From assembly GCF_014302995.1 (NCBI RefSeq), contig NZ_CP060295.1, forward strand, positions 6,563,501 to 6,627,500: 64,000 nucleotides of DNA. Reading direction: 5' to 3'. The notes under the pieces were generated by a model that worked only from the letters and a program-made list of their open reading frames with translations, ran no database searches and was not told the origin of the DNA. A program made the translations under genes and the position numbers. Source of the stretch: Variovorax sp. PAMC26660. GTDB lineage: Bacteria; Pseudomonadota; Gammaproteobacteria; Burkholderiales; Burkholderiaceae_C. Position 1 is the stretch's first letter. Each line of letters begins with the position of its first letter. Shown piece after piece: positions 1-64,000 of the stretch.

Positions 1-51
1 TTGCAGGGGCTCATCGAACGCCTGAACCGACACGTCGGCCCCGAGTCCTGA
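1..51 (+). CDS. C-terminal tail of a gene entering from the left edge
   Basis: Sixteen codons are open from the first base and end in TGA at 49-51. The encoded tail (LQGLIERLNRHVGPES) is too short to name. It stops 11 bases before the end of the histidine kinase on the opposite strand, so the two would be convergent, a sensible arrangement. It could also be a chance open stretch. Confidence 0.35.
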   Translation: MQGLIERLNRHVGPES

Positions 52-62
52 ACCGAAGCGCC

Positions 63-1556
63 TCAGCCGCCCGCGACACCGCCAAGCTGAAAGCGGAACA
101 CCGCCCCCTTGTCGGGCTGCTGCACCAAGCGGATGTCGCTGCCGTGCAGTTGCAGGATGCGCTTGACGATCACCAGCCCCAAACCACCGCTGCTGGAGCC
201 ATCGGCGCGAGCGCCACTCATGAACACGGGCCGCATGAACAGGCCCTTCTGCAGCTCGCCCGGAATGCCCGGCCCCGTATCGCTCACCTGCACCGCCACG
301 CCGGCATTCTCGGCCCTCAGTTGCACCTCGATCTGGCCGCCCGCCGGCGTGTGGCGAATGGCGTTGTCCAGCAGATTCGTCAGCACGCGCTCGATCATGC
401 CGAGGTCGGCCGACACCACCGGCAGGCCCGGTGCGATGTCGGGCCTGAGCTGCTGGTGGCGCGCCTCGGCCGCCAGCTCGAACTTCTGGAACACGTCCTG
501 CACGAGGTCGGCCAGCGCAAAGCTTTCCTTCTCGGGCTTGACCACGCCGTATTCGAGCCGCGCCAGCTCGAACACCTCTTGTGCAAGACGGCCGACCTTG
601 CGGCTCTGCCCGAGCGCAATCTCCAGATAGCGTCGCCGTTCCGATTCATCGAGCGTACCGGCCTTGAGCAGCAGCGTCTCCAGGTAGCCGTGCAGTGAGG
701 TGAGCGGCGTGCGCAGGTCGTGCGAGATGTTGGCGAACAGTTCGCGGCGCTGCTGGTCCTGCAACGTGAGTTCGCGCCATTGCTCGGCAATGCGGCGCGT
801 CATCTGCGTGAAGGCCTGGCCCAGTTGCGCGATCTCGTCATTGCCGCGCGACAACCGCTCCAGCCGTGGCGTTTCGCTTTCGAGCGACGCCATGCCCTCG
901 GTCTCGAAGCGCTTGACCGCCGCGGTCAGCTCGCGCAGCGGCCGGGTGATGAGCCGGAAGGCGGCAAGGCCAGCCAGCAGGCCCAGCAGCGCCACCAGAC
1001 CCATCGACCAGAGCGTGGTGCGCAGCACGTTGTCGGCCGCGACGTTGGCGGCCAGTGCGTCGTGGTCTTCGCCCTGCAGCACCACATAGACAAAGCCGGC
1101 ATCGCGCCCGTCGACGCGCAAAGGCGCCACGCTGAACACCTTGCCAGCGCCGCCCTCGCCGCGTGGATCGTCGCCCAGCACCGGCAACGGCGCACCCGCG
1201 AGCAAGCGGCGGATCGGCGCAAGGTCGACCTTGTCGTGCTTCAGATGGCCGGGCGGCGCCGCTTGCGCCGCGATGCGCCCCTCGGGATCGAGCAGGTAGA
1301 CCTCGACGCTGGGGTTCACCGCCATCAGCTTGTCGAACAGGTCCTTCACCGCCTCCTGGTTCAGGCCACCGGGCCGCATCAGTTCGGAGTTGCCCGCGAT
1401 GTGCCCCGCAAGGCCACTCGACAGCCGCTGGATCACCTCCTGCTCGTGCTGCCCGTTGGAGCGCATCTGCAGCCAGGCCGATGCCCCGCAACAAGCCAGC
1501 AGCAGCACCGCGAACACCGCGGACAACCGCCGCGACAGCGTGGCCCAGGCCATCAT
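63..1556 (-). CDS. Sensor histidine kinase (HAMP, HisKA, HATPase)
   Basis: Membrane sensor kinase of an OmpR-type two-component pair, 497 residues. A first membrane segment lies near residues 10-30, followed by a periplasmic sensor region of about 145 residues. A second membrane segment near 178-200 runs into a HAMP linker (RLITRPLREL). The phospho-acceptor is His279 in ANISHDLRTPL, and the ATPase domain shows an N box (NLLDNAIRH), G1 (SDTGPGI) and G2 (GGLGLVI). The start overlaps the stop of the upstream response regulator in an ATGATG arrangement, so the pair is translationally coupled; ATG at 1553 is an equally possible start. The signal sensed cannot be read from the sequence. Divergence from the redox-repair cluster beginning at 2379 suggests that cluster as its target, which is inference. 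Confidence 0.93.
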   Translation of the reverse strand: MMAWATLSRRLSAVFAVLLLACCGASAWLQMRSNGQHEQEVIQRLSSGLAGHIAGNSELMRPGGLNQEAVKDLFDKLMAVNPSVEVYLLDPEGRIAAQAAPPGHLKHDKVDLAPIRRLLAGAPLPVLGDDPRGEGGAGKVFSVAPLRVDGRDAGFVYVVLQGEDHDALAANVAADNVLRTTLWSMGLVALLGLLAGLAAFRLITRPLRELTAAVKRFETEGMASLESETPRLERLSRGNDEIAQLGQAFTQMTRRIAEQWRELTLQDQQRRELFANISHDLRTPLTSLHGYLETLLLKAGTLDESERRRYLEIALGQSRKVGRLAQEVFELARLEYGVVKPEKESFALADLVQDVFQKFELAAEARHQQLRPDIAPGLPVVSADLGMIERVLTNLLDNAIRHTPAGGQIEVQLRAENAGVAVQVSDTGPGIPGELQKGLFMRPVFMSGARADGSSSGGLGLVIVKRILQLHGSDIRLVQQPDKGAVFRFQLGGVAGG

Positions 1557-2281
1557 GCAGTGCCCTCCTCGCCGGCGCCCGTTGGCGAGAGCTTGTAGCC
1601 GCGCCCCCAGACCGTCAGGATGCGGCGCGGCTCGGCCGGGTCGGCCTCGACCTTGGTGCGCAGCCGGTTGATGTGCGTGTTGACCGTGTGCTCGTAGCCG
1701 TCGTGCTGGTAGCCCCAGACCTGGTTGAGCAGGTCGAGCCGCGAGAACACCTTGCCCGGATGGCGCGCGAAGAAGTACAGCAGGTCGAACTCGCGCGGCG
1801 TGAGTTCGATGAGCTTGCCGTCGACGCGCACCTCGCGCGCCAGCGGCTCGATGTCGAGGTTGCCCAATGTGAGGCTGCCCGATTCCATGCGCGCATTGCG
1901 CGCCAGCGCATCGGTACGCCGCAGCAGCGCCTTGACGCGCGCCACCAGCTCCAGCACCGAGAAGGGCTTGGCCAGGTAGTCGTCGGCGCCCAGCTCCAGG
2001 CCGAGGATGCGGTGCACCTCGCTCGACCGCGCGCTGATGATGATGATGGGCGTGTAGCGCGTCATGGCACGGGCACGGCGGCAGATTTCAAGGCCGTCGA
2101 TGCCGGGCAGCATCAGGTCGAGCACCAGCGCGTCCCAATTGCCGCGCTCCAGTTCGCGCAGGCCGGCGTGACCGTCGGCGGCGTGCTCCACCCCATAGCC
2201 TTCGTCGCGCAGGTGCATGCGCAGCAGTTCGGCAATGTGGGCGTCGTCCTCGACGATCAGCACGCGCTTGGGGGTGTCCAT
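1553..2281 (-). CDS. OmpR/PhoB-family response regulator
   Basis: A 242-residue cytoplasmic DNA-binding regulator. The receiver domain spans about residues 6-118, with the acidic pair in VEDD, the phospho-acceptor Asp55 in LVLDLMLPG and the conserved Lys in AKPFS. The winged-helix effector domain covers about 135-232 and ends in the typical VWGRGYKL. It is first in a two-gene operon and overlaps the kinase by 4 bases. The 97 bases to the divergent cytochrome gene should hold both promoters. Regulation of the neighbouring repair genes is inferred from orientation only. Confidence 0.95.
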   Translation of the reverse strand: MDTPKRVLIVEDDAHIAELLRMHLRDEGYGVEHAADGHAGLRELERGNWDALVLDLMLPGIDGLEICRRARAMTRYTPIIIISARSSEVHRILGLELGADDYLAKPFSVLELVARVKALLRRTDALARNARMESGSLTLGNLDIEPLAREVRVDGKLIELTPREFDLLYFFARHPGKVFSRLDLLNQVWGYQHDGYEHTVNTHINRLRTKVEADPAEPRRILTVWGRGYKLSPTGAGEEGTA

Positions 2282-2378
2282 GGCGCCGATTGTCCCGCGA
2301 TACGGGTTTTGGAGTTATCACGATTAATTGAACTTTGCGTGATGAATCGGTCATGGGGTGCGTCCAACAATCCGCCCC

Positions 2379-3017
2379 ATGAACAGCACAGCCATCGCAA
2401 GCACCGCACCCGATGCCCGCCCCATCCACCCGTTGTGGATGCGCGTCACGCACTGGCTCAACGCCGTGGCGGTGCTGATTCTGGTCACGAGCGGCTGGCG
2501 CATCTATGACGCGGCGCCCTTCTTCCCGTTCACCATTCCGACCGTGATCACGCTCGGCGGCTGGCTCGGCGGTGCGCTGCAGTGGCACTTTGCAGCGATG
2601 TGGCTGCTGGTTTTCAACGGCTTCGTGTACCTGGCCATCAACATCGCCAGTGGCCGGTTCGCGGCCAAGTTCTTCCCGGTCACGCCGGCCGGCATCTGGC
2701 ACGACGCGCTGGCTGCGCTCAAGGGCCAGCTCTCGCACGCCGACCCGCGGCGCTACAACAGCGTGCAGCGCCTGGCCTACCTGTTCGTGATGCTCGACCT
2801 GATCGTGATCGTGCTGTCGGGCCTGGTGCTGTGGAAGTCGGTGCAGTTCGCCGTGCTGCGCGACCTGATGGGCGGCTACGACTTCGCGCGCCGCATTCAC
2901 TTCTTTGCGATGGCCGCCATTGTTGCTTTCGTGGCGCTGCACCTTGTGATGGTGGCTTTGGTTCCTCGCACCCTGCTGACCATGATTCGCGGCCGTGCGC
3001 CCAAGAGCTCGAAATGA
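2379..3017 (+). CDS. Cytochrome b561-like membrane protein
   Basis: A 212-residue integral membrane b-type cytochrome. Four hydrophobic segments are visible. Histidines suited to haem ligation lie in MRVTHW, LQWHF, RIHFF and ALHLV, as in the cytochrome b561 / Ni-Fe-hydrogenase b-type family, which passes quinol electrons to periplasmic partners. The ATG at 2379 is preferred because the protein then begins just before its first helix; no good ribosome site precedes it, and an in-frame ATG lies at 2358. The next gene on the strand is a Tat-exported molybdoenzyme, so this is probably its electron donor, by analogy with MsrQ (YedZ) serving MsrP (YedY). A repeat element separates the two genes. 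Confidence 0.85.
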   Translation: MNSTAIASTAPDARPIHPLWMRVTHWLNAVAVLILVTSGWRIYDAAPFFPFTIPTVITLGGWLGGALQWHFAAMWLLVFNGFVYLAINIASGRFAAKFFPVTPAGIWHDALAALKGQLSHADPRRYNSVQRLAYLFVMLDLIVIVLSGLVLWKSVQFAVLRDLMGGYDFARRIHFFAMAAIVAFVALHLVMVALVPRTLLTMIRGRAPKSSK

Positions 3018-3060
3018 CCCTCTGTCTTTTTGTTCGTCGCGTCGCTCTTCGGGATGCTGC

Positions 3061-3313
3061 TGTTCAGGGCGGCGCTCCCGCCGACACGGTGCTCTTTTTC
3101 GCGAATGTCCCCCGCTTCGCTCCTCCTTTATTTCGCGAAAAAGAGCCCCGTATCGACGTGAGCGTTATCAGAGCACTGATTGATCGGCGATCACCAGCAG
3201 CGTGTCCACGTGCGAATGACACCAGGTGCTCCCCGCAGCGAAATAAAGGAGGAGCGAAGCGGGGGACATTCGCGGAGGGGAGCACCTGGTGTCATTCGCA
3301 CAAGCCCTGAACA
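3061..3313. repeat. Dispersed structured repeat, copy A
   Basis: A 253-bp element bounded by 10-bp inverted repeats (TGTTCAGGGC at 3061-3070 and its complement at 3304-3313). Hairpin 1 pairs 3091-3103 with 3134-3146 (13 bp). Hairpin 2 pairs 3211-3234 with 3277-3300 (24 bp, perfect). The loops of the two hairpins are reverse complements: 3100-3136 matches 3238-3274 over 37 bases without a mismatch. A second copy lies at 29338-29586, roughly 90 percent identical by eye outside a diverged centre. No gene is carried, so it is non-autonomous. It fills most of the 341-base gap between the cytochrome and molybdoenzyme genes. Short open frames across it are by-products of the inverted repeats. Confidence 0.93.
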
Positions 3314-3358
3314 ACAGCGCCCCAAACGTCGACTCCAAGCAGCAAAGCAAAACCCGAC

Positions 3359-4150
3359 ATGAGAATTTTCAAAGCCCTCACGATGACCAGCCTCGACGGC
3401 GACGCCGTGGTGCGCGAAGCCCGCTCGCTGATTGCGAAGAAGCTCGACCAGCCCGCGCGCCGCGCCTTCCTGCAGCGCTCGTTGACGCTGGGCGGCCTGT
3501 CGCTGCTCACCGGCTGCAGCATCAGCGACGAAAGCCATGTCGAAGCGGCGCTGATGAAAATCTCGCGCTTCAACGACAAGGTGCAAGGCCTGATCTTCAG
3601 CCCCACGCAACTCGCGCCGACCTACACCGAAGCCGAGATCACGCGCCCCTTTCCCTTCAACGCCTTCTACGGCGAGGACGAAGTCCGCGAAGTCGACGAA
3701 GCCACCTACAAGCTCGAAGTGACCGGCATGGTCGCCGACAAGCGCAGCTGGACCCTGGCCGAACTGCGCGCCATGCCGCAGCACGACCAGATCACGCGGC
3801 ACATCTGCGTGGAAGGCTGGAGCGCGATCGGCAAATGGGGCGGCGTGCGCTTTGCCGACTTCCTGCGCCACATCGGCGCCGACACCACCGCCAAGTATGT
3901 CGGCTTCAAGTGCGCCGACGACTACTACACCAGCATCGACATGCCCACCGCACTGCACCCGCAGACGCTGCTGACGCTGACCTACGACGACCAGCCCCTG
4001 CCGCCCAAGTACGGCTTTCCGATGAAGCTGCGCATGCCCACCAAGCTTGGCTACAAGAACCCCAAGCACATCAAGGCGATGTTCGTCACCAACACCTATC
4101 CCGGTGGCTACTGGGAAGACCAGGGCTACAACTGGTTCGGAGGGAGCTGA
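3359..4150 (+). CDS. Tat-exported molybdopterin oxidoreductase (sulfite-oxidase / MsrP-YedY fold)
   Basis: Periplasmic molybdoenzyme of up to 263 residues. A twin-arginine motif (ARRAFLQRS, Arg34-Arg35) precedes a hydrophobic stretch ending in LLTGC, so it is Tat-exported and perhaps lipid-anchored. The oxidoreductase molybdopterin-binding domain fills the rest, with the molybdenum-ligating Cys in RHICVEGW. ATG 3383 is an alternative start that still keeps the Tat signal. The family includes MsrP (YedY), which repairs methionine sulfoxide in the periplasm using electrons from a membrane b cytochrome. The preceding cytochrome and following Met-rich protein and MsrA make that role likely here, but sulfite or another substrate cannot be excluded. 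Confidence 0.88.
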   Translation: MRIFKALTMTSLDGDAVVREARSLIAKKLDQPARRAFLQRSLTLGGLSLLTGCSISDESHVEAALMKISRFNDKVQGLIFSPTQLAPTYTEAEITRPFPFNAFYGEDEVREVDEATYKLEVTGMVADKRSWTLAELRAMPQHDQITRHICVEGWSAIGKWGGVRFADFLRHIGADTTAKYVGFKCADDYYTSIDMPTALHPQTLLTLTYDDQPLPPKYGFPMKLRMPTKLGYKNPKHIKAMFVTNTYPGGYWEDQGYNWFGGS

Positions 4151-4249
4151 GCGGCTGCCACAGCCGCTCGACTGCCGATGAAAGTGCGAGGCCGTGTTCC
4201 CTGGAACCGCGCCAATTTTGAAAACGAAACCTCAACTGGAAGATTCCAA

Positions 4250-4516
4250 ATGAACAAGCTCACCGCAACCCTGCTCGCAACCTGCATGGCCTTCGCTGGC
4301 GCCTCGGCCTTCGCCGCCGATGACATGGCCAAAGACGGCATGGCCAAGGACTCGATGTCCAAGGACGGAATGAAGAAGGATTCGATGTCGAAAGACAGCA
4401 TGTCCAAAGACGGCATGAAGAAGGACTCGATGGCCAAGGATTCCATGTCGAAGGACGGCATGAAGAAAGACTCCATGGCCAAGGACAGCATGGGCAAGGA
4501 CGAGATGAAGAAGTAA
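4250..4516 (+). CDS. Exported pentapeptide MXKDX-repeat protein (Met-rich)
   Basis: An 88-residue small protein. Residues 1-22 form a signal peptide ending SAFA. The mature part is ADD followed by twelve consecutive pentapeptides of pattern M-(A/S/K/G)-K-D-(G/S/E) and a final MKK, giving 13 methionines in about 66 residues. This matches the MXKDX-repeat family (TIGR02953 type). The start at ATG 4250 is fixed by the signal peptide. The neighbours are a YedY-like enzyme upstream and a thiol transporter plus exported MsrA downstream. A plausible role, as recalled for the Met-rich peptide MrpX of Azospira, is a sacrificial methionine pool for reactive chlorine or oxygen species. That role is inference here. 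Confidence 0.9.
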   Translation: MNKLTATLLATCMAFAGASAFAADDMAKDGMAKDSMSKDGMKKDSMSKDSMSKDGMKKDSMAKDSMSKDGMKKDSMAKDSMGKDEMKK

Positions 4517-4585
4517 GCGCGACGCCGCTTTCTCTTTCACGTCTCACACGCGCCGCCCGATGCGACCAGCCTCCAAGGAGCCTTC

Positions 4586-5407
4586 GTGATCCTTTTTGTG
4601 CTGTCGTACCTGAGCGGTGCGCTCACCATCTTTGCGCCCTGCATCCTGCCGGTCGTGCCCTTCGTGTTCGCGCGCGTCGACCAGCCCTTCGTTCGCAGCG
4701 GCCTGCCGCTGTTGGCGGGCATGGCGCTCACCTTCGCCGCGGTGGCCAGCCTCGCGGCGGTCGGCGGCGCGTGGGCCGTGCATGCCAATGAATTCGGCCG
4801 CTACCTGGCCATGGCGATGCTGGCACTGCTGGGCCTCACGCTGCTCGCGCCACGTCTTTCGACACGCCTTGCGCAACCGCTGGTGGCACTGGGCTCGCGG
4901 CTGTCCAGCGTTGCCCAGCGCAAGGCGCAGCATGCGCCGACATCCATCCTTCCTTCTTTCGTGCTCGGCGTTGCCACCGGCCTGCTGTGGGCGCCCTGCG
5001 CCGGCCCGGTGCTCGGCCTCGTGCTGACTGGCGCCGCGATTCACGGCGCCAATGTGCAGACCTCGCTGCTGTTGCTGGCCTATGCCGCCGGCGCCGTCAG
5101 CTCCCTCGCCCTGGCGCTGTGGACCGGTGGCCGGCTTTTCGCAGCCATGAAGCGATCGCTGGGCATTGGCGAATGGGTCCGCAAGGGCCTGGGCGTGGCG
5201 GTGCTCGCGGGCGTGGGCGCCGTGGCGCTCGGGCTCGACACGGGCCTGCTGGCGCAATGGTCGTCCGGCGACGGCAGCACCGGCCTGGAGCAACGCCTGC
5301 TCGAACGTTTTCACCCGCAACCGCCGCCGTTGACGCCCGGCGGATTCGGCGTCAATGTCTCGTCAACCGGTTTCGCCAACGAAACCTCTTTCAAGGAAAC
5401 CCCATGA
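4586..5407 (+). CDS. CcdA/DsbD-type membrane thiol-disulfide transporter
   Basis: A 273-residue polytopic protein resembling the central domain of DsbD or CcdA. The two redox cysteines of this family are present: Cys19 in FAPCILP and Cys138 in WAPCAGPV, on separate helices. Such proteins move electrons from cytoplasmic thioredoxin to periplasmic acceptors. No periplasmic alpha or thioredoxin-like gamma domain is attached; instead there is a polar, proline-rich tail from about residue 230. Translation starts at GTG 4586, preceded by AAGGAG at 4575-4580. The stop overlaps the ATG of exported MsrA by 4 bases, so it is likely the reductant route for that enzyme. Confidence 0.9.
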   Translation: MILFVLSYLSGALTIFAPCILPVVPFVFARVDQPFVRSGLPLLAGMALTFAAVASLAAVGGAWAVHANEFGRYLAMAMLALLGLTLLAPRLSTRLAQPLVALGSRLSSVAQRKAQHAPTSILPSFVLGVATGLLWAPCAGPVLGLVLTGAAIHGANVQTSLLLLAYAAGAVSSLALALWTGGRLFAAMKRSLGIGEWVRKGLGVAVLAGVGAVALGLDTGLLAQWSSGDGSTGLEQRLLERFHPQPPPLTPGGFGVNVSSTGFANETSFKETP

Positions 5408-6105
5408 AATCCTTCGCACTCACCGCAGGCACGCTCGCGGCCGCGCTCCTGGTCTGGCATGCCGTTCCCTCGTTCGCCGAAACGGCCCGCCGCGTGCCCG
5501 CGCCCACCGCCGACCTGACGGCCCCACCGACCGCAAAGACCGAAACCGCCGTGTTCGCGGGCGGCTGCTTCTGGGGTGTGCAGGGCGTGTTCCAGCGCGT
5601 CAAGGGCGTGAGCAACGCGGTCTCGGGTTATGCCGGTGGCGACGCCAAGACGGCGCGCTATGACGAAGTCGGCTCGGGCCGCACCGGCCATGCCGAGTCG
5701 GTGCGCATCACCTACGACCCGCAGCAGGTCAGCTACGGCAAGCTGCTGCAGATCTATTTCTCGGTGGCGCACGACCCGACCGAACTCAACCGGCAGGGGC
5801 CGGACTCGGGCACGCAATACCGCTCCACGGTGTTTGCCGAAAACGCCGAACAGGCCCGTGTTGCCAAGGACTACATCGCGCAACTGAACCAGGCCAAGAC
5901 CTTCGGCAAGCCGCTCGCGACGACCATCGAAATGTCCAAGCCCTTCTTCGCGGCCGAGGACTACCACCAGGACTACCTGACGCTGCACCCCAACCAGCCC
6001 TACATCGCGATCAACGACATGCCGAAGATCGATGACCTGAAGAAGCTGTTCCCGGAGAACTACAAGGCCACGCCATCGCTGGTGCGCGCAGCCAAGGCCG
6101 GCTAG
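5404..6105 (+). CDS. msrA: Exported peptide-methionine (S)-S-oxide reductase
   Basis: A 233-residue MsrA with an N-terminal signal peptide (about residues 1-22, ending SFA). Catalytic Cys55 lies in the signature GGCFWG, and the family motifs SGYAGG, TGHAES and the EDYHQDYL stretch are all present. It reduces the S epimer of methionine sulfoxide. Most MsrA enzymes are cytoplasmic, so the signal peptide and coupling to a CcdA/DsbD-like gene (ATGA overlap) place this one in the periplasm with its own electron supply. It ends 4 bases from the convergent regulator gene, with no visible terminator between. Confidence 0.95.
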   Translation: MKSFALTAGTLAAALLVWHAVPSFAETARRVPAPTADLTAPPTAKTETAVFAGGCFWGVQGVFQRVKGVSNAVSGYAGGDAKTARYDEVGSGRTGHAESVRITYDPQQVSYGKLLQIYFSVAHDPTELNRQGPDSGTQYRSTVFAENAEQARVAKDYIAQLNQAKTFGKPLATTIEMSKPFFAAEDYHQDYLTLHPNQPYIAINDMPKIDDLKKLFPENYKATPSLVRAAKAG

Positions 6106-6109
6106 AGCT

Positions 6110-6874
6110 TCAGCCCGGGGTGGCGCAGCCTTCCTCTGCTGCGCCGATCCGGGGCCTCACCAGCACGATCTGGTAACCCTGCCCGTACACGGCACGCAGC
6201 AGCAGGCCGTTCTCGCCATGCAGTGCGAGCCGGCTTCGCACGCCTGTCGCGCAGACGTCGAGCACCCTTGTTCCCTCACGCAACGACGCGGTTTTCCAAA
6301 CCACGCGTGTGATCCGATCCCTGGAAACGACGTGCCCCATGTTCCTGAACAGCTCGAGCGCCAGCGCGAACTGGCGCGGCTGAAGGCGGATCTCGCGGTC
6401 GCGATGCAGCACCAGACAGGCCTCGGGCATGAACTGGTAGCCGTGCCAGCTCGGAGCCTGCGCCTCATTCACGGCCGGAGACAGCGCGCTCCTGTCCCGA
6501 AGCAGCGTCTGCATCCGCCTGTCCAGTTCTTCGTTCGAGGTTCGCTCGACATCGAGTTCGATGGCATCGCCGTTCGCGAAGTCCGCACCCCATGGCGCCA
6601 GCGCCGTCCAGTTCGCACCATCGACGATAAAGAGCACCGGTATGCGGATCACGCCGCACACGGCGCACAGGCTCTTGCGAATGACATTGTCCTGAATGCC
6701 CAGGAACAGCATGTCGAAGCGCTGGGCATGGCTCAACGCCTGGAGCAGGTCGACCGGTTGGGCAAAGGCGATTGGCCGATGACCCATTGATTCGAGTCTT
6801 TTCCTGGTGGCGAGAATCCGTTCCGTCGAGCCGTCCAGCAGGGCAATGGAAAGCCCCTCGCGTGGAGCGGGCAT
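6110..6874 (-). CDS. Atypical OmpR-type regulator with degenerate receiver
   Basis: A 254-residue protein. Residues 8 to about 125 look like a receiver fold, but the strand that should carry the phospho-acceptor reads FDMLFLGIQDN, with Gly in the Asp position. Phosphorylation by a kinase is therefore unlikely. The C-terminal half is a winged-helix domain (RLQPRQFALALELF through YGQGYQIVLV). ATG 6874 shares its A with the TGA stop of the DeoR-type gene upstream, so the two are coupled; a TTG one codon earlier is also possible. It is last in the pentose operon and no partner kinase is near. A second control on sugar use is inference. Confidence 0.8.
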   Translation of the reverse strand: MPAPREGLSIALLDGSTERILATRKRLESMGHRPIAFAQPVDLLQALSHAQRFDMLFLGIQDNVIRKSLCAVCGVIRIPVLFIVDGANWTALAPWGADFANGDAIELDVERTSNEELDRRMQTLLRDRSALSPAVNEAQAPSWHGYQFMPEACLVLHRDREIRLQPRQFALALELFRNMGHVVSRDRITRVVWKTASLREGTRVLDVCATGVRSRLALHGENGLLLRAVYGQGYQIVLVRPRIGAAEEGCATPG

Positions 6875-7770
6875 CAATCCTTCTGCTTCCCGACAAGACC
6901 TGAGGCTCCAGGCACCGCCTCTGGTGCAGCGATCCGCAGTTCAACTCCCTGGGCCAGCGCCGCGTCGCGCGCCTCTTGCGGCAGCCGCGCATCGCAGACC
7001 CAGTGCGTTACCGCGCCGAAGGGAACCACCGAGACCAGCGCGCGCTGGCCCCACTTGTTGCTGTCCACGATCGCGCACACATGCCGGCTGCGCTCCATCA
7101 CCGCATGCTTGACCTGCGTCTCGAGATGATTGGTGTTGGTCCAGCCGGCCTCGGCATCGACCCCGCGCGCGCCCATGAAGAACAGGTCGAAATGGAAATT
7201 CGCCACCTGCGCCAGCGTCATCGGGCCCACCGCGCTCACACCGGTGGCGTAGATCTCGCCGCCAATCGCGTAGATGTCGTAGGGCGTGCGGCCCACCAGT
7301 TCGGCGGCGATGTTGATGCCGTTGGTGACGATCGCGAGCTGCTTCACGTTCTTCAGGCCCTGCATGATCGCGCGCGCCACTTCCATCGAGGTGGTGCCGG
7401 CGTCGAGGTAGATCGACCAGCCGTCCTGGATCAGGCCGACCGCTGCCGCGCCGATCTGCTGCTTCTGCGAAGAGCCTTCCTGGATGCGCACGCCGAACGC
7501 GGTGTCGCGCCCGATCGGCAATGCGCCGCCGTGCACCCGCTTGAGCAGGCCGGCGTCGTGCATCTCCTGCAGGTCGCGCCGCAGCGTCATCTCCGACAGG
7601 GTGAAACGGCGCGCCATGTCGCTGACCCGGCAGGCGCCCTCTTGTGCGAGCACCTTCAGGATCAGCATGTGACGGTGCTCTGCCGTGGTCGCCTGCAGGG
7701 CTTCCTGCGGCGATGGATCGGACGGCGGCTCGGAGGCCATGGGCGCGGGGCGGGAAGCGTTTCGGGTCAT
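6874..7770 (-). CDS. DeoR/GlpR-family transcriptional regulator
   Basis: A 298-residue repressor-type protein. A helix-turn-helix near residues 45-95 carries the family pattern (VSDMARRFTLSEMTLRRDL, then LLKRVHGGA). The sugar-phosphate-sensing domain follows, with DAGTTSMEVA and the IVTNGINIA region. Members are usually released from DNA by a sugar phosphate, which fits its place 18 bases downstream of a ribulose-5-phosphate epimerase gene. The first 30 residues are poorly conserved, so the true start may be a few codons later. Likely target: the promoter region at 14383-14614, which has several TTCG half-sites of the kind GlpR-like proteins bind. Confidence 0.92.
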   Translation of the reverse strand: MTRNASRPAPMASEPPSDPSPQEALQATTAEHRHMLILKVLAQEGACRVSDMARRFTLSEMTLRRDLQEMHDAGLLKRVHGGALPIGRDTAFGVRIQEGSSQKQQIGAAAVGLIQDGWSIYLDAGTTSMEVARAIMQGLKNVKQLAIVTNGINIAAELVGRTPYDIYAIGGEIYATGVSAVGPMTLAQVANFHFDLFFMGARGVDAEAGWTNTNHLETQVKHAVMERSRHVCAIVDSNKWGQRALVSVVPFGAVTHWVCDARLPQEARDAALAQGVELRIAAPEAVPGASGLVGKQKD

Positions 7771-7788
7771 CGCGAGGTTGTTTATCTG

Positions 7789-8484
7789 TCAGGACTGCCC
7801 ATAGTAGGCGCCGGCGCCATGCTTGCGTTCGTAGTGCTTGCGGATCACTGCGGGCGGCAACTCGCGCGCCGCGGGATCGATCGATTGCGTGAGGTAGGCC
7901 ATCTGCGCCAGCTCCTCGAGCACGCGAGCGTTGTACACGGATTTCATGGCGGTTTTTCCCCAGGTGAACGGTCCATGGCACGACACCACGATCATCTCGA
8001 CCTCCTGCGGCGAGATGCCATGCATTCTGCGCACGATCTGCAGCCCGGTTTCTTCTTCGTAGTCGCGCGCCACGGCTTCGTCGCTGATGACTTCGGTCAC
8101 TGGAACAGCCACGGTCAGGTGATCGGCGTGCGTGGTCCCGTAGATGGGGATCGCACGCCTTGCCTGTGCCCAGGCAACCGCATGCACCGAGTGCGTGTGA
8201 CACACCCCGCCGATGCCCTCGAACGCACGATAGAGCACCGCGTGGGTCTTGGTATCGCTGGACGGACGGAGCGTGCCTTCGACGACGCGCGATTCAAGAT
8301 CGACCACCACCATGTCGTCGGCGGACATCTGTTCGTAGGGAATGCCGCTCGGCTTGATGGCAAACACGCCTTGCCGGGCATCGAATGCGCTCACGTTGCC
8401 GAAGGTGTACAGCGCCAAGGCCTGCTTCGGGATTTCCAGATTGGCCTCATAGGCCTCGCGTTTGAGTTCTTTATGCAGCGTCAT
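7789..8484 (-). CDS. araD: L-ribulose-5-phosphate 4-epimerase
   Basis: A 231-residue class II aldolase/epimerase-fold enzyme, the usual length for AraD, SgbE and UlaF. It interconverts L-ribulose 5-phosphate and D-xylulose 5-phosphate. Visible signatures are YTFGNVSA, AIKPSGIPYE, LRPSSDTKTH, the metal-binding GVCHTHSVHA and the ISCHG-like VVSCHGPF. The start overlaps the preceding kinase gene by 14 bases, so both are cotranslated. It supplies the exit of the pathway into the pentose phosphate pool. An SgbE/UlaF-like role on another sugar cannot be separated from AraD by eye. Confidence 0.93.
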   Translation of the reverse strand: MTLHKELKREAYEANLEIPKQALALYTFGNVSAFDARQGVFAIKPSGIPYEQMSADDMVVVDLESRVVEGTLRPSSDTKTHAVLYRAFEGIGGVCHTHSVHAVAWAQARRAIPIYGTTHADHLTVAVPVTEVISDEAVARDYEEETGLQIVRRMHGISPQEVEMIVVSCHGPFTWGKTAMKSVYNARVLEELAQMAYLTQSIDPAARELPPAVIRKHYERKHGAGAYYGQS

Positions 8485-10132
8485 GGGCCATCACCTCTTG
8501 CTTCATCCCTTGCACCAAGGCGCCCATCTCCTGATAGCGCCGGAACAGTGAGCGGTACTGCGCGGCCTCCCGGGCCTGTGGCTCGTAGACCAGATCGAAC
8601 CCGCAGGCCATCGCCTGCTGCGCGGCTGGGATGTCGGCATGCAGGCCGCATGCGACTGCCGCACACATCGCGGCGCCCAGCGCCACCGCCTGCTCCGACT
8701 TCGCCACGCGGATGCGCTGGTCGAACACATTGGCCTGGATCTGCATCAACAGCGCCGACTTGCGCGCCACGCCACCGATTGCCAGCACCTCGTCGATGCG
8801 CACGCCCGCTTCGGTGAAGCGGTCGACGATCGCCTTCGCACCGAAGGCCGTGGCCTCGACCAGCGCGCGGTAGAGCTGCGGCGCCGAGCTGCCCAGCGAC
8901 AGGCCGAACAGCGCGCCGTGCAGCGTCTGGTCGGCATAGGGCGTGCGGCGCCCGTTGAGCCAATCGAGCGCGGCCACACCATGCGCGCCGGGCGGCTCCA
9001 GCGCGGCGGCACGCTCGAGCATCGGCAGCAACTCGGTGCGCAACGCATCGCGGTTCGGCCCCTCGGGCAGTGGCCACTCCAGCACCCGCGCGAACCATGC
9101 GAAGCCGTCACCGACGGCAGACTGCCCTGCCTCAAGGCCGATGGCCCCGGCCATCACCGATCCGTCGACCTGACCGCAGATGCCCTCGACCACGCGGTCG
9201 CCCAGCTCATCGGTCGGGGCCAGCACGATGTCGCAGGTCGAGGTCCCCATGATCTTCACCAGTGTGTGGGCGCGGATGCCGGCGCCGACGGCGCCCATGT
9301 GGGCATCGAAGGCCCCCACGCCGACCACGACCTCGTCCGGCAGGCCCAGTCGGCCAGCCCACGCGGGCGTCAGTGTGCCGATGGGCGTCTCGGCGGTCCA
9401 GGTGTCCTCGTACAGCCGCGCACGAATGCCGTCGAGCAGCGGATCGATGTGGCTCAGGAAGGCCTGCGACGGCAGGCCGCCATGGCCCTCGTTCCACATC
9501 GCCTTGTGGCCGGCGGCGCAGCGGCTGCGGCGCATCAGCCGTGGCGCGGTGGTGCCCGTCAACTCGGCCGGCAGCCAGTCGCAATGCTCCACCCAACTCG
9601 CGGTGGCCGCGCGCACCTGCGCATCGTGCCGGAACACCCACAGCAGGTTGGCCCAGTACCACTCGGCCGAGTAGACGCCGCCGATGTGCGCGGTGTAGTC
9701 GACACCGCCCCAGGTCTTTGCGGCGGCGGTGATCTGCTCGGCCTCGAGCGTGGCGCTGTGGTCCTTCCACATCAGGAACATCGCGTTCGGGTTGTCGGCG
9801 AAAGCCGGACGCAGCGCCAGCGGACAGCCGGTTTCGTCGACCGGCGCCGAGGTGGAGCCGGTGGTCGCGATCGACAGGCCGCGCACGCCCGCACGCACTG
9901 CGGGCGTCACCTGCGACACCGCGGCACGCACCGCCTGGGTCAGCGCATCGAGATGGTCCTGCGGATGCTGGCGAAAAATACGCCGCATCGGGTCGCAATA
10001 CAGGCCGGCCGCCCATCGGGGAAAGGCCGCCACAGCGCTGGCGAGTTCCTCGCCGGTGGTGGTGTCCGCGATCACGCAGCGGCACGAGTCGGAGCCGAAA
10101 TCGACGCCGATGACATAGGTACTGGAGATCAT
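8471..10132 (-). CDS. araB: FGGY-family carbohydrate kinase, ribulokinase-like
   Basis: A 553-residue kinase close in length to AraB. It begins with the ATP-binding segment YVIGVDFGSDSCR, has the AraB-like TGSTSAPVDE region and GTSTCDIVLA, and ends with an adenosine-binding GGVARKSALLMQIQANV segment. It would phosphorylate a keto-pentose such as L-ribulose, feeding the adjacent epimerase. No arabinose isomerase gene is present nearby, so the entering sugar may already be a ketose or be converted elsewhere. It lies 5 bases downstream of the ABC permease and overlaps araD by 14 bases. Confidence 0.9.
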   Translation of the reverse strand: MISSTYVIGVDFGSDSCRCVIADTTTGEELASAVAAFPRWAAGLYCDPMRRIFRQHPQDHLDALTQAVRAAVSQVTPAVRAGVRGLSIATTGSTSAPVDETGCPLALRPAFADNPNAMFLMWKDHSATLEAEQITAAAKTWGGVDYTAHIGGVYSAEWYWANLLWVFRHDAQVRAATASWVEHCDWLPAELTGTTAPRLMRRSRCAAGHKAMWNEGHGGLPSQAFLSHIDPLLDGIRARLYEDTWTAETPIGTLTPAWAGRLGLPDEVVVGVGAFDAHMGAVGAGIRAHTLVKIMGTSTCDIVLAPTDELGDRVVEGICGQVDGSVMAGAIGLEAGQSAVGDGFAWFARVLEWPLPEGPNRDALRTELLPMLERAAALEPPGAHGVAALDWLNGRRTPYADQTLHGALFGLSLGSSAPQLYRALVEATAFGAKAIVDRFTEAGVRIDEVLAIGGVARKSALLMQIQANVFDQRIRVAKSEQAVALGAAMCAAVACGLHADIPAAQQAMACGFDLVYEPQAREAAQYRSLFRRYQEMGALVQGMKQEVMAHDAA

Positions 10133-10137
10133 GGCGT

Positions 10138-11163
10138 TCAGTGTTGCGCCTGCTTCTGCCGCCATCTGTCGATGACAACTGCCAGCAGGATCACGACGCC
10201 CTTGGCCACGTACTGCCAGAACGACGAGACACCGAGGATGGTCAGGCCGTTGTTGATCACGCCGATGATCAGCGCGCCGATGATGGTGCCGCCGATCGAG
10301 CCCACGCCGCCCATCAGGCTGGTGCCGCCCAGCACCACCGCCGCGATCGCGTCGAGTTCGTAGCCGGTGCCCCAGTTGCCGTTGGCGCCGAACAGCCGGC
10401 TGGCGGACATCGCGCCGGCGAGGCCCGAGAACAGGCCGCTGATGGCATAGACGAAGATCAACACGCCGCCCACGCCGATGCCCGTGAGGCGCGCCGCCTC
10501 GGGGTTGCCGCCGACCGCGTAGATGTGCAGCCCGAGGATGGTCTTGCGCAGGATGACCCACGACAGCAGCGTCACGCCGGCGGCGATCCACACCAGCCAG
10601 GGCAGCCCCAGGAAGTCTTCGTTGCCGATCCAGCCGAAGCTCGGGATCTCGCTGTTGAGCACCGTGGTGCCATCGGCGAACAGGTAGGCGGCGCCGCGCA
10701 ACGCGGTCATGGTGCCCAGCGTCACGATGAAGGGGTTGATCTTGAGCAGCGCCACCGTGGTGCCGTTGAGCAGCCCCATCAGCAAGCCCGTGGCGAGGAA
10801 CACGGGCAGCGACAGCCCGGCATGGGACGTGAGCGAGGTCAGCATGCCCAGCACGGCGGACACGGCCAGCATCGAGCCCACCGAAAGATCGATCCCGGCG
10901 GTCAGGATGACGAAGGTCATGCCGGCCGCGAGCACCAGGTTGATCGAGACCTGGCGCAGGATGTTCATCGTGTTCGCAGTGGTCGCGAAGTTCGAGCCGC
11001 CGTCGCCCGAGACGTAGACCGTGAGGCCCCAGAAGACGACATAGAGGATCAGCAGCGCAGGCAGCATGCCCAGGCGCTGGAGGATGCCGGCCGCGCGGCC
11101 GGTGCGGACGTGGGCACTGGTCCGCGCAGGCGGCAGGGCCGCGGAGGTAAGAGTCTTTGACAT
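10138..11163 (-). CDS. Sugar ABC transporter permease (RbsC/AraH family)
   Basis: A 341-residue inner-membrane protein with about eight to ten hydrophobic helices after a 25-residue cytoplasmic lead. The family stretches AGMTFVILTAGIDLSVGSML and GRINPFIVTLG-like INPFIVTLGTM are present, together with a C-terminal GGTSLMGGVGSIGGT loop. It should form the channel of the importer whose ATPase and binding protein are encoded at 11915-14382. Unusually, the HAD phosphatase gene sits between the permease and ATPase genes. ATG 11163 is the natural start. Confidence 0.94.
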   Translation of the reverse strand: MSKTLTSAALPPARTSAHVRTGRAAGILQRLGMLPALLILYVVFWGLTVYVSGDGGSNFATTANTMNILRQVSINLVLAAGMTFVILTAGIDLSVGSMLAVSAVLGMLTSLTSHAGLSLPVFLATGLLMGLLNGTTVALLKINPFIVTLGTMTALRGAAYLFADGTTVLNSEIPSFGWIGNEDFLGLPWLVWIAAGVTLLSWVILRKTILGLHIYAVGGNPEAARLTGIGVGGVLIFVYAISGLFSGLAGAMSASRLFGANGNWGTGYELDAIAAVVLGGTSLMGGVGSIGGTIIGALIIGVINNGLTILGVSSFWQYVAKGVVILLAVVIDRWRQKQAQH

Positions 11164-11198
11164 GGTGATTTCTTGAAGGTGTAAGACGGCGCGCGAAT

Positions 11199-11918
11199 TC
11201 AGCGCGGCGTGCGTGCCGAATTCGCGTGCGCCTGTTGCAGCAGTTCGGGTGTCAGGGCTTCCATGCTGTCGATGCGCAGGTCGGCCAGCGCGAGCGCTTC
11301 GGGCGACAGCGGGTAGTCGGGGCTGGGTGCGGCGATGGCGGCCATGCCGGCGGCCTTGAGCGAGCGCAGGCCGTTGGCGCTGTCCTCGATGCCGATGGCC
11401 GCGTGCGGTGCGACGCCGATGCGCGCGAGTGCAAGCAGGTAGATGTCGGGGGCCGGCTTGCCGTGTTCGACATCGTCACCGCAGACCACGGCCTGCATCA
11501 GCGGCGCAAGTCCACTGGCCTGCAGCACATGGTGGGCGAGTTCGGCTGGCGAGCCCGTGGCCAGCGCCACCACGTGCGATCGCGCGGCCATCTGCACGGC
11601 GGCAACGGCACCGGCACGCAGGGGCAGATGGCGTCGGTACTGCGCCAGCATGCGGCCCACGATCTCGCGCGCGACCGCCGCTTCGTCCATGCCGTTGCGC
11701 TCGCGCAGTTGCAGGCGCTCGACCATGATGCGCGACCAGGCTGCGGTGTTCGTGCCCATCGTGGACTCCTGGTCCTCGGTGGTCCAGTGTGCGCCAATGC
11801 TCTGCGCGAAGTCCTCCCGCACGCGCTGCCAGACGATCTCGGTGTCGATCAGGACCCCGTCCATGTCGAAGACCACGGCTTGAAGGGGAGAGGGATGCGT
11901 TTCTGTGAAGGCGTTCAT
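11199..11918 (-). CDS. HAD-superfamily sugar-phosphate phosphatase
   Basis: A 239-residue haloacid-dehalogenase-like hydrolase of the beta-phosphoglucomutase / YniC subgroup. The nucleophile motif is FDMDGVLIDTE, motif II is ALATGSPAEL, and motifs III/IV fall in HGKPAPDIYLLAL and IEDSANGLRSL. The small helical cap lies between motifs I and II. Its ATG overlaps the stop of the ATPase gene by 4 bases (ATGA), so it belongs to the operon. A role in removing dead-end sugar phosphates is plausible. The exact substrate is unknown. Confidence 0.88.
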   Translation of the reverse strand: MNAFTETHPSPLQAVVFDMDGVLIDTEIVWQRVREDFAQSIGAHWTTEDQESTMGTNTAAWSRIMVERLQLRERNGMDEAAVAREIVGRMLAQYRRHLPLRAGAVAAVQMAARSHVVALATGSPAELAHHVLQASGLAPLMQAVVCGDDVEHGKPAPDIYLLALARIGVAPHAAIGIEDSANGLRSLKAAGMAAIAAPSPDYPLSPEALALADLRIDSMEALTPELLQQAHANSARTPR

Positions 11919-13426
11919 GCGATGTGCCGCTCCGGCTCGGGAGCGTTGACTGCGAGTTGAATGATGTTTTCCTGGGTGATGCGATCGCCCTCGAGTTCGC
12001 CCGCAATGGCACCTTCGCGCATCACGAGCACGCGGTCGCACACACCGACGATCTCGGGCAGCTCGCTGGAGATCACGACCACGGCGACACCGGCGTCGGA
12101 CAGCTCGCCGATGATCTTGTAGATCTCGCTCTTGGCACCGACGTCGACGCCGCGCGTCGGCTCGTCGAGGATCAGCACGCGCGGCTGGATCTCGAGCCAG
12201 CGCGCCAGCAGCAGCTTCTGCTGGTTGCCGCCCGACAGCGCGCCCACGATGCCCTGCGGGCCGGAGATCTTCACGTTCAGCCGCGTGATGGCCTGGCGCG
12301 TCAGCCGGTCGAGCGCGCCGTGGTTCAGCACGCCCGCCACCGCGTGCCTGGGCAACACGTTGATTGCGACGTTGGTCAGCGCGCTGAGCTGCAGGAACAG
12401 GCCCTGCCCCTTGCGGTCCTCGGGCACATAGCCCAGGCCGAGGCGGATGGCGTCGAGCGGGCGGCGCACGTCGACCGGCTTGCCGTCGACGCGGATGATT
12501 CCGCCGGTGCGCGCGTCCGCTCCCACCACGAGCCGTGCAAGCTCCGAGCGCCCTGCCCCGACCAGGCCGGCCAGGCCGAGCACCTCGCCCGCATGCACCT
12601 TGAGGCTGCTCGGTGGATTGCGCGGCCCGCTCACGTTCTGCAGTTCCAGCATCACGCGGCCGGGCTTGCGCTGGCCGCGGTGCTGGTAGAAATCGGTGAG
12701 CGTGCGCCCGACCATCATCTGGACGATGCGCTGCTCGTCGATCTCGTCGCGCGCCAGGTCGGCCACGTGGCAGCCATCGCGCAGCACCGTCACGCGGTCG
12801 GCCAGCGCCGTGACCTCGGCCATCCGGTGGCTGATGTAGATGATCGCGATGCCGTCGTCGCGCAGTCGGCGCATCACGCGAAACAGGTGCGCCGTCTCGC
12901 GGTCCGACAGCGCGGCCGTCGGCTCGTCCATGATCAGGATGCGGCCCTTGTGCACCAGTGCCCGCGCGATCTCTACCTGCTGCTGCTCGGCGATCGACAG
13001 CCGCCCGGCCGGCCAGTCGGCGCCGAACTGCGCGCCGAGCTGCTGCAGCACGCGCTCGGTCTCGCGCAGCATCCGCGCACGGTCGACCAGCCAGAGCGCC
13101 GCGCGCGGCTCGTTGCCCATGAACACGTTCTCCGCCACCGTGAGGTGGGCCGCGATGCTGAGCTCCTGGTAGATCAGGTTGATGCCCGCGCGCTGCCCAT
13201 GGCTGGGGCTGCGGATGGCCACGGGCTGACCCGCCACCCGGATCTGCCCCGCGTCCGGTTGGTAGACACCCGAGAGAATCTTCATCAGCGTGCTCTTGCC
13301 CGCGCCGTTCTCGCCCATGAGGGCGTGGATTTCGCCGGGGCGCACCTGCAGGCGCATGTCCTGCAGCGCGCGGGTGGCGCCGAAGCGCTTGTGGATCCCC
13401 GACATCTCCAGAACGAATTCGCCCAT
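11915..13426 (-). CDS. Sugar ABC transporter ATP-binding protein (RbsA/AraG family)
   Basis: A 503-residue double ATPase. The first domain has Walker A GENGAGKST, signature LSIAEQQQVEIARAL and Walker B ILIMDEPTAAL. The second has the degenerate Walker A GLVGAGRSE typical of this family, signature LSGGNQQKLLLARW and ILDEPTRGVDVG. ATG 13426 is chosen because the first beta strand (VLEMSGIHKRFG) follows at once. It energises import together with the permease at 10138-11163 and the binding protein at 13441-14382. The preceding gap is 14 bases. Confidence 0.95.
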   Translation of the reverse strand: MGEFVLEMSGIHKRFGATRALQDMRLQVRPGEIHALMGENGAGKSTLMKILSGVYQPDAGQIRVAGQPVAIRSPSHGQRAGINLIYQELSIAAHLTVAENVFMGNEPRAALWLVDRARMLRETERVLQQLGAQFGADWPAGRLSIAEQQQVEIARALVHKGRILIMDEPTAALSDRETAHLFRVMRRLRDDGIAIIYISHRMAEVTALADRVTVLRDGCHVADLARDEIDEQRIVQMMVGRTLTDFYQHRGQRKPGRVMLELQNVSGPRNPPSSLKVHAGEVLGLAGLVGAGRSELARLVVGADARTGGIIRVDGKPVDVRRPLDAIRLGLGYVPEDRKGQGLFLQLSALTNVAINVLPRHAVAGVLNHGALDRLTRQAITRLNVKISGPQGIVGALSGGNQQKLLLARWLEIQPRVLILDEPTRGVDVGAKSEIYKIIGELSDAGVAVVVISSELPEIVGVCDRVLVMREGAIAGELEGDRITQENIIQLAVNAPEPERHIA

Positions 13427-13440
13427 GGTCGCCTGCGTGC

Positions 13441-14382
13441 TCAACGCACCCAGCCCTTGTAGCTGCCGATGTTGTCGCGCGTGGTGAGCGGCGTCGCCAT
13501 CAGGTTCATCGTCTTGGGCGGCTTGCGGCCATTGAGCAGGCCGTAACCCACGCGAATGCTTTCGGCGGCCATCCCGTTGGGGTCCTGCGCTGGCGTGACG
13601 ACGAACAGCGAATCCTTGGCCTTGAGCGCGGCTTCGCCGTCGGGCGAACCGTCGACGCCGCCGGTCACCTTGATGTCGGTGCGGCGGGCTTGGCGAATCG
13701 CGAGTTCCGCGCCGATGGCCGTCGGGTCGTTGATGCCGAACACGGCATCGATCTTCGGCTGCGCCGTCAGGATGTTGGCCATCGCGGCGAGCCCGCCGTC
13801 GCGGCTGCCCTTGGCGTCCTGGTTGTCCGACACGAGCTTGATGCCGGGGTACTTCGCCAGGGTCTCCTTGCAGCCCTTGACGCGGTCCATGATCGACGAC
13901 ACCGGCGGACCGTTGACGATCACGAAGTTGCCCTTGCCGCCGATGCGTTCGGCCAGGAACTTGCACGACTCGGCCCCAGCCATCGCGTTGTCGGACATCA
14001 CGGTGGCATCGGCCCCTTCGGCCGTCACGTCCACCGCCACAACGATGACGCCCGCGGCGCGCGCCTTCCGCACGGCGGGGCCGACCCCCTTGGAATCGGC
14101 AGCGCCGAGCACGATCACGTCGACCTTGTTGGCGATGAAGTTGTCGATCTGGTCGACCTGCGTGTTCAGGTCGTACTTGCTCGACACCGTGGTCACCTTC
14201 ACCGCCGGATTGATCTTCCTGGCCTCGGCTTCCGCACTGCGGCCGATGGCCACGAAGAACGGGTTGGCCATGTCCCCCAGCGTGATACCGACGGATTTGA
14301 GCGGCTTGTCCTGGGCGAACGCGTGGCCTGCGAACAGGGCGAGGGTTGCGGCTGCGACGCAGCGGGTGATCGACTTCTTCAT
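13441..14382 (-). CDS. Periplasmic sugar-binding protein (RbsB-like)
   Basis: A 313-residue solute receptor with a signal peptide at residues 1-23 (MKKSITRCV, then GHAFAQ). The mature protein follows the Peripla_BP_4 pattern: GITLGDMANPFFVAIGRS, QIDNFIANKVDVIVLGAAD and IDAVFGINDPTAIGAELA. It is the first gene of the pentose operon. A strong AAGGAG site lies about 10 bases before the ATG. It will define which sugar enters; from sequence alone ribose, ribulose, arabinose or a pentitol are all possible. Confidence 0.94.
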   Translation of the reverse strand: MKKSITRCVAAATLALFAGHAFAQDKPLKSVGITLGDMANPFFVAIGRSAEAEARKINPAVKVTTVSSKYDLNTQVDQIDNFIANKVDVIVLGAADSKGVGPAVRKARAAGVIVVAVDVTAEGADATVMSDNAMAGAESCKFLAERIGGKGNFVIVNGPPVSSIMDRVKGCKETLAKYPGIKLVSDNQDAKGSRDGGLAAMANILTAQPKIDAVFGINDPTAIGAELAIRQARRTDIKVTGGVDGSPDGEAALKAKDSLFVVTPAQDPNGMAAESIRVGYGLLNGRKPPKTMNLMATPLTTRDNIGSYKGWVR

Positions 14383-14614
14383 GGATGGGTCTCCTTGCGA
14401 ATGCTCTTGTTGAAGGTGCGCGCTAACGTCGAGCGTGCGTTCGTTCGGTTGAACGGACGGAATTCTATTGTTCATTCGGACATTTAAATTCGCACAAAAT
14501 CGAAATTTATCTCAGGGAAATCCCTTTGTATTTGTCCGTTTATGTTCGTATTTGATGCTGCATACTTGCCGCGCCTTGCGACTTCGCAATGCAAAGAAAA
14601 GGGGAAAGACAGGC
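14383..14614. promoter_or_regulatory. Divergent promoter region of the pentose operon and ribokinase-araC pair
   Basis: A 232-base AT-richer gap. It holds the dyad CGTTCGGTTGAACG at 14442-14455 and several more TTCG/CGAA half-sites (around 14474, 14489, 14501 and 14544). DeoR/GlpR-type repressors commonly recognise TTCG-containing repeats, and one is encoded in the operon; the AraC-type protein at 15513 is a second candidate. No clean sigma-70 promoter could be fixed by eye. Confidence 0.55.
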
Positions 14615-15508
14615 ATGACTCGCTTGCTGGTGGTGGGCAGCATCAACATGGACTACGTGTTCGAGGCGTCATGCCTGCCGCGCAACGGCGAGACGCTGGG
14701 CGGGCAGAGCTTTCGGCGCACGCCCGGCGGCAAGGGTGCCGACCAGGCGGTCGCGGCCGCGCGCCTGGGCGCCGAAACCTGGCTCGTTGGTTGCACCGGT
14801 GACGATGCCGAGGGGCATGGGCTGCTGGACCACCTGCGCGCCGAAGGCGTGTGCACCGACCATGTCGCCACGACGGTCGACGCGCCCACCGGCGCCGCGG
14901 CGGTTTTCGCGTGCCAGGGCGAAAGCGCCGTGACGGTGGTGCCGGGTGCCAACCATCGGTTGACCCCCGCCCACGTGCGCACCGCCGAGACCTTGTTCGC
15001 CCGCAGCGACATGGTGCTGGCCGAGTTGGGCATCCCGATGGCAGCCGCGATGGAAGCGGCCGCGCTCGCCCATCGCTTCGGCAAGCCCTTCCTGCTGACC
15101 GCCTCCCCCGCTGGCGCGATCCCGCCCGAACTGTTGCAACGGGTGAATCTCTTCCTGACCAACCAGCACGAACTCATGATGGGCTTCGGCGACGGCCAAA
15201 CCGAATGGCGCGCGCTGCTGGCGAAGTGGCCGGGGCGCATCGTCGTGACGCGCGGCGACGAAGGCGCGGCGCATGTCGATGGGCAAGGCACCCTGCACGA
15301 ACAGCCCGCCTTCCGCGTTCCGGTGCTCGACACGACCGGCGCCGGTGACGCCTTCGCCGCGGCGCTGGCGGTCCATTGGGCGCTCGGCATCCCGCAGGCG
15401 ATGCGGATGGCCTGCGCGGTGGCTGCCATGGCGGTTCGCGGCTTCGGCTCCCAGAGCACGCTGCCAACCCGGCAGGAGCTTTGGGACTTTCTTGAAAACG
15501 CCGGCTGA
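14615..15508 (+). CDS. PfkB-family carbohydrate kinase (ribokinase-like)
   Basis: A 297-residue sugar kinase. The N-terminal LLVVGSINMDYVF and GGKGADQAVAAARLG region, and the catalytic DTTGAGDAFAAAL with its Asp base, are all present. It probably phosphorylates ribose or a related sugar brought in by the divergent ABC system. ATG 14615 follows the purine-rich AAAGGGGAAAG at 14596-14606. The gene is paired with the AraC-type regulator 4 bases downstream. Confidence 0.9.
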   Translation: MTRLLVVGSINMDYVFEASCLPRNGETLGGQSFRRTPGGKGADQAVAAARLGAETWLVGCTGDDAEGHGLLDHLRAEGVCTDHVATTVDAPTGAAAVFACQGESAVTVVPGANHRLTPAHVRTAETLFARSDMVLAELGIPMAAAMEAAALAHRFGKPFLLTASPAGAIPPELLQRVNLFLTNQHELMMGFGDGQTEWRALLAKWPGRIVVTRGDEGAAHVDGQGTLHEQPAFRVPVLDTTGAGDAFAAALAVHWALGIPQAMRMACAVAAMAVRGFGSQSTLPTRQELWDFLENAG

Positions 15509-15512
15509 AGCG

Positions 15513-16412
15513 ATGGCCATGAACGCAGCCGTGCAAGACGAGGCGACGGCCTTCGCACACGAAGGTGACGACCCGCAGTCCTTCATGCACCTGCTGGAAC
15601 AGGGTGCCCCCTGGCAACCCGGCCGGCTGCGCTATCACCACGGCTACGAGTTGCACCTGATCACAGCGCCCCACGAGTGCGCCTACATCGGCGACGAGGT
15701 CCATCGATTCGCGCCCGGCAGTGTCGTGCTTATCGGGCCCAGGCTGCCGCACAACCTTGTCTTCATGCGCGCCCAAGGCAACAGCGCCGCCGCAGTCATG
15801 CACGGAAGCCTGCTGCTGCGGTTCTCCGATGAGCCGATGCGCCGCGGCATGGAGTTCTTTCCAGAGTTGCGCAAGGCCCATGCCCTGCTGGAGCGCGCAC
15901 GCCGTGGCGTGGCATTCGCCGGCCTCGGTGAACTCGTGGCCAAGCGGTTCCAGGGGGTCAAGGCGCAAGGCGGGCTTGCGCGCCTCTCGGAATTTGCCGC
16001 GCTGCTGCATGAGCTGACGCAGTCGACCGACTACCGCACGCTGTCATCGCAGCCCTGCAGGACACCGGCCTGCGGTACCAGCGCCTCGTCGGCACACATC
16101 TACCGCACGCTCGACCACATCCAGTCGAACTACACCGACGCGCTGACGCTGATGGACGTCAGCGCTTTCGCCCATCTGACGCCGAGCGCCTTTTCACGCC
16201 AGTTCCGAAAAGTCACCGGCCGCACCTTCACCGAGTTCCTTGTCGGGCTGCGCGTGGCAGAAGCCGGCCGCCTGCTGCTGTGTACCCGCAAGCAGGTGAG
16301 CAGCATCTGCTACGAGGTGGGCTTCAACAACATCTCGAACTTCAACCGGCACTTCCGTCGACTCAAGAAAATGACGCCGGGACAATATCGCGCGCATGCG
16401 GAACTCGAGTGA
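15513..16412 (+). CDS. AraC-family regulator with cupin-like N-terminus
   Basis: A 299-residue regulator. The N-terminal half looks like the cupin-type sugar-sensing arm (HHGYELHLITAPHEC, then FAPGSVVLIGPRLPHN). The C-terminal 100 residues carry two helix-turn-helix motifs, the second in ICYEVGFNNISNFNRHFRRL, with the usual TPGQYR end. It follows the ribokinase gene by 4 bases and diverges from the sugar ABC operon, so activation of that operon is likely. A second ATG lies 6 bases downstream. Confidence 0.9.
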   Translation: MAMNAAVQDEATAFAHEGDDPQSFMHLLEQGAPWQPGRLRYHHGYELHLITAPHECAYIGDEVHRFAPGSVVLIGPRLPHNLVFMRAQGNSAAAVMHGSLLLRFSDEPMRRGMEFFPELRKAHALLERARRGVAFAGLGELVAKRFQGVKAQGGLARLSEFAALLHELTQSTDYRTLSSQPCRTPACGTSASSAHIYRTLDHIQSNYTDALTLMDVSAFAHLTPSAFSRQFRKVTGRTFTEFLVGLRVAEAGRLLLCTRKQVSSICYEVGFNNISNFNRHFRRLKKMTPGQYRAHAELE

Positions 16413-16474
16413 GACCGCAAGGCGGCTCGGCGAACTTCCTCAACAACGCAGACCGGTCGACCGCCAGCGCCGGT

Positions 16475-17770
16475 TCACAGCAACCTCAGTCGCTTCGCCT
16501 GCTCGGTGAGTTCCGCGCGAAAGTCCGGGTGCGCAATCGCAATCAGCTCCTGCGCCCGCTGCTTGGCCGACTTGCCACGCAACTGCGCCACGCCGTATTC
16601 GGTGACCACGTAGTTGATGTCGTTCTTGCTCGTGCTCACATGCGTGCCGGGCGAGAGCGACGGCACGATGCGCGAGATGGTGTCGCCCTTGGCGGTCGAG
16701 GGCAGCACGATGAAGGCTTTGCCGCCGCGCGAGCGATTGGCCGCACGCACGAAGTCCGACTGCCCGCCCGTGCCGGAATACGGCGCATGCCCCAGGCTCT
16801 CGGAGCCGCACTGGCCCAGCAGGTCGATCTGCATGGTCGCGTTGATGGCGATCAGGTTGTCGTTCAGCCCCGCCAGCGCCGGGTCGTTGGTGAAGTTCAC
16901 CGGATGCATCTCCAGCCCCGGATTGCGGTCCATGAAGCGATACAGCTTGCCCGACCCGAGCGCGAAGGTCGCGACCGACTTGCCCGGCAGATAGTTCTTG
17001 CGGCGGTTGGTGACAGCGCCACTTTCCACCAGCGTGAGGATGCCGTCGCCGATCATCTCGGTGTGAATGCCCAGGTCGTGCTTGCCCGTGAGCTGCATGA
17101 CCACCGCGTCGGGAATGCCGCCATAGCCGATCTGCAGCGTCGAGCCGTCGTCGATCAGATCGGCCACATGCTTGCCGATGGACTCCTGCACGGGGCCGAT
17201 CTTCGGCAGGCCCACTTCCATCACCGGCGCGTCGCTTTCGACGAGTGCCGCGACTTGCGAAATATGCACGTGGCAGTTGCCGCATGCGAAGGGCACGTTC
17301 GGGTTCACCTCCAGCACCACCGCGCGCGCCTTGGCGATGGCGGCCATCGTGTAGTCGGCGCCCAGGCTCACGGCAAAGTAGCCGTGCGCGTCCATCGGCG
17401 ACGCCATGCTGAAGACCACTTCGGCGGCGATCTGCCCACGCTCGATCTGCGCCGGGATCTCCGAAAAGTAGTTGGGGATGAAGTCGATCCAGCCTTCCTG
17501 TCCGCCCGCGCGGGTGGCACCGCCGAAGAACAGCGCGACGTGGCGCACATGCTCGATGGTCTCGGGGTCGATGTAGGCGTACTTGCGCATCGCAAGGATC
17601 TGCGCCACCTTGACGTCGCGAAAATCGCGACGCTGCTCCGACAGCGCCGTCAGCAGAGATGGCGGCTCGCCCACGCCGGTCGGCACGATGATCATGTCGC
17701 CGTTGCGCACCTGGCGCACGGCATCGGCAGCGGAAACGCGCTTTTGCGCGTACAGGTCTTGCATCGTCAT
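16475..17770 (-). CDS. Acetyl-CoA hydrolase/transferase family protein
   Basis: A 431-residue CoA-transferase of the acetyl-CoA hydrolase / 4-hydroxybutyrate CoA-transferase class. Visible features are the N-terminal GDMIIVPTGVGEPPSLL, the central IGYGGIPDAVVMQL, and the C-terminal VTEYGVAQLRGKSAKQRAQELI. The family active-site Glu normally lies in the C-terminal domain before GGQ-like residues; here GTGGQSDF is clear. It probably swaps CoA between acetyl-CoA and a short acid. ATG 17770 has only a weak ribosome site. It is followed by an unrelated regulator convergently. Confidence 0.88.
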   Translation of the reverse strand: MTMQDLYAQKRVSAADAVRQVRNGDMIIVPTGVGEPPSLLTALSEQRRDFRDVKVAQILAMRKYAYIDPETIEHVRHVALFFGGATRAGGQEGWIDFIPNYFSEIPAQIERGQIAAEVVFSMASPMDAHGYFAVSLGADYTMAAIAKARAVVLEVNPNVPFACGNCHVHISQVAALVESDAPVMEVGLPKIGPVQESIGKHVADLIDDGSTLQIGYGGIPDAVVMQLTGKHDLGIHTEMIGDGILTLVESGAVTNRRKNYLPGKSVATFALGSGKLYRFMDRNPGLEMHPVNFTNDPALAGLNDNLIAINATMQIDLLGQCGSESLGHAPYSGTGGQSDFVRAANRSRGGKAFIVLPSTAKGDTISRIVPSLSPGTHVSTSKNDINYVVTEYGVAQLRGKSAKQRAQELIAIAHPDFRAELTEQAKRLRLL

Positions 17771-17825
17771 GAAGCGGGTCTTGTCTCTTGTTGTTTGTTG
17801 ATCGATTGCTTGATTGATTGATCGC
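17771..17825. other. Low-complexity spacer upstream of the CoA-transferase
   Basis: The 55 bases between the aldolase and CoA-transferase genes carry short TTGATTGATTGATCG-like runs (about 17794-17824) and are AT-rich compared with both genes. It may hold the CoA-transferase promoter; no box could be assigned. The repeats are too short and irregular to call a functional element. Confidence 0.4.
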
Positions 17826-18851
17826 TCAGCGTGGCGCGTCCTTCTGCGCGTCGTACTCGCCGCGGCGTGCCGCCCGGTTGCAGCGGGTGCGGAACACCAG
17901 CGCCTGCTGGGCCACTGCGACGTTGGCCGCGTCACCCTTCCATGCGTCGAGCGCCGGCTGCTGCACCGCACGCGAAAAGGAGAAGGTCAGCGCCCACGGC
18001 ATGCGCGACTTGAACCTCGTGTTCATTGCGCCCAGGCGAGCCGAAGCCAGTTGAGCGGACTGCCCGCCTGACAGGAATGCGACGCCGGCCACGGCCGCCG
18101 GCACGGTGCGCAGCAAGCAAGCGACGGTGGCATCGACCACCGCATCGACAGCATCCTGCACCTTGCTGCCCTGCCCCGGCAGCACCATGTTCGGCTTGAG
18201 CAGCATGCCTTCCAGCAGCACGCCTTGCGCGTTCAGTTGGGCAAACACTTTGCGCAGAACCTCTTCGGTGACCTGCGCGCATCGCGCGAGCGAATGGTCG
18301 CCGTCCATCACCACTTCGGGCTCGACGATGGGGACCACGCCGGCTTCCTGGCACAGCGCCGCATAGCGCGCGAGCGCATGGGCGTTGACGTCGATGCAGG
18401 CGCGGCTGGGCAAGCCGTCGCCAATGGCGATCACGCCGCGCCATTTGGCAAAGCGCGCGCCCATGCCGACGTACTCGGCCAGGCGTTCGCGCAGCCCGTC
18501 GAGGCCTTCGGTGACCGTCTCGCCGGGATGGCCGGCCAGCGCCTTCGCACCCATGTCGACCTTGATGCCGGGGATGATGCCGACGTCGGCCAGCGCCTTG
18601 GCGAACGAGGCACCGGTATTCGTCTTCTGCCGGATGGTTTCGTCGAACAGGATGGCCCCGCTGATGCTGTCGCCCAGCCCGGGCGCAGTGACGATCAGCT
18701 CGCGCCAGTCGCGCCGCGCGCCCTCGGTCTGCGGGATGCCCAGCGCCGCGAAGCGCTTGTTGCAGGTGGCGTTGCTCTCGTCCATCGCGAGCAGGCCCTT
18801 GTCACCGGCGACCAGCGCCTGCGCGGTATCGATCAATGTCTGTGCAGTCAT
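17826..18851 (-). CDS. Class I fructose-bisphosphate aldolase
   Basis: A 341-residue aldolase of the eukaryote-like class I type, which forms a Schiff base. The N-terminal GLLAMDESNATCNKRF, the SGAILFDETI segment, VPIVEPEVVMDGDHS and the Schiff-base lysine in LLKPNMVLPG are present. It cleaves or forms fructose 1,6-bisphosphate in glycolysis and gluconeogenesis. It lies alone upstream of the CoA-transferase on the same strand, 55 bases apart. The ATG at 18851 matches the usual family start. Confidence 0.93.
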   Translation of the reverse strand: MTAQTLIDTAQALVAGDKGLLAMDESNATCNKRFAALGIPQTEGARRDWRELIVTAPGLGDSISGAILFDETIRQKTNTGASFAKALADVGIIPGIKVDMGAKALAGHPGETVTEGLDGLRERLAEYVGMGARFAKWRGVIAIGDGLPSRACIDVNAHALARYAALCQEAGVVPIVEPEVVMDGDHSLARCAQVTEEVLRKVFAQLNAQGVLLEGMLLKPNMVLPGQGSKVQDAVDAVVDATVACLLRTVPAAVAGVAFLSGGQSAQLASARLGAMNTRFKSRMPWALTFSFSRAVQQPALDAWKGDAANVAVAQQALVFRTRCNRAARRGEYDAQKDAPR

Positions 18852-19023
18852 GTCGGGGCACCTCTTTGGCAGCGATCCTACGCCCTCCCCGCGAACGCGC
18901 TAACACCGCGAACCTGAGCGCTGGCCGACTTGGCGTTGCAGCCAATGCAGGCACACAGGTCTTTGCCCACTCGGTGCCAACGGGATGTAATCTCCGCGCG
19001 TCGGCATGTCAAAGGAAGTCTGC

Positions 19024-19608
19024 ATGAAGAGCGGGTCACATAAATGTCATGCGCGTCGTGCCCACAGGCCCGCCTTGCTGGGCGGCCTTGCGCTTGCGCT
19101 CGCCGTGGCCGGCATGCCCTCGGCGTTTGCCGAACTGGGGGGCGCCCCGACGCTGAGTGCCGCCAGCGCGCATTCGGTTCAGCGCCTTGCCGCCGGGTCG
19201 AACAAGGCCAGCAGCCCGACGGCCAGCACCGAACCCGCAACGGGCGGCAGCGCGCCGGCAGGAACAACGGCAAGCTGGACCACGCGCGAAGTCACGCTGC
19301 CAGACGGCCTGATCGAGCGCGAGTACCTGACCGCGGACGGCGTCGTGTTCGCGGTGGCGTGGCGCGGCTCGCACCGGCCTGAACTCTCGGTGTTGCTGGG
19401 CACCCAGTACGCCACGCAGATGTCACGGAACGCACGCGCGCTGCGCCTGCAAGGCAGGGGTTCGCACGGCACGACCTCGCAGAAGGACGAGACATTCGCG
19501 GTACAGGCCTCCACGCACCAACGCTCTTCGACGGGCGTTGCCTGGTTGCCGCAATTGCTGCCAGCCGGCGTCAGTCCGGATGCGCTGTCGATCCCGCAAG
19601 GTTCCTGA
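19024..19608 (+). CDS. DUF2844 domain-containing exported protein
   Basis: A 194-residue secreted protein of unknown function. A signal peptide runs to about residue 36, ending SAFA. It is followed by ELGGAPTL, which matches the DUF2844 family start, and a Ser/Thr/Ala-rich linker. The conserved core contains DGLIEREYLTADGVVFAVAWRG and PELSVLLG. ATG 19024 is chosen because GGAAG lies 7 bases upstream; an earlier ATG at 19006 lacks this. It is followed 29 bases later by a DUF3443 gene, and the two families commonly travel together in Burkholderiales. Confidence 0.88.
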   Translation: MKSGSHKCHARRAHRPALLGGLALALAVAGMPSAFAELGGAPTLSAASAHSVQRLAAGSNKASSPTASTEPATGGSAPAGTTASWTTREVTLPDGLIEREYLTADGVVFAVAWRGSHRPELSVLLGTQYATQMSRNARALRLQGRGSHGTTSQKDETFAVQASTHQRSSTGVAWLPQLLPAGVSPDALSIPQGS

Positions 19609-19637
19609 CCCTCTCAACCCTTCAGTCATCAGCCACC

Positions 19638-21002
19638 ATGCCCATGGAATCACAGCAGGCAAGCAACGAACGCGTGACTGGCGCCAGTGCGCGCGCGAAG
19701 GCAATGAGCCCGGGAGCCAGGGCCTGGCTTCTCAGGGCTGCGGTCATGGCTGTATGCGCGGGAAGCCTCGCGGGCCTCGTTGCCTGCGGTGGGGGTGGCG
19801 GCGGAGGCGGAGGCGGCCTGCCGATCGGGTTGCTGCCCCCCACGGCGCCAGCAGCAGCGCCTTCGGCCCCGGTGGCAACCTCGCAGAACGCGATGACCGT
19901 CACGGTGGGCCGTGGAACGGATTCGAGCGGGGTCAACCTTCCACAGGTCAGCGTGCAGCTTTGCGCTCCGGGAACGGGCAACTGCCAGACGATCAACAAC
20001 GTACTGATCGACACCGGCTCCACGGGCCTGCGGATCACCGCCGCCGCCATCAGTCCGTCGCTGCTCGCGGCCCTGCCGCGCGAGACGGTGAACAGTGCGC
20101 CGCTGAATGCATGCCAGCAGTTCCTCGATGGCTACACGTGGGGAACGATGCGCGTGGCCGACGTCACGCTGGGGCCGAAGTCGGCGGCGGCGCAACCGCT
20201 GCAGATCGTGGGCGATACGGCGGCGGGCGGCGCCCCGGCCACATGCTCGGACAACGGGACGCTGGCGGCTGAAAACACCCCCGCCGACCTTGGAACGAAC
20301 GGCATCATCGGCTTGGCGGCCTTCCTGCACGATTGCGGCGCAGCGTGCGCGCAGCAGGTCGTTTCGGCCACCTACTACACCTGCCCCTCGGGAGGGGCGT
20401 GCCAGGGAAGCACAGTGCCCGTCGCGATGCAGGCCCCCAACCTCGTGGCCGCTTTCGCGCAGGACAACAACGGGGTCGTGCTCAGCCTGCCCGCGATCTC
20501 GTCGGCAGGCCAGGGCACGACGCTCGGAACGCTCTACTTCGGCGTCGGCACGCAATCCAACAACGCCATGAGCGGCGCGACGGTGCTGCGAACGAACCCG
20601 CGCACACTCGCTGTCTCGGCGACCTACAAGAGCGCGAGCTTTCCCGACAGCTTTCTCGACAGCGGCTCGAACTTCTTCTTTCTGAACGATTCCTCGATTG
20701 CCCGATGCCCGAGCGTTTCGTTTGCGGGCTTCTATTGCCCTGCGAGTTCATTGGCCCTGTCTGCCAGTTTCACCTCGGCAACGGGATCTTCCTTGAGCCA
20801 GAACTTTTCCATCGTGAATGCACAGTCGCTGTTCACGAGCAACCCGGGTGCAGTGGCGGTCGATGATGTGGCCGGCACCGGCATCAACGGCGCCATCGAT
20901 TTCGGCCTGCCGTTTTTCTACGGCAGGCTGGTGGCCGTGCTCAACGAGGGGCAGACGGCGCTGGGCCAGCCGGGGCCGTTCACGGCGCTGGCGTCGCCCT
21001 GA
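19638..21002 (+). CDS. DUF3443 family lipoprotein
   Basis: A 454-residue exported protein of unknown function. A long basic N-terminus leads to a hydrophobic segment and a lipobox-like GLVACG at about residues 45-50, then a run of ten glycines and a Pro/Ala linker, which suggests an anchored protein with a flexible tether. The core has NNVLIDTGSTGLRI, which resembles an aspartic-protease active-site loop (D-T-G-S), and GTNGIIGLAAF later. A retropepsin-like role is only a suggestion. The gene follows DUF2844 and probably acts with it. Confidence 0.87.
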   Translation: MPMESQQASNERVTGASARAKAMSPGARAWLLRAAVMAVCAGSLAGLVACGGGGGGGGGGLPIGLLPPTAPAAAPSAPVATSQNAMTVTVGRGTDSSGVNLPQVSVQLCAPGTGNCQTINNVLIDTGSTGLRITAAAISPSLLAALPRETVNSAPLNACQQFLDGYTWGTMRVADVTLGPKSAAAQPLQIVGDTAAGGAPATCSDNGTLAAENTPADLGTNGIIGLAAFLHDCGAACAQQVVSATYYTCPSGGACQGSTVPVAMQAPNLVAAFAQDNNGVVLSLPAISSAGQGTTLGTLYFGVGTQSNNAMSGATVLRTNPRTLAVSATYKSASFPDSFLDSGSNFFFLNDSSIARCPSVSFAGFYCPASSLALSASFTSATGSSLSQNFSIVNAQSLFTSNPGAVAVDDVAGTGINGAIDFGLPFFYGRLVAVLNEGQTALGQPGPFTALASP

Positions 21003-21011
21003 GGACGCCTG

Positions 21012-22184
21012 CTAGATCACGTTCTTTTCGAGCAGCGGCCGGTTCTCCAGGATGCGGTCGAACGAGACCGCAGAAAGATCGAGGCTGCGGTATTCGCCAA
21101 AGCGGATCAGCTCCGCCACGCCCCGCCCCGCCGCCGGGCACTGCTGCAGCCCATGGCCCGAGAAGCCGTTCGCGAAGAACAGGTTGTCGCAGTCGGGATG
21201 CAGCCCGAGGATGGCGTTGTGGTCGAACACGTTCATCTCGTAGTAGCCGGCCCAGGCGCCCGTCATGCGGATCGCCTCGAAGGCCGGCACGCGCTCGGCC
21301 AGCGCGGGCCAGATGAAGTTGTCGAAGGCCTCGTACTCGACGTCGAGCGGCATGTCGTCGTGGTCTTGCGCTTCGGGCGGTGCAAAGCCGCAGATGAACT
21401 GGCGGCCTTCGGGGCGCAGCCAGATGCCGGAGGTGTCGATCACCAGCGGGCAGTCCGGCAGCGTGTCGGGGCACGAGAAGCTGAAAACGCTGCGGCGACG
21501 ACCGCGCACCGGCAGCGCGATGCCGGCCCATTCGGCGACCTTCGCGGCCCAGGCGCCTCCCGCGTTGACAACGACGTCGGCATCGAGCACCTGGCCGCTG
21601 TCGAGTTCCACACCGGTCAGCGTGCGCCCGTTGCGCCGCAAGCCGGTGGCATGCGCCTGCACGTAGCGCGCGCCTTGCGACACAGCCTTCTTGCGAAAGG
21701 CTTGCAGCAGGCTGTAGCCGTCGTACCAGCCCTCGCCCGAGAGACCGAGCGATGCGAGCGCGACGCCTTCGGTCGAGATCCACGGGAAGCGCGTCTTCAG
21801 TTCATCGGGCGTCATCAGCGCCACGTCGACCGCGTGCGCTTTCTGCATCGCATGGTTCTCGCGCAGCACATCGACGCCGGCCGGTGATGCCAGGTAGAGG
21901 TAGCCGGGCTCGACCAGCCCGATGTCGGGCACGTCGTCGCCCACGCGCAAGGTCTGGCCGAGCTTGCGGAAGAAGTCGATGCCATAGAGCGACATCTCGA
22001 TGTTGATGGCGGTCGAGAACTGCTGGCGGATCGAGCTGGCCGACAGCGCCGACGACGCCTGCTTGTACGAGAAATCTCGCTCGACCACCGTGACCTCGAA
22101 GGGCTCCCCTTCCGGGTCCCGGGTCAGGAAGTAGGCGATGGCGGAGCCAATGGCACCGCCGCCGATGATCACCACACGACGCAT
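21012..22184 (-). CDS. FAD-dependent oxidoreductase (DAO family)
   Basis: A 390-residue flavoprotein of the D-amino-acid oxidase / sarcosine oxidase fold. The dinucleotide site VVIIGGGAIGSAIAYFL starts at residue 3. Acidic binding continues in VTVVERDFSY, and the C-terminal FFANGFSGHGLQQCPAAGRGVAEL closes the FAD fold. It would oxidise an amino or imino acid. ATG 22184 follows AAGGAAGG. The next gene upstream on the strand is an ornithine-cyclodeaminase-like reductase, and a binding protein follows that, which suggests uptake and oxidation of an unusual amino acid. Confidence 0.9.
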   Translation of the reverse strand: MRRVVIIGGGAIGSAIAYFLTRDPEGEPFEVTVVERDFSYKQASSALSASSIRQQFSTAINIEMSLYGIDFFRKLGQTLRVGDDVPDIGLVEPGYLYLASPAGVDVLRENHAMQKAHAVDVALMTPDELKTRFPWISTEGVALASLGLSGEGWYDGYSLLQAFRKKAVSQGARYVQAHATGLRRNGRTLTGVELDSGQVLDADVVVNAGGAWAAKVAEWAGIALPVRGRRRSVFSFSCPDTLPDCPLVIDTSGIWLRPEGRQFICGFAPPEAQDHDDMPLDVEYEAFDNFIWPALAERVPAFEAIRMTGAWAGYYEMNVFDHNAILGLHPDCDNLFFANGFSGHGLQQCPAAGRGVAELIRFGEYRSLDLSAVSFDRILENRPLLEKNVI

Positions 22185-22224
22185 GAATTGCCTTCCTTGC
22201 TGCTGTCCAGCATCACTGCTGATG

Positions 22225-23124
22225 TCACTGCTGATTTCGGTACGCCAGTTGCGCCGCCGCCAGGTCCCACAGCGCATGGCCCACGGTCTTGACCAGCACC
22301 GGCCGGTCGGCCGCCACGGGCGATGCGCTGGCAAAGGCCTGCACAGCGGACCAGTCGACGTCCGCCTGGATCAGGTCGCCCGCTTCGGCGCGCGCGCCCT
22401 CCAGCGTATCCACAAACACGGCGCAGCGCCGCACCACCTCGGGCGGCACTTCGGCCATGTCGGCGCGGTAGGCGCCGATGGCGATCACCGTGGCGTCCGG
22501 CCGCAGTTGCGACGGCACCACGGGATCGCATGAATTGGTCGTGGCCACGATCACGTCGGCCTCGGCCGCCGCAGCGGCCGGGTCGGTGATTGCACTCGCA
22601 TCGACACCGCGTGCGCGCATGTGTTGCGCCAGGGCTTCGGAGTGCGCCTGCGACCGGGCATGAACCTGCAGGCGCTGAACGCCCCACACCTCGGCGAATG
22701 CCTCGGCATGCGCAAGCGCCTGCACGCCCGCGCCGATCAGCAGCATGCGAGCGCCGCTCCTGCGCCCTGCCCGCATCGCACCAGCGAGCGACAGCGCCGC
22801 CGTGCGCCGCGCAGTCAGCACATTGCCGTCCATGCCAAGCAGCCGGTTGCCATCGGCCGCATCCATCAGGGTCACGTCGCCCTGCACCACCGGCAGGCCC
22901 TGCGCAGCATTGCCTGCGTGCACGGTCACCGTCTTCAAGACTGCAAAGCGCAGATCGGCCGCGGGCATCAACAGCATGACGCCGCCGGCCGCAAGCGGCA
23001 CGCAGGTCCGAGGTGCGGCATGCGCCTCGCCCCGGCGTTCGCGCTCGAACATCTGCAGCAGCGCTTCGACCAGCGCACCGTAGGGAAGCGCCGCAGCAGT
23101 CTCTGCCGCATTCAGGGTTCGCAT
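22225..23124 (-). CDS. Ornithine cyclodeaminase / ketimine reductase family protein
   Basis: A 299-residue NAD(P)-binding enzyme of the OCD/mu-crystallin family. Residues 45-75 show VMLLMPAADLRFAVLKTVTV, with the substrate-binding Lys. The Rossmann motif is MLLIGAGVQALAHAEAF, followed by DVIVATTNSCDPVV. Members include ornithine cyclodeaminase and reductases of cyclic imino acids. Because the downstream gene is a DAO-type oxidase, reduction of an imine product is plausible. It is somewhat shorter than the usual 310-350 residues. Confidence 0.87.
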   Translation of the reverse strand: MRTLNAAETAAALPYGALVEALLQMFERERRGEAHAAPRTCVPLAAGGVMLLMPAADLRFAVLKTVTVHAGNAAQGLPVVQGDVTLMDAADGNRLLGMDGNVLTARRTAALSLAGAMRAGRRSGARMLLIGAGVQALAHAEAFAEVWGVQRLQVHARSQAHSEALAQHMRARGVDASAITDPAAAAAEADVIVATTNSCDPVVPSQLRPDATVIAIGAYRADMAEVPPEVVRRCAVFVDTLEGARAEAGDLIQADVDWSAVQAFASASPVAADRPVLVKTVGHALWDLAAAQLAYRNQQ

Positions 23125-23137
23125 CCGGGCGCTTGCG

Positions 23138-24283
23138 TCAGGAGCCGGCCACGCGAACGCGCTTGCCGTCCTTGTAGGTGAAGACGGTGAAGTCCGGCTT
23201 CTGCAGGTTGCCCTTGCCGTCGAAGCTGATGGTGCCGGTCACGCCGTCGAACTTCACCTTGCGCATCGCCGGCAGGTAGGCCTCGGGCTCGACCGAGTTG
23301 GCCGCGCGCATGCCGGCGGCCAGCGCCATCATGGCATCGTAGAGGTACGGCGCATAGGTCAGCACCTCGACGCCGTAGCGGGCCTTGTAGCGCTGTTCGA
23401 ACTCGGCGCCCTTGGGGGTCTTTTCCAGTTCCTTGCCGCCGCGCGTGCAATACAGCAGGCCATCGACGGCGCCCGCGCTGATCTTGGCGACCTCGTTGGT
23501 GCACAGCCCATCGGTGCCGAGCAGCTTGGCCGTGATGCCCAACTGCTTCATCTGGCGTGCAATCAGGCCGCCCTGCGCGTCCATGCCGCCGTAGAACACC
23601 ACGTCGGGCTGTTTGCTCTTGATGGTGGTCAGGATGGCCATGAAGTCGGTGGCCTTGTCGCTGCCGTACTCCTGCGCCACGATGTTGCCGCCCAGCGCCT
23701 TCACGCCGCGCGTGAACACTTCGGCGGCGCCCTGGCCGTAGGCGGTGCGGTCGTCGATCACCGCGATGTTCTTCGCCTTCAGGTCTTTCACGGTGAAATT
23801 GGCGATGGCGATGCCCACGTCGTCGTCGCTGGCCAGGATGCGAAAGACGTTGTCGTAGCCCTGCTTGGTGAAGGTCGGGTTGGTGGCGGTGGACACGTCG
23901 GGCAGGCCCGCACGGCTGTAGACGGCCGAGGCCGGAATGGCCGCGCCCGAGTTGAAGTGGCCCAGCATGCCCTTCACGCCCATGTCGGCCAGCTTGTTGG
24001 CGACCACCATGGCCTGCTTGGGGTCGGCCTGGTCGTCTTCGGACTGGAGCACGAACTTGATCTTCTTGCCGCCGATCACAAGGCCCTGCTTGTTCAGGTC
24101 TTCGACCGCCAGCCGTGCGCCGTTGTCGTTGTCCTTGCCCCAGTGGGCGGCGCCCCCGGTCAGCGGGCCGGCGTGGCCGATGGTGACGGTCTGCTCGGCC
24201 TGCGCCCATACGGCGGCAGGCAGACTCAGGGCGGAAGCGAGCGCAATGCCCAGGGCAGTGCGACGGGTGCACGAAACAATCAT
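23138..24283 (-). CDS. Branched-chain amino-acid-type ABC substrate-binding protein
   Basis: A 381-residue periplasmic receptor (Peripla_BP_6 / LivJ type) with a signal peptide ending VWAQA near residue 28. Family features include TIGHAGPLTGGAAHWGKD, ARLAVEDLN and the AYGQGAAEVFTRGV region. Its start at 24283 follows GAGGAG. No permease or ATPase gene is nearby, so it must share a transporter encoded elsewhere. It is the first gene of the operon leading to the two redox enzymes and diverges from a LysR regulator. Confidence 0.92.
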   Translation of the reverse strand: MIVSCTRRTALGIALASALSLPAAVWAQAEQTVTIGHAGPLTGGAAHWGKDNDNGARLAVEDLNKQGLVIGGKKIKFVLQSEDDQADPKQAMVVANKLADMGVKGMLGHFNSGAAIPASAVYSRAGLPDVSTATNPTFTKQGYDNVFRILASDDDVGIAIANFTVKDLKAKNIAVIDDRTAYGQGAAEVFTRGVKALGGNIVAQEYGSDKATDFMAILTTIKSKQPDVVFYGGMDAQGGLIARQMKQLGITAKLLGTDGLCTNEVAKISAGAVDGLLYCTRGGKELEKTPKGAEFEQRYKARYGVEVLTYAPYLYDAMMALAAGMRAANSVEPEAYLPAMRKVKFDGVTGTISFDGKGNLQKPDFTVFTYKDGKRVRVAGS

Positions 24284-24363
24284 CGGAAGTCTCCTCGTAT
24301 CGTTGGCAGGGGTCGGCACGCAGAATAGAGTCGTGACCGCATGCGGAACAAACGCTAAATACA

Positions 24364-24375
24364 CACAACGTTGTG
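24364..24375. promoter_or_regulatory. Perfect 12-bp palindrome between binding protein and LysR genes
   Basis: CACAACGTTGTG is a perfect dyad in the 188-base divergent gap between the binding-protein gene (start 24283) and the LysR gene (start 24472). Its position suits an operator for the LysR protein, although LysR sites are usually longer and of T-N11-A form. Confidence 0.45.
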
Positions 24376-24471
24376 CGGGCCCGGAAGGAAGCCGGCGCCC
24401 GGACACGGTTCTTTGGGAACAGGCACGGCAGGTGCTTTGACAAGAAGACAGAGACAACAGGCAGTGAATCG

Positions 24472-25361
24472 ATGAGAAAAGACATTCCCAATCTCGGCGC
24501 GCTCCAGGCCTTCGAGGCTTCGGCGCGGCTGGGGAGCTTCACGCGGGCCGCGACCGAGCTGGCGCTGACGCAAAGCGCGGTCGGGCGGCAGGTGGCCATG
24601 CTGGAGCAGCGGCTCGGCGTGCCGCTGTTCTCGCGGGTGCGCCGGCGGCTGACGCTCACCGAGGTGGGGCGCGAGTACGCGGCGCGCATCCGCCGCCACC
24701 TCGACCAGATCCGCCGCGACACGCTGGAGATCAGCGCGGGCCACGAGATGGGCTTCGTGCTGGAGCTGGCCGTGGTGCCGACCTTCGCCACGCAGTGGCT
24801 GATTCCCCGGCTGCCCGAGTTCAGCCGGCTGCACCCGAACATCACGGTCAACCTGTCGGCGCGCTCGCAGCCCTTCTCCTTCCAGGAAAACGCCTACGAC
24901 GCGGCCATCTACTTCGGCGACCAGTTCTGGCCCGACACGCGCGGCGGGCTGATCTTTGCCGAGGGCGAGATGGTGCCGGTCTGCAGCCCCGCGTTTCGCG
25001 ATGCCAACGGGCCGTGGGACGAAGCCGGCTTCGAGCGCTGCCGCCATGTGCACCTGAGCACGCGCGCCCATGCATGGCGCGACTGGTATGCGCAGCAAGG
25101 CTGGGACTACACGGTGCACGCCTCGCGCGGGCCGCGCTACGAGCTGTTCACGATGGTGGTGGCGGCCACGGCGGCCGGCATGGGCATCGGCCTGGCGCCG
25201 CGCATCCTGATCGAACACGAGCTGCGCGCCGGGGAGCTGGTGATCCCGGTCGATCGGCACCTGGACGTGCGCCAGGGCTACTACTTCGCGTACCCCGAAG
25301 GCCGGCCGGCCTCCGGGGCGCTGGAGCACTTCAAGACGTGGGTGCTCGGACTGACGCCTGC

Positions 25362-25365
<4 letters not shown>
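24472..25365 (+). CDS. LysR-family regulator (GcvA-like)
   Basis: A 297-residue LysR-type regulator. The N-terminal helix-turn-helix (LGALQAFEASARLGSFTRAATELALTQSAVGRQV, residues about 6-39) resembles GcvA-group proteins. A long effector domain follows (VVPTFATQWLIPRLPEF, then AGMGIGLAPRILIEHEL). ATG 24472 is chosen because the protein then starts a few residues before the conserved first helix. It diverges from the binding-protein/oxidase operon and is likely its regulator. Its 3' end overlaps the convergent aldo/keto reductase by 4 bases. Confidence 0.92.
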
Positions 25366-26390
<1,025 letters not shown>

Positions 26391-26545
26391 AGTGCTACTC
26401 CTTCATGCGAACGAACGGATGGGTTTGCGGCAGGCAGATCGGCCTGTCGTCGCAGCCATTGTTGGCCGTGGCGTCGAACCCCCACTGGCGAATGGGCTTT
26501 GGGAATGGCGCTAGGTAATATCGGCGCTCCGAAAGAATTCGACCG

Positions 26546-26998
26546 ATGACCATTGCACTCGAACGCCCCGACCAACCCGACGTCGTCCAGCTCATCGACG
26601 ACCTCGACGCCTACCAGAAGCCGCTGTATCCGCCGGAGAGCCACTACGGCATCGACATTGCAGCGCTGTCTGCGGCCAATGTGCTGTTCGCGGTGGCGCG
26701 CGATGAGGCCGGCACGGCGATCGGCTGCGGGGCCATCGTGATGGAGCCCGGCTACGGCGAACTCAAGCGCATGTACGTGCGACCGCAAGACCGGGGGCAA
26801 GGCATCGCCGCGAAGGTGCTGGCTTTTGTCGAGGGCGAAGCGATGGCCCGGGGCTGCGCCATGTTCAGGCTGGAGACGGGTGTGAGCCAGCCCGAGGCGC
26901 TGTCGTTCTATGCGCGCGCGGGGTATGTGCGACGCGACCGGTTCGGGGCCTATCCGGACGATCCGCTGAGCGTGTTCATGCAGAAAGACGCGGGCTGA
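26546..26998 (+). CDS. GNAT-family N-acetyltransferase
   Basis: A 150-residue acetyltransferase. The acetyl-CoA motif A is ELKRMYVRPQDRGQGIAAKVLAFVE (R-x-x-G-x-G/A), followed by FRLETGVSQPEALSFYARAGYVRR. The substrate cannot be told. It stands alone, with a weak GAAAGA ribosome site. The 155 bases to the divergent aldo/keto reductase should hold both promoters. Confidence 0.9.
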   Translation: MTIALERPDQPDVVQLIDDLDAYQKPLYPPESHYGIDIAALSAANVLFAVARDEAGTAIGCGAIVMEPGYGELKRMYVRPQDRGQGIAAKVLAFVEGEAMARGCAMFRLETGVSQPEALSFYARAGYVRRDRFGAYPDDPLSVFMQKDAG

Positions 26999-27017
26999 TT
27001 CGACGTCGCCTGTCGCG

Positions 27018-27404
27018 CTAGAGCTGGGCTTCGATGGTCGCCTTGTCGATGACGGACCATACCTCTGAAATTTTTCCGTCCCGGAATTCGTAGAACACGT
27101 TTTCGGTGAAAGCGACTTTCTTTCCGTTCACGTTCAAGCCGAGGAATGTTCCCTTGGGAGAGCAGTTGAACTGCAGTCGACTGGCGATACGGGGCGGATC
27201 GGCCACGAGCAACTGGATGTCGAACCGGAGATCCGGGATGTCGCGGAAGTCTTTCTCCAGCATCTCGCGATAGCCCGAGACACCGAGCTTTCGTCCGTTG
27301 TGGACCACCTGGTCGTGAACGAAGTTTGCAAGGCTCGGCCAGTCCTGTGCATTCAAGCAGGCGATGTAGCCACGATACGCGGTGGCGAGTTCTGTTCCGG
27401 TCAT
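27018..27404 (-). CDS. SnoaL-like / ester cyclase family protein
   Basis: A 128-residue protein of the NTF2-like SnoaL fold (polyketide cyclase-like). Supporting segments are YRGYIACLNAQDWPSLANFVHDQVVHNG, YREMLEKDFRDIPDLRF and VFYEFRDGKISEVWSVID. Such proteins range from cyclases to binding proteins. Its start overlaps the stop of the MerR-type gene by 4 bases, so they form one operon. Confidence 0.82.
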   Translation of the reverse strand: MTGTELATAYRGYIACLNAQDWPSLANFVHDQVVHNGRKLGVSGYREMLEKDFRDIPDLRFDIQLLVADPPRIASRLQFNCSPKGTFLGLNVNGKKVAFTENVFYEFRDGKISEVWSVIDKATIEAQL

Positions 27405-27862
27405 AGGGTGTCCTTCTTCAGGCGGCTTGCGGGGTTCTTGCCGATGCCGGGTCCCCTCTTCTTCCGCGGCGCGCCAATCGCGCCGGAAGCAGCAGCCTTC
27501 ACGATGCGTCGGAACTTGGGGCATTCCATATGGCTCGGCTCGGGGCAGACCGCGGCGTGCCGCAGCCCGTCGCGCATGGCGCTCAGGTTGCGGATCGTCT
27601 TGTCCAACTCGTCGGCCTTGTCCGCCAGCATCTGCCGGTCGATGCGTGGCCGCCCGTCCAACGCGAACATGAGCGCGATCTCGTCCAGCGAAAAACCGGC
27701 GGCGCGCCCCAGCGCGATCAGCGCCAACCGCTCCAGCACGCCGGGGTCGAACAGGCGGCGCAGGCCCTGCCTGCCGATCGAGGTGATCAGCCCCTTTTCG
27801 TCATAGAACCGCAGCGTCGAGGCAGGAACGCCGGACCGCTGCGACACCTCTGCGATGTCCAT
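27401..27862 (-). CDS. MerR-family regulator with cysteine-pair C-terminus
   Basis: A 153-residue regulator. The N-terminal winged helix reads IAEVSQRSGVPASTLRFYDEKGLI and RRLFDPGVLERLALIALGRAAGFSLDEI, followed by a coiled-coil (about 85-110). The C-terminus carries CPEPSHMEC, a two-cysteine arrangement that may bind metal or sense redox state, and then a very basic tail. The start at 27862 is preceded by a run of G residues. A dyad at 27879-27898 just upstream matches the family operator style. It is coupled to the SnoaL-like gene by 4 bases. Confidence 0.88.
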   Translation of the reverse strand: MDIAEVSQRSGVPASTLRFYDEKGLITSIGRQGLRRLFDPGVLERLALIALGRAAGFSLDEIALMFALDGRPRIDRQMLADKADELDKTIRNLSAMRDGLRHAAVCPEPSHMECPKFRRIVKAAASGAIGAPRKKRGPGIGKNPASRLKKDTL

Positions 27863-27878
27863 GTTTCTTACCCCCTTG

Positions 27879-27898
27879 ACCTCAAGTCGACTTGAAGT
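27879..27898. promoter_or_regulatory. MerR/SoxR-type operator dyad
   Basis: ACCTCAAGT, two bases, then ACTTGAAGT, an inverted repeat with one mismatch. It is very close to the SoxR-type box (CCTCAAGTT-AACTTGAGG). TTGACC at 27876-27881 could serve as the -35 of the rightward methyltransferase gene, with the dyad in a lengthened spacer as MerR proteins require. The same dyad sits 17 bases from the MerR start codon, allowing autoregulation. Confidence 0.7.
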
Positions 27899-27946
27899 TG
27901 CACAGTCTAGCTTCCGCCTCTTGAGGGCACGCAATGGAAAACGATC

Positions 27947-28810
27947 ATGACCATCACACACCCGACCGGCGACGAGCAGGCCAAGCTCTGGAACGGCCCC
28001 GCCGGCCGCGCCTGGGTCGACACCCAAGCATCGCTCGACCATCTGTTCCAGCCGCTTGAAGACCTGCTGGTCGAAGCGGCTTCTGCCGGAACCGGAGGGC
28101 GGGTACTCGACGTCGGTTGCGGCACGGGCGCCACCACGCTCGCCGTCGCCCGGCTTCACAGTGCGAAGAGCCAATGCGTCGGTGTCGACATCTCGGAGCC
28201 GATGATCGCCGCCGCCAGAAACCGCGCCGAACGCGAAGGCTCGCCAGCCAGCTTCATCTGCGCCAACGCCCAGACCCACGCGTTCGAGCCCGCAAGCTTC
28301 GACATGGTCATTTCGCGCCTGGGCGTCATGTTCTTCGACGATCCCGTCCGCGCCTTCGCAAACCTGCGAAGCGCGGCGCGGGACGGCGCCGAACTCCGGT
28401 TCATCGCCTGGCGCAGCGCAGCGGAAAACCCGTTCATGACCACGGCCGAGCGCGCTGCGGCCCCGCTGCTGCCGAACCTTCCCACACGCCGGCCGGGCGC
28501 ACCCGGCCAGTTCGCCTTCGCCGACCGGGACCGCGTTCAGGCCGTACTGGAAGACGGCGGCTGGGCCGATGTCGACATCCGGCCGATCGATGTGGACTGC
28601 ACCCTGCCCGAAAACGATTTGCTCGCATACCTGAGCCGGCTCGGCCCCGTCGGGCTGGCTCTGCAAACGTCCGACGCGCAGACGCGCGCACAGGTCATCG
28701 AAACGGTTCGCGCCGCCTTCGCCCCTTATGTGCATGGCGATGAAGTCCGCCTGAGCGCAGCGTGCTGGATGGTCAGTGCACGGGCGCCGAAGAAGGCCGT
28801 GAATGTCTGA
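27947..28810 (+). CDS. Class I SAM-dependent methyltransferase
   Basis: A 287-residue methyltransferase. Motif I is VLDVGCGTGATTLAVA, followed by SQCVGVDISEPMI and the FDMVISRLGVMFFDDP segment typical of the UbiE/type-11 group. The target molecule is unknown. It diverges from the MerR-type gene across the dyad at 27879-27898, so control by that protein is likely. It overlaps the next gene by 8 bases. Confidence 0.9.
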   Translation: MTITHPTGDEQAKLWNGPAGRAWVDTQASLDHLFQPLEDLLVEAASAGTGGRVLDVGCGTGATTLAVARLHSAKSQCVGVDISEPMIAAARNRAEREGSPASFICANAQTHAFEPASFDMVISRLGVMFFDDPVRAFANLRSAARDGAELRFIAWRSAAENPFMTTAERAAAPLLPNLPTRRPGAPGQFAFADRDRVQAVLEDGGWADVDIRPIDVDCTLPENDLLAYLSRLGPVGLALQTSDAQTRAQVIETVRAAFAPYVHGDEVRLSAACWMVSARAPKKAVNV

Positions 28811-29312
28811 GGCAGCGAACTATCTGGCATGCGCGCTGTTGATCGGAGCGGGTGCGACGGCGGTGATGGACCTCTGGGCCATCGTCCGCAAGCGGCTGTT
28901 CGGCCTGCCTTCGCTGGACTACGCGCTGGTCGGCCGCTGGCTCGTCTACATGACGCGTGGGCGCTTTCGCCACACACCCATCGCCGCCTCGGCGCCCGTG
29001 AATGGCGAACGCGTGATCGGATGGGCTGCGCACTACGCAATCGGCATTGCGTTCGCGGCCGTGCTGCTTTCAGTCTGGGGACTCGACTGGGCCCACCGCC
29101 CGACGCTCGGCCCCGCACTGATCGTCGGCATCGGCAGCGTGGCTGCGCCGTTCCTGGTGATGCAGCCGGGCATGGGCGCAGGCATCGCCGCCAGCCGCAC
29201 GCCTCGCCCGAACGTCGCGCGTTTTCACAGCGTCGTCACGCACGGCGTTTTCGGCCTTGGCCTTTATGTGGCCGGATGGGTTTCGCGCTTGTTGCTGGGC
29301 GCGCCTCATTAG
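28803..29312 (+). CDS. DUF2938 membrane protein
   Basis: A 169-residue protein with about four membrane segments (CALLIGAGATAVMDLWAI, IGWAAHYAIGIAFAAVLLSVWGL, ALIVGIGSVAAPFLVMQPG and VVTHGVFGLGLYVAGW). The layout and motifs match DUF2938, whose function is unknown. It overlaps the methyltransferase by 8 bases and should be cotranscribed with it. Confidence 0.87.
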   Translation: MSEAANYLACALLIGAGATAVMDLWAIVRKRLFGLPSLDYALVGRWLVYMTRGRFRHTPIAASAPVNGERVIGWAAHYAIGIAFAAVLLSVWGLDWAHRPTLGPALIVGIGSVAAPFLVMQPGMGAGIAASRTPRPNVARFHSVVTHGVFGLGLYVAGWVSRLLLGAPH

Positions 29313-29337
29313 CGCAAGAGCTTGTGCAGGCTCCATG

Positions 29338-29586
29338 ATTCGGGGCACGCTCCCGCCGACACGGTGCTCTTTTTCGCGAATGTCCCCCGCTTCGCTCCTC
29401 CTTTATTTCGTGAAAAAGAGCCCCGTATCGACGTGAGCGCTCAGAGCCGTCGTTGATCGCTGGATCACCAGCAGCGCGTCCATGTGCGAATGACGCCGGG
29501 TGCTCCCCGCAGCGAAATAAAGGAGGAGCGAAGCGGGGGACATTCGCGGAGGGGAGCTCCCGGTGTCATTCGCACAAGCCCCGAAT
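29338..29586. repeat. Dispersed structured repeat, copy B
   Basis: A 249-bp second copy of the element at 3061-3313. The terminal inverted repeats are 9 bp (29338-29346 and 29578-29586). Hairpin 1 pairs 29366-29378 with 29409-29421, with one G-T pair. Hairpin 2 pairs 29485-29508 with 29551-29574, with one G-T pair and one mismatch. The two hairpin loops are complementary over 36 bases (29375-29410 against 29513-29548). Compared with copy A, two positions in the terminal repeat and one in hairpin 2 have changed on both sides so as to keep pairing. It fills most of the 324-base gap between convergent DUF2938 and MFS genes. Confidence 0.93.
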
Positions 29587-29636
29587 GAACCCGCACCATA
29601 CCCAACAGACCACGAACAGCCCCGAGAAAGCCCGGC

Positions 29637-31127
29637 CTATTTCTGCGTAGCCTCGTCATTGCCCTTGACCGCCTGGCTCTCCAGCCCCTCCTTGGGCAAC
29701 AGCAACGCCAGCGCCACCACGCCCAGGCTCACGACCAGCATCATCAGGAACGTCAGATGCAGCGAGTTGCTCAGCGCCAGCCGAATGCCCGCATCCCCGG
29801 CGGCGGAGCCGTGCACCCCCTGCAACAGCAGACGCAACTGATCGTCGGTGAACATCATCGTGCCGTCGCGACGCGTCAGGCCGAAGTTGAAGACCGCACC
29901 GAAGAACGCAGCGCCCAACGCACTGCCGAGGTTGCGCGAGAACACATTCGAGGCCGTGGCGATGCCGCGCTGCGACAGCTCCACGCCCTCCTGGATCAGG
30001 ATCAGCGAAGCCAGGCTCATCACCCCCATGCCCAGCCCGATGATGAACGAGCCTACGGCGGGCAACACCGGCGAGCTGCCTGCGCCGAGCAATGCAAAGG
30101 TCGACGTGCCCAGCGGAATCAACGCCCCGCCGACCACCACCATGCGCCACAGCCCGATGCGATGAAAGGTGCGCGAGGTCAGCGTCGCGCCGATGGGCCA
30201 GCCGAGCATCACCATCGTGAGCGTGAGCCCGGCGGTAACCGACGAACGCTGCAGCACCACCTGCACGTACATCGGCAAGAAGGTCGTGATGCCGATCAGC
30301 ACCATGCCGGCCAGCATCGCCGCGCCGTTGACGGTCGCGATCATCCGTGCGCCCCAGAGCTTCAGCGACACCATCGGGTCGGCCGCGCGGCGCTCTTGCG
30401 CGATGAACAGCGCCAGCGTGACGACGAACAGCACGCCCCACGCAAGCGCGACGCCCGAGTTGCCGACGCCGAACTCGGTCAGCGCAATCATCAACGCCGC
30501 AATGCCGACGGTGAACAGCACCGCGCCCACCATGTCGATGGACGAACGCCGCACGGTCGGCGCTTCGTGCAGGTAGAACCAGAAGCCCGCCGCTGCGGCC
30601 AGCCCGATGGGCACGTTGATCCAGAAGATCCAGCCCCACGAAAGCTTCTGCACGATCAGCGCGCCGATCATCGGACCGACCACCGCCGACACCGCCCAGA
30701 CGCTGGCGAGGTAGCCCTGCACCTTGCCGCGCTCGCGCGCCGGATACAGGTCGCCGACGATGGTGAGCGACACCGGTTGTATCGCGCCCGCGCCAATGCC
30801 CTGGATCAACCTGAAGCAGATCATGGCCGGCATCGACCACGAGAAGCCGGCCAGCACCGAGCCGACGATGAAGATGGCGATGCCTACGAACATGATGGGC
30901 TTGCGCCCGTACAGGTCGGACAGCTTGCCGAACACCACCGTCATGGCGGTCTGCGCGAGCAGGAAGGATGCGAACACCCAACTGTAGAGATGCAGGCCGC
31001 CGAGTTCGGAGGCGATCTGCGGCATGACGGTCGAGACGATCGTGGCTTCGATGGCGACCATGGCCATGGAAGCCATGATCGATGCGATGACCAGGGGGCG
31101 GTTTGTTGTTTTGGTGCTGGCGCTCAT
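29637..31127 (-). CDS. MFS multidrug exporter (DHA2 / EmrB type)
   Basis: A 496-residue membrane transporter with about 14 hydrophobic helices, the DHA2 count. Motif A is GKLSDLYGRKPIM, motif B includes RLIQGIGAGAI, and the substrate-antiporter motif C is LASVWAVSAVVGPMIGA. It should export drugs or other hydrophobic compounds at the expense of protons. ATG 31127 is a normal start. No dedicated regulator is adjacent. It is convergent with DUF2938 across repeat copy B. Confidence 0.93.
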   Translation of the reverse strand: MSASTKTTNRPLVIASIMASMAMVAIEATIVSTVMPQIASELGGLHLYSWVFASFLLAQTAMTVVFGKLSDLYGRKPIMFVGIAIFIVGSVLAGFSWSMPAMICFRLIQGIGAGAIQPVSLTIVGDLYPARERGKVQGYLASVWAVSAVVGPMIGALIVQKLSWGWIFWINVPIGLAAAAGFWFYLHEAPTVRRSSIDMVGAVLFTVGIAALMIALTEFGVGNSGVALAWGVLFVVTLALFIAQERRAADPMVSLKLWGARMIATVNGAAMLAGMVLIGITTFLPMYVQVVLQRSSVTAGLTLTMVMLGWPIGATLTSRTFHRIGLWRMVVVGGALIPLGTSTFALLGAGSSPVLPAVGSFIIGLGMGVMSLASLILIQEGVELSQRGIATASNVFSRNLGSALGAAFFGAVFNFGLTRRDGTMMFTDDQLRLLLQGVHGSAAGDAGIRLALSNSLHLTFLMMLVVSLGVVALALLLPKEGLESQAVKGNDEATQK

Positions 31128-31257
31128 GGGGCTTCTTCGGGGCCGGAAAGCGGCCCGCGGACGAAGATGTCCGGCAGGCGCCGAGGTGTTGTTGGCCGCG
31201 AGGCCCCGATGCTACCGAGGTGCGCGATTCCGCGCTTGCGCTCAGGCTCTCGCTCGC

Positions 31258-32490
31258 TCAGCCCGCGTTCAGCGCCGAGGTGCCTTCGTAGATGTAGCGA
31301 CGCGACCACGGCAGCGTCTTCGCCGCACGGCCCGCCTTGCGCCCGACGATCTGGTAGATCGCCACGTCGTCGTTCTCGAAGGCATAGGCGCAGCCCGCGA
31401 GGTAGATGCGCCAGATGCGGAACTTCTCTTCGTCGACCAGCGCGTGGGCCTTGTCGCTGTTGGCCTCGTAGTTGTCGCTCCAAAGGCGCAGTGTCTGCGC
31501 GTAGTGGCGGCGTAAATTCTCCACGTCGAAGGCTTCCAGGCCGCCTTGCTGCATGGCCTGCAGCGTCAGGCTGATGTGCGGCAGCTCGCCGTTCGGGAAC
31601 ACATAGCGGTCGATGAAGTCGCCTCCGCCATAAGACACGCCGCCGCCTTCGGGGTCGGACGAGGTGATGCCGTGGTTCATCACCACGCCGTCGTCGGCCA
31701 GCAGTTCCTGCACGCGCTTGAAATACGCGGTCAGGTTCTTGCGGCCCACGTGCTCGAACATGCCCACGCTGGTGATGCGGTCGAACTGGCCGGTCACGTC
31801 GCGGTAGTCCTGCAGGCGGATCTCGATGCGGTCCTGCAGGCCGGCCGCGCGCACGCGCTCGGTCGCCAGCTCGAACTGGTTCTGCGACAGCGTGACGCCC
31901 ACGCAGCGCGCGCCGAACTTCTGCGCCGCGCGGATCACCAGTGCGCCCCAGCCGCAGCCGATGTCGAGCAGGGTCTGGCCCGGCTTGAGTTCGATCTTGG
32001 TGAGGATGTGGTCTATTTTCTTCAGTTGCGCGGTGGCGAGGTCTTCGTCGCCGTTCTCGAAGTAGGCGCACGAATAGACCATGTTCGGATCGAGCCACAG
32101 TTGGTAGAACTCGTTCGATACGTCGTAGTGGTACTCGATGGCTTTCTTGTCCGACGACTTGGTGTGCGTGAAGTAGCGCGCCATGTTCTGCAGCGCGCCG
32201 CCGGGCTTGTCGATCGATGTCTTGGCCAGCCCGTAGGCGATGTCGATGACGTCGCTGAGCTTGCCTTCGATGTCGATCTTGCTCTTGACGTAAGCCTCGC
32301 CCAGGTTGTCGAGCGTAGGCTGCAGCATCAGCGACAGCGCAGCCGGCGACTTGACATGCAGCGTGACCGAAGGCCCGCTGAAGGTGCCGAAGTCATAGGA
32401 CTGGCCGTCCCACAAGGTCAGTCGCGCAGGCAGGTTGGCGCGAGCGCGAACTGCGGCGCACCACTGCGCCAGCTTCTTTTCCCAAAGCAT
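31258..32490 (-). CDS. cfa: Cyclopropane-fatty-acyl-phospholipid synthase family protein
   Basis: A 410-residue SAM-dependent enzyme that methylenates unsaturated fatty-acyl chains of membrane lipids. The SAM site is LLDIGCGWGALVIRAAQKFG. Family stretches VSNEFYQLWLDPNMVYSCAYF, SVGMFEHVGRKNL and RIYLAGCAYAFE are present. ATG 32490 follows a GGAG site. It stands 123 bases from the amidase gene and is probably monocistronic. A paralog acting on another lipid cannot be excluded. Confidence 0.93.
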   Translation of the reverse strand: MLWEKKLAQWCAAVRARANLPARLTLWDGQSYDFGTFSGPSVTLHVKSPAALSLMLQPTLDNLGEAYVKSKIDIEGKLSDVIDIAYGLAKTSIDKPGGALQNMARYFTHTKSSDKKAIEYHYDVSNEFYQLWLDPNMVYSCAYFENGDEDLATAQLKKIDHILTKIELKPGQTLLDIGCGWGALVIRAAQKFGARCVGVTLSQNQFELATERVRAAGLQDRIEIRLQDYRDVTGQFDRITSVGMFEHVGRKNLTAYFKRVQELLADDGVVMNHGITSSDPEGGGVSYGGGDFIDRYVFPNGELPHISLTLQAMQQGGLEAFDVENLRRHYAQTLRLWSDNYEANSDKAHALVDEEKFRIWRIYLAGCAYAFENDDVAIYQIVGRKAGRAAKTLPWSRRYIYEGTSALNAG

Positions 32491-32613
32491 GCAATTTCTC
32501 CATGTTGTTAGGTTGCCCCGACCCCATGGGCCGGGCTGCTGCAGCGAACAAAACGATAGCGAGATTTTGTAAAACTTGCATGGTGTGGACAACGCAGGAA
32601 ATCGCAGTAAGTG

Positions 32614-34086
32614 CTACAAGGCTCCCGGCTTGCGTTGCACCCAGGGCGCGGCGCGCTCCAGCTCGAAGGCCAGGCCGAACAGCGTGGATTCATTGCCCAT
32701 GCGTGCCGCGAACTGGCTGCCGATGGGCAAGCCCGATGCACCCTGGGCGAGCGGCACCGACATCGCGGGCGTGCCTGCCACGTTGTGCATCGGTGTGTAC
32801 GACACGTAGGTCATGAGCCGCTCGTACATCTGCGCACCGGGCACGTCAGGGCCGAGGAAACCCAATGCTGGTGGCTCTTCATGAAGCACCGGTGTCAACA
32901 TCACGTCGACGGTCTGGAAGAAGGCATCGAAGCGCCGCGAGAGTTCCGCGAAATACACGCCGGCCTTCGCGCCGGCATCGGCGGGTTGCCTGCGGAAATG
33001 CGCGCTGAGGTACAGCGTCCAGGGCTCCAGCATGTCTTCGGCTCGCAGGCCCTGCGTCTCGGCCATGCGCCGCATGCGATCGGCACCGCTGCTCCACGCC
33101 ACCATGAAATGCGTGAAGAACTCTTCGCCGTTCACGGGCAGGCGCACTGGTTCGACATGGTGGCCGATGCCCGCGCAGAGCCTTGCGCTTTCTTCGAGCG
33201 CCGAGCGCACGGAAGGCGCGGCCTGCTGCCCGAACACATTGGCGGTCGAGAAGCCGATCTTCAGCCGCCGTGCGCCCAGCGGGTCGAGCACCGGTGCGGG
33301 CTTCAGCGGTGCCTGCGCATCTTGCCGCTGGTTCCATGCGAACAGGCGTGCGCTGTCGCGCACAGAGCGGCTCACACAATGCTCCACGCCCGAATCGGTG
33401 GCGCGCGAGCCGACCATGCGGCTGCGGCTCGGCTTGAGCCCGAAGAGGCCGCAGCACGACGCGGGAATGCGGATCGAACCACCGCCGTCGCTCGCATGCG
33501 CGATCGGCACCATGCCCGAAGCCACTGCAACGGCGGCACCGCCGGACGAGCCACCGGAAGACCGCGCCGTGTCCCACGGGTTGCGCGAAGGCCCGAACAG
33601 CACCGGCTCGGTGGAGCCATTGAGCGCGAACTCCGGCGTGTTGGTCTTGCCCACGATCACAAGGCCCGCCGCCACGGAGCGCGTGACGATCTCGCTGGTG
33701 TCCTGCGAGATGTTGCGCGCGAACAGCCGCGAGCCCGACGTGCGGCGCGTGCCCTGCAGGTCCAGCATGTCCTTGATGGCATAGGGCACGCCCTGGAACG
33801 GCCCTGCCGGCAGCTGCGAACGAGCCTCGCCGCGCGCACGCTCGTACAGCGGCGTCACGATGGCATTGAGCCGGGGGTTCAGTGCCTCGATGCGCACGAT
33901 CGCGGCTTCGAGCAGTTCGCCGGGCGTGACCTCGCGGCGCTGCACCAGTTCGGCCTGCGCGGTGGCATCCAGGCCTGCGAAATCGTCGCGCCGCGCGGCC
34001 ACCGGGCGATCGAAGGCGGCGCAGCCGGCCAGGGTGGTGCCGCCGAGGCTGGCGCCGGCGCCTAGAAGAAGTTGTCGTCTGTCCAC
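32614..34086 (-). CDS. Amidase-signature enzyme with Tat/lipoprotein-like export signal
   Basis: A 490-residue amidase. The Ser-cisSer-Lys triad is visible: Lys in VPYAIKDM, and the Gly-Ser-rich SSGGSSGGAAVAVASG with ASDGGGSIRIPASCCG. The N-terminus DRRQLLLGAGASLGG, ending in TTLAGC, looks like a Tat signal with a lipobox, so the enzyme is probably in the periplasm or membrane-anchored. GTG 34086 is preferred because AGGAG lies 10 bases upstream and the signal then begins at once; ATG 34167 or 34185 would add about 27-33 residues. Substrate unknown. An AraC-type gene diverges from it. Confidence 0.87.
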   Translation of the reverse strand: MDRRQLLLGAGASLGGTTLAGCAAFDRPVAARRDDFAGLDATAQAELVQRREVTPGELLEAAIVRIEALNPRLNAIVTPLYERARGEARSQLPAGPFQGVPYAIKDMLDLQGTRRTSGSRLFARNISQDTSEIVTRSVAAGLVIVGKTNTPEFALNGSTEPVLFGPSRNPWDTARSSGGSSGGAAVAVASGMVPIAHASDGGGSIRIPASCCGLFGLKPSRSRMVGSRATDSGVEHCVSRSVRDSARLFAWNQRQDAQAPLKPAPVLDPLGARRLKIGFSTANVFGQQAAPSVRSALEESARLCAGIGHHVEPVRLPVNGEEFFTHFMVAWSSGADRMRRMAETQGLRAEDMLEPWTLYLSAHFRRQPADAGAKAGVYFAELSRRFDAFFQTVDVMLTPVLHEEPPALGFLGPDVPGAQMYERLMTYVSYTPMHNVAGTPAMSVPLAQGASGLPIGSQFAARMGNESTLFGLAFELERAAPWVQRKPGAL

Positions 34087-34202
34087 GGTGAATGGGCTCC
34101 TGATGAATGGAGTCGCATTGTTTTTGTGACCTGCGTCCAAGGCTTGTATCTGTGCGCCACGGGCCATCACTAGAATCCCGCCCACATCTCCTCCCCAAGA
34201 CC

Positions 34203-35012
34203 ATGACGCACTGGAAAAGCTATCACCTGCTCGGCGAATCCTTTGCCGACACGGACGATGCCCCGGCCTTGCTGTTCCGCTGGTCGGTCGAGCGCGTGGT
34301 CGATGGCCTCACCGACCACGATGTCTATTCGCAGGCCGTTGCGCGGGCCGCCACGCGGCAAGGAGCCATGCAGCGCGCGGAGCGGCGCATGCTGCAGCTC
34401 ATGGCCCTCGATGCGAACCCTGTCGCAGAACTGATGCGCACGGCCCGCGATGCATCCGCCTTCCAGATGCGATGGAACGGCTTCAACCGCATGGCGCCAC
34501 TGGGCGTGGAAACGCTGGTCTCCTGCGATGCCGGCCTTCGCCTGCAACGCGAGACGCGCGCCGCCGGGCTGCACGACGAAATGCGCGAACAGGCGGGCGC
34601 GATCTGCGTGTCGCACCTCATGGCCGACAACAGCCCGCTGCGCCAACGCCACGACGAGATCAGGCCGCTCGCACGGCACTTCGGCGAACTCGGCTATGCA
34701 AACGCCGCGTTGCGAGACAGCGTCGACAGCCTGTATGCCGACCCCTTCGCCGAACTGGACCAATGTGCCGGCGCGGTAGGCGCTTCACGCCGCACGCTGC
34801 AGCGCGCCTTCACGCAGGCCGGCCTGAGCTTTCGCCTGCTGCGCCAGGCCGTGCGCCTGACCCTCGCAAGCCATGCGATGTGCAGCAGCAAGGGCGGCGA
34901 ATCGCTCACCGCCATCGCTCATGCCTCGGGCTTCTTCGATTCGGCGCACCTGGTGCACGCGTGGAAGCAGTCCTGCGGCCTCACGCCTTCGCAGTACCGC
35001 TCGCTTTGCTGA
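34203..35012 (+). CDS. AraC-family transcriptional regulator
   Basis: A 269-residue regulator with an unassigned N-terminal half and a C-terminal AraC-type DNA-binding domain (CAGAVGASRRTLQRAFTQAGLSFRLLRQAVRLTLA, then ICH-like AIAHASGFFDSAHLVHAWKQSCGLTPSQYR). It diverges from the amidase gene across about 116 bases and may regulate it. ATG 34203 is the usual-looking start. Confidence 0.87.
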   Translation: MTHWKSYHLLGESFADTDDAPALLFRWSVERVVDGLTDHDVYSQAVARAATRQGAMQRAERRMLQLMALDANPVAELMRTARDASAFQMRWNGFNRMAPLGVETLVSCDAGLRLQRETRAAGLHDEMREQAGAICVSHLMADNSPLRQRHDEIRPLARHFGELGYANAALRDSVDSLYADPFAELDQCAGAVGASRRTLQRAFTQAGLSFRLLRQAVRLTLASHAMCSSKGGESLTAIAHASGFFDSAHLVHAWKQSCGLTPSQYRSLC

Positions 35013-35024
35013 ACGTGCCGTTGT

Positions 35025-35951
35025 TCAGGGCACGGCGGGCGTGTCGGCGGCCGGCGCATCGCTCGCCTCGACAAAGATGCGCTTGATCATCGGGAAACGC
35101 GCGCGCACCTGCTTCTCGATGGCGGCGATGGCATCGGCTGCATCGCCGGTGGGCGTGTCGTCCTTGAAGTTCACGTCGACGATCACGAGCACTTCGTCGG
35201 GGCCGATGTACATCGACAGCACATGGCCCACGTTCTCCACGCTGGGTTGCTCCATCGCCATGCTGCGGATGGCGCGCGCCGTCTCGGGGCGAATGCCCTC
35301 GCCGATCAACAACCCGCGCGCCTGGCTGATGAGAAACACGGCCACGCCGGCCAGCAGCACGCCGATGACCACCGAGGCCACGCCGTCGAGCGCCGGCATG
35401 TCGAGGCTGTGGCTGAAGTAGATGCCCAGCGCGGCCACCGCCAACCCGACCAGTGCGGCCGAATCTTCGGCCAGCACGGTGTAGGTGGTCGGGTCCTTGC
35501 TGCGGTCCAGCGCCTGCCAGAACGGCATGCCGCGTGACTGGGCGCGGAATTCCCTGAGCGCGATGGCAAAGCTCACGCCCTCGAACAGCGCCGCCGCCGC
35601 GAGCACGATGTAGTTCCAGGTGGGGTCGCGCATCGGCTCCGGGTGGCGGATGTGCTGGATGCCTTCGTAGAAAGACACGCCACCGCCCAGCCCGAAGATC
35701 AGCACCGCGACGATCAGGCTCCAGAAGTACAGCTCCTTGCCGTGGCCGAACGGATGCTCGACGGTCGCGGGCCGTTTGCTCAGGCGCAAGCCGACCAGCA
35801 GAAGGATGCCGTTGAAGGTATCGACCGCCGAGTGGATGCCCTCGGACAGCATCGCCGAGCTGCCCGTGACGCCCGCCACGACGAACTTGGTGGCCGCGAT
35901 CGCCACGTTGGCGCCAATGGCGCCGTAGATGGCAACCTTGGATTCAGCCAT
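35025..35951 (-). CDS. Cation diffusion facilitator family transporter
   Basis: A 308-residue divalent metal exporter (CDF). Metal-binding acidic/His residues sit in SEGIHSAVDTFNG on helix 2 and in EDSAALVGL on helix 5, and there is a conserved HPFGHGKELYFW loop. The C-terminal cytoplasmic domain starts near residue 205 (VENVGHVLSMYIGPDEVLVIVDVNF). It likely exports zinc, iron or manganese by proton antiport. It overlaps neither neighbour, and lies 15 bases downstream of the AraC-type gene on the same strand. Confidence 0.93.
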   Translation of the reverse strand: MAESKVAIYGAIGANVAIAATKFVVAGVTGSSAMLSEGIHSAVDTFNGILLLVGLRLSKRPATVEHPFGHGKELYFWSLIVAVLIFGLGGGVSFYEGIQHIRHPEPMRDPTWNYIVLAAAALFEGVSFAIALREFRAQSRGMPFWQALDRSKDPTTYTVLAEDSAALVGLAVAALGIYFSHSLDMPALDGVASVVIGVLLAGVAVFLISQARGLLIGEGIRPETARAIRSMAMEQPSVENVGHVLSMYIGPDEVLVIVDVNFKDDTPTGDAADAIAAIEKQVRARFPMIKRIFVEASDAPAADTPAVP

Positions 35952-35966
35952 GGGCGGCCGTTGCGC

Positions 35967-36959
35967 TCAGGCCGCTTCCATCGACTCGGCACCCAATGCG
36001 TCGTTGCCGGCCTCGCCGAGCCAGCGGCGCTTGTCGCGCAACGGCGGCGCGCCGAACATGCGGCCGTACTCGCGCGCGAACTGCGAGGGGCTTTCGTAGC
36101 CCACGTTGTGCGCGGCGGAGGCCACGTCGGCGCCGGTCAGCAGCATCTGGCGGCGTGCTTCCTGCAGGCGCAGTTGCTTTTGGTACTGCAGCGGGCTCAT
36201 CGCGGTGACGGCCTTGAAGTGGTGATGGAACGACGACACGCTCATGTGCACCGCGCGCGCCATGTCTTCCACCCGCAGCGACTGCGCATAGTTGACGCGC
36301 AGCGCGCTGATGGCCTTGGTGATGCGCTGCGTGTGGCTGTCCTGCAGCGCAATCTGCCGCAGCCGCGCGCCCTCGCCGTTGACCAGCAGGCGGTACATGA
36401 TCTCGCGCTTGATGAGCGGCGCGACGATCGGCACGTCTTCCGGTGTGTCGAGCAGCCGCAGCAGGCGCAGCACCGGCTCCAGCACCGGCATCGCGATGCG
36501 GTTGACGTACATGCCGCGCGAGGCCGGCGCGTTGGCCTTGGCGGGCAGCTTCTCGTCGCCGATGAGTTCGCCGATTTCGTCGACCGCCAGTTCCAGCCGC
36601 AAGCCCAAGTAGGGCTGGTTGTCGCTTGTCAGCCGCACATGGCCGCACACCGGCAGGTCGACCGAGGTCACCAGGTAGTGCATCGGGTCGTACACGTAGA
36701 TGTCGTCGCCCACGATGATGCGCTTGGAGCCTTGCGCGATCAGGCCGAGTGCCGGGCTTGCGAAGCCGTGCTTGGGGCCATCGGGCTTGCTGATGCAGTA
36801 CACCTGCAGGCCGGGTACGGCGGTGATGATGGTGCCGTCCTGCCCGCGCGTGATGTGGTTGATCAACTGCACCAGTTCCTTCCTGGCTTCGTCGAGTTCG
36901 GGCTCCAGCGGCATCGGTGCGGCGATGACAGCGGAGATTTCAGGTGTTTCGTCGGACAT
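35967..36959 (-). CDS. AraC-family regulator with AraC_N domain
   Basis: A 330-residue regulator. The N-terminal domain (about residues 40-205; GLIAQGSKRIIVGDDIYVYDPMHYLV) matches the AraC_N type. The C-terminal two helix-turn-helix motifs include MARAVHMSVSSFHHHFKAVTAMSPLQYQKQLRLQ and SAAHNVGYESPSQFAREYGRMFG. It diverges from the aldo/keto reductase at 37167, an arrangement common for this subfamily, and probably controls it. Confidence 0.92.
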   Translation of the reverse strand: MSDETPEISAVIAAPMPLEPELDEARKELVQLINHITRGQDGTIITAVPGLQVYCISKPDGPKHGFASPALGLIAQGSKRIIVGDDIYVYDPMHYLVTSVDLPVCGHVRLTSDNQPYLGLRLELAVDEIGELIGDEKLPAKANAPASRGMYVNRIAMPVLEPVLRLLRLLDTPEDVPIVAPLIKREIMYRLLVNGEGARLRQIALQDSHTQRITKAISALRVNYAQSLRVEDMARAVHMSVSSFHHHFKAVTAMSPLQYQKQLRLQEARRQMLLTGADVASAAHNVGYESPSQFAREYGRMFGAPPLRDKRRWLGEAGNDALGAESMEAA

Positions 36960-37166
36960 GTTCAGGGCCTTGTCACGGTGGGCGCCACGGAATGGCCGCC
37001 ATGGAGGATCGAGTGGTTTGCAGCTTAGCGCTCCGCCCGCGAAATGGCACGCCCCGGCGGGGTGGTCTGGAGAAATAGGCAAAGACTTTGCAGGAACGCG
37101 CTCGCCTGCGCCGGGGAGGCGGCGGGATACTTTGGCGGCTCGCCTCCCAACGCAAAGGATTTCTCC
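36960..37166. promoter_or_regulatory. Divergent promoter gap of AraC-type and aldo/keto reductase genes
   Basis: A 207-base gap between divergent start codons. It must contain both promoters and probably the AraC-type operator. I see no convincing dyad; AAAGGA at 37154-37159 is the ribosome site of the rightward gene. Confidence 0.4.
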
Positions 37167-38219
37167 ATGCAATACCGCAAATTCGGTCGTACCGGCCTTC
37201 TGGTGTCTGAACTGTGCCTCGGCACCATGACCTTCGGCGGCTCCTCCGGCATCTGGGGCCAGATCGGCAACCTGCAGCAGTCCGAAGCCGAAGGCCTGAT
37301 TGGCCGGGCAGTGGACGCCGGCATCAACTTCATCGACACGGCGGACGTGTACTCCGAAGGCCAGTCTGAAGTCATCACCGGCCAGGCACTGAAAAACCTC
37401 AAGCTGCCGCGCGACAGCTTCGTGCTGGCCACCAAGGTGCTGGGCGAGACCGGCAGCAAGGGCGTCAACTCCGCCGGCGCCTCGCGTTTTCACATCATGG
37501 ACGGCGTCAAGGCCAGCCTGAAGCGGCTGCAGCTCGATCACATCGACCTGTACCAGATCCACGGCTTCGACCCGCTCACACCCATCGAGGAAACCGTGCG
37601 CGCGCTGGACAACCTCGTGCAGCAAGGCCATGTGCGCTACGTGGGCGTGTCGAACTGGGCCGCCTGGCAGATCACCAAAGCACTGGGCATTGCCGAGCGC
37701 CACGGCCTCGCGCGCTTCGAGTCGCTGCAGGCCTACTACACCATCGCGGGGCGCGACCTCGAGCGCGAACTGGCGCCGATGATGCGCAGCGAGAACGTCG
37801 GCCTGATGGTCTGGAGCCCGCTGGCCGGTGGCCTGCTGAGCGGCAAGTTCGGGCGCGACACCGAAGTGGAAAAAGGCAGCCGCCGCGCCAGCTTCGACTT
37901 TCCGCCGGTGAACGTCGAGCGCGCCTACGACTGCATCGACGCGATGCGCGTGCTGGCCGATGCCCGCAAGGTCTCGGTCGCGCAGATCGCGCTGGCGTGG
38001 CTGCTGCACCAGCAGGTGGTAACCAGCGTGATCATCGGCGCCAAGCGCGTCGAGCAACTGGACGACAACATCGCGGCCACGGCCATCAAGCTCAGTGCCG
38101 ACGAACTGGCCACGCTCGACAAGGCGAGCGCGCTGCCGGCCGAATACCCGGGCTGGATGCTGGAGCGCCAGGGCGGCGTTCGTGGCAAGCGCCTGGCCGA
38201 GTCAGGCCAGCGCGGCTGA
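37167..38219 (+). CDS. Aldo/keto reductase
   Basis: A 350-residue NADPH-dependent reductase. The tetrad appears as [18 protein letters not shown], and IHGFDP, and the cofactor site as [20 protein letters not shown]. It resembles the enzyme at 25362-26390 through most of its length (MEYRHLG against MQYRKFG openings), so the two are paralogs. ATG 37167 has AAAGGA 8 bases upstream. Its end overlaps the convergent bioD by 18 bases. Confidence 0.92.
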
Positions 38220-38954
38220 GGCTTCTTCCTCGTACGGCTGCGCTGCGGATCGGCGCGCGGCGTGGGCCGCCGTCGCGCGCAGCGCACGCAGGTCGATGTG
38301 GCGGGCCGCAGCCGCTGCATCGGGCGATGCGAGGTGCGGCACCACGCCCAGCAGCGGCGCACCGAGGCGTGCGCGCAGGGTCTGCAGATTGGCCTCGGGC
38401 GCCAGCATCGATGGATCGACCGCGCTCGCGACCCAGCCTGCCAGCGTGAGGCCGCGCGCGCGGATCGCTTCCGCGCTGAGCAACGCATGGCTGAGGCAAC
38501 CCAGCCGCAGCCCGACCACGAGGATCACGGGCAGGCCCAGTGCGGTGGCGAGGTCGGCGCTGTCTAGGTCGTCGCCGAAGGGCACGCAGAAGCCACCGAC
38601 GCCTTCGACCACGACCGCATCGGCGCGTTGCGCCAGTGCCTCGAAGGCCGACTGCAATACCGGCAGTTCGATCCGCACGCCCTCTTCCCGCGCGGCGAGG
38701 TGCGGCGACATCGGTGCGCGCAGCCCGTAGGGGCAACGCAACGACAGCGGCGCATTGACGTTGCCGGCCGCTTGCAGTTGCACCACGTCTTCGTTCTGCC
38801 AGATGCCATCGATCATTTCGACGCCGGCCGCGACAGGCTTCATGCCGACTGCACGCAGACCCGACGACGCCAGCAGATGCAGCATCGCGCTGCTGACCAG
38901 CGTTTTTCCGATGCTGGTGTCGGTGCCGGTGACGAACCAGTGGCGGCGCGTCAT
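38202..38954 (-). CDS. bioD: Dethiobiotin synthase
   Basis: A 250-residue ATP-dependent synthase closing the ureido ring of biotin from DAPA and CO2. The P-loop is [11 protein letters not shown], with MKPVAAG carrying the catalytic Lys and [15 protein letters not shown]. The start overlaps bioF by 4 bases (ATGA). It is the last gene of the bioA-bioF-bioD operon. Its last 40 residues (alanine- and arginine-rich) exceed the usual family length a little. Confidence 0.94.
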
Positions 38955-40183
38955 GCCGCCTCCTGACAAGGCTGTGCAAGGGCCGCGCCCAACGCATCGA
39001 CCAACCGTTCGACATCGGCTTCGCTGTGGCTGGCCGACAGCGCGATGCGCAGCCGCGCCGTGCCGGCCGGCACCGTCGGCGGACGGATCGCACCGACACG
39101 CAAGCCGCGCGCATCGAGCTGCGCCATCGTCCGCATCGCACGCGCGTTGTCGCCGACGATCAGCGGCTGGATCGCGGTGGGCGATTCGGGCAGCCATGCG
39201 CTGCCGTCTGCGGGCAGGACTGTGTTCACCCCTTCGCGCAACTGGGCGATGCGGGTCTGTAGCGAGGCACGGCGAGCCATGCCCTCCTCGCCCTCGATCA
39301 GCGTCAGGCTGGCGAGCAGTGCATGCGCCACCGCCGGCGGCGCGGCCGTGGTGAAGATGTAGGGGCGAGCGCGCTGCACGAGGTAGTCGATGACAGTGCG
39401 GTGCGCCGCCACGAAAGCGCCCGACACACCCGCCGCCTTGCCCAGCGTGCCGATGAGCACAAGCCGCTCTGAATGCAGGCCCAGGGCCTGCACGACGCCA
39501 CGGCCCGTGTCGCCCAGCACGCCGAAGCCGTGCGCGTCGTCCAGCACCAGCCAGGCGTCGTGCCGCTCGGCCAGTGCGAGCAACTGCACCACGGGCGCGA
39601 GGTGGCCGTCCATGCTGAACACCGCGTCGCTCACGATCAGCTTGACCGGTGCATCGCAGGCGCCCAGCATGGCGTCGAGCGCGTCGATGTCGCAATGCGG
39701 GTAGCGCTCGACGCGTGCCTTCGCCAGCCGGGCTCCGTCGATCAGCGAAGCATGGTTGAGCGCCTCCGAGAAGATCACCGCCTGCGCGCCGCCGAGCGCC
39801 GACAGCACCGCGAGGTTGGCCATGTAGCCGGTGCAGAAGAACAGGCTCTGCGCCTCGGGAATGAAGGGCGCCATCCAGTCGGCCAGCCGCTCTTCGAGCT
39901 GCGCATGCGCGCGCGAGTGGCCCAGGATCAGGTGCGAACCGCCGCTGCCCGTGCCATAGCGCGCCGCGCCTTCAGCCCAGGCGGCCGCCAATGCGGAATG
40001 CGCGGCCAGCCCGAGGTAGTCGTTGCTGCTGAAGCCCAGCATGGTGCGCGGCGCTGTGGCGCCGGCCAGCGTGAGTGACTGTTCGGGCGCGCAGGCCGTC
40101 TCGGCGATCTGGCGGCGGCGGCGCAGCGACTGTGTGTCGAGTGCGGCGATCTCTTCCTGCAGGCGTTCAAGCAAGCGCGACAT
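38951..40183 (-). CDS. bioF: 8-amino-7-oxononanoate synthase
   Basis: A 410-residue PLP enzyme that condenses pimeloyl-ACP/CoA with alanine. Key signatures are [36 protein letters not shown] and the PLP-lysine in [14 protein letters not shown]. It overlaps bioD by 4 bases and bioA by 17 bases, so translation of all three is coupled. ATG 40183 gives the conventional start. Confidence 0.95.
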
Positions 40184-41561
40184 CGCGGCCTCCTTCTGCG
40201 TGGTCAGCAGCAGAAACATCCGCCAGCGTGGCGAGCGTGCCATCGACCAGCCGGTCGATCTCGCTGTCGCCGATCACGTAGGGCGGCATCAGGTAGACGG
40301 TGGCGCCGATGGGCCGCATCAGCAGCCCGTTCGCACGCGCCGCAAGGTGAAAACGCTCGGCGAAGCGCGCTCCGGGCTCGCGCACGTCGAAGGCCGTGAT
40401 CATTCCGCGCTGCCGCAGGTGATCGACCGGCTGGCCGGCCAGCCCTGCGCGCAGCCGCTGCAGCAGCCGGTCGGCGCGCTCGCGGTTGCGGCGCAATGCG
40501 TCCTCGCGCTCGAACAGGTCCAGCGTGGCAAGCGCAGCCCGGCAGGCCAGCGCATTGCCGGTGTACGAATGCGAATGCAGGAAGCTGCGCGCCACGTCGT
40601 CGTCCACGAAGCTGTCGTAGATGGCGTCGCGCGTCATCACCAGCGCCAGCGGCAGGTAGCCGCCGCTGATGCCTTTGGACAGGCACAGGAAGTCGGGCCA
40701 GATGCCGGCCTGTTCGCTCGCGAAGAAAGTGCCGGTGCGCCCGCAGCCGACTGCTATCTCGTCAGCGATGAGGTGCATGTCGTAGCGGTCGCACAGGGCG
40801 CGCACCAGCCGCAGGTACGCGGGGTCATGCATCGCCATGCCGGTGGCGCACTGCACCAGCGGCTCGACGATCACAGCGGCGATGGTGTCGTGCTGTTGAG
40901 CCAGCAGGGCTTCGAGTTCAGCGGCGGCGCGGCGAGCGACGGCGGTGGCGTCTTCGCCGGGCCGCGCGTTGCGCGCGTCGGGCGACGCGACCAGATGGGC
41001 GTTGGCGAGCAGCGGCGCATAGGCGTCGCGGAACACCGGCACGTCAGTCACATGCAAGGCCCCCAGCGTCTCGCCGTGGTAGCCCTGCTTCAGCGCCACG
41101 AAGCGCTGCTTGCCGCTGCGGCCGGCGTTGCGCCAGGCATGGAAGCTCATCTTCAGCGCGATCTCCACGGCCGAGGCGCCGTCGGATGCATAGAAGCAAT
41201 GGCCCAGCGCGTGCCCCGTCAGCGCAGACAGGCGCTCGGCCAGCTCCACTGCCGGCGCATGCGTGCAACCCGCGAGCATCACGTGCGCGAAGGTGTCGAG
41301 CTGATTCTTCAGCGCCGCGTTGATGGCCGGATGCGCGTGGCCGAAAAGGTTGACCCACCACGAACTGGTGGCGTCCATGTAGCGGCCGCCCTCATGGTCG
41401 AAGAGCCAGACGCCCTCGCCGCGCGCGATGGGCAATGGCGGCGCCACGTCGAGGCGGATGCTCTGGGTGCACGGGTGCCACACGTGACGCCGGCTGCGTT
41501 GCTGCCAACCGGCATTGCCGGCTGGCGTGCAGATGAGGGGAAAAGCAGTCGATGGAGGCAC
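40167..41561 (-). CDS. bioA: Adenosylmethionine-8-amino-7-oxononanoate aminotransferase
   Basis: A 464-residue PLP aminotransferase of biotin synthesis. It opens with RHVWHPCTQ, has [33 protein letters not shown], the Asp in [14 protein letters not shown] and the PLP-lysine in [16 protein letters not shown] 41561 is chosen since AAAGGAA lies 7 bases upstream; longer frames lack a site and family support. It is the first gene of the operon. Confidence 0.93.
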
Positions 41562-41901
41562 CCGCGCGTTCCTTTCTTGTTCGGAAAAAGCTCTGCCCGT
41601 CGAGAGGAACGAGGGGCAAGGCGCGGGATCGTATCGACGCTGAAGCGGCACGGCAAACCTGCTTTTCGTGCGCGGGATGGGAGGTGGTTGAGCGACGTTC
41701 AGCCGCATAGAAGGTACGTTCAGCGCAATGTCGCGCAACGCGGTGGCTTCGTGCATCCGGCGCTTGGGCAGCCGCGCTTGCAAGTTGTCCGGCTGCCACC
41801 AAAGATGGCCCGCGAATGTCCGGTTCTCGCGGCCCCACGGCCTCGGCTGCACCTTTCGGACACGCGTTGTGGCCGATTTCAACGATCGGCCAAGCGCCGG
41901 C
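41562..41901. other. 340-base gap upstream of bioA
   Basis: No gene is supported here. It should include the bioA promoter. I looked for a BirA-type operator and saw none. A weak 7-bp stem (GGCCGAT at 41871-41877 with ATCGGCC at 41885-41891) lies just past the end of the NmrA-like gene and may aid termination, but there is no T-tract. Confidence 0.4.
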
Positions 41902-42768
41902 TCAGGCGCTGCTCTTGTTCACCAATGCGTTGATGTATTCGTTCAGCGAGATGACACCACGCTCGGGCTTGTCGGGCAGCTCGTACTTCTCTTCGAGCGT
42001 GATGCGGGTCATGGCGACATAGGACTTCGCAGCCGCGTCCGAGAAACCCAGCGACTTGAATGCCTGCTCCCACTGCGCGGGCGGCGTTTCCACCACCGCC
42101 ACCGGGCGCTGCAGCGCGGCCGAGAAAGCCGCCGCGACATCGGCCGCCGAATAGCGCTGCGGCCCTTCGACATAGTGCGGCCCCGACGGCGCGGGCGATC
42201 CGAGCATGAGCTTCGCCGCGAACTCGCCCAGGTCGTGCGGCGCGACCATCGGCAGCTTGAAGTCGCGCGGGTACATGCTGTAGACCTTGCCCTCTTCGCG
42301 CGCGGTCTTCAGCGAGGTGTCCCAGTTGCTCATGTAGTAGGCCGCGCGCAGAGCGCTGAACGGCACGGGGCCGGCACCGAGTGCCTGCTCCATCTCGTAC
42401 AGCACGCCCAGGTCGCCCACGGCGCTACCGGGTTGCGCGCCGTAGGTGGACTCGCCAACGATCTTTTCCAGCGCGCAGCCCTCGAGCGCGGCGACGATGG
42501 CGCGCAGGCTCTTGCGCTCCTCGGCCACGGTGTCGGTCGACGGCGCGGCCGGCGGGTTGAGCACGAAGAGCCGCGTGCCGCCCTGGATCACGCGGTTCAG
42601 GGCGAGCGTGTCGAACACGTCGACCTGGGCGACGCGCGCGCCCTTGTTCTGCAATGCCTGGGTCTTGCGGGCATCGCGCGTGACCACGGTGACCGGCTGG
42701 TTCTGGGCCAGCAGGGTTTGCGCAAGTGCCGCGCCGACGTGGCCCGTCGCGCCAAGAATGATGTGCAT
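41902..42768 (-). CDS. NmrA-like NAD(P)-binding protein
   Basis: A 288-residue Rossmann-fold protein of the atypical SDR / NmrA type. The cofactor motif IILGATGHVGAALAQTLL begins at residue 3, followed by VTVVTRDARK. The conserved YEMEQAL and PPAQWEQAF parts fit NmrA/HSCARG-like proteins, which may sense NADP redox state or act as quinone reductases. Function here unknown. The small basic protein gene lies 13 bases upstream on the same strand. Confidence 0.86.
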   Translation of the reverse strand: MHIILGATGHVGAALAQTLLAQNQPVTVVTRDARKTQALQNKGARVAQVDVFDTLALNRVIQGGTRLFVLNPPAAPSTDTVAEERKSLRAIVAALEGCALEKIVGESTYGAQPGSAVGDLGVLYEMEQALGAGPVPFSALRAAYYMSNWDTSLKTAREEGKVYSMYPRDFKLPMVAPHDLGEFAAKLMLGSPAPSGPHYVEGPQRYSAADVAAAFSAALQRPVAVVETPPAQWEQAFKSLGFSDAAAKSYVAMTRITLEEKYELPDKPERGVISLNEYINALVNKSSA

Positions 42769-42781
42769 GGGAGCCCTTTGT

Positions 42782-43093
42782 TCAGGCGCGCTTTTCAGCA
42801 TTGCGCTTGCGTGTGGCGGCGGCCTTCTTCGCGGAAGCCGACCGCTCGGCGGCGGTGCGGTGCGCAGCAGCAGCGCCACCGAGACGACCACCCTTGCGTG
42901 CCGGTGCATGGTTCTCGGCCTTGCCGCGCCCGGAGCCGCTCTTCTTGCCGCCACCGGTCTCCGCGTTCACCGTGGCCCAGGCGCGGCGTTCGGCCTCGCC
43001 CTTGCCGACGCCACGGTGCTCGTAGCCGTCCTCGATGTGCTCGGCCTGCCGCTTCTGCTTGTCCGTGTAGGACGACTTGTCGCCTCTTGGCAT
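42782..43093 (-). CDS. Small basic protein, plasmid-stabilization-like family
   Basis: A 103-residue highly basic protein. The N-terminal half (DKSSYTDKQKRQAEHIEDGYEHRG, then AERRAWATVN) is a conserved motif often labelled plasmid stabilization protein in Proteobacteria, with no proven role. The C-terminal half is Lys/Arg/Ala-rich, resembling histone-like tails. It may bind nucleic acid, which is inference from composition. The upstream AAGGAG-type sequence at about 43101-43106 supports ATG 43093. Confidence 0.8.
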   Translation of the reverse strand: MPRGDKSSYTDKQKRQAEHIEDGYEHRGVGKGEAERRAWATVNAETGGGKKSGSGRGKAENHAPARKGGRLGGAAAAHRTAAERSASAKKAAATRKRNAEKRA

Positions 43094-43208
43094 GTCAGTA
43101 CTCCTTCGGGTTGAGAAGCCTCCATGCTGGGCGGCTGGTGCCTGCCGGGGGTAAGAAGACGCGAGCGCTGCGCGTCAGCCTTGTCTGGCGCGCGTGGTCG
43201 CAAGCGTG

Positions 43209-44102
43209 TCAGCCGCCCGGCTTCATGCGGCGCAGGTGCGCCAGCATTTCCTCGCGAACCACGCCCGTGATGTGGCTTCGCCGCCCGTTCTCCAGCATGC
43301 CCAGCCGGCGCGCGATGGGCCGGCCCGGCAGTTGCAGCACGCACAGCGCGGGGTCACTCTCCCAATCGAAATTCTTCAGCAGCGGCGCCATGGTGAAGCC
43401 GACGTTCTTGCGCACCAGTTCCGCAATGGCAAGCAGCGAATTGAGTTCCAGGAATTCCTTGGGAACGAGCTGCAGCCGCCGCAGGATGCGGTCGATGCGT
43501 GCTCCCGTCGGCGTGCGCCGGTCGAAGCGGATGAAGGGATGGGTGGCGAACAGGCTCGCAATGCTCGTGTCGGGCGAAGCGATGCCCGAATTGGCGATGA
43601 CGGTGAGCGTCTCGTCGTAGCAAGGCGTCCACAGCAGGCCCGGCACCTCGGGCCATTGCCGCTCGACCACCACGGCCGCATCGAGTTCGCCGCTCACCAC
43701 GTCCTGCATCAACTGCGATTGCTCACGCACGCGCAGCTCAACCTCGAGGTTCGGATGCAGCGACTTGAGCACCGCCAGCGTGCTCGACAGCAAACCCATG
43801 GCCGAGATCAGCGAGCCGAGCTTGATGCTGCCGGCGATCTGCCGCTGGTCCTGCAGGTCGCGCCGCATCGATTCGTACTGCGCCAGCAGCTCTTCCGCGC
43901 GCGGCAGCAGCAGATGCCCGGCGGGACTCAGCACCATGGTGCGGCCGGTCTTGTCGAACAGCGTCTTCTTCATTTCCGCTTCGAGCGCGCGCATCTGCTG
44001 GCCGACCGCCGCCTGCGTCAGGGCCACCTGGTCGGCCGCGGCGGCGAAGGAGCCCCCACGGGCAGCGGCCACGAAGGTGCGAAGAAAGCGGATGGTGCTC
44101 AC
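43209..44102 (-). CDS. LysR-family regulator
   Basis: A 297-residue LysR-type regulator. The helix-turn-helix lies at about residues 3-60 (IRFLRTFVAAARGGSFAAAADQVALTQAAVGQQM). The effector domain follows with the usual hinge. The start is GTG 44102. It diverges from the C45 hydrolase/ABC importer cluster and is probably its regulator. The intergenic AT-rich tract at 44123-44170 is the likely target. Confidence 0.92.
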   Translation of the reverse strand: MSTIRFLRTFVAAARGGSFAAAADQVALTQAAVGQQMRALEAEMKKTLFDKTGRTMVLSPAGHLLLPRAEELLAQYESMRRDLQDQRQIAGSIKLGSLISAMGLLSSTLAVLKSLHPNLEVELRVREQSQLMQDVVSGELDAAVVVERQWPEVPGLLWTPCYDETLTVIANSGIASPDTSIASLFATHPFIRFDRRTPTGARIDRILRRLQLVPKEFLELNSLLAIAELVRKNVGFTMAPLLKNFDWESDPALCVLQLPGRPIARRLGMLENGRRSHITGVVREEMLAHLRRMKPGG

Positions 44103-44127
44103 GGGGCAGGCAGACGTTGAAAGGTAA

Positions 44128-44140
44128 ATAAATCCTTTAT
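44128..44140. promoter_or_regulatory. Probable LysR operator dyad
   Basis: ATAAATCCTTTAT is a perfect interrupted palindrome with the T-N11-A layout of LysR boxes. It sits in an AT-rich tract (about 44123-44170) in otherwise GC-rich DNA, 26 bases from the LysR start codon and upstream of the C45 hydrolase gene. Confidence 0.6.
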
Positions 44141-44253
44141 CAACTCTAAATGATTTTTAAATTTTATTTTTCCTGTGCCTGCAAAACAATGCGTGCCATC
44201 ACCACCGCACTACCGCCTTTGCGCGGCAGGCAGATGACACCTTGCTGCAACCC

Positions 44254-45387
44254 ATGACCACTCCCCAATACTTTCCCCTTGTCGATGTTTCCGGCACGCC
44301 GCACGCGCGCGGCGTGCAGCACGGCCGTGCCGTGCCAGAGCGCGTGGCGGGCGGCGTCGCGCTCTACCGTGCCCAGCTCGGCCGGCGCGGGCTCGACGAG
44401 GCGACGATCCGCCAGCTCGCGCAGTCGATGCTGCCGATCATCGAGGCCTACGACGCCGGCTACCTCGAAGAGATGCGCGGCATTGCCGAGGGCGCGGGCG
44501 TGTCGCTCGAAGACGTGGTGATGATCAATTGCCGCACCGAAATGCTGTTCGGCTATGCCGACCTCAAGGGCAAGGCCGATCCCGCACCCGACGCAGCCCC
44601 GTCCGAAGACGGCGACTGCACCGGCCTGCTCGTGCTGCCCGCGCGCTCGGCCACCGGCCGGCTCATGCATGCCCACAACTGGGACTGGCGCCAGGAATGC
44701 GTGGACACCGGCATCGTGCTGCGCATCCGCAGCGCAAGCGCCCCCGACATGCTCACCTTCACCGAAGCCGGCGCGCTCGCGCGCCATGGCTTCAACACGC
44801 ACGGCGTGTCGCTCACCGGCAATTCGCTGACCTGCGACGAAGACTTTTGCAAGGGCCCCGGCGTGCCGCTGGTGCTGCTGCGCCGTCGCATCCTGGAGGC
44901 TGCCAACCTCGCCACCGCGATGAAGTCGGTGTGGGCCTCGAAGCGCTACTGCGCCAACAACATGATCCTGGCGCAGGCCAGCGGCAACGACGGTTCTGGC
45001 ATCAGCCTCGAAACCTCGCCAGGCGAGATCTTCTGGACCCTGCCCGAAAACGACCTGCTGGTGCATGCCAACCACTGGATGTCCCCGTCCGCCGTGATGA
45101 AGCTGCGCGACCCCGGCCTGCCACAGCGGCCCGACAGCATCTACCGCCAGCACCGTGTGGAAAACGCGCTCGGCCGCATCGAGGGCCGCATCGACTGGAC
45201 CCATGTGAAGGCTGCGCTGGCCGACGAATTCGGCAAGCCCGACGGCGTGTTGCGCACGCCCAAGCCCGCGGACTTCAGCAGCATCTCGGCCACCGTGGCC
45301 ACCACGCTCATGGATGCGGCCAACCGCGTGATGTGGGTGGCGCGCAAGCCTTACGAGGCGCGCAACTTCCAGGAATACACGCTGTAG
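44254..45387 (+). CDS. C45-family autoproteolytic acyltransferase/hydrolase
   Basis: A 377-residue Ntn-type enzyme related to the penicillin acyltransferase (isopenicillin-N acyltransferase) family. The probable nucleophile is Cys122 in EDGDCTGLL, exposed by self-cleavage of the first 121 residues. The conserved HAHNWDW and the EAGALARHGFN-type segment follow, as in this family. Members hydrolyse or transfer acyl groups on amide bonds. It is first in a probable operon with an alpha/beta hydrolase and a peptide-type ABC importer, which suggests processing of imported acylated amines or peptides. Confidence 0.87.
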   Translation: MTTPQYFPLVDVSGTPHARGVQHGRAVPERVAGGVALYRAQLGRRGLDEATIRQLAQSMLPIIEAYDAGYLEEMRGIAEGAGVSLEDVVMINCRTEMLFGYADLKGKADPAPDAAPSEDGDCTGLLVLPARSATGRLMHAHNWDWRQECVDTGIVLRIRSASAPDMLTFTEAGALARHGFNTHGVSLTGNSLTCDEDFCKGPGVPLVLLRRRILEAANLATAMKSVWASKRYCANNMILAQASGNDGSGISLETSPGEIFWTLPENDLLVHANHWMSPSAVMKLRDPGLPQRPDSIYRQHRVENALGRIEGRIDWTHVKAALADEFGKPDGVLRTPKPADFSSISATVATTLMDAANRVMWVARKPYEARNFQEYTL

Positions 45388-45427
45388 TTCCGCCCGCCCT
45401 TCTCTCTTCATTTGCAGATTTCTCGCC

Positions 45428-46306
45428 ATGACCGCCACCACCGAAACCTCCACCGCCCTGGCCGACCGACGCGCCCGCGCCATCTACGACCTGGGCCCCA
45501 GCACCATCTACGCCTCGCGCAGCGACCCGCGCTTTTCGTACTGCACCTACGTGCCGGAGCACATCGGCCAGCCCGGCACGCGGCCGATTCAACTGGTGGT
45601 GGTGGTGCACGGCACCGGCCGCGCCTTCGTCAACTACCGCGAGGCCTTCAGCGGCTTTGCCAAGTGGAACGACTGCATCGTGCTGTGCCCGCTGTTCCCG
45701 GCGGGCGTGCGCGGCGACGGCAACCGCGACGGCTTCAAGCACCTCATCGAGGCGGACATCCGCTACGACCAGATCCTGCTGGACATGGTGGCCGAGGTGG
45801 GCGAGAAATTCGACTGCGACTTCAGCCGCTTCGCGCTCTTCGGCTATTCGGGCGGCGGGCAGTTCGTCAACCGCTTTGCGATGCTGCACCCCGAACACCT
45901 GTGGGCCGCGTCCATCGGCGCGCCGGGCTCCGTCACGCTCATCGACCCGCAGCAGGGCTGGTGGGTCGGCACGCAAGACTTCGACGCGCGCTTCGGCAAG
46001 CCGATGAACCTCGATGCCCTGCGCCGCGTGCCGGTGCACATGATTGCCGGCAAGGCCGACATCGAGACCTGGGAGATCACGCACCGCGAAGGCGGCAAGT
46101 TCTTCATGCCGGGCGCGAACGACGCCGGCCGCACGCGGCCCGAACGCCTCGACACCTTGCGCCGCTCCTTCGAGGCGGCTGGCGTGAAGGTTGCGTTCGA
46201 GCTGCTCGACAACGTGCCGCACAACGGATTGGCCTGCGTGGGGCATGTGCAAGACTTCTTCGCGAAGGCCCTGCACGAGTTGCGTGCCACGCCCTCGCCG
46301 GCCTGA
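45428..46306 (+). CDS. Alpha/beta hydrolase
   Basis: A 292-residue hydrolase without a signal peptide. The oxyanion-loop VVVVHGTGR and the nucleophile elbow FGYSGGGQF (Ser) are clear, and the His near the C-terminus falls in NVPHNGLACV. The shape is that of polyhydroxybutyrate-depolymerase-like or esterase-like proteins. Substrate unknown. It lies between the C45 hydrolase and the transporter permease, with 40 and 29 bases between, so all should be cotranscribed. Confidence 0.85.
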   Translation: MTATTETSTALADRRARAIYDLGPSTIYASRSDPRFSYCTYVPEHIGQPGTRPIQLVVVVHGTGRAFVNYREAFSGFAKWNDCIVLCPLFPAGVRGDGNRDGFKHLIEADIRYDQILLDMVAEVGEKFDCDFSRFALFGYSGGGQFVNRFAMLHPEHLWAASIGAPGSVTLIDPQQGWWVGTQDFDARFGKPMNLDALRRVPVHMIAGKADIETWEITHREGGKFFMPGANDAGRTRPERLDTLRRSFEAAGVKVAFELLDNVPHNGLACVGHVQDFFAKALHELRATPSPA

Positions 46307-46335
46307 CGCCCACCACCCACAAGGAAGAACAAGGC

Positions 46336-47280
46336 ATGTTCCGTTTCGCAGCCGCCCGCATCGCGATGGCGATTCCCACACTGCTCATCGTGGCGGTGTC
46401 GGTGTTCGTGCTGATACGGCTGATTCCCGGCGACCCGGCGCAGTTGCTGCTGGGCGACCTTGCCACGCCCGCGAGCCTTGCGGAACTGCGCGCCCGCCTC
46501 GGTCTCGACCGCTCGGTGATGGCGCAGTTCGGCATCTGGTTCGGCCATGTGCTGCAGGGCGACCTGGGCACGTCGATCAACAGCGGCCAGGAAGTGCTGC
46601 CGCTGGTGGCAGAGCGCTTCCTGATCAGCGGGCGCATCGTGCTGGTGGCCGTGGCGCTGGCCGCGATGGTTGCGGTGCCCGCCGGCATGATCGCTGCGTG
46701 GAAGCAGAACCGTGCGCCCGACCTGCTGCTGGTCGGCTCGGCCACCCTGCTGGTGTCGATCCCGACCTTCTGGCTCGGCCTGCTGTTGCTGCTGCTGTTC
46801 GGCCTCAAGCTGGGCTGGTTGCCGGTGGTGGGCTACGTGGGCATCACCGAAGACTGGAAGAACGGCCTGCTGTATCTGGTGCTGCCGATCCTCACGCTCT
46901 TCCTGCACGAGATCGGCGTGCTCATGCGCATGGCGCGCGCCAGCACGCTCGAGGTGCTGCGGCTGGACTACATCACGCATGCGCGCGCCAAGGGCCTGTC
47001 GGAGCGCGCGGTGCTGATGCGCCATGCCTTCAAGAACGCCTTCGGCCCGACCTGGACCCTGATCGGCCTGGTGCTGGGCAACCTGCTCGGCGGCATCGCG
47101 GTGGTGGAGACGGTATTCACCATTCCAGGCCTGGGCCGCCTGCTGGTCGACGCGATCTTTGCGCGCGACTACCCGGTGATCCAGGGCTGCCTGCTGTTCG
47201 TGGCCGTGATCTATGTGGTGGTCAACCTCGTGATCGATCTTTGCTACCCCCTCTTCGACCCCCGCGTCGCCGTCGAATGA
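46336..47280 (+). CDS. Peptide-type ABC transporter permease (DppB-like)
   Basis: A 314-residue permease with about six membrane helices. The N-terminal ARIAMAIPTLLIVAVSVFVLIRLIPGDPA is typical of DppB/OppB, and the C-terminal EAA loop reads YITHARAKGLSERAVLMRHAFKNAF. It forms one half of the importer channel. The end overlaps the DppC-like gene by 4 bases. ATG 46336 has AAGGAAGAACAAGG just upstream. Confidence 0.94.
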   Translation: MFRFAAARIAMAIPTLLIVAVSVFVLIRLIPGDPAQLLLGDLATPASLAELRARLGLDRSVMAQFGIWFGHVLQGDLGTSINSGQEVLPLVAERFLISGRIVLVAVALAAMVAVPAGMIAAWKQNRAPDLLLVGSATLLVSIPTFWLGLLLLLLFGLKLGWLPVVGYVGITEDWKNGLLYLVLPILTLFLHEIGVLMRMARASTLEVLRLDYITHARAKGLSERAVLMRHAFKNAFGPTWTLIGLVLGNLLGGIAVVETVFTIPGLGRLLVDAIFARDYPVIQGCLLFVAVIYVVVNLVIDLCYPLFDPRVAVE

Positions 47281-48113
47281 CAACGATGAAGCGCAAGAAG
47301 CGCATTCCCCTCAACGCGCTGGTCGGCATCGTCATCGTCGGCCTGATCGCCGCGGCTGCGCTCATCAGCCTCGTGTGGACGCCGCACGATCCGCTGCGCA
47401 TCAACTTCGGCTCGCGCCTGAAGCTGCCGGGTGGCCCCTACCTGCTGGGCACCGACGAGTTCGGCCGCGACGAGCTGTCGCGCCTCATGGCCGGTGCCGC
47501 CACCAGCGTGTGGATTGCCGTGCTGACCGTCGGCTTCTCCATCGTGGTGGGCAGCATCGTCGGCGTGCTGACGGGCTTTCTGCGCGGCTGGACCGACCGC
47601 ATCGTGATGGCCTTCAACAACGCGCTGCTGGCCTTTCCGGGCCTGCTGCTGGCGCTGGGCCTGCTCGCGGTGGTGGGGGCCAACCAGTACGGCATCATCC
47701 TGGCGCTCGGGCTGGCCTACACGCCATCGGTGACGCGCATCGTGCGCGGCACGGTGCTGTCGCTGCGCGAGAAGGAGTTCATCGAATCGTCGCGCGTGCT
47801 CGGCAACTCCGAGCTGTACACGATGGTGCGCCACGTGCTGCCCAACTGCACCGCGCCGCTCACGGTGCTGGCCACCTCGATGTTCGGCTGGGTCATATTG
47901 GCCGAGAGCGCGCTGTCGTTCCTGGGCCTGGGCGTGCCGCCACCGGCACCCACCTGGGGCAACATGCTCGCGTCGGCCCGCCCGTTCATGGCGCAGGCCA
48001 GCTACCTTTCGATTCTTCCCGGCCTGTGCATCGCATTGACGCTGCTGGGCATCAACCTGCTGGGCGACGCGGTGCGCGACTGGCTCGACCCGCGCATGAA
48101 GGGCGTGCAATGA
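47277..48113 (+). CDS. Peptide-type ABC transporter permease (DppC-like)
   Basis: A 278-residue permease with an N-terminal helix (LVGIVIVGLIAAAALISLVW), the LLGTDEFGRDELSRL segment diagnostic of DppC/OppC, and the EAA loop FIESSRVLGNSELYTMVRHVLPN. It pairs with the DppB-like protein. It overlaps both neighbours by 4 bases (ATGA), showing a coupled operon. Confidence 0.94.
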   Translation: MTTMKRKKRIPLNALVGIVIVGLIAAAALISLVWTPHDPLRINFGSRLKLPGGPYLLGTDEFGRDELSRLMAGAATSVWIAVLTVGFSIVVGSIVGVLTGFLRGWTDRIVMAFNNALLAFPGLLLALGLLAVVGANQYGIILALGLAYTPSVTRIVRGTVLSLREKEFIESSRVLGNSELYTMVRHVLPNCTAPLTVLATSMFGWVILAESALSFLGLGVPPPAPTWGNMLASARPFMAQASYLSILPGLCIALTLLGINLLGDAVRDWLDPRMKGVQ

Positions 48114-49774
48114 CAGCCACGACGAACACGCCGCTGGTCAGCGTGGAAGGCCTGACGCTCGCCGTCGGCATGGGCGGTCGCGAGATCGTGCGCAACGTGT
48201 CCTTCGACATCGCGCCGGGCGAGATGGTCGGCATCGTGGGCGAATCGGGCAGCGGCAAGACGCAGGCTGCGCGCGCCCTCATGGGCCTGACGCCACCGCC
48301 GCTGGTGCGCACCGCCGGTCGCATCCTCTTCGAGGGCGAAGACCTGGCGCTCGCCAAGCCGGCCCGGCTGCGCGCGCTGCGCGGCGCGCGCGTCGGCATG
48401 GTGTTCCAGGAGCCGATGACGTCACTGAACCCGTCGATGACCATCGGCAAGCAGCTCGGCGAAGCGCTCGCGCTGCACCGCCGCGACCTGTCGCCCGCCG
48501 CGCGGCAGGCGCGCATTCTCGACATGCTGGCGCGCGTGGGCATCCGTGACCCGAAGGGCGCGCTCGCGGCCTGGCCGCACGAGTTCTCGGGCGGCATGCG
48601 CCAGCGGATGATGCTGGCCTCGGTGATGCTGCTGGAGCCCGCCTTGCTGATCGCCGACGAGCCGACCACTGCGCTCGACGCCGTGGTGCAGCGCGACGTG
48701 CTGGAGCTGATGGTCGGCCTCACGCGCGAGCACCAGACAGCCGTGCTGATGATCAGCCACGACCTGCCGATGGTTGCGCGCTTCACGCAGCGCATGGTCG
48801 TGATGCGGCATGGCGAGGTCAAAGAAGTCGGCAACACCGACGACATGCTCGAACACCCGAAGCATGAATACACCCGCGAGCTGCTGCAGGCCATGCCGCG
48901 CCGGCTGCCCGCGCGGCAGGCGGTGGACGATGCGCCCGTCATCGAAGTGCGCAGTCTCGTGGTCGACTACCCTGGCCATCGCCGGCTGTTCGCCAAGGCG
49001 GTGCCCAAGCGTGCGCTGCACGGCATCGACCTTGTGGTGCGTCCGCGCGAAGTGGTCGCGGTGGTCGGCGGCTCGGGCTCCGGCAAGACCACGCTGGGCC
49101 GCACCATCGCCGGCCTGCTCAAGCCCAGCGGCGGCGAGATTCTTTTTCGCGGTCGCCCCATCGCGCGCTCGGACGCCGGCTGGTTCGACTACCGGCTGCA
49201 ATGCCAGATGGTGTTCCAGGACCCGTATGCCTCGCTCGATCCGCGCATGACCATCGGCCAACTGGTCGGCGAAGGGCTGCGGCTGGTCAAGGGCATGTCG
49301 TCGGCCGACAAGGCCAAGCGCGTGGCCGAAGTGCTCGACGAGGTCGGCCTCGACACGGCCTATTCGCCGCGCTATGCGCACGAACTCTCCGGTGGCCAGC
49401 GTCAGCGCGTGGCGATCGCGCGGGCGCTCGTGCGCCGGCCCGCGTTCGTGATCGCCGACGAGCCGGTCTCGGCGCTCGACGTGACGGTGCGCGCGCAAGT
49501 GCTCGAACTCTTCGCCGAGCTGCAGAAGCGCCACGGCTTCTCGTGCCTGTTCATCAGCCACGACCTCGGCGTGGTCGAGCAGGTGGCCGACCGCGTGATC
49601 GTGATGCAGGACGGCCGCATCGTCGAGCAAGGCTCGCGCGACACGGTGTTCGATGCGCCGCAGCAGGACTACACGCGCAAGCTGCTGTCGGCCATTCCGG
49701 CGCTGGAGCCGACCGAGGCCGGCGGCGTGCGGCTGCGCTGGCGCTTCGGTGCCGAAGCGCCGGTCTTCGCCTGA
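48110..49774 (+). CDS. Fused DppD-DppF-type ABC ATPase
   Basis: A 554-residue protein with two complete ABC domains in one chain. Domain 1 has Walker A GESGSGKTQ, signature FSGGMRQRMMLAS and Walker B LLIADEPTTAL. Domain 2 has GGSGSGKTT, LSGGQRQRVAIARA and VIADEPVSAL. It powers import with the two permeases. The layout resembles GsiA and YejF, where both ATPases are fused. It overlaps the DppC-like gene by 4 bases. Confidence 0.95.
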   Translation: MTATTNTPLVSVEGLTLAVGMGGREIVRNVSFDIAPGEMVGIVGESGSGKTQAARALMGLTPPPLVRTAGRILFEGEDLALAKPARLRALRGARVGMVFQEPMTSLNPSMTIGKQLGEALALHRRDLSPAARQARILDMLARVGIRDPKGALAAWPHEFSGGMRQRMMLASVMLLEPALLIADEPTTALDAVVQRDVLELMVGLTREHQTAVLMISHDLPMVARFTQRMVVMRHGEVKEVGNTDDMLEHPKHEYTRELLQAMPRRLPARQAVDDAPVIEVRSLVVDYPGHRRLFAKAVPKRALHGIDLVVRPREVVAVVGGSGSGKTTLGRTIAGLLKPSGGEILFRGRPIARSDAGWFDYRLQCQMVFQDPYASLDPRMTIGQLVGEGLRLVKGMSSADKAKRVAEVLDEVGLDTAYSPRYAHELSGGQRQRVAIARALVRRPAFVIADEPVSALDVTVRAQVLELFAELQKRHGFSCLFISHDLGVVEQVADRVIVMQDGRIVEQGSRDTVFDAPQQDYTRKLLSAIPALEPTEAGGVRLRWRFGAEAPVFA

Positions 49775-49810
49775 TCCTTCTTTTTGTACTTGCCCCTGCA
49801 GGAGTTCCTG

Positions 49811-51388
49811 ATGCCCCGCTCTTTCTTCCGCCATGCCGCCATCGCCAGCGCCTGTCTGGCCGCTTCGGGCGCCTTCGCACAGACCACGGTGACGGTCGCG
49901 CAACCCGCCGACATCCGCTCCACCAACCCCGGCGTGAACCGCGACAACACCACCGATGGCGTGGTGCTGAACATCGTCGAAGGTCTGGTGGGCTACCGCA
50001 TGGACGGCAGCGTGGGCCCGCTGCTGGCGCAGTCGGTCGATATGTCGAAGGACGGCCTGACCTACACCTTCAAGCTGCGCAAGGGTGTGAAGTTCCACAA
50101 CGACGCGCCGATGACCTCGGCCGACGTGGCCTGGAACTGGAAGCGCTACATGGACCCGAAGACCGACTGGCGCTGCACCAGCGAGTACGACGGCCGCAAC
50201 GGCCTGAAGGTGGTCGAGACCGCCACGCCCGACGACAGCACCTTCGTGATGAAGATCAACAAGCCCTCGGCCGTGTTCCTCGACACGCTCGCGCGCACCG
50301 ACTGCGGCATGACGGCCATCCTGCACAAGAGTTCGGTCAAAGCCGACGGCAGTTGGGACAAGCCCGTGGGCACCGGCCCGTTCAAGCTCGCGGAATGGAA
50401 ACGCGGCGAATACGTCACCGTGACGGCCTTCAAGGGCTACACCTCGCCGGCCGGCGCCACCAAGTCCGATGGCTACACCGGCCTGAAGACGCCGCTGGTG
50501 GACACGGTGAAGTTCCTCGTCGTGCCCGATGCAGCCACCGCGGCAGCGGGCCTGAAGTCGGGCGCCATCGATGCGGGGCAGATCACGTCGAGCGATGCGC
50601 AGGAGCTGAAGAACGACCGCAACCTCGTGGTGCAGGCGCCGCCCGAGGCCATCAAGAACGTGCTGCTGATCCAGACGCGCGACCCGCTGCTGAAGAACCA
50701 GAAGCTGCGCCAGGCCATCGCCGCCTCGCTCGACATCGAGCAGATCGTGGCGGCTGCTTCCGAAGGGCTGGGCTCGGTCAACAACTCGGCCATCCACAAG
50801 GGCTCGGCCTTCTACAGCCCCGCGCAAAAGAAAGGCTGGCACTACGACCCCGCACAGGCTGCGAAGCTGCTGCGCGAGGCCGGCTACAAGGGCGAGAAGA
50901 TCACCATCCAGACCAACAAGCGCGCCCATGTGCCCAGCTACACGGTGGCCGTGCTGGCGCAGGCCATGATGCAGTCGGTGGGCATCAACGCGCAGCTCGA
51001 AGTGCTCGAATGGGCCACGCAGCTTGACCGCTACAACAGCGGCAACTACCAGATCAGCTCGTTCAGCTATTCGTCGCGGCTCGATCCGGCACTGAGCTAC
51101 GAGCAGTTCTCGGGCCCCAAGGACAAGCAGGCGCGCAAGGTGTGGGAAGACCCGCAGGCGCTGAAGCTGATCGACGACAGCTTTGCCGAGTCGGACCCGA
51201 AGAAGCGCCAGGCGCTGTTCGACCAGATCCACGCGCTGATGATCCAGCAGGTGCCGATGGTGATGCTGTTCAACGGCCTCGATGCATGGGCCGTGCGCAA
51301 GCGCATCGGCGGGTTTGCGGTGTGGGAAGGCAAGCCGCGCATGTGGGGCGTGTCGGTGAATGCGGCGGGCGCCGCCAAAGGTGGTTAA
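49811..51388 (+). CDS. Peptide-type ABC substrate-binding protein
   Basis: A 525-residue periplasmic receptor of SBP_bac_5 type. The signal peptide is residues 1-23 (ending GAFAQ). Family segments are DGLTYTFKLRKGVKFHNDAPMTSADVAWNW and WAVRKRIGGFAVWEG. It binds the solute carried by the permeases above. ATG 49811 is chosen as it follows CAGGAG and begins the signal. The substrate may be a peptide, glutathione conjugate or acylated amine. Confidence 0.93.
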   Translation: MPRSFFRHAAIASACLAASGAFAQTTVTVAQPADIRSTNPGVNRDNTTDGVVLNIVEGLVGYRMDGSVGPLLAQSVDMSKDGLTYTFKLRKGVKFHNDAPMTSADVAWNWKRYMDPKTDWRCTSEYDGRNGLKVVETATPDDSTFVMKINKPSAVFLDTLARTDCGMTAILHKSSVKADGSWDKPVGTGPFKLAEWKRGEYVTVTAFKGYTSPAGATKSDGYTGLKTPLVDTVKFLVVPDAATAAAGLKSGAIDAGQITSSDAQELKNDRNLVVQAPPEAIKNVLLIQTRDPLLKNQKLRQAIAASLDIEQIVAAASEGLGSVNNSAIHKGSAFYSPAQKKGWHYDPAQAAKLLREAGYKGEKITIQTNKRAHVPSYTVAVLAQAMMQSVGINAQLEVLEWATQLDRYNSGNYQISSFSYSSRLDPALSYEQFSGPKDKQARKVWEDPQALKLIDDSFAESDPKKRQALFDQIHALMIQQVPMVMLFNGLDAWAVRKRIGGFAVWEGKPRMWGVSVNAAGAAKGG

Positions 51389-51453
51389 GGTCGATGGCGC
51401 CCGTCAGCCGGTAGGCTCTTGAGCGGTTGCACTTTTTTCCTGGAGTTCTCTTC

Positions 51454-52560
51454 ATGTCCATCGGCAAGTCGGCAGGCCTCGTGCGCGCGGCGTTTCTTGC
51501 GCTCCTTCTCATCGGATCGAACGGCCTCGCCCAGACGCAGGGCGAAGGCGATCTGGCGACCCGCAACAGCCGCCGTGTCGACGAGCCCGTCAAACAGGTC
51601 GGTGACCAGCGCATCGCCGTCAGGACGGCGGACGGTGCGGGCACCATCCCGATCTTCGCGGACCGCCCGATCGATGCGCCCGCGCCCGACGTGCGGCGCG
51701 TGATCGTGATCGTCCACGGCATCCTGCGCAACGCCGACGTGTACTTCGCCACCGGAAAGAAGATCGTCCAGAACGCGGGCGACGCGGCCACGGGCACGAT
51801 GGTCGTGGCGCCGCAGTTCCTCACCGCCACCGATGCGAAGGTCTTCAGCCTGTCGCCCGACGTGCTCGGCTGGGTCCGCTCCGGCTGGGCGCGCGGCGAT
51901 GCGGCGGCCGGCCCCGCACCGGTCAGTTCGTTCTCGGCGCTCGATGCGGTGCTCGCGCATTTCGCGGACCGCAGTCGCTATCCGGCGTTGAAAGAGGTGC
52001 TGCTGATCGGACATTCGGCCGGCGGGCGCATCCTCAACCGCTATGTGGCCACCAGCGACGGCGAGGCGGTGCTGCGCCGCGCCGGCATCGGCATCCGCTA
52101 TGTGATTGCCAACCCGAGCAACTACCTCTACTTCGACCGCGACCGGCCCTCGGCCGACGGCAAGCTGCAGCCGGCCGACCTGCAGGCATGCCCTGCCGTC
52201 AACGACTGGCCTTACGGCCTGGACAAGGCGCCGCCCTACGTGGCGAAGCAGGATGTGAAATCGCTCGAAGCCCGCTACGCATCGCGCAACGTCGTCTACC
52301 TGCTCGGCGGCGCCGACACCGACCCGTACCTGCATTTCTTCGACCGCTCCTGCAGCGGCATGGCCCAGGGGCCGAACCGGCTGGCCCGGGGGCATCCGTA
52401 CTTCGACTACCTGAAGAGCCGGCACGCCACGAACTTCAACCAGCACATCGTCGAAGTGCCGGGCATCGGGCACGACAACCTCGGCATGTTCACATCCGAC
52501 TGCGGCGTGGCGGTGCTGTTCGAGAAGAAGCTGCCGGCGGGCTGCCCGGTCTTCAGGTAG
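51454..52560 (+). CDS. Exported alpha/beta hydrolase
   Basis: A 368-residue hydrolase with a signal peptide ending near GLAQT at residue 28. The core shows VIVIVHGILRNADVYF, nucleophile Ser in LIGHSAGGRILN and the His in VPGIGHDNLG near the end. It is a secreted esterase- or peptidase-like enzyme. It follows the binding protein by 65 bases and may act on the same solute outside the cytoplasmic membrane. Its end overlaps the convergent AlkB gene by 8 bases. Confidence 0.83.
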   Translation: MSIGKSAGLVRAAFLALLLIGSNGLAQTQGEGDLATRNSRRVDEPVKQVGDQRIAVRTADGAGTIPIFADRPIDAPAPDVRRVIVIVHGILRNADVYFATGKKIVQNAGDAATGTMVVAPQFLTATDAKVFSLSPDVLGWVRSGWARGDAAAGPAPVSSFSALDAVLAHFADRSRYPALKEVLLIGHSAGGRILNRYVATSDGEAVLRRAGIGIRYVIANPSNYLYFDRDRPSADGKLQPADLQACPAVNDWPYGLDKAPPYVAKQDVKSLEARYASRNVVYLLGGADTDPYLHFFDRSCSGMAQGPNRLARGHPYFDYLKSRHATNFNQHIVEVPGIGHDNLGMFTSDCGVAVLFEKKLPAGCPVFR

Positions 52561-53185
52561 GCCCGCGACCGATGCCCTTGTCGCGCCGCGTGCGCAACGT
52601 GATCGAGTAGCGCAGCGCCTCGGTCGGTGCAATGGCGTGCTGCCATTCCCAGCGCGCAGGGCCGTGCAGCAGGTACACGGAGCGCGGCTCGATCAGGAAT
52701 TCGAGCGCAGCCGGCCCCGATGCAGGCGCCCCCGGCACATAGGGCCTGAACTGCATCACCGCATCGTTGTTCAGCGAGACGCCGATGATGTCCTCGAAGT
52801 CGGGCACATCGCGGTGCCAGCCCAGCGGCGTGCCGGGCCGGTACTCGGCGATCAGCATGTGGGCGAGGTCTTCGGGCGCGACGCCGGCCCATGCGGCCAC
52901 CTTCGCCCGCAGCGGATGCAGCACGTCGGGCAGCGGCGCACCGGGTTTGAGGCGGTTCGTGTCGAAGTCGTAGCTGCCGCCGAAGCTGGTGCCGCGGCGG
53001 CGCGCGGTGTATTCCTTGTAGCGCATCTCCTTGAGCGGCAGGCCCTGCACGATGCGTATCAAACCGGCCTCTTCTTCATGCGAGAGAAAACCGCGCTCGT
53101 AGCGCAAGCCCTCGATGGCGGCCACGGGCGCCTCGCCGAACAGGTCTGGCTGGCCCGCGTGTTCGAGGCGTCTAGCGGCGCGCAC
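52553..53185 (-). CDS. alkB: AlkB-like 2-oxoglutarate/Fe(II) dioxygenase
   Basis: A 210-residue dioxygenase of DNA or RNA alkylation repair type. Iron ligands are His124 and Asp126 in LGWHRDVPDF and His183 in WQHAIAPT, and the 2-oxoglutarate arginines lie in RYSITLRTRR. The start is GTG 53185, 14 bases inside the helicase gene, so the two are coupled. Placed behind an SOS box, it is probably DNA-damage induced. It is AlkB-like rather than certain E. coli-type AlkB. Confidence 0.92.
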   Translation of the reverse strand: MRAARRLEHAGQPDLFGEAPVAAIEGLRYERGFLSHEEEAGLIRIVQGLPLKEMRYKEYTARRRGTSFGGSYDFDTNRLKPGAPLPDVLHPLRAKVAAWAGVAPEDLAHMLIAEYRPGTPLGWHRDVPDFEDIIGVSLNNDAVMQFRPYVPGAPASGPAALEFLIEPRSVYLLHGPARWEWQHAIAPTEALRYSITLRTRRDKGIGRGPT

Positions 53186-55496
53186 CGTCTTCGTCTCCGG
53201 TCAGCCGCACATGCCACCAGCTCGGCAGCAGTTGCCGGATCTCCGCCCGCGCGAAGCGGTCGTCCAGCAGGTGCAGCACGCCCCGGTCTTCCTCGGTTCG
53301 GATCACGCGACCGGCCGCCTGCACCACCTTCTGCAAGCCCGGGTAAAGGTACGTGTACTCGTAGCCCTTGCCAAAGCGCGACTGCATGCGCTCGCGCGTG
53401 ATCTCGTTGAGTTCGTTGTATTGCGGCAGCCCCAGGCTCGCGACGAAGGCGCCGATGAGCCGGCTGCCCGGCAGGTCGATGCCTTCGCCGAACGCGCCGC
53501 CCAGCACGGCGAAGCCGATGCCCTGGCCGCCTTCCTCGAAGCGCGCGATGAAGCCGTGGCGCTCGGCTTCGCGCATGCCGCGCGTCTGCGTCCACACCGG
53601 CACGCCGGGGTGGCGGCTGGAAAAGGCGGCGCAGGCTTTGTCGAGGTAGTCGAAGCTGCTGAAGAAGGCCAGGTAGTTGCCGGGCACGCGCTCGAACTGC
53701 GCGCCGATGATGTCCGCCACATGGCGCAGCGATCCGGCGCGGTCGCGAAAGCGCGTCGACACGTCCATCGCCACTTCCACACGCAACTGCTGGCTGCTGA
53801 ACGGCGAGGCCACGTCAAGCAGCGCCGTGTCTTCCGGCAGCCCGAGCGCATCGCGGTAGAACTCGAAGGGCGACAGCGTGCCCGAAAAGCAGGTGACCGA
53901 GACCGCCTCCGCGAAGCGGGCTTCGAGGAACGGCGCGGGCACGAGGTTGCGGATGGCCAGGCTGCGCTGCTCTTGCGTGGCGCCCAGCGTGCGCTCGAAC
54001 ACCGAGTGGTCGCCGAAGGCTTCGGACATTCGCGCGAAGTGCAGCGCGTCGAAGAAAAAGCGCTGCAGCGGCCCCTGCGATGCGTCGGGCGTGGCCGCGA
54101 AGTATTCGGCCATGGCGGTGTTGGCGGCCTGCAGGGTGCGCGTGAAGCGCTCGGGGATCTCGTCGCCGGTCTCGTAGTCGGCCTGCTGCGACTGCTGCAG
54201 CGTGTCCCATTCGCGGAACAGCCGGGACAGCGGGCCGCGCAGTGCCGACGGCGCCACGCGGTGCGCCTCTTCGAGCGCCGCGCCATCGAGCTGCGCGGTG
54301 TACATGCCGCGCGCCCGCTCCAGCAGGTTGTGGGCTTCGTCCACCAGCACGGCCACGCGCCAGTCGGCGTCGCGCATGGTGGCGTAGAGAAAGGCGCTGC
54401 CGTCGAAGTAGTAGTTGTAGTCGCCGACGATCACGTCGCTCCAGTGCGCCATTTCCTGCGCAAGGAAATAGGGGCACACCTCGTGCGCGAGCGCGATGTG
54501 GAGCAGCGCGTCGCGGTCGAGCCAGGCGGCCTGCGCAGCCTGCTCGCGCGCGGCGGGCAAGCGGTCATAGAAGCCCTTGGCGAGGGGGCACGAATCGCCG
54601 TGGCAGGCGCGGTCGGGGTACTCGCACACCTTTTCGCGGGCCGCGAGTTCGAGCACGCGCACCCTGCCCTGCGCGCGGCCCTTGTCGAGCACACGCAAGG
54701 CATCGAGCGCGACCGGCCGGCCCGAGGTCTTGGCGGTGAGGAAGAAGACCTTGTCGATCTTGTGCGCGGCGCGCGCCTTCAGCAGCGGGAAGATGGTGGC
54801 GAGCGTCTTGCCGATGCCGGTGGGTGCCTGCGTCATCAGGCAGCGCCCGCCTACGGCCGCGCGGTAGACGGCTTTGGCCAGTTCGCGCTGGCCGGTGCGA
54901 AAGGCGCGGTGGGGAAATGCTAGCTGCGCGAGGGTGGCGTCGAGCGCGCTGCGGTGGCCGGCCTCGCTTTGCGCCCAGGCGCTGTAGCGGCCGCACAGCA
55001 GCTCGAAGTGCTCACGCAGCGAGGCATGGGTGTGGTTTTCTTCGAGCACGGTCTCGTCGCCACTGGCGAGGTCGAGATACACGAGCGCGACTGTCATGTC
55101 TTCGTGGCCGTGTTCCTCGCACAGCATCCAGCCGTAGGTGCGGGCCTGCGCCCAGTGCAGCGCGCGGTGGTTGCCGCGGATGGCATCGAAGTCGCCGCGA
55201 AAGGTCTTGATTTCTTCCACGCGCGCATTGCGAATGTTGCGAGCCTCGTAGCCGTCGGCCCGGCCGCGCACGCGCAGCGCGCCGCAGGTCGCCTCGAGGC
55301 CCACTTCGCTCTGATAGCCGCTGCCCCGCCGGCTCTGCACCAGCGCATGGCCGGCGATGCCTTCGAGCGCGCTGGGCGCGGGCACGAAACGCAGGTCGAG
55401 GTCGCCCGCCTTCGCGCCGAAGGCGCACAGCGCCTTGACGGAAACGACATGCGCCACTGGGGCCGCGTCTGGCAGGCTGGAAGCTTCGGGCGCCAT
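53172..55496 (-). CDS. RecB-type nuclease fused to XPD/DinG-family helicase
   Basis: A 774-residue DNA-repair enzyme. Residues about 45-180 resemble a PD-(D/E)xK nuclease: Asp81 in GRADG, Glu95-x-Lys97 in EEIKT, and the RecB-type Q117-x-x-x-Y121. A superfamily 2 helicase follows: Walker A QAPTGIGKT (223-231) and DEAH at 386-389. Four cysteines (291, 298, 303, 341) between them suit an iron-sulfur cluster as in XPD and DinG. ATG 55496 lies 11 bases from a perfect SOS box. It is first in an operon with alkB, overlapping it by 14 bases. Confidence 0.93.
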   Translation of the reverse strand: MAPEASSLPDAAPVAHVVSVKALCAFGAKAGDLDLRFVPAPSALEGIAGHALVQSRRGSGYQSEVGLEATCGALRVRGRADGYEARNIRNARVEEIKTFRGDFDAIRGNHRALHWAQARTYGWMLCEEHGHEDMTVALVYLDLASGDETVLEENHTHASLREHFELLCGRYSAWAQSEAGHRSALDATLAQLAFPHRAFRTGQRELAKAVYRAAVGGRCLMTQAPTGIGKTLATIFPLLKARAAHKIDKVFFLTAKTSGRPVALDALRVLDKGRAQGRVRVLELAAREKVCEYPDRACHGDSCPLAKGFYDRLPAAREQAAQAAWLDRDALLHIALAHEVCPYFLAQEMAHWSDVIVGDYNYYFDGSAFLYATMRDADWRVAVLVDEAHNLLERARGMYTAQLDGAALEEAHRVAPSALRGPLSRLFREWDTLQQSQQADYETGDEIPERFTRTLQAANTAMAEYFAATPDASQGPLQRFFFDALHFARMSEAFGDHSVFERTLGATQEQRSLAIRNLVPAPFLEARFAEAVSVTCFSGTLSPFEFYRDALGLPEDTALLDVASPFSSQQLRVEVAMDVSTRFRDRAGSLRHVADIIGAQFERVPGNYLAFFSSFDYLDKACAAFSSRHPGVPVWTQTRGMREAERHGFIARFEEGGQGIGFAVLGGAFGEGIDLPGSRLIGAFVASLGLPQYNELNEITRERMQSRFGKGYEYTYLYPGLQKVVQAAGRVIRTEEDRGVLHLLDDRFARAEIRQLLPSWWHVRLTGDEDGARR

Positions 55497-55507
55497 CTCG
55501 CTCTTTT

Positions 55508-55527
55508 TACTGTATGAAATTACAGTA
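55508..55527. promoter_or_regulatory. LexA (SOS) box
   Basis: The core CTGT-N8-ACAG at 55510-55525 lies within a wider TACTGT...ACAGTA dyad. This is the LexA consensus of gamma- and betaproteobacteria. TATACT on the minus strand overlaps the box and could be its -10. It lies 11 bases from the start of the nuclease-helicase gene, so LexA would block that promoter. The divergent kinase gene lies about 120 bases the other way and might also be affected. Confidence 0.9.
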
Positions 55528-55610
55528 TAACGAGGGCGTCCTTTGCCGGCCCGTTCCGGGCGATGCTCCGTCTCGGGGTGTTCTCCGACAGGGAGGGCAT
55601 CCTTTTTCGG

Positions 55611-55629
55611 CAAAACTTGACAAGTTTTG
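55611..55629. promoter_or_regulatory. Perfect 19-bp palindrome before the sensor-kinase gene
   Basis: CAAAACTTG, one base, CAAGTTTTG: a perfect inverted repeat of 9-1-9. It ends 16 bases before ATG 55646. It overlaps TTGACA (55617-55622), which could be a -35. It is a strong candidate operator, or a hairpin in the leader RNA. No ribosome site is visible between it and the start codon. Confidence 0.65.
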
Positions 55630-55645
55630 CTTACAAATGCGCCTG

Positions 55646-59130
<3,485 letters not shown>

Positions 59131-59134
<4 letters not shown>

Positions 59135-60006
59135 CCCGGAACCGCCCACCCCTTTCCCCTTCCAGTACGTTCACGCCGCCGTTGCATCCGCTGAGCGACA
59201 CGGAGATCGAGCTGCGCCTGCTGATGGAGGCGATCTACCTGAAGTACAGCTACGACTTTCGCAACTACACAGTGGCCTCGCAGAAGCGCCGCGTGCTGCA
59301 TGCGCTCGACCAGCTCGGGCTGCCGAGCATCTCGGCGCTGCAGGAGCGGGTGCTGCGCGAGCCGGCGCTGTTCGGGCGGCTGCTGCAGTTCCTGACGATT
59401 CCGGTGAGCGAGATGTTCCGCGACCCGTCGTACTTTCTGGCGCTGCGCCAGCATGTGGTGCCGATCCTGCACACCTACCCGTCGGTCAAGGTGTGGGTGG
59501 CGGGCTGCAGCACCGGCGAGGAAGTGTTCTCGCTCGCCATCCTGCTGCGCGAAGAAGGCCTGCTCGCACGCACGCAGATCTATGCCACCGACATCAACCC
59601 GGCCTCGCTGGAGAAGGCGCGGCAAGGCATCTTTCCGCTCGAAGCCATTCGCGGCTACACAGTCAACTACCAGCGCGCGGGCGGGCGCGGCGAGTTCTCC
59701 GACTACTACACCGCCGCCTACGATGCCGCGCGCTTCGACCCCTCGCTGTGCGCCGACGTGATCTTTGCCGACCACAGCCTGGCCACCGACAGCGTATTCG
59801 CTGAAACCCAACTGGTGTCGTGCCGCAACGTGCTGATCTACTTCAACCGCGAGTTGCAGGACCGGGCGCTCGGGCTGTTCCACGAATCGCTGTCGCACCG
59901 CGGCTTCCTTGGCCTGGGCTCGAAGGAAAGCATCGACTTCTCGGGCTACGCGGAGCGTTTCGATACGCATGCGCGCGCCGAACGCATCTACCGCAAGCTC
60001 GCATGA
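59131..60006 (+). CDS. CheR-type protein-glutamate methyltransferase
   Basis: A 291-residue SAM-dependent methyltransferase that would methylate glutamates on a receptor or kinase. The N-terminal helical CheR region (DFRNYTVASQKRRVLHAL) and SAM motif VWVAGCSTGEEVFSLAI are clear, as is QLVSCRNVLIYFNREL. It starts with GTG 59131, overlapping the kinase stop by 4 bases (GTGA). No chemoreceptor is nearby, so it belongs to a non-canonical pathway with the following CheB. Confidence 0.92.
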
Positions 60007-60608
60007 GAAGACAGCTTCGCTCCTTCCTGCGCAAGCGCGTGGACGCCGTGGTGCTCGGCGCTTCCGCTGGCGGCATCGATGCGCTGACCGTGCTGCTTCA
60101 CGAGTTGCCCGCCACCTGGCACATCCCGATGGCGGTGGTGTTGCACCTGCCCGAAGACCATGAAAGCCACCTCGCGGAAATCTTCGCGCAGCGGCTGCCG
60201 ATTCCGGTGCACGAAGCCAACGACAAGATGCCGCTGGCCAGCGGCAGCCTGTATTTCGCGCCACCGGGCTATCACCTGTCGATCGAGCGCGAGCGCAGCT
60301 TCTCGCTCAGTTGCGAGCCGCCGGTGCTGTTCTCGCGGCCGTCGATCGACGTGTTGATGGCCTCCGCCGCCGATGCCTACGGCCCCGCGCTCGCCGGCTT
60401 CTTGCTGACGGGCGCCAACGACGACGGTGCCGAAGGTTTGCGCCGCATCCATCTGGCCGGCGGGCTTACCGCCGTCCAGGAACCGAAAGAAGCACTGATT
60501 CCCACCATGCCCCAAGCCGCCATTGCGCGCCACGCTCCCGATTACGTGCTCCCCCTGCGCGAGCTGCGCACCCTGCTTCTTCAACTCGAGGCCGCCCATG
60601 AACATTGA
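60003..60608 (+). CDS. CheB-type methylesterase without receiver
   Basis: A 201-residue stand-alone methylesterase domain. The catalytic Ser lies in VLGASAGGIDAL, His in VVLHLPEDH, and Asp in LTGANDDGAEGL. Canonical CheB has an N-terminal receiver; here none is present, so control must come from elsewhere, perhaps the partner kinases. It overlaps CheR by 4 bases and the next gene by 11. Confidence 0.92.
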   Translation: MRRQLRSFLRKRVDAVVLGASAGGIDALTVLLHELPATWHIPMAVVLHLPEDHESHLAEIFAQRLPIPVHEANDKMPLASGSLYFAPPGYHLSIERERSFSLSCEPPVLFSRPSIDVLMASAADAYGPALAGFLLTGANDDGAEGLRRIHLAGGLTAVQEPKEALIPTMPQAAIARHAPDYVLPLRELRTLLLQLEAAHEH

Positions 60609-61800
60609 CATCGAAAGCAAGCTGCTGATCGTCGATGACCTGCCGGAAAACCTGCTGGCGCTCGAAGCGCTGATCCGCGCGCCGGGGCGCACCGTGTACC
60701 GCGCCCTGTCGGCGGAAGCCGCGCTCACGCTGCTGCTGGAGCATGAATTCGCGCTGGCCATCGTCGACGTGCAGATGCCCGGCATGAACGGCTTCGAGCT
60801 GGCCGAGCTGATGCGCGGCACCGAGCGCACGCGGCACATTCCCATCATCTTCGTGAGCGCCGCCGGGCGCGAGTTGAACTACGCCTTCCAGGGCTATGAG
60901 AGCGGCGCGGTCGACTTCCTGCACAAGCCGCTCGACCCGCATGCGGTGGTGAGCAAGGTGAACGTGTTCGTCGACCTGTACCAGCACCGCAAGGCGCTGC
61001 GGCACGAGATGGAGTCGCTTGCAGCCGCCCACCGCAAGCAGGAAGAACTGGTGCAGCAACTGCAGCACACGCAGCGCGAGCTGGAGCGCGCGGTGCGCAT
61101 GCGCGACGACTTCATGTCGATGGTGTCGCACGAACTGCGCACGCCGCTCAACACGCTCTACCTGGAAGCGCAATTGCGGCAGCTTCATCTGTCGAAGGGC
61201 AACCTGGCGATCTTCGCGGCGGACCGGCTGCCCGCGATGATCGAGCGCGACCAGCGGCAGATCCGCAACATGGTGCGGCTGATCGACGACATGCTCGACG
61301 TGACGCGCATGCGGCGCGATGCGCTGTCGATACAGACCAAGCCGGTGGACCTGGCGGTGCTGGCGCGCGCGGTGGTCGATAACCTGCACCAGCAGGCCGA
61401 GGCCGCAGGCTGCGTCATCACGCTGCAAGCGCCGCATGAATTGCGCGGCGTGTGGGACGAGTTCCGCATCGAACAGGTGCTGACCAACCTGCTGACCAAC
61501 GCGCTGCGCTACGGCGGTGGCAAGCCGGTCGAGATGGTGGTGCAGCAGCAGGTCGATGGCTCGGCGCACGTGAGCGTGCGCGACCAGGGCATCGGCATCG
61601 CGCCCGAAGACCACGAGCGCATCTTCGAGCAGTTCGAGCGCACCGACGACAGCCGCAAGCACGCGGCCGGCCTGGGCCTGGGGCTCTACATCACGCGCAA
61701 GATCGTGGACCTGCATGGCGGCCACATCGGCGTGGACAGCGCGCCGGGCCAGGGCTCACGCTTCGTGGTCGACCTGCCGCTGCAGCCGGCAAAGACCTGA
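60598..61800 (+). CDS. Receiver-histidine kinase hybrid
   Basis: A 400-residue soluble protein. The N-terminal receiver (about 8-120) has the phospho-acceptor in IVDVQMPGMNG, followed by a coiled coil and a HisKA/HATPase kinase ([11 protein letters not shown], then NLLTNALRYGG, DQGIGI and GLGLGLYI). No membrane segment is visible. It could be phosphorylated by the CHASE3 kinase and in turn pass phosphate to the single receiver downstream. It overlaps the CheB gene by 11 bases. Confidence 0.92.
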   Translation: MNIDIESKLLIVDDLPENLLALEALIRAPGRTVYRALSAEAALTLLLEHEFALAIVDVQMPGMNGFELAELMRGTERTRHIPIIFVSAAGRELNYAFQGYESGAVDFLHKPLDPHAVVSKVNVFVDLYQHRKALRHEMESLAAAHRKQEELVQQLQHTQRELERAVRMRDDFMSMVSHELRTPLNTLYLEAQLRQLHLSKGNLAIFAADRLPAMIERDQRQIRNMVRLIDDMLDVTRMRRDALSIQTKPVDLAVLARAVVDNLHQQAEAAGCVITLQAPHELRGVWDEFRIEQVLTNLLTNALRYGGGKPVEMVVQQQVDGSAHVSVRDQGIGIAPEDHERIFEQFERTDDSRKHAAGLGLGLYITRKIVDLHGGHIGVDSAPGQGSRFVVDLPLQPAKT

Positions 61801-61882
61801 ACGTAGGCCCACTCCTACCGCACGGCGGGCCACGGCCCGCGATACTGTCCCCTTCGAGAATTAACCGGAAAGAAAACACTCT

Positions 61883-62245
61883 GTGAACGTGCTGATCGTC
61901 GACGACAACGAAGCCGCGGCCGACCTGCTGCAGGAACTGCTGACCCTGCAGGACCACACGGCGCGCTGCACCTACACCGCGCAACAGGCGCTGGATGCGG
62001 CAGCCGCCGAGCGCTTCGATGCCGCGCTGATCGACCTCACGCTGCCCGACTTTCCGGGCACCGAAGTGGCACGGCGCCTGCGGGCCAGCGCGGCCGAAGG
62101 CGCTCCCAAGTTGCTGATCGCGATCTCGGGGTTTTCGGCGCAGGACACGGGTGGCCAATCGGCCGAAGGGCTGTTCGACCATCACCTGCAAAAGCCGCTC
62201 GACATTGCGCAGCTCGAGCGCATCCTGGCGCAGTCGCCGACCTGA
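61883..62245 (+). CDS. Single-domain response regulator
   Basis: A 120-residue receiver with no output domain. The acidic pair is in VDDNEAAADL, the phospho-acceptor in ALIDLTLPDFPG, and the Lys in LQKPLD. Translation starts at GTG 61883 with GGAAAGAAAA upstream. It closes the signalling operon after an 82-base gap. It may work as a phosphate sink or a shuttle to an unlinked output. Confidence 0.9.
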   Translation: MNVLIVDDNEAAADLLQELLTLQDHTARCTYTAQQALDAAAAERFDAALIDLTLPDFPGTEVARRLRASAAEGAPKLLIAISGFSAQDTGGQSAEGLFDHHLQKPLDIAQLERILAQSPT

Positions 62246-62378
62246 CGGCTTGCCTCGCCAGCCGAGGCTGGCCACCGCTCCCACGCCCTCCTGAATTTCC
62301 ACGCCGCATGCCGGCGCGGCGCCAGCCTGTGCCTGCCATCCAGAGCAAATCGCCCTACTGGTAAACCACGAGTCAATA

Positions 62379-62411
62379 ATTGGTGAACCACTTTTAAACT
62401 GGCTCACCAAT
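62379..62411. promoter_or_regulatory. GntR/FadR-type autoregulatory operator
   Basis: ATTGGTGAACCA at 62379-62390 and TGGCTCACCAAT at 62400-62411 form an inverted repeat with one mismatch, ending one base before the ATG of the regulator. A third related half (TGGTAAACCA, 62359-62368) lies upstream. TGGT/ACCA pairs are typical of FadR-type GntR proteins, so autoregulation is likely. Confidence 0.72.
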
Positions 62412-62412
62412 C

Positions 62413-63147
62413 ATGGCGACCATCCACGAACTCCCCCGCCTGCCTTCTGCCGAGCCGGACTCCGACCGCTCCTACCAGAAGCTCGCAGCCAGCATCGCCA
62501 GCCTCATCAACGAGGGCGAATTCAAGGTGGGCGACCGCCTTCCGTCCGAGCGGGCCCTGGCCGAGCGCTTCACCGTCAGCCGCACGCTGGTGCGCGAGGC
62601 GATCATCGTTCTGGAAATCCAGGGCGCGGTCGAGGTGCGTGGCGGCTCCGGCATCTACATCTGCGCGCCGGCCGCCGGCGCCGCGATGGCCCCCGCGTCC
62701 GCCTACACCCTCTCGCCCGGCCCCGGCCCCTTCGAGCTGCTGCGCGCGCGCTGCCTGATCGAAGCCGAGATCGCCGCGGTCGCCGCCGAAAGCCGCAAGG
62801 ACAGCGACCTCGACCGCATCTATTCGGCCCTGGTCGAGATGCGCGAGAACATGCACGACAAGGTCGCCAACGAAGCGGCCGACCGGCTGTTTCACCTGCG
62901 CATTGCCGAGTCCACCGGCAACAGCGTGCTGCTGCAGATGGTGACGGCGGTGTGGGACCACACCAAGGCGCCGATCTGGTCGCAGATGGAGGCGCACTTT
63001 CACACGCCCGCCCTGCGCAACGCCTCGCAGGACGATCACCAGCGCGTGTTCACCGCGCTGCTGGAGCGCGATGCGGACGCGGCCCGCAAGGCGATGCGCG
63101 GGCACATCGAGCGCGTGATCAGCGAGTTCGCGCAAGCCTGGCGCTGA
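62413..63147 (+). CDS. FadR-subfamily GntR regulator (FCD domain)
   Basis: A 244-residue regulator. The winged helix covers about 20-85 (RLPSERALAERFTVSRTLVREAIIVLEIQGAVEVRGGSGIYI). The FCD ligand domain follows, all-helical, with metal-binding candidates in FHLRIAESTGN and the C-terminal His. Such regulators respond to small organic acids. ATG 62413 lies immediately beside its probable operator, so the leader is extremely short. It precedes the amino-acid-type binding protein by 64 bases and probably controls it. Confidence 0.92.
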   Translation: MATIHELPRLPSAEPDSDRSYQKLAASIASLINEGEFKVGDRLPSERALAERFTVSRTLVREAIIVLEIQGAVEVRGGSGIYICAPAAGAAMAPASAYTLSPGPGPFELLRARCLIEAEIAAVAAESRKDSDLDRIYSALVEMRENMHDKVANEAADRLFHLRIAESTGNSVLLQMVTAVWDHTKAPIWSQMEAHFHTPALRNASQDDHQRVFTALLERDADAARKAMRGHIERVISEFAQAWR

Positions 63148-63211
63148 CAGAGACAACGAACGAACGGCGCCACCGCGCGCCGTTCCGGATTCGAACATTG
63201 GAGACAAGAAG

Positions 63212-64000
63212 ATGATTTTTTCCCTCTCAAGGGGGCGCACCGCCGCCCGGTGCGCGGCCGCTGCATTGCTCGCGGCGGCCACCGTCACCAGCCTGTTCGC
63301 GCAACCCGCGCCCGGCGCCAGCCCGCGCATCGACGCGATACGCAAGGCCGGCGAACTGCGCGTGGGCGTGCTGCAGAACGCGCCCTGGCTGCTGGAAAAC
63401 ACCACCGGCACCGGCGAGCCCTGGAGCGGCCCGGCCTGGCTGCTGGCGAACGAATATGCGCGGCAGCTTGGCGTGAAGCTGCGCACAGTGCCGGTCTCGC
63501 ACGAGACCAAGGTACCGGTGCTCGCGGCCAACCAGGTCGACATGACCATCAGCCCACTGGGTGAAACGCCGGAACGGCTCAAGGTGGTCGACTTCGTCAT
63601 CTACTCCGCCACCAGCGTGTGCATGTTCGGGCGTGCCGACAACGCGAAGCTGGGCAAGGCGAACAGCGTGGAAGACCTCAACCGCCCCGACGTGACCATC
63701 GCCTACTTCACTGGCGGTGCCGAGGAAGGCTGGGTCAAGGAACGCTTTCCGAAGGCAAAGCTGCGCGCCGTCGCCAGCTCGGGCGCCACCGCGCCGATCG
63801 AGGAAATCATGGCACGCCGCGCCGATGCCGCTCCCATCAATCGCGTGCCATGGGTCGGCCTGCAGCAGAAGGTCAAGGGACTGGCCGTGCTGCCGAAGGA
63901 CAACAACTGCCAGTCGAGCACCGAGAAGGCTTCGCCCGTCGGGCTTGCCGTCGACAAGAACCAGCCGGCGTACCTGGACTGGCTGCGCCAGGTCGCACAC
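63212..64000 (+). CDS. Amino-acid-type ABC substrate-binding protein, cut at right edge
   Basis: The first 263 residues of an SBP_bac_3-type periplasmic receptor; the frame is open to the end of the window. The signal peptide runs to about residue 31 (ending SLFAQ). Then KAGELRVGVLQNAPWLL, the ANQVDMTISPLGETPERLKVVDF region and ATAPIEEIMARRADAAPINR are typical. GGAG lies 10 bases before the ATG. It follows a FadR-type regulator and should start a transporter operon. Confidence 0.9.
   Translation, partial: MIFSLSRGRTAARCAAAALLAAATVTSLFAQPAPGASPRIDAIRKAGELRVGVLQNAPWLLENTTGTGEPWSGPAWLLANEYARQLGVKLRTVPVSHETKVPVLAANQVDMTISPLGETPERLKVVDFVIYSATSVCMFGRADNAKLGKANSVEDLNRPDVTIAYFTGGAEEGWVKERFPKAKLRAVASSGATAPIEEIMARRADAAPINRVPWVGLQQKVKGLAVLPKDNNCQSSTEKASPVGLAVDKNQPAYLDWLRQVAH

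Follow-up and report, generated by a model that had tools for sequence, protein, structure and literature searches.

The 64,000-nucleotide stretch of the Variovorax sp. PAMC26660 genome analyzed here, referred to as the window, contains two copies of a palindromic repeat that is probably a non-autonomous mobile DNA element, one that works like a REPIN although by the features tested it is not a REP. The repeat is inserted, reaches high copy number, is distributed patchily between species, lies between genes, and is depleted between divergent genes. Such repeats adjoin the ends of genes in many bacteria, and for most of them the means of copying has yet to be settled. In the present element, a fixed loop and stem length are cleanly set apart from a freely varying stem sequence.

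Direct reading of the window sequence confirmed the two copies and the common layout described in the earlier note, with terminal inverted repeats enclosing two hairpins. The features are located as follows.

3063..3311, + strand: copy 1, terminal repeat to terminal repeat, hairpin 1 leading, 249 bp
3063-3070 and 3304-3311: copy 1 terminal repeat, TTCAGGGC and GCCCTGAA
3073..3164, + strand: copy 1 hairpin 1, 30-nt arms 3073-3102 and 3135-3164, core 3103-3134 of the pyrimidine type on the + strand, z -6.96
3210..3301, - strand: copy 1 hairpin 2, arms 3210-3239 and 3272-3301, core 3240-3271 inverted, z -10.48
3018..3062, + strand: copy 1 left outer arm, T/G-rich and A-poor, adjoining the stop codon (3017) of the upstream gene, limits uncertain
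3312..3358, + strand: copy 1 right outer arm, C/A-rich and T-poor, reaching the downstream gene start, limits uncertain
29339..29585, + strand: copy 2, between terminal repeats, flanked by convergent genes
29339-29346 and 29578-29585: copy 2 terminal repeat, TTCGGGGC and GCCCCGAA
29348..29439, + strand: copy 2 hairpin 1, core 29378-29409, z -8.36
29484..29575, - strand: copy 2 hairpin 2, core 29514-29545 inverted, z -7.76 (29485-29575 folded)

Folded as RNA, the four window hairpins gave z-scores of -7.0 to -10.5 against dinucleotide shuffles, none of which equaled them; the copy 1 hairpins folded as DNA, on both strands, gave -6.5 to -11.0 against shuffles. The compensated differences between the copies that had been claimed are present: the terminal repeat has two (A-T to G-C and G-C to A-T), and hairpin 2 has one. 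Uncompensated differences between them also occur, namely, one A-T to G.T and one T-A to T.T in hairpin 2 and one G-C to G.T in hairpin 1. Elsewhere in the window, positions 4178-4516 encode a small protein of pentapeptide repeats (M-x-K-D-x), specified by a 15-bp tandem repeat.

When elements of other genomes are taken into account, the family is built from a single kind of hairpin, with a 30-bp outer stem, a conserved asymmetric internal loop (GAATGTCCYCC opposite TCCYCCTTKATTTC), and at the tip a small hairpin whose length varies. What reads as a simple loop in the window is thus a composite of GAATGTCCYCC, the tip hairpin, and TCCYCCTTKATTTC, in that order. The sequence of the outer stem is largely free, and the stem length and internal loop are fixed; 30-nt arms and a core of 32-53 nt, with tips of 7 to 28 nt, give hairpins of 92-113 nt. 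Open frames cross the element, but the variable tip lengths and the core spacings (134-139 nt in the window's own genome, G000), which are not multiples of three, break frame; a protein-coding gene was rejected on these grounds, in agreement with the earlier reading that none lies inside.

Pairing was analyzed in 404 sequence-distinct hairpins gathered under 76 genome labels; 155 of the hairpins come from G000, and a few labels are duplicates (e.g., G074 and V. boronicumulans PgBe293 are a single genome). The Watson-Crick fraction averaged 0.823 at stem positions 1-28, compared with 0.25-0.34 for slid registers, and fell sharply from 0.82 at position 30 to 0.22 at position 31. In a set of 60 hairpins drawn from these 404, with a mutual stem Hamming distance of at least 8, 84.3% of cells paired and both partners varied in 35 of 37 pairs; for the outer helix, counting GAA/TTC, the figure was 32 of 33. 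The covariation score of this set was 0.631, against 0.158 ± 0.008 for shuffled partners, which ignore relatedness (0/500 reached the real value), and at most 0.130 for slid registers, which do not ignore it. The weakest of five covariation measures was further pair types, where 5/500 shuffles reached the real value. The claim of a structured, dispersed element with strong covariation is therefore borne out against both controls, and the absence of covariation from other copies, which the earlier note had named as the observation that would undo its claim, is not what these hairpins show. A fixed core with changing but matching stems suggests that a protein reads the folded shape, and it is probably the conserved internal loop that is read by a protein; conservation of the stems would fit RNA equally well. 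In DNA present in many copies, covariation does not necessarily point to a functional RNA.

Because the hairpins were gathered by a pattern that fixes the core, the conservation of the core is partly a matter of ascertainment. The two variable loop pyrimidines change reciprocally, being C/T in 163, T/C in 23, T/T in 3, and C/C in none of 189 distinct cases outside G000; a few C/C and T/T cases do occur among the core-pattern matches of genus, family, and f14 genomes. A central C-TNC-G, or C-GNA-G on the other strand, is found in 45/90 distinct tips and in 3.7% of shuffled centers. C-GNA-G is an unusually stable DNA triloop.

Most of the 404 hairpins form head-to-head pairs, 159 in all, and for the other 86 no partner was detected. 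Twenty-four loci outside G000 bore one G000-like core; of their partner cores, 12 were intact, 2 were altered at 1-4 places, and 10 went undetected, which indicates that decayed or lost partners are common. Unusual arrangements were also seen. In L057 (G033), a different palindrome with arms resembling CTTCGACAAGCTCAG occupies the expected place of the second hairpin, downstream of the hairpin, and a Lysobacteraceae MAG (L101, 2298-2497) carries two hairpins in the same orientation ∼154 nt apart, unlike the usual head-to-head pair. One copy in G042 (L347; the orthologue of site L341 5597-5845) has a duplicated core and tip in each hairpin, as though a single change had spread to the partner.

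The 32-nt core matches G000 (7.39 Mb, one contig) at 168 forward and 169 reverse positions with up to 3 mismatches; the reversed-pattern control gave 0+0 matches, so the core matches are not due to chance. The hairpins collected from this genome form 76 head-to-head pairs, their cores separated by the spacing given above, with 3 hairpins unpaired, and 40 stretches chosen by position rather than similarity held 38 paired elements and 2 unpaired cores. A generalized core was present in 62/81 genomes of the genus, at 0-287 copies per genome, and in 55/399 genomes and 23/141 genera of the family, 5 of these genomes belonging to the window's own genus. In the class it was present in 3/369 genomes (G000, one of the same family, and G506) and in f14, the family of G506, in 11/149, again including head-to-head pairs. 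We take f14 to be the Lysobacteraceae, since its member G939 has the same core as the named Thermomonas contig L094. Host contigs among the matches listed belong to Ramlibacter, Rhodoferax, Hydrogenophaga, Pseudorhodoferax, Xylophilus, Brachymonas, and Polaromonas and, further, to Luteimonas, Lysobacter, Thermomonas, and Stenotrophomonas; a Stagnimonas contig with the core may be misbinned Ramlibacter, judging from its similar stems. The suggestion that this is a catalogued Variovorax repeat is therefore too narrow, as the core is shared with other Comamonadaceae-type genera and Lysobacteraceae. A covariance model run on 14 chosen genomes found no match in 7, all of them among the nine pattern-negative genomes, and 1 match in each of the other two; with at most 150 candidates scored per genome, the counts are lower bounds, at least 19 in G035, at least 91 in G924, and at least 150 in G000. 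Carriage of the element by viruses or plasmids was considered and rejected: the core was found in 1 IMG/VR contig, and the plasmid collection yielded 3 Variovorax records of 1.2-1.3 Mb, whose best places are 77-78% identical to copy 1.

The element is inserted, and its empty sites can be seen in relatives; no transposition event itself was observed. At the copy 1 site, the motif-to-start gene distance is 380 bp in G000, compared with 32-53 bp in the 13 of 29 relatives whose loci could be parsed, and no core was detected in any of the 29 relatives' loci (the best 30 of 73 matching genomes, own genome included, from 101 genomes searched). Copy 1 amounts to ∼330-350 bp of extra DNA between genes that are nearly contiguous in relatives. 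A 19.9-kb stretch of G000 with four elements was compared with 16 chosen relatives. Of the 13 relatives readable at the first site, 6 had it filled, 6 had it empty, and 1 retained a single-hairpin remnant; the second was empty in 10/12, with 2 apparent remnants; the third was empty in 4/4; and at the fourth the relatives carry ∼1.2 kb of other DNA. No general target-site duplication was detected, as within-element repeats were no better than those between elements (P = 0.78; 74 elements). A CTGAMATG-like stop-start motif, an apparent 8- to 9-bp repeat, lies on both sides of a few insertions between tightly spaced genes of G000 (L008, L028, L075, L284, and L287).

At the filled shared site, the G000 element is 71-80% identical to six orthologues and, on average, 91.8% identical to 74 copies of its own genome, whereas the flanks are 89-90% identical between G000 and G062. 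Own-genome identity likewise exceeded orthologue identity in G062 (0.87 versus a mean of 0.78; 4 copies), G038 (0.90 versus 0.80; 3 copies), and G074 (0.90-0.92 versus 0.80; 3 distinct copies); G067 hardly shows the effect (0.83 versus 0.82; 1 comparison copy), and G045 and G042 have no comparison copies. Since a copy is closer to copies of the same genome than to its orthologues, copies at this one shared site have either been homogenized within each genome or entered the same spot anew. That a copy in a shared position is rewritten offers a direct handle on how copying works. At another shared intergenic site, the hairpins lie 1.7 kb apart in G000 (L071, 1515-3277) and 6.9 kb apart in G007 (L073, 582-7501), with cargo inside; the cargo of L073 matches Lamassu LmuA and LmuB, the latter divided between two open frames. 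The idea of an autonomous parent carrying its transposase between the hairpins was rejected for these two long-spaced pairs, which hold other cargo.

Gene context was taken from a codon-usage gene finder trained on the window, and some orientation calls rest on it alone. Among 74 distinct G000 elements (of ∼168), 40 lay between codirectional genes with hairpin 1 first and 12 in the reversed orientation (P = 0.00013), 20 between convergent genes, and 2 between divergent genes. In other genomes, 166 pairs and singles were considered, of which 22 sat at the edge of a locus and 1 fell within a called gene; the 143 scored were codirectional in 84, convergent in 53, and divergent in 6 cases (an earlier count of 174 had taken in a few G000 loci). 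The background of 664 adjacent gene pairs, from the window and 95 named loci that themselves hold elements, comprised 490 codirectional, 91 convergent, and 83 divergent pairs, against which divergent gaps are depleted both in G000 (P = 0.003) and elsewhere (P = 0.0006). None of the 74 G000 elements was inside a called gene. The element looks as if it settles between genes, mostly just after them.

In 36 G000 copies profiled, the ∼40 nt beyond the terminal repeat on each side are A-poor (4-7% versus ∼17%) and T/G-rich, in inverted orientation, and all 36 have TTCRGGGY-type terminal repeats on both sides with at most 1 mismatch. Complementarity between a copy's own two outer arms did not exceed the cross-copy level in these copies. 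The hairpin-1 outer arm has a loose consensus, often beginning at the upstream stop codon, and its pattern gave 22 matches in the loci examined (three of them at one place), each followed by a core at a distance of 44-87 nt. The full Variovorax element is roughly 340 bp, consisting of two hairpins, the terminal repeat TTCRGGGCG, and T/G-rich arms of ∼40 to 45 nt, with approximate outer limits.

The earlier note had also proposed that the two loops pair with each other, as an RNA switch or a kissing pair. The loops are indeed complementary over ∼37 nt in both window copies, the complementary arms around them extend over 49 nt (92%) in copy 1 and 48 nt (90%) in copy 2, and the joint duplex was lower in energy than the two separate halves in 12/12 G000 copies folded as RNA and in 6 folded as DNA. 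The complementarity of the constant arms follows from the duplication of one hairpin head to head, and the tips match in the G000 copies seen because both are mostly GCTTCGC. Outside G000 and G064, perfectly complementary loops were found in 0/58 pairs and identical tips in 1/58; with G000 alone set aside, tips match in 19/83 pairs, 18 of them in G064. The joint duplex is not conserved across genomes and nothing suggests that it is maintained, which leaves a switch or kissing pair scarcely credible.

The enzyme that copies the element was sought among Y1 transposases. G000 has a single Y1_Tnp match, followed by a gene that we take to encode glutamate synthase, and matches occur in 78/81 genus genomes, including all 19 that have zero copies of the repeat. 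With Y1_Tnp scores of at least 48 bits, a cutoff picked after the scores were seen, the repeat was present in 40/40 genomes at a median of 50 copies; with lower scores, 19/38 genomes were without it and the median was 1 copy (Spearman 0.59). This association is confounded by phylogeny and could be due to phylogeny alone. Hairpin-bearing genomes without a Y1_Tnp match are G018 and G022, both <90% complete, and G035, which is one contig and 99% complete. No core lay within ∼1.5 kb of the Y1 gene in 30/30 loci. For REPs, a Y1 transposase acting in trans has been proposed to move the folded single strands (PMC2817692, PMC8266576), and RAYT enzymes are described in the latter as reading folded single-stranded REPs through the GTAG tag, bulges, and loops. 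By analogy, copying by a Y1 enzyme would be plausible here.

In the reading we favor, that of a REPIN-like mobile element, one hairpin with a 30-bp, largely free stem, the conserved internal loop, and a small tip would be the unit, and two units head to head, with the short terminal repeat and T/G-rich arms, would make up the Variovorax element. It would be copied as folded single-stranded DNA by an enzyme in trans, would be tolerated downstream of stop codons, a place where it is nearly harmless, and might also cap or process mRNA ends, as REPs are thought to do. Within this reading, a Y1/HUH transposase of the RAYT type is the most plausible candidate for the copying enzyme, though with the balance somewhat against it. 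It is doubtful, though conceivable, that the element represents a distinct mobile class whose machinery reads loop shape and stem length rather than stem sequence, each genome rewriting its stems; the recognizer would then be either a new kind of recombinase acting on folded strands or a Y1 transposase that recognizes its target in a way not seen before. Intercistronic or 3′ hairpins could alternatively act as a functional RNA that stabilizes, processes, or attenuates mRNA, with the loop as a protein or RNase site and dispersal secondary. The near-absence between divergent genes, the orientation bias in codirectional gaps of G000, the strong covariation, and the reciprocal pyrimidine change within the loop agree with such a role; it is nevertheless unlikely, since the element is missing at the same gene pairs in many close relatives and so is not needed there, copy number differs widely between congeners, and the apex of half the distinct tips would suit DNA at least as well as RNA.

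The terminal inverted repeats, non-coding character, empty sites, and high copy number would also fit a conventional MITE belonging to a DDE-type insertion sequence and mobilized through its ends, with the hairpins as passengers. This is quite improbable, given that target-site duplication is not general, that the internal loop rather than the ends is the best conserved part, that no parent element was seen, and that hairpins without a detected partner exist. Less probable still is a mutational origin of the covariation, in which palindrome template switching and gene conversion keep the arms of a decaying repeat complementary. Such an origin could draw on the within-genome homogenization and on the G042 copy with its core duplicated in both hairpins, but pairing ends abruptly after stem position 30, and Watson-Crick templating cannot give reciprocal loop pyrimidines.

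The window had no Rfam 15 match at gathering score, and positions 2950-3420 had none at E ≤ 10. A description of the core was absent from the open-access literature searched; three open-access papers sharing 12- or 15-letter core words appear from their listed entries to concern unrelated subjects, and term searches of PMC3733652 and PMC6006769 gave no match to the element. The earlier note's reservation that the element might prove to be a known REP, BIME, or MITE family is half borne out, in that it acts in the manner of a REPIN or MITE and yet fits none of the catalogued families tested. Correia/NEMIS, ERIC, and RUP are MITE-like repeats, compared here by description rather than sequence, and like the present element they have short terminal inverted repeats, are non-coding, and are intergenic; unlike them, it shows no general target-site duplication and has its conserved part inside. 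Integron attC sites have conserved ends and a variable center, the inverse of the present element. They resemble it, as do the subterminal hairpins of IS200/IS605, in being single-stranded hairpins that are recognized by their shape together with a small number of unpaired bases (in part PMC8266576); the 30 Y1 loci hold no hairpins of the element and hence no tnpA-like gene beside hairpins there. The REP/BIME/REPIN repeats with their RAYT (TnpA-REP) transposases, as presented in PMC2817692 and PMC8266576, are likewise high-copy, intergenic, palindromic inverted doublets that are patchy between relatives, with stem irregularities in many members. Membership among REPs was rejected: the GTAG/CGTC tag at the palindrome foot is missing, the stem feet differing freely between members and the nearest conserved outer motif in G000 being TTCRGGGCG instead, and the transposase gene is not flanked by copies. 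The present element shares with REPs the inverted extragenic doublet and differs from them in its hairpins of 92-113 nt, compared with REP palindromes of 20-40 bp, and in joining a stem of largely free sequence to an internal loop that is conserved.
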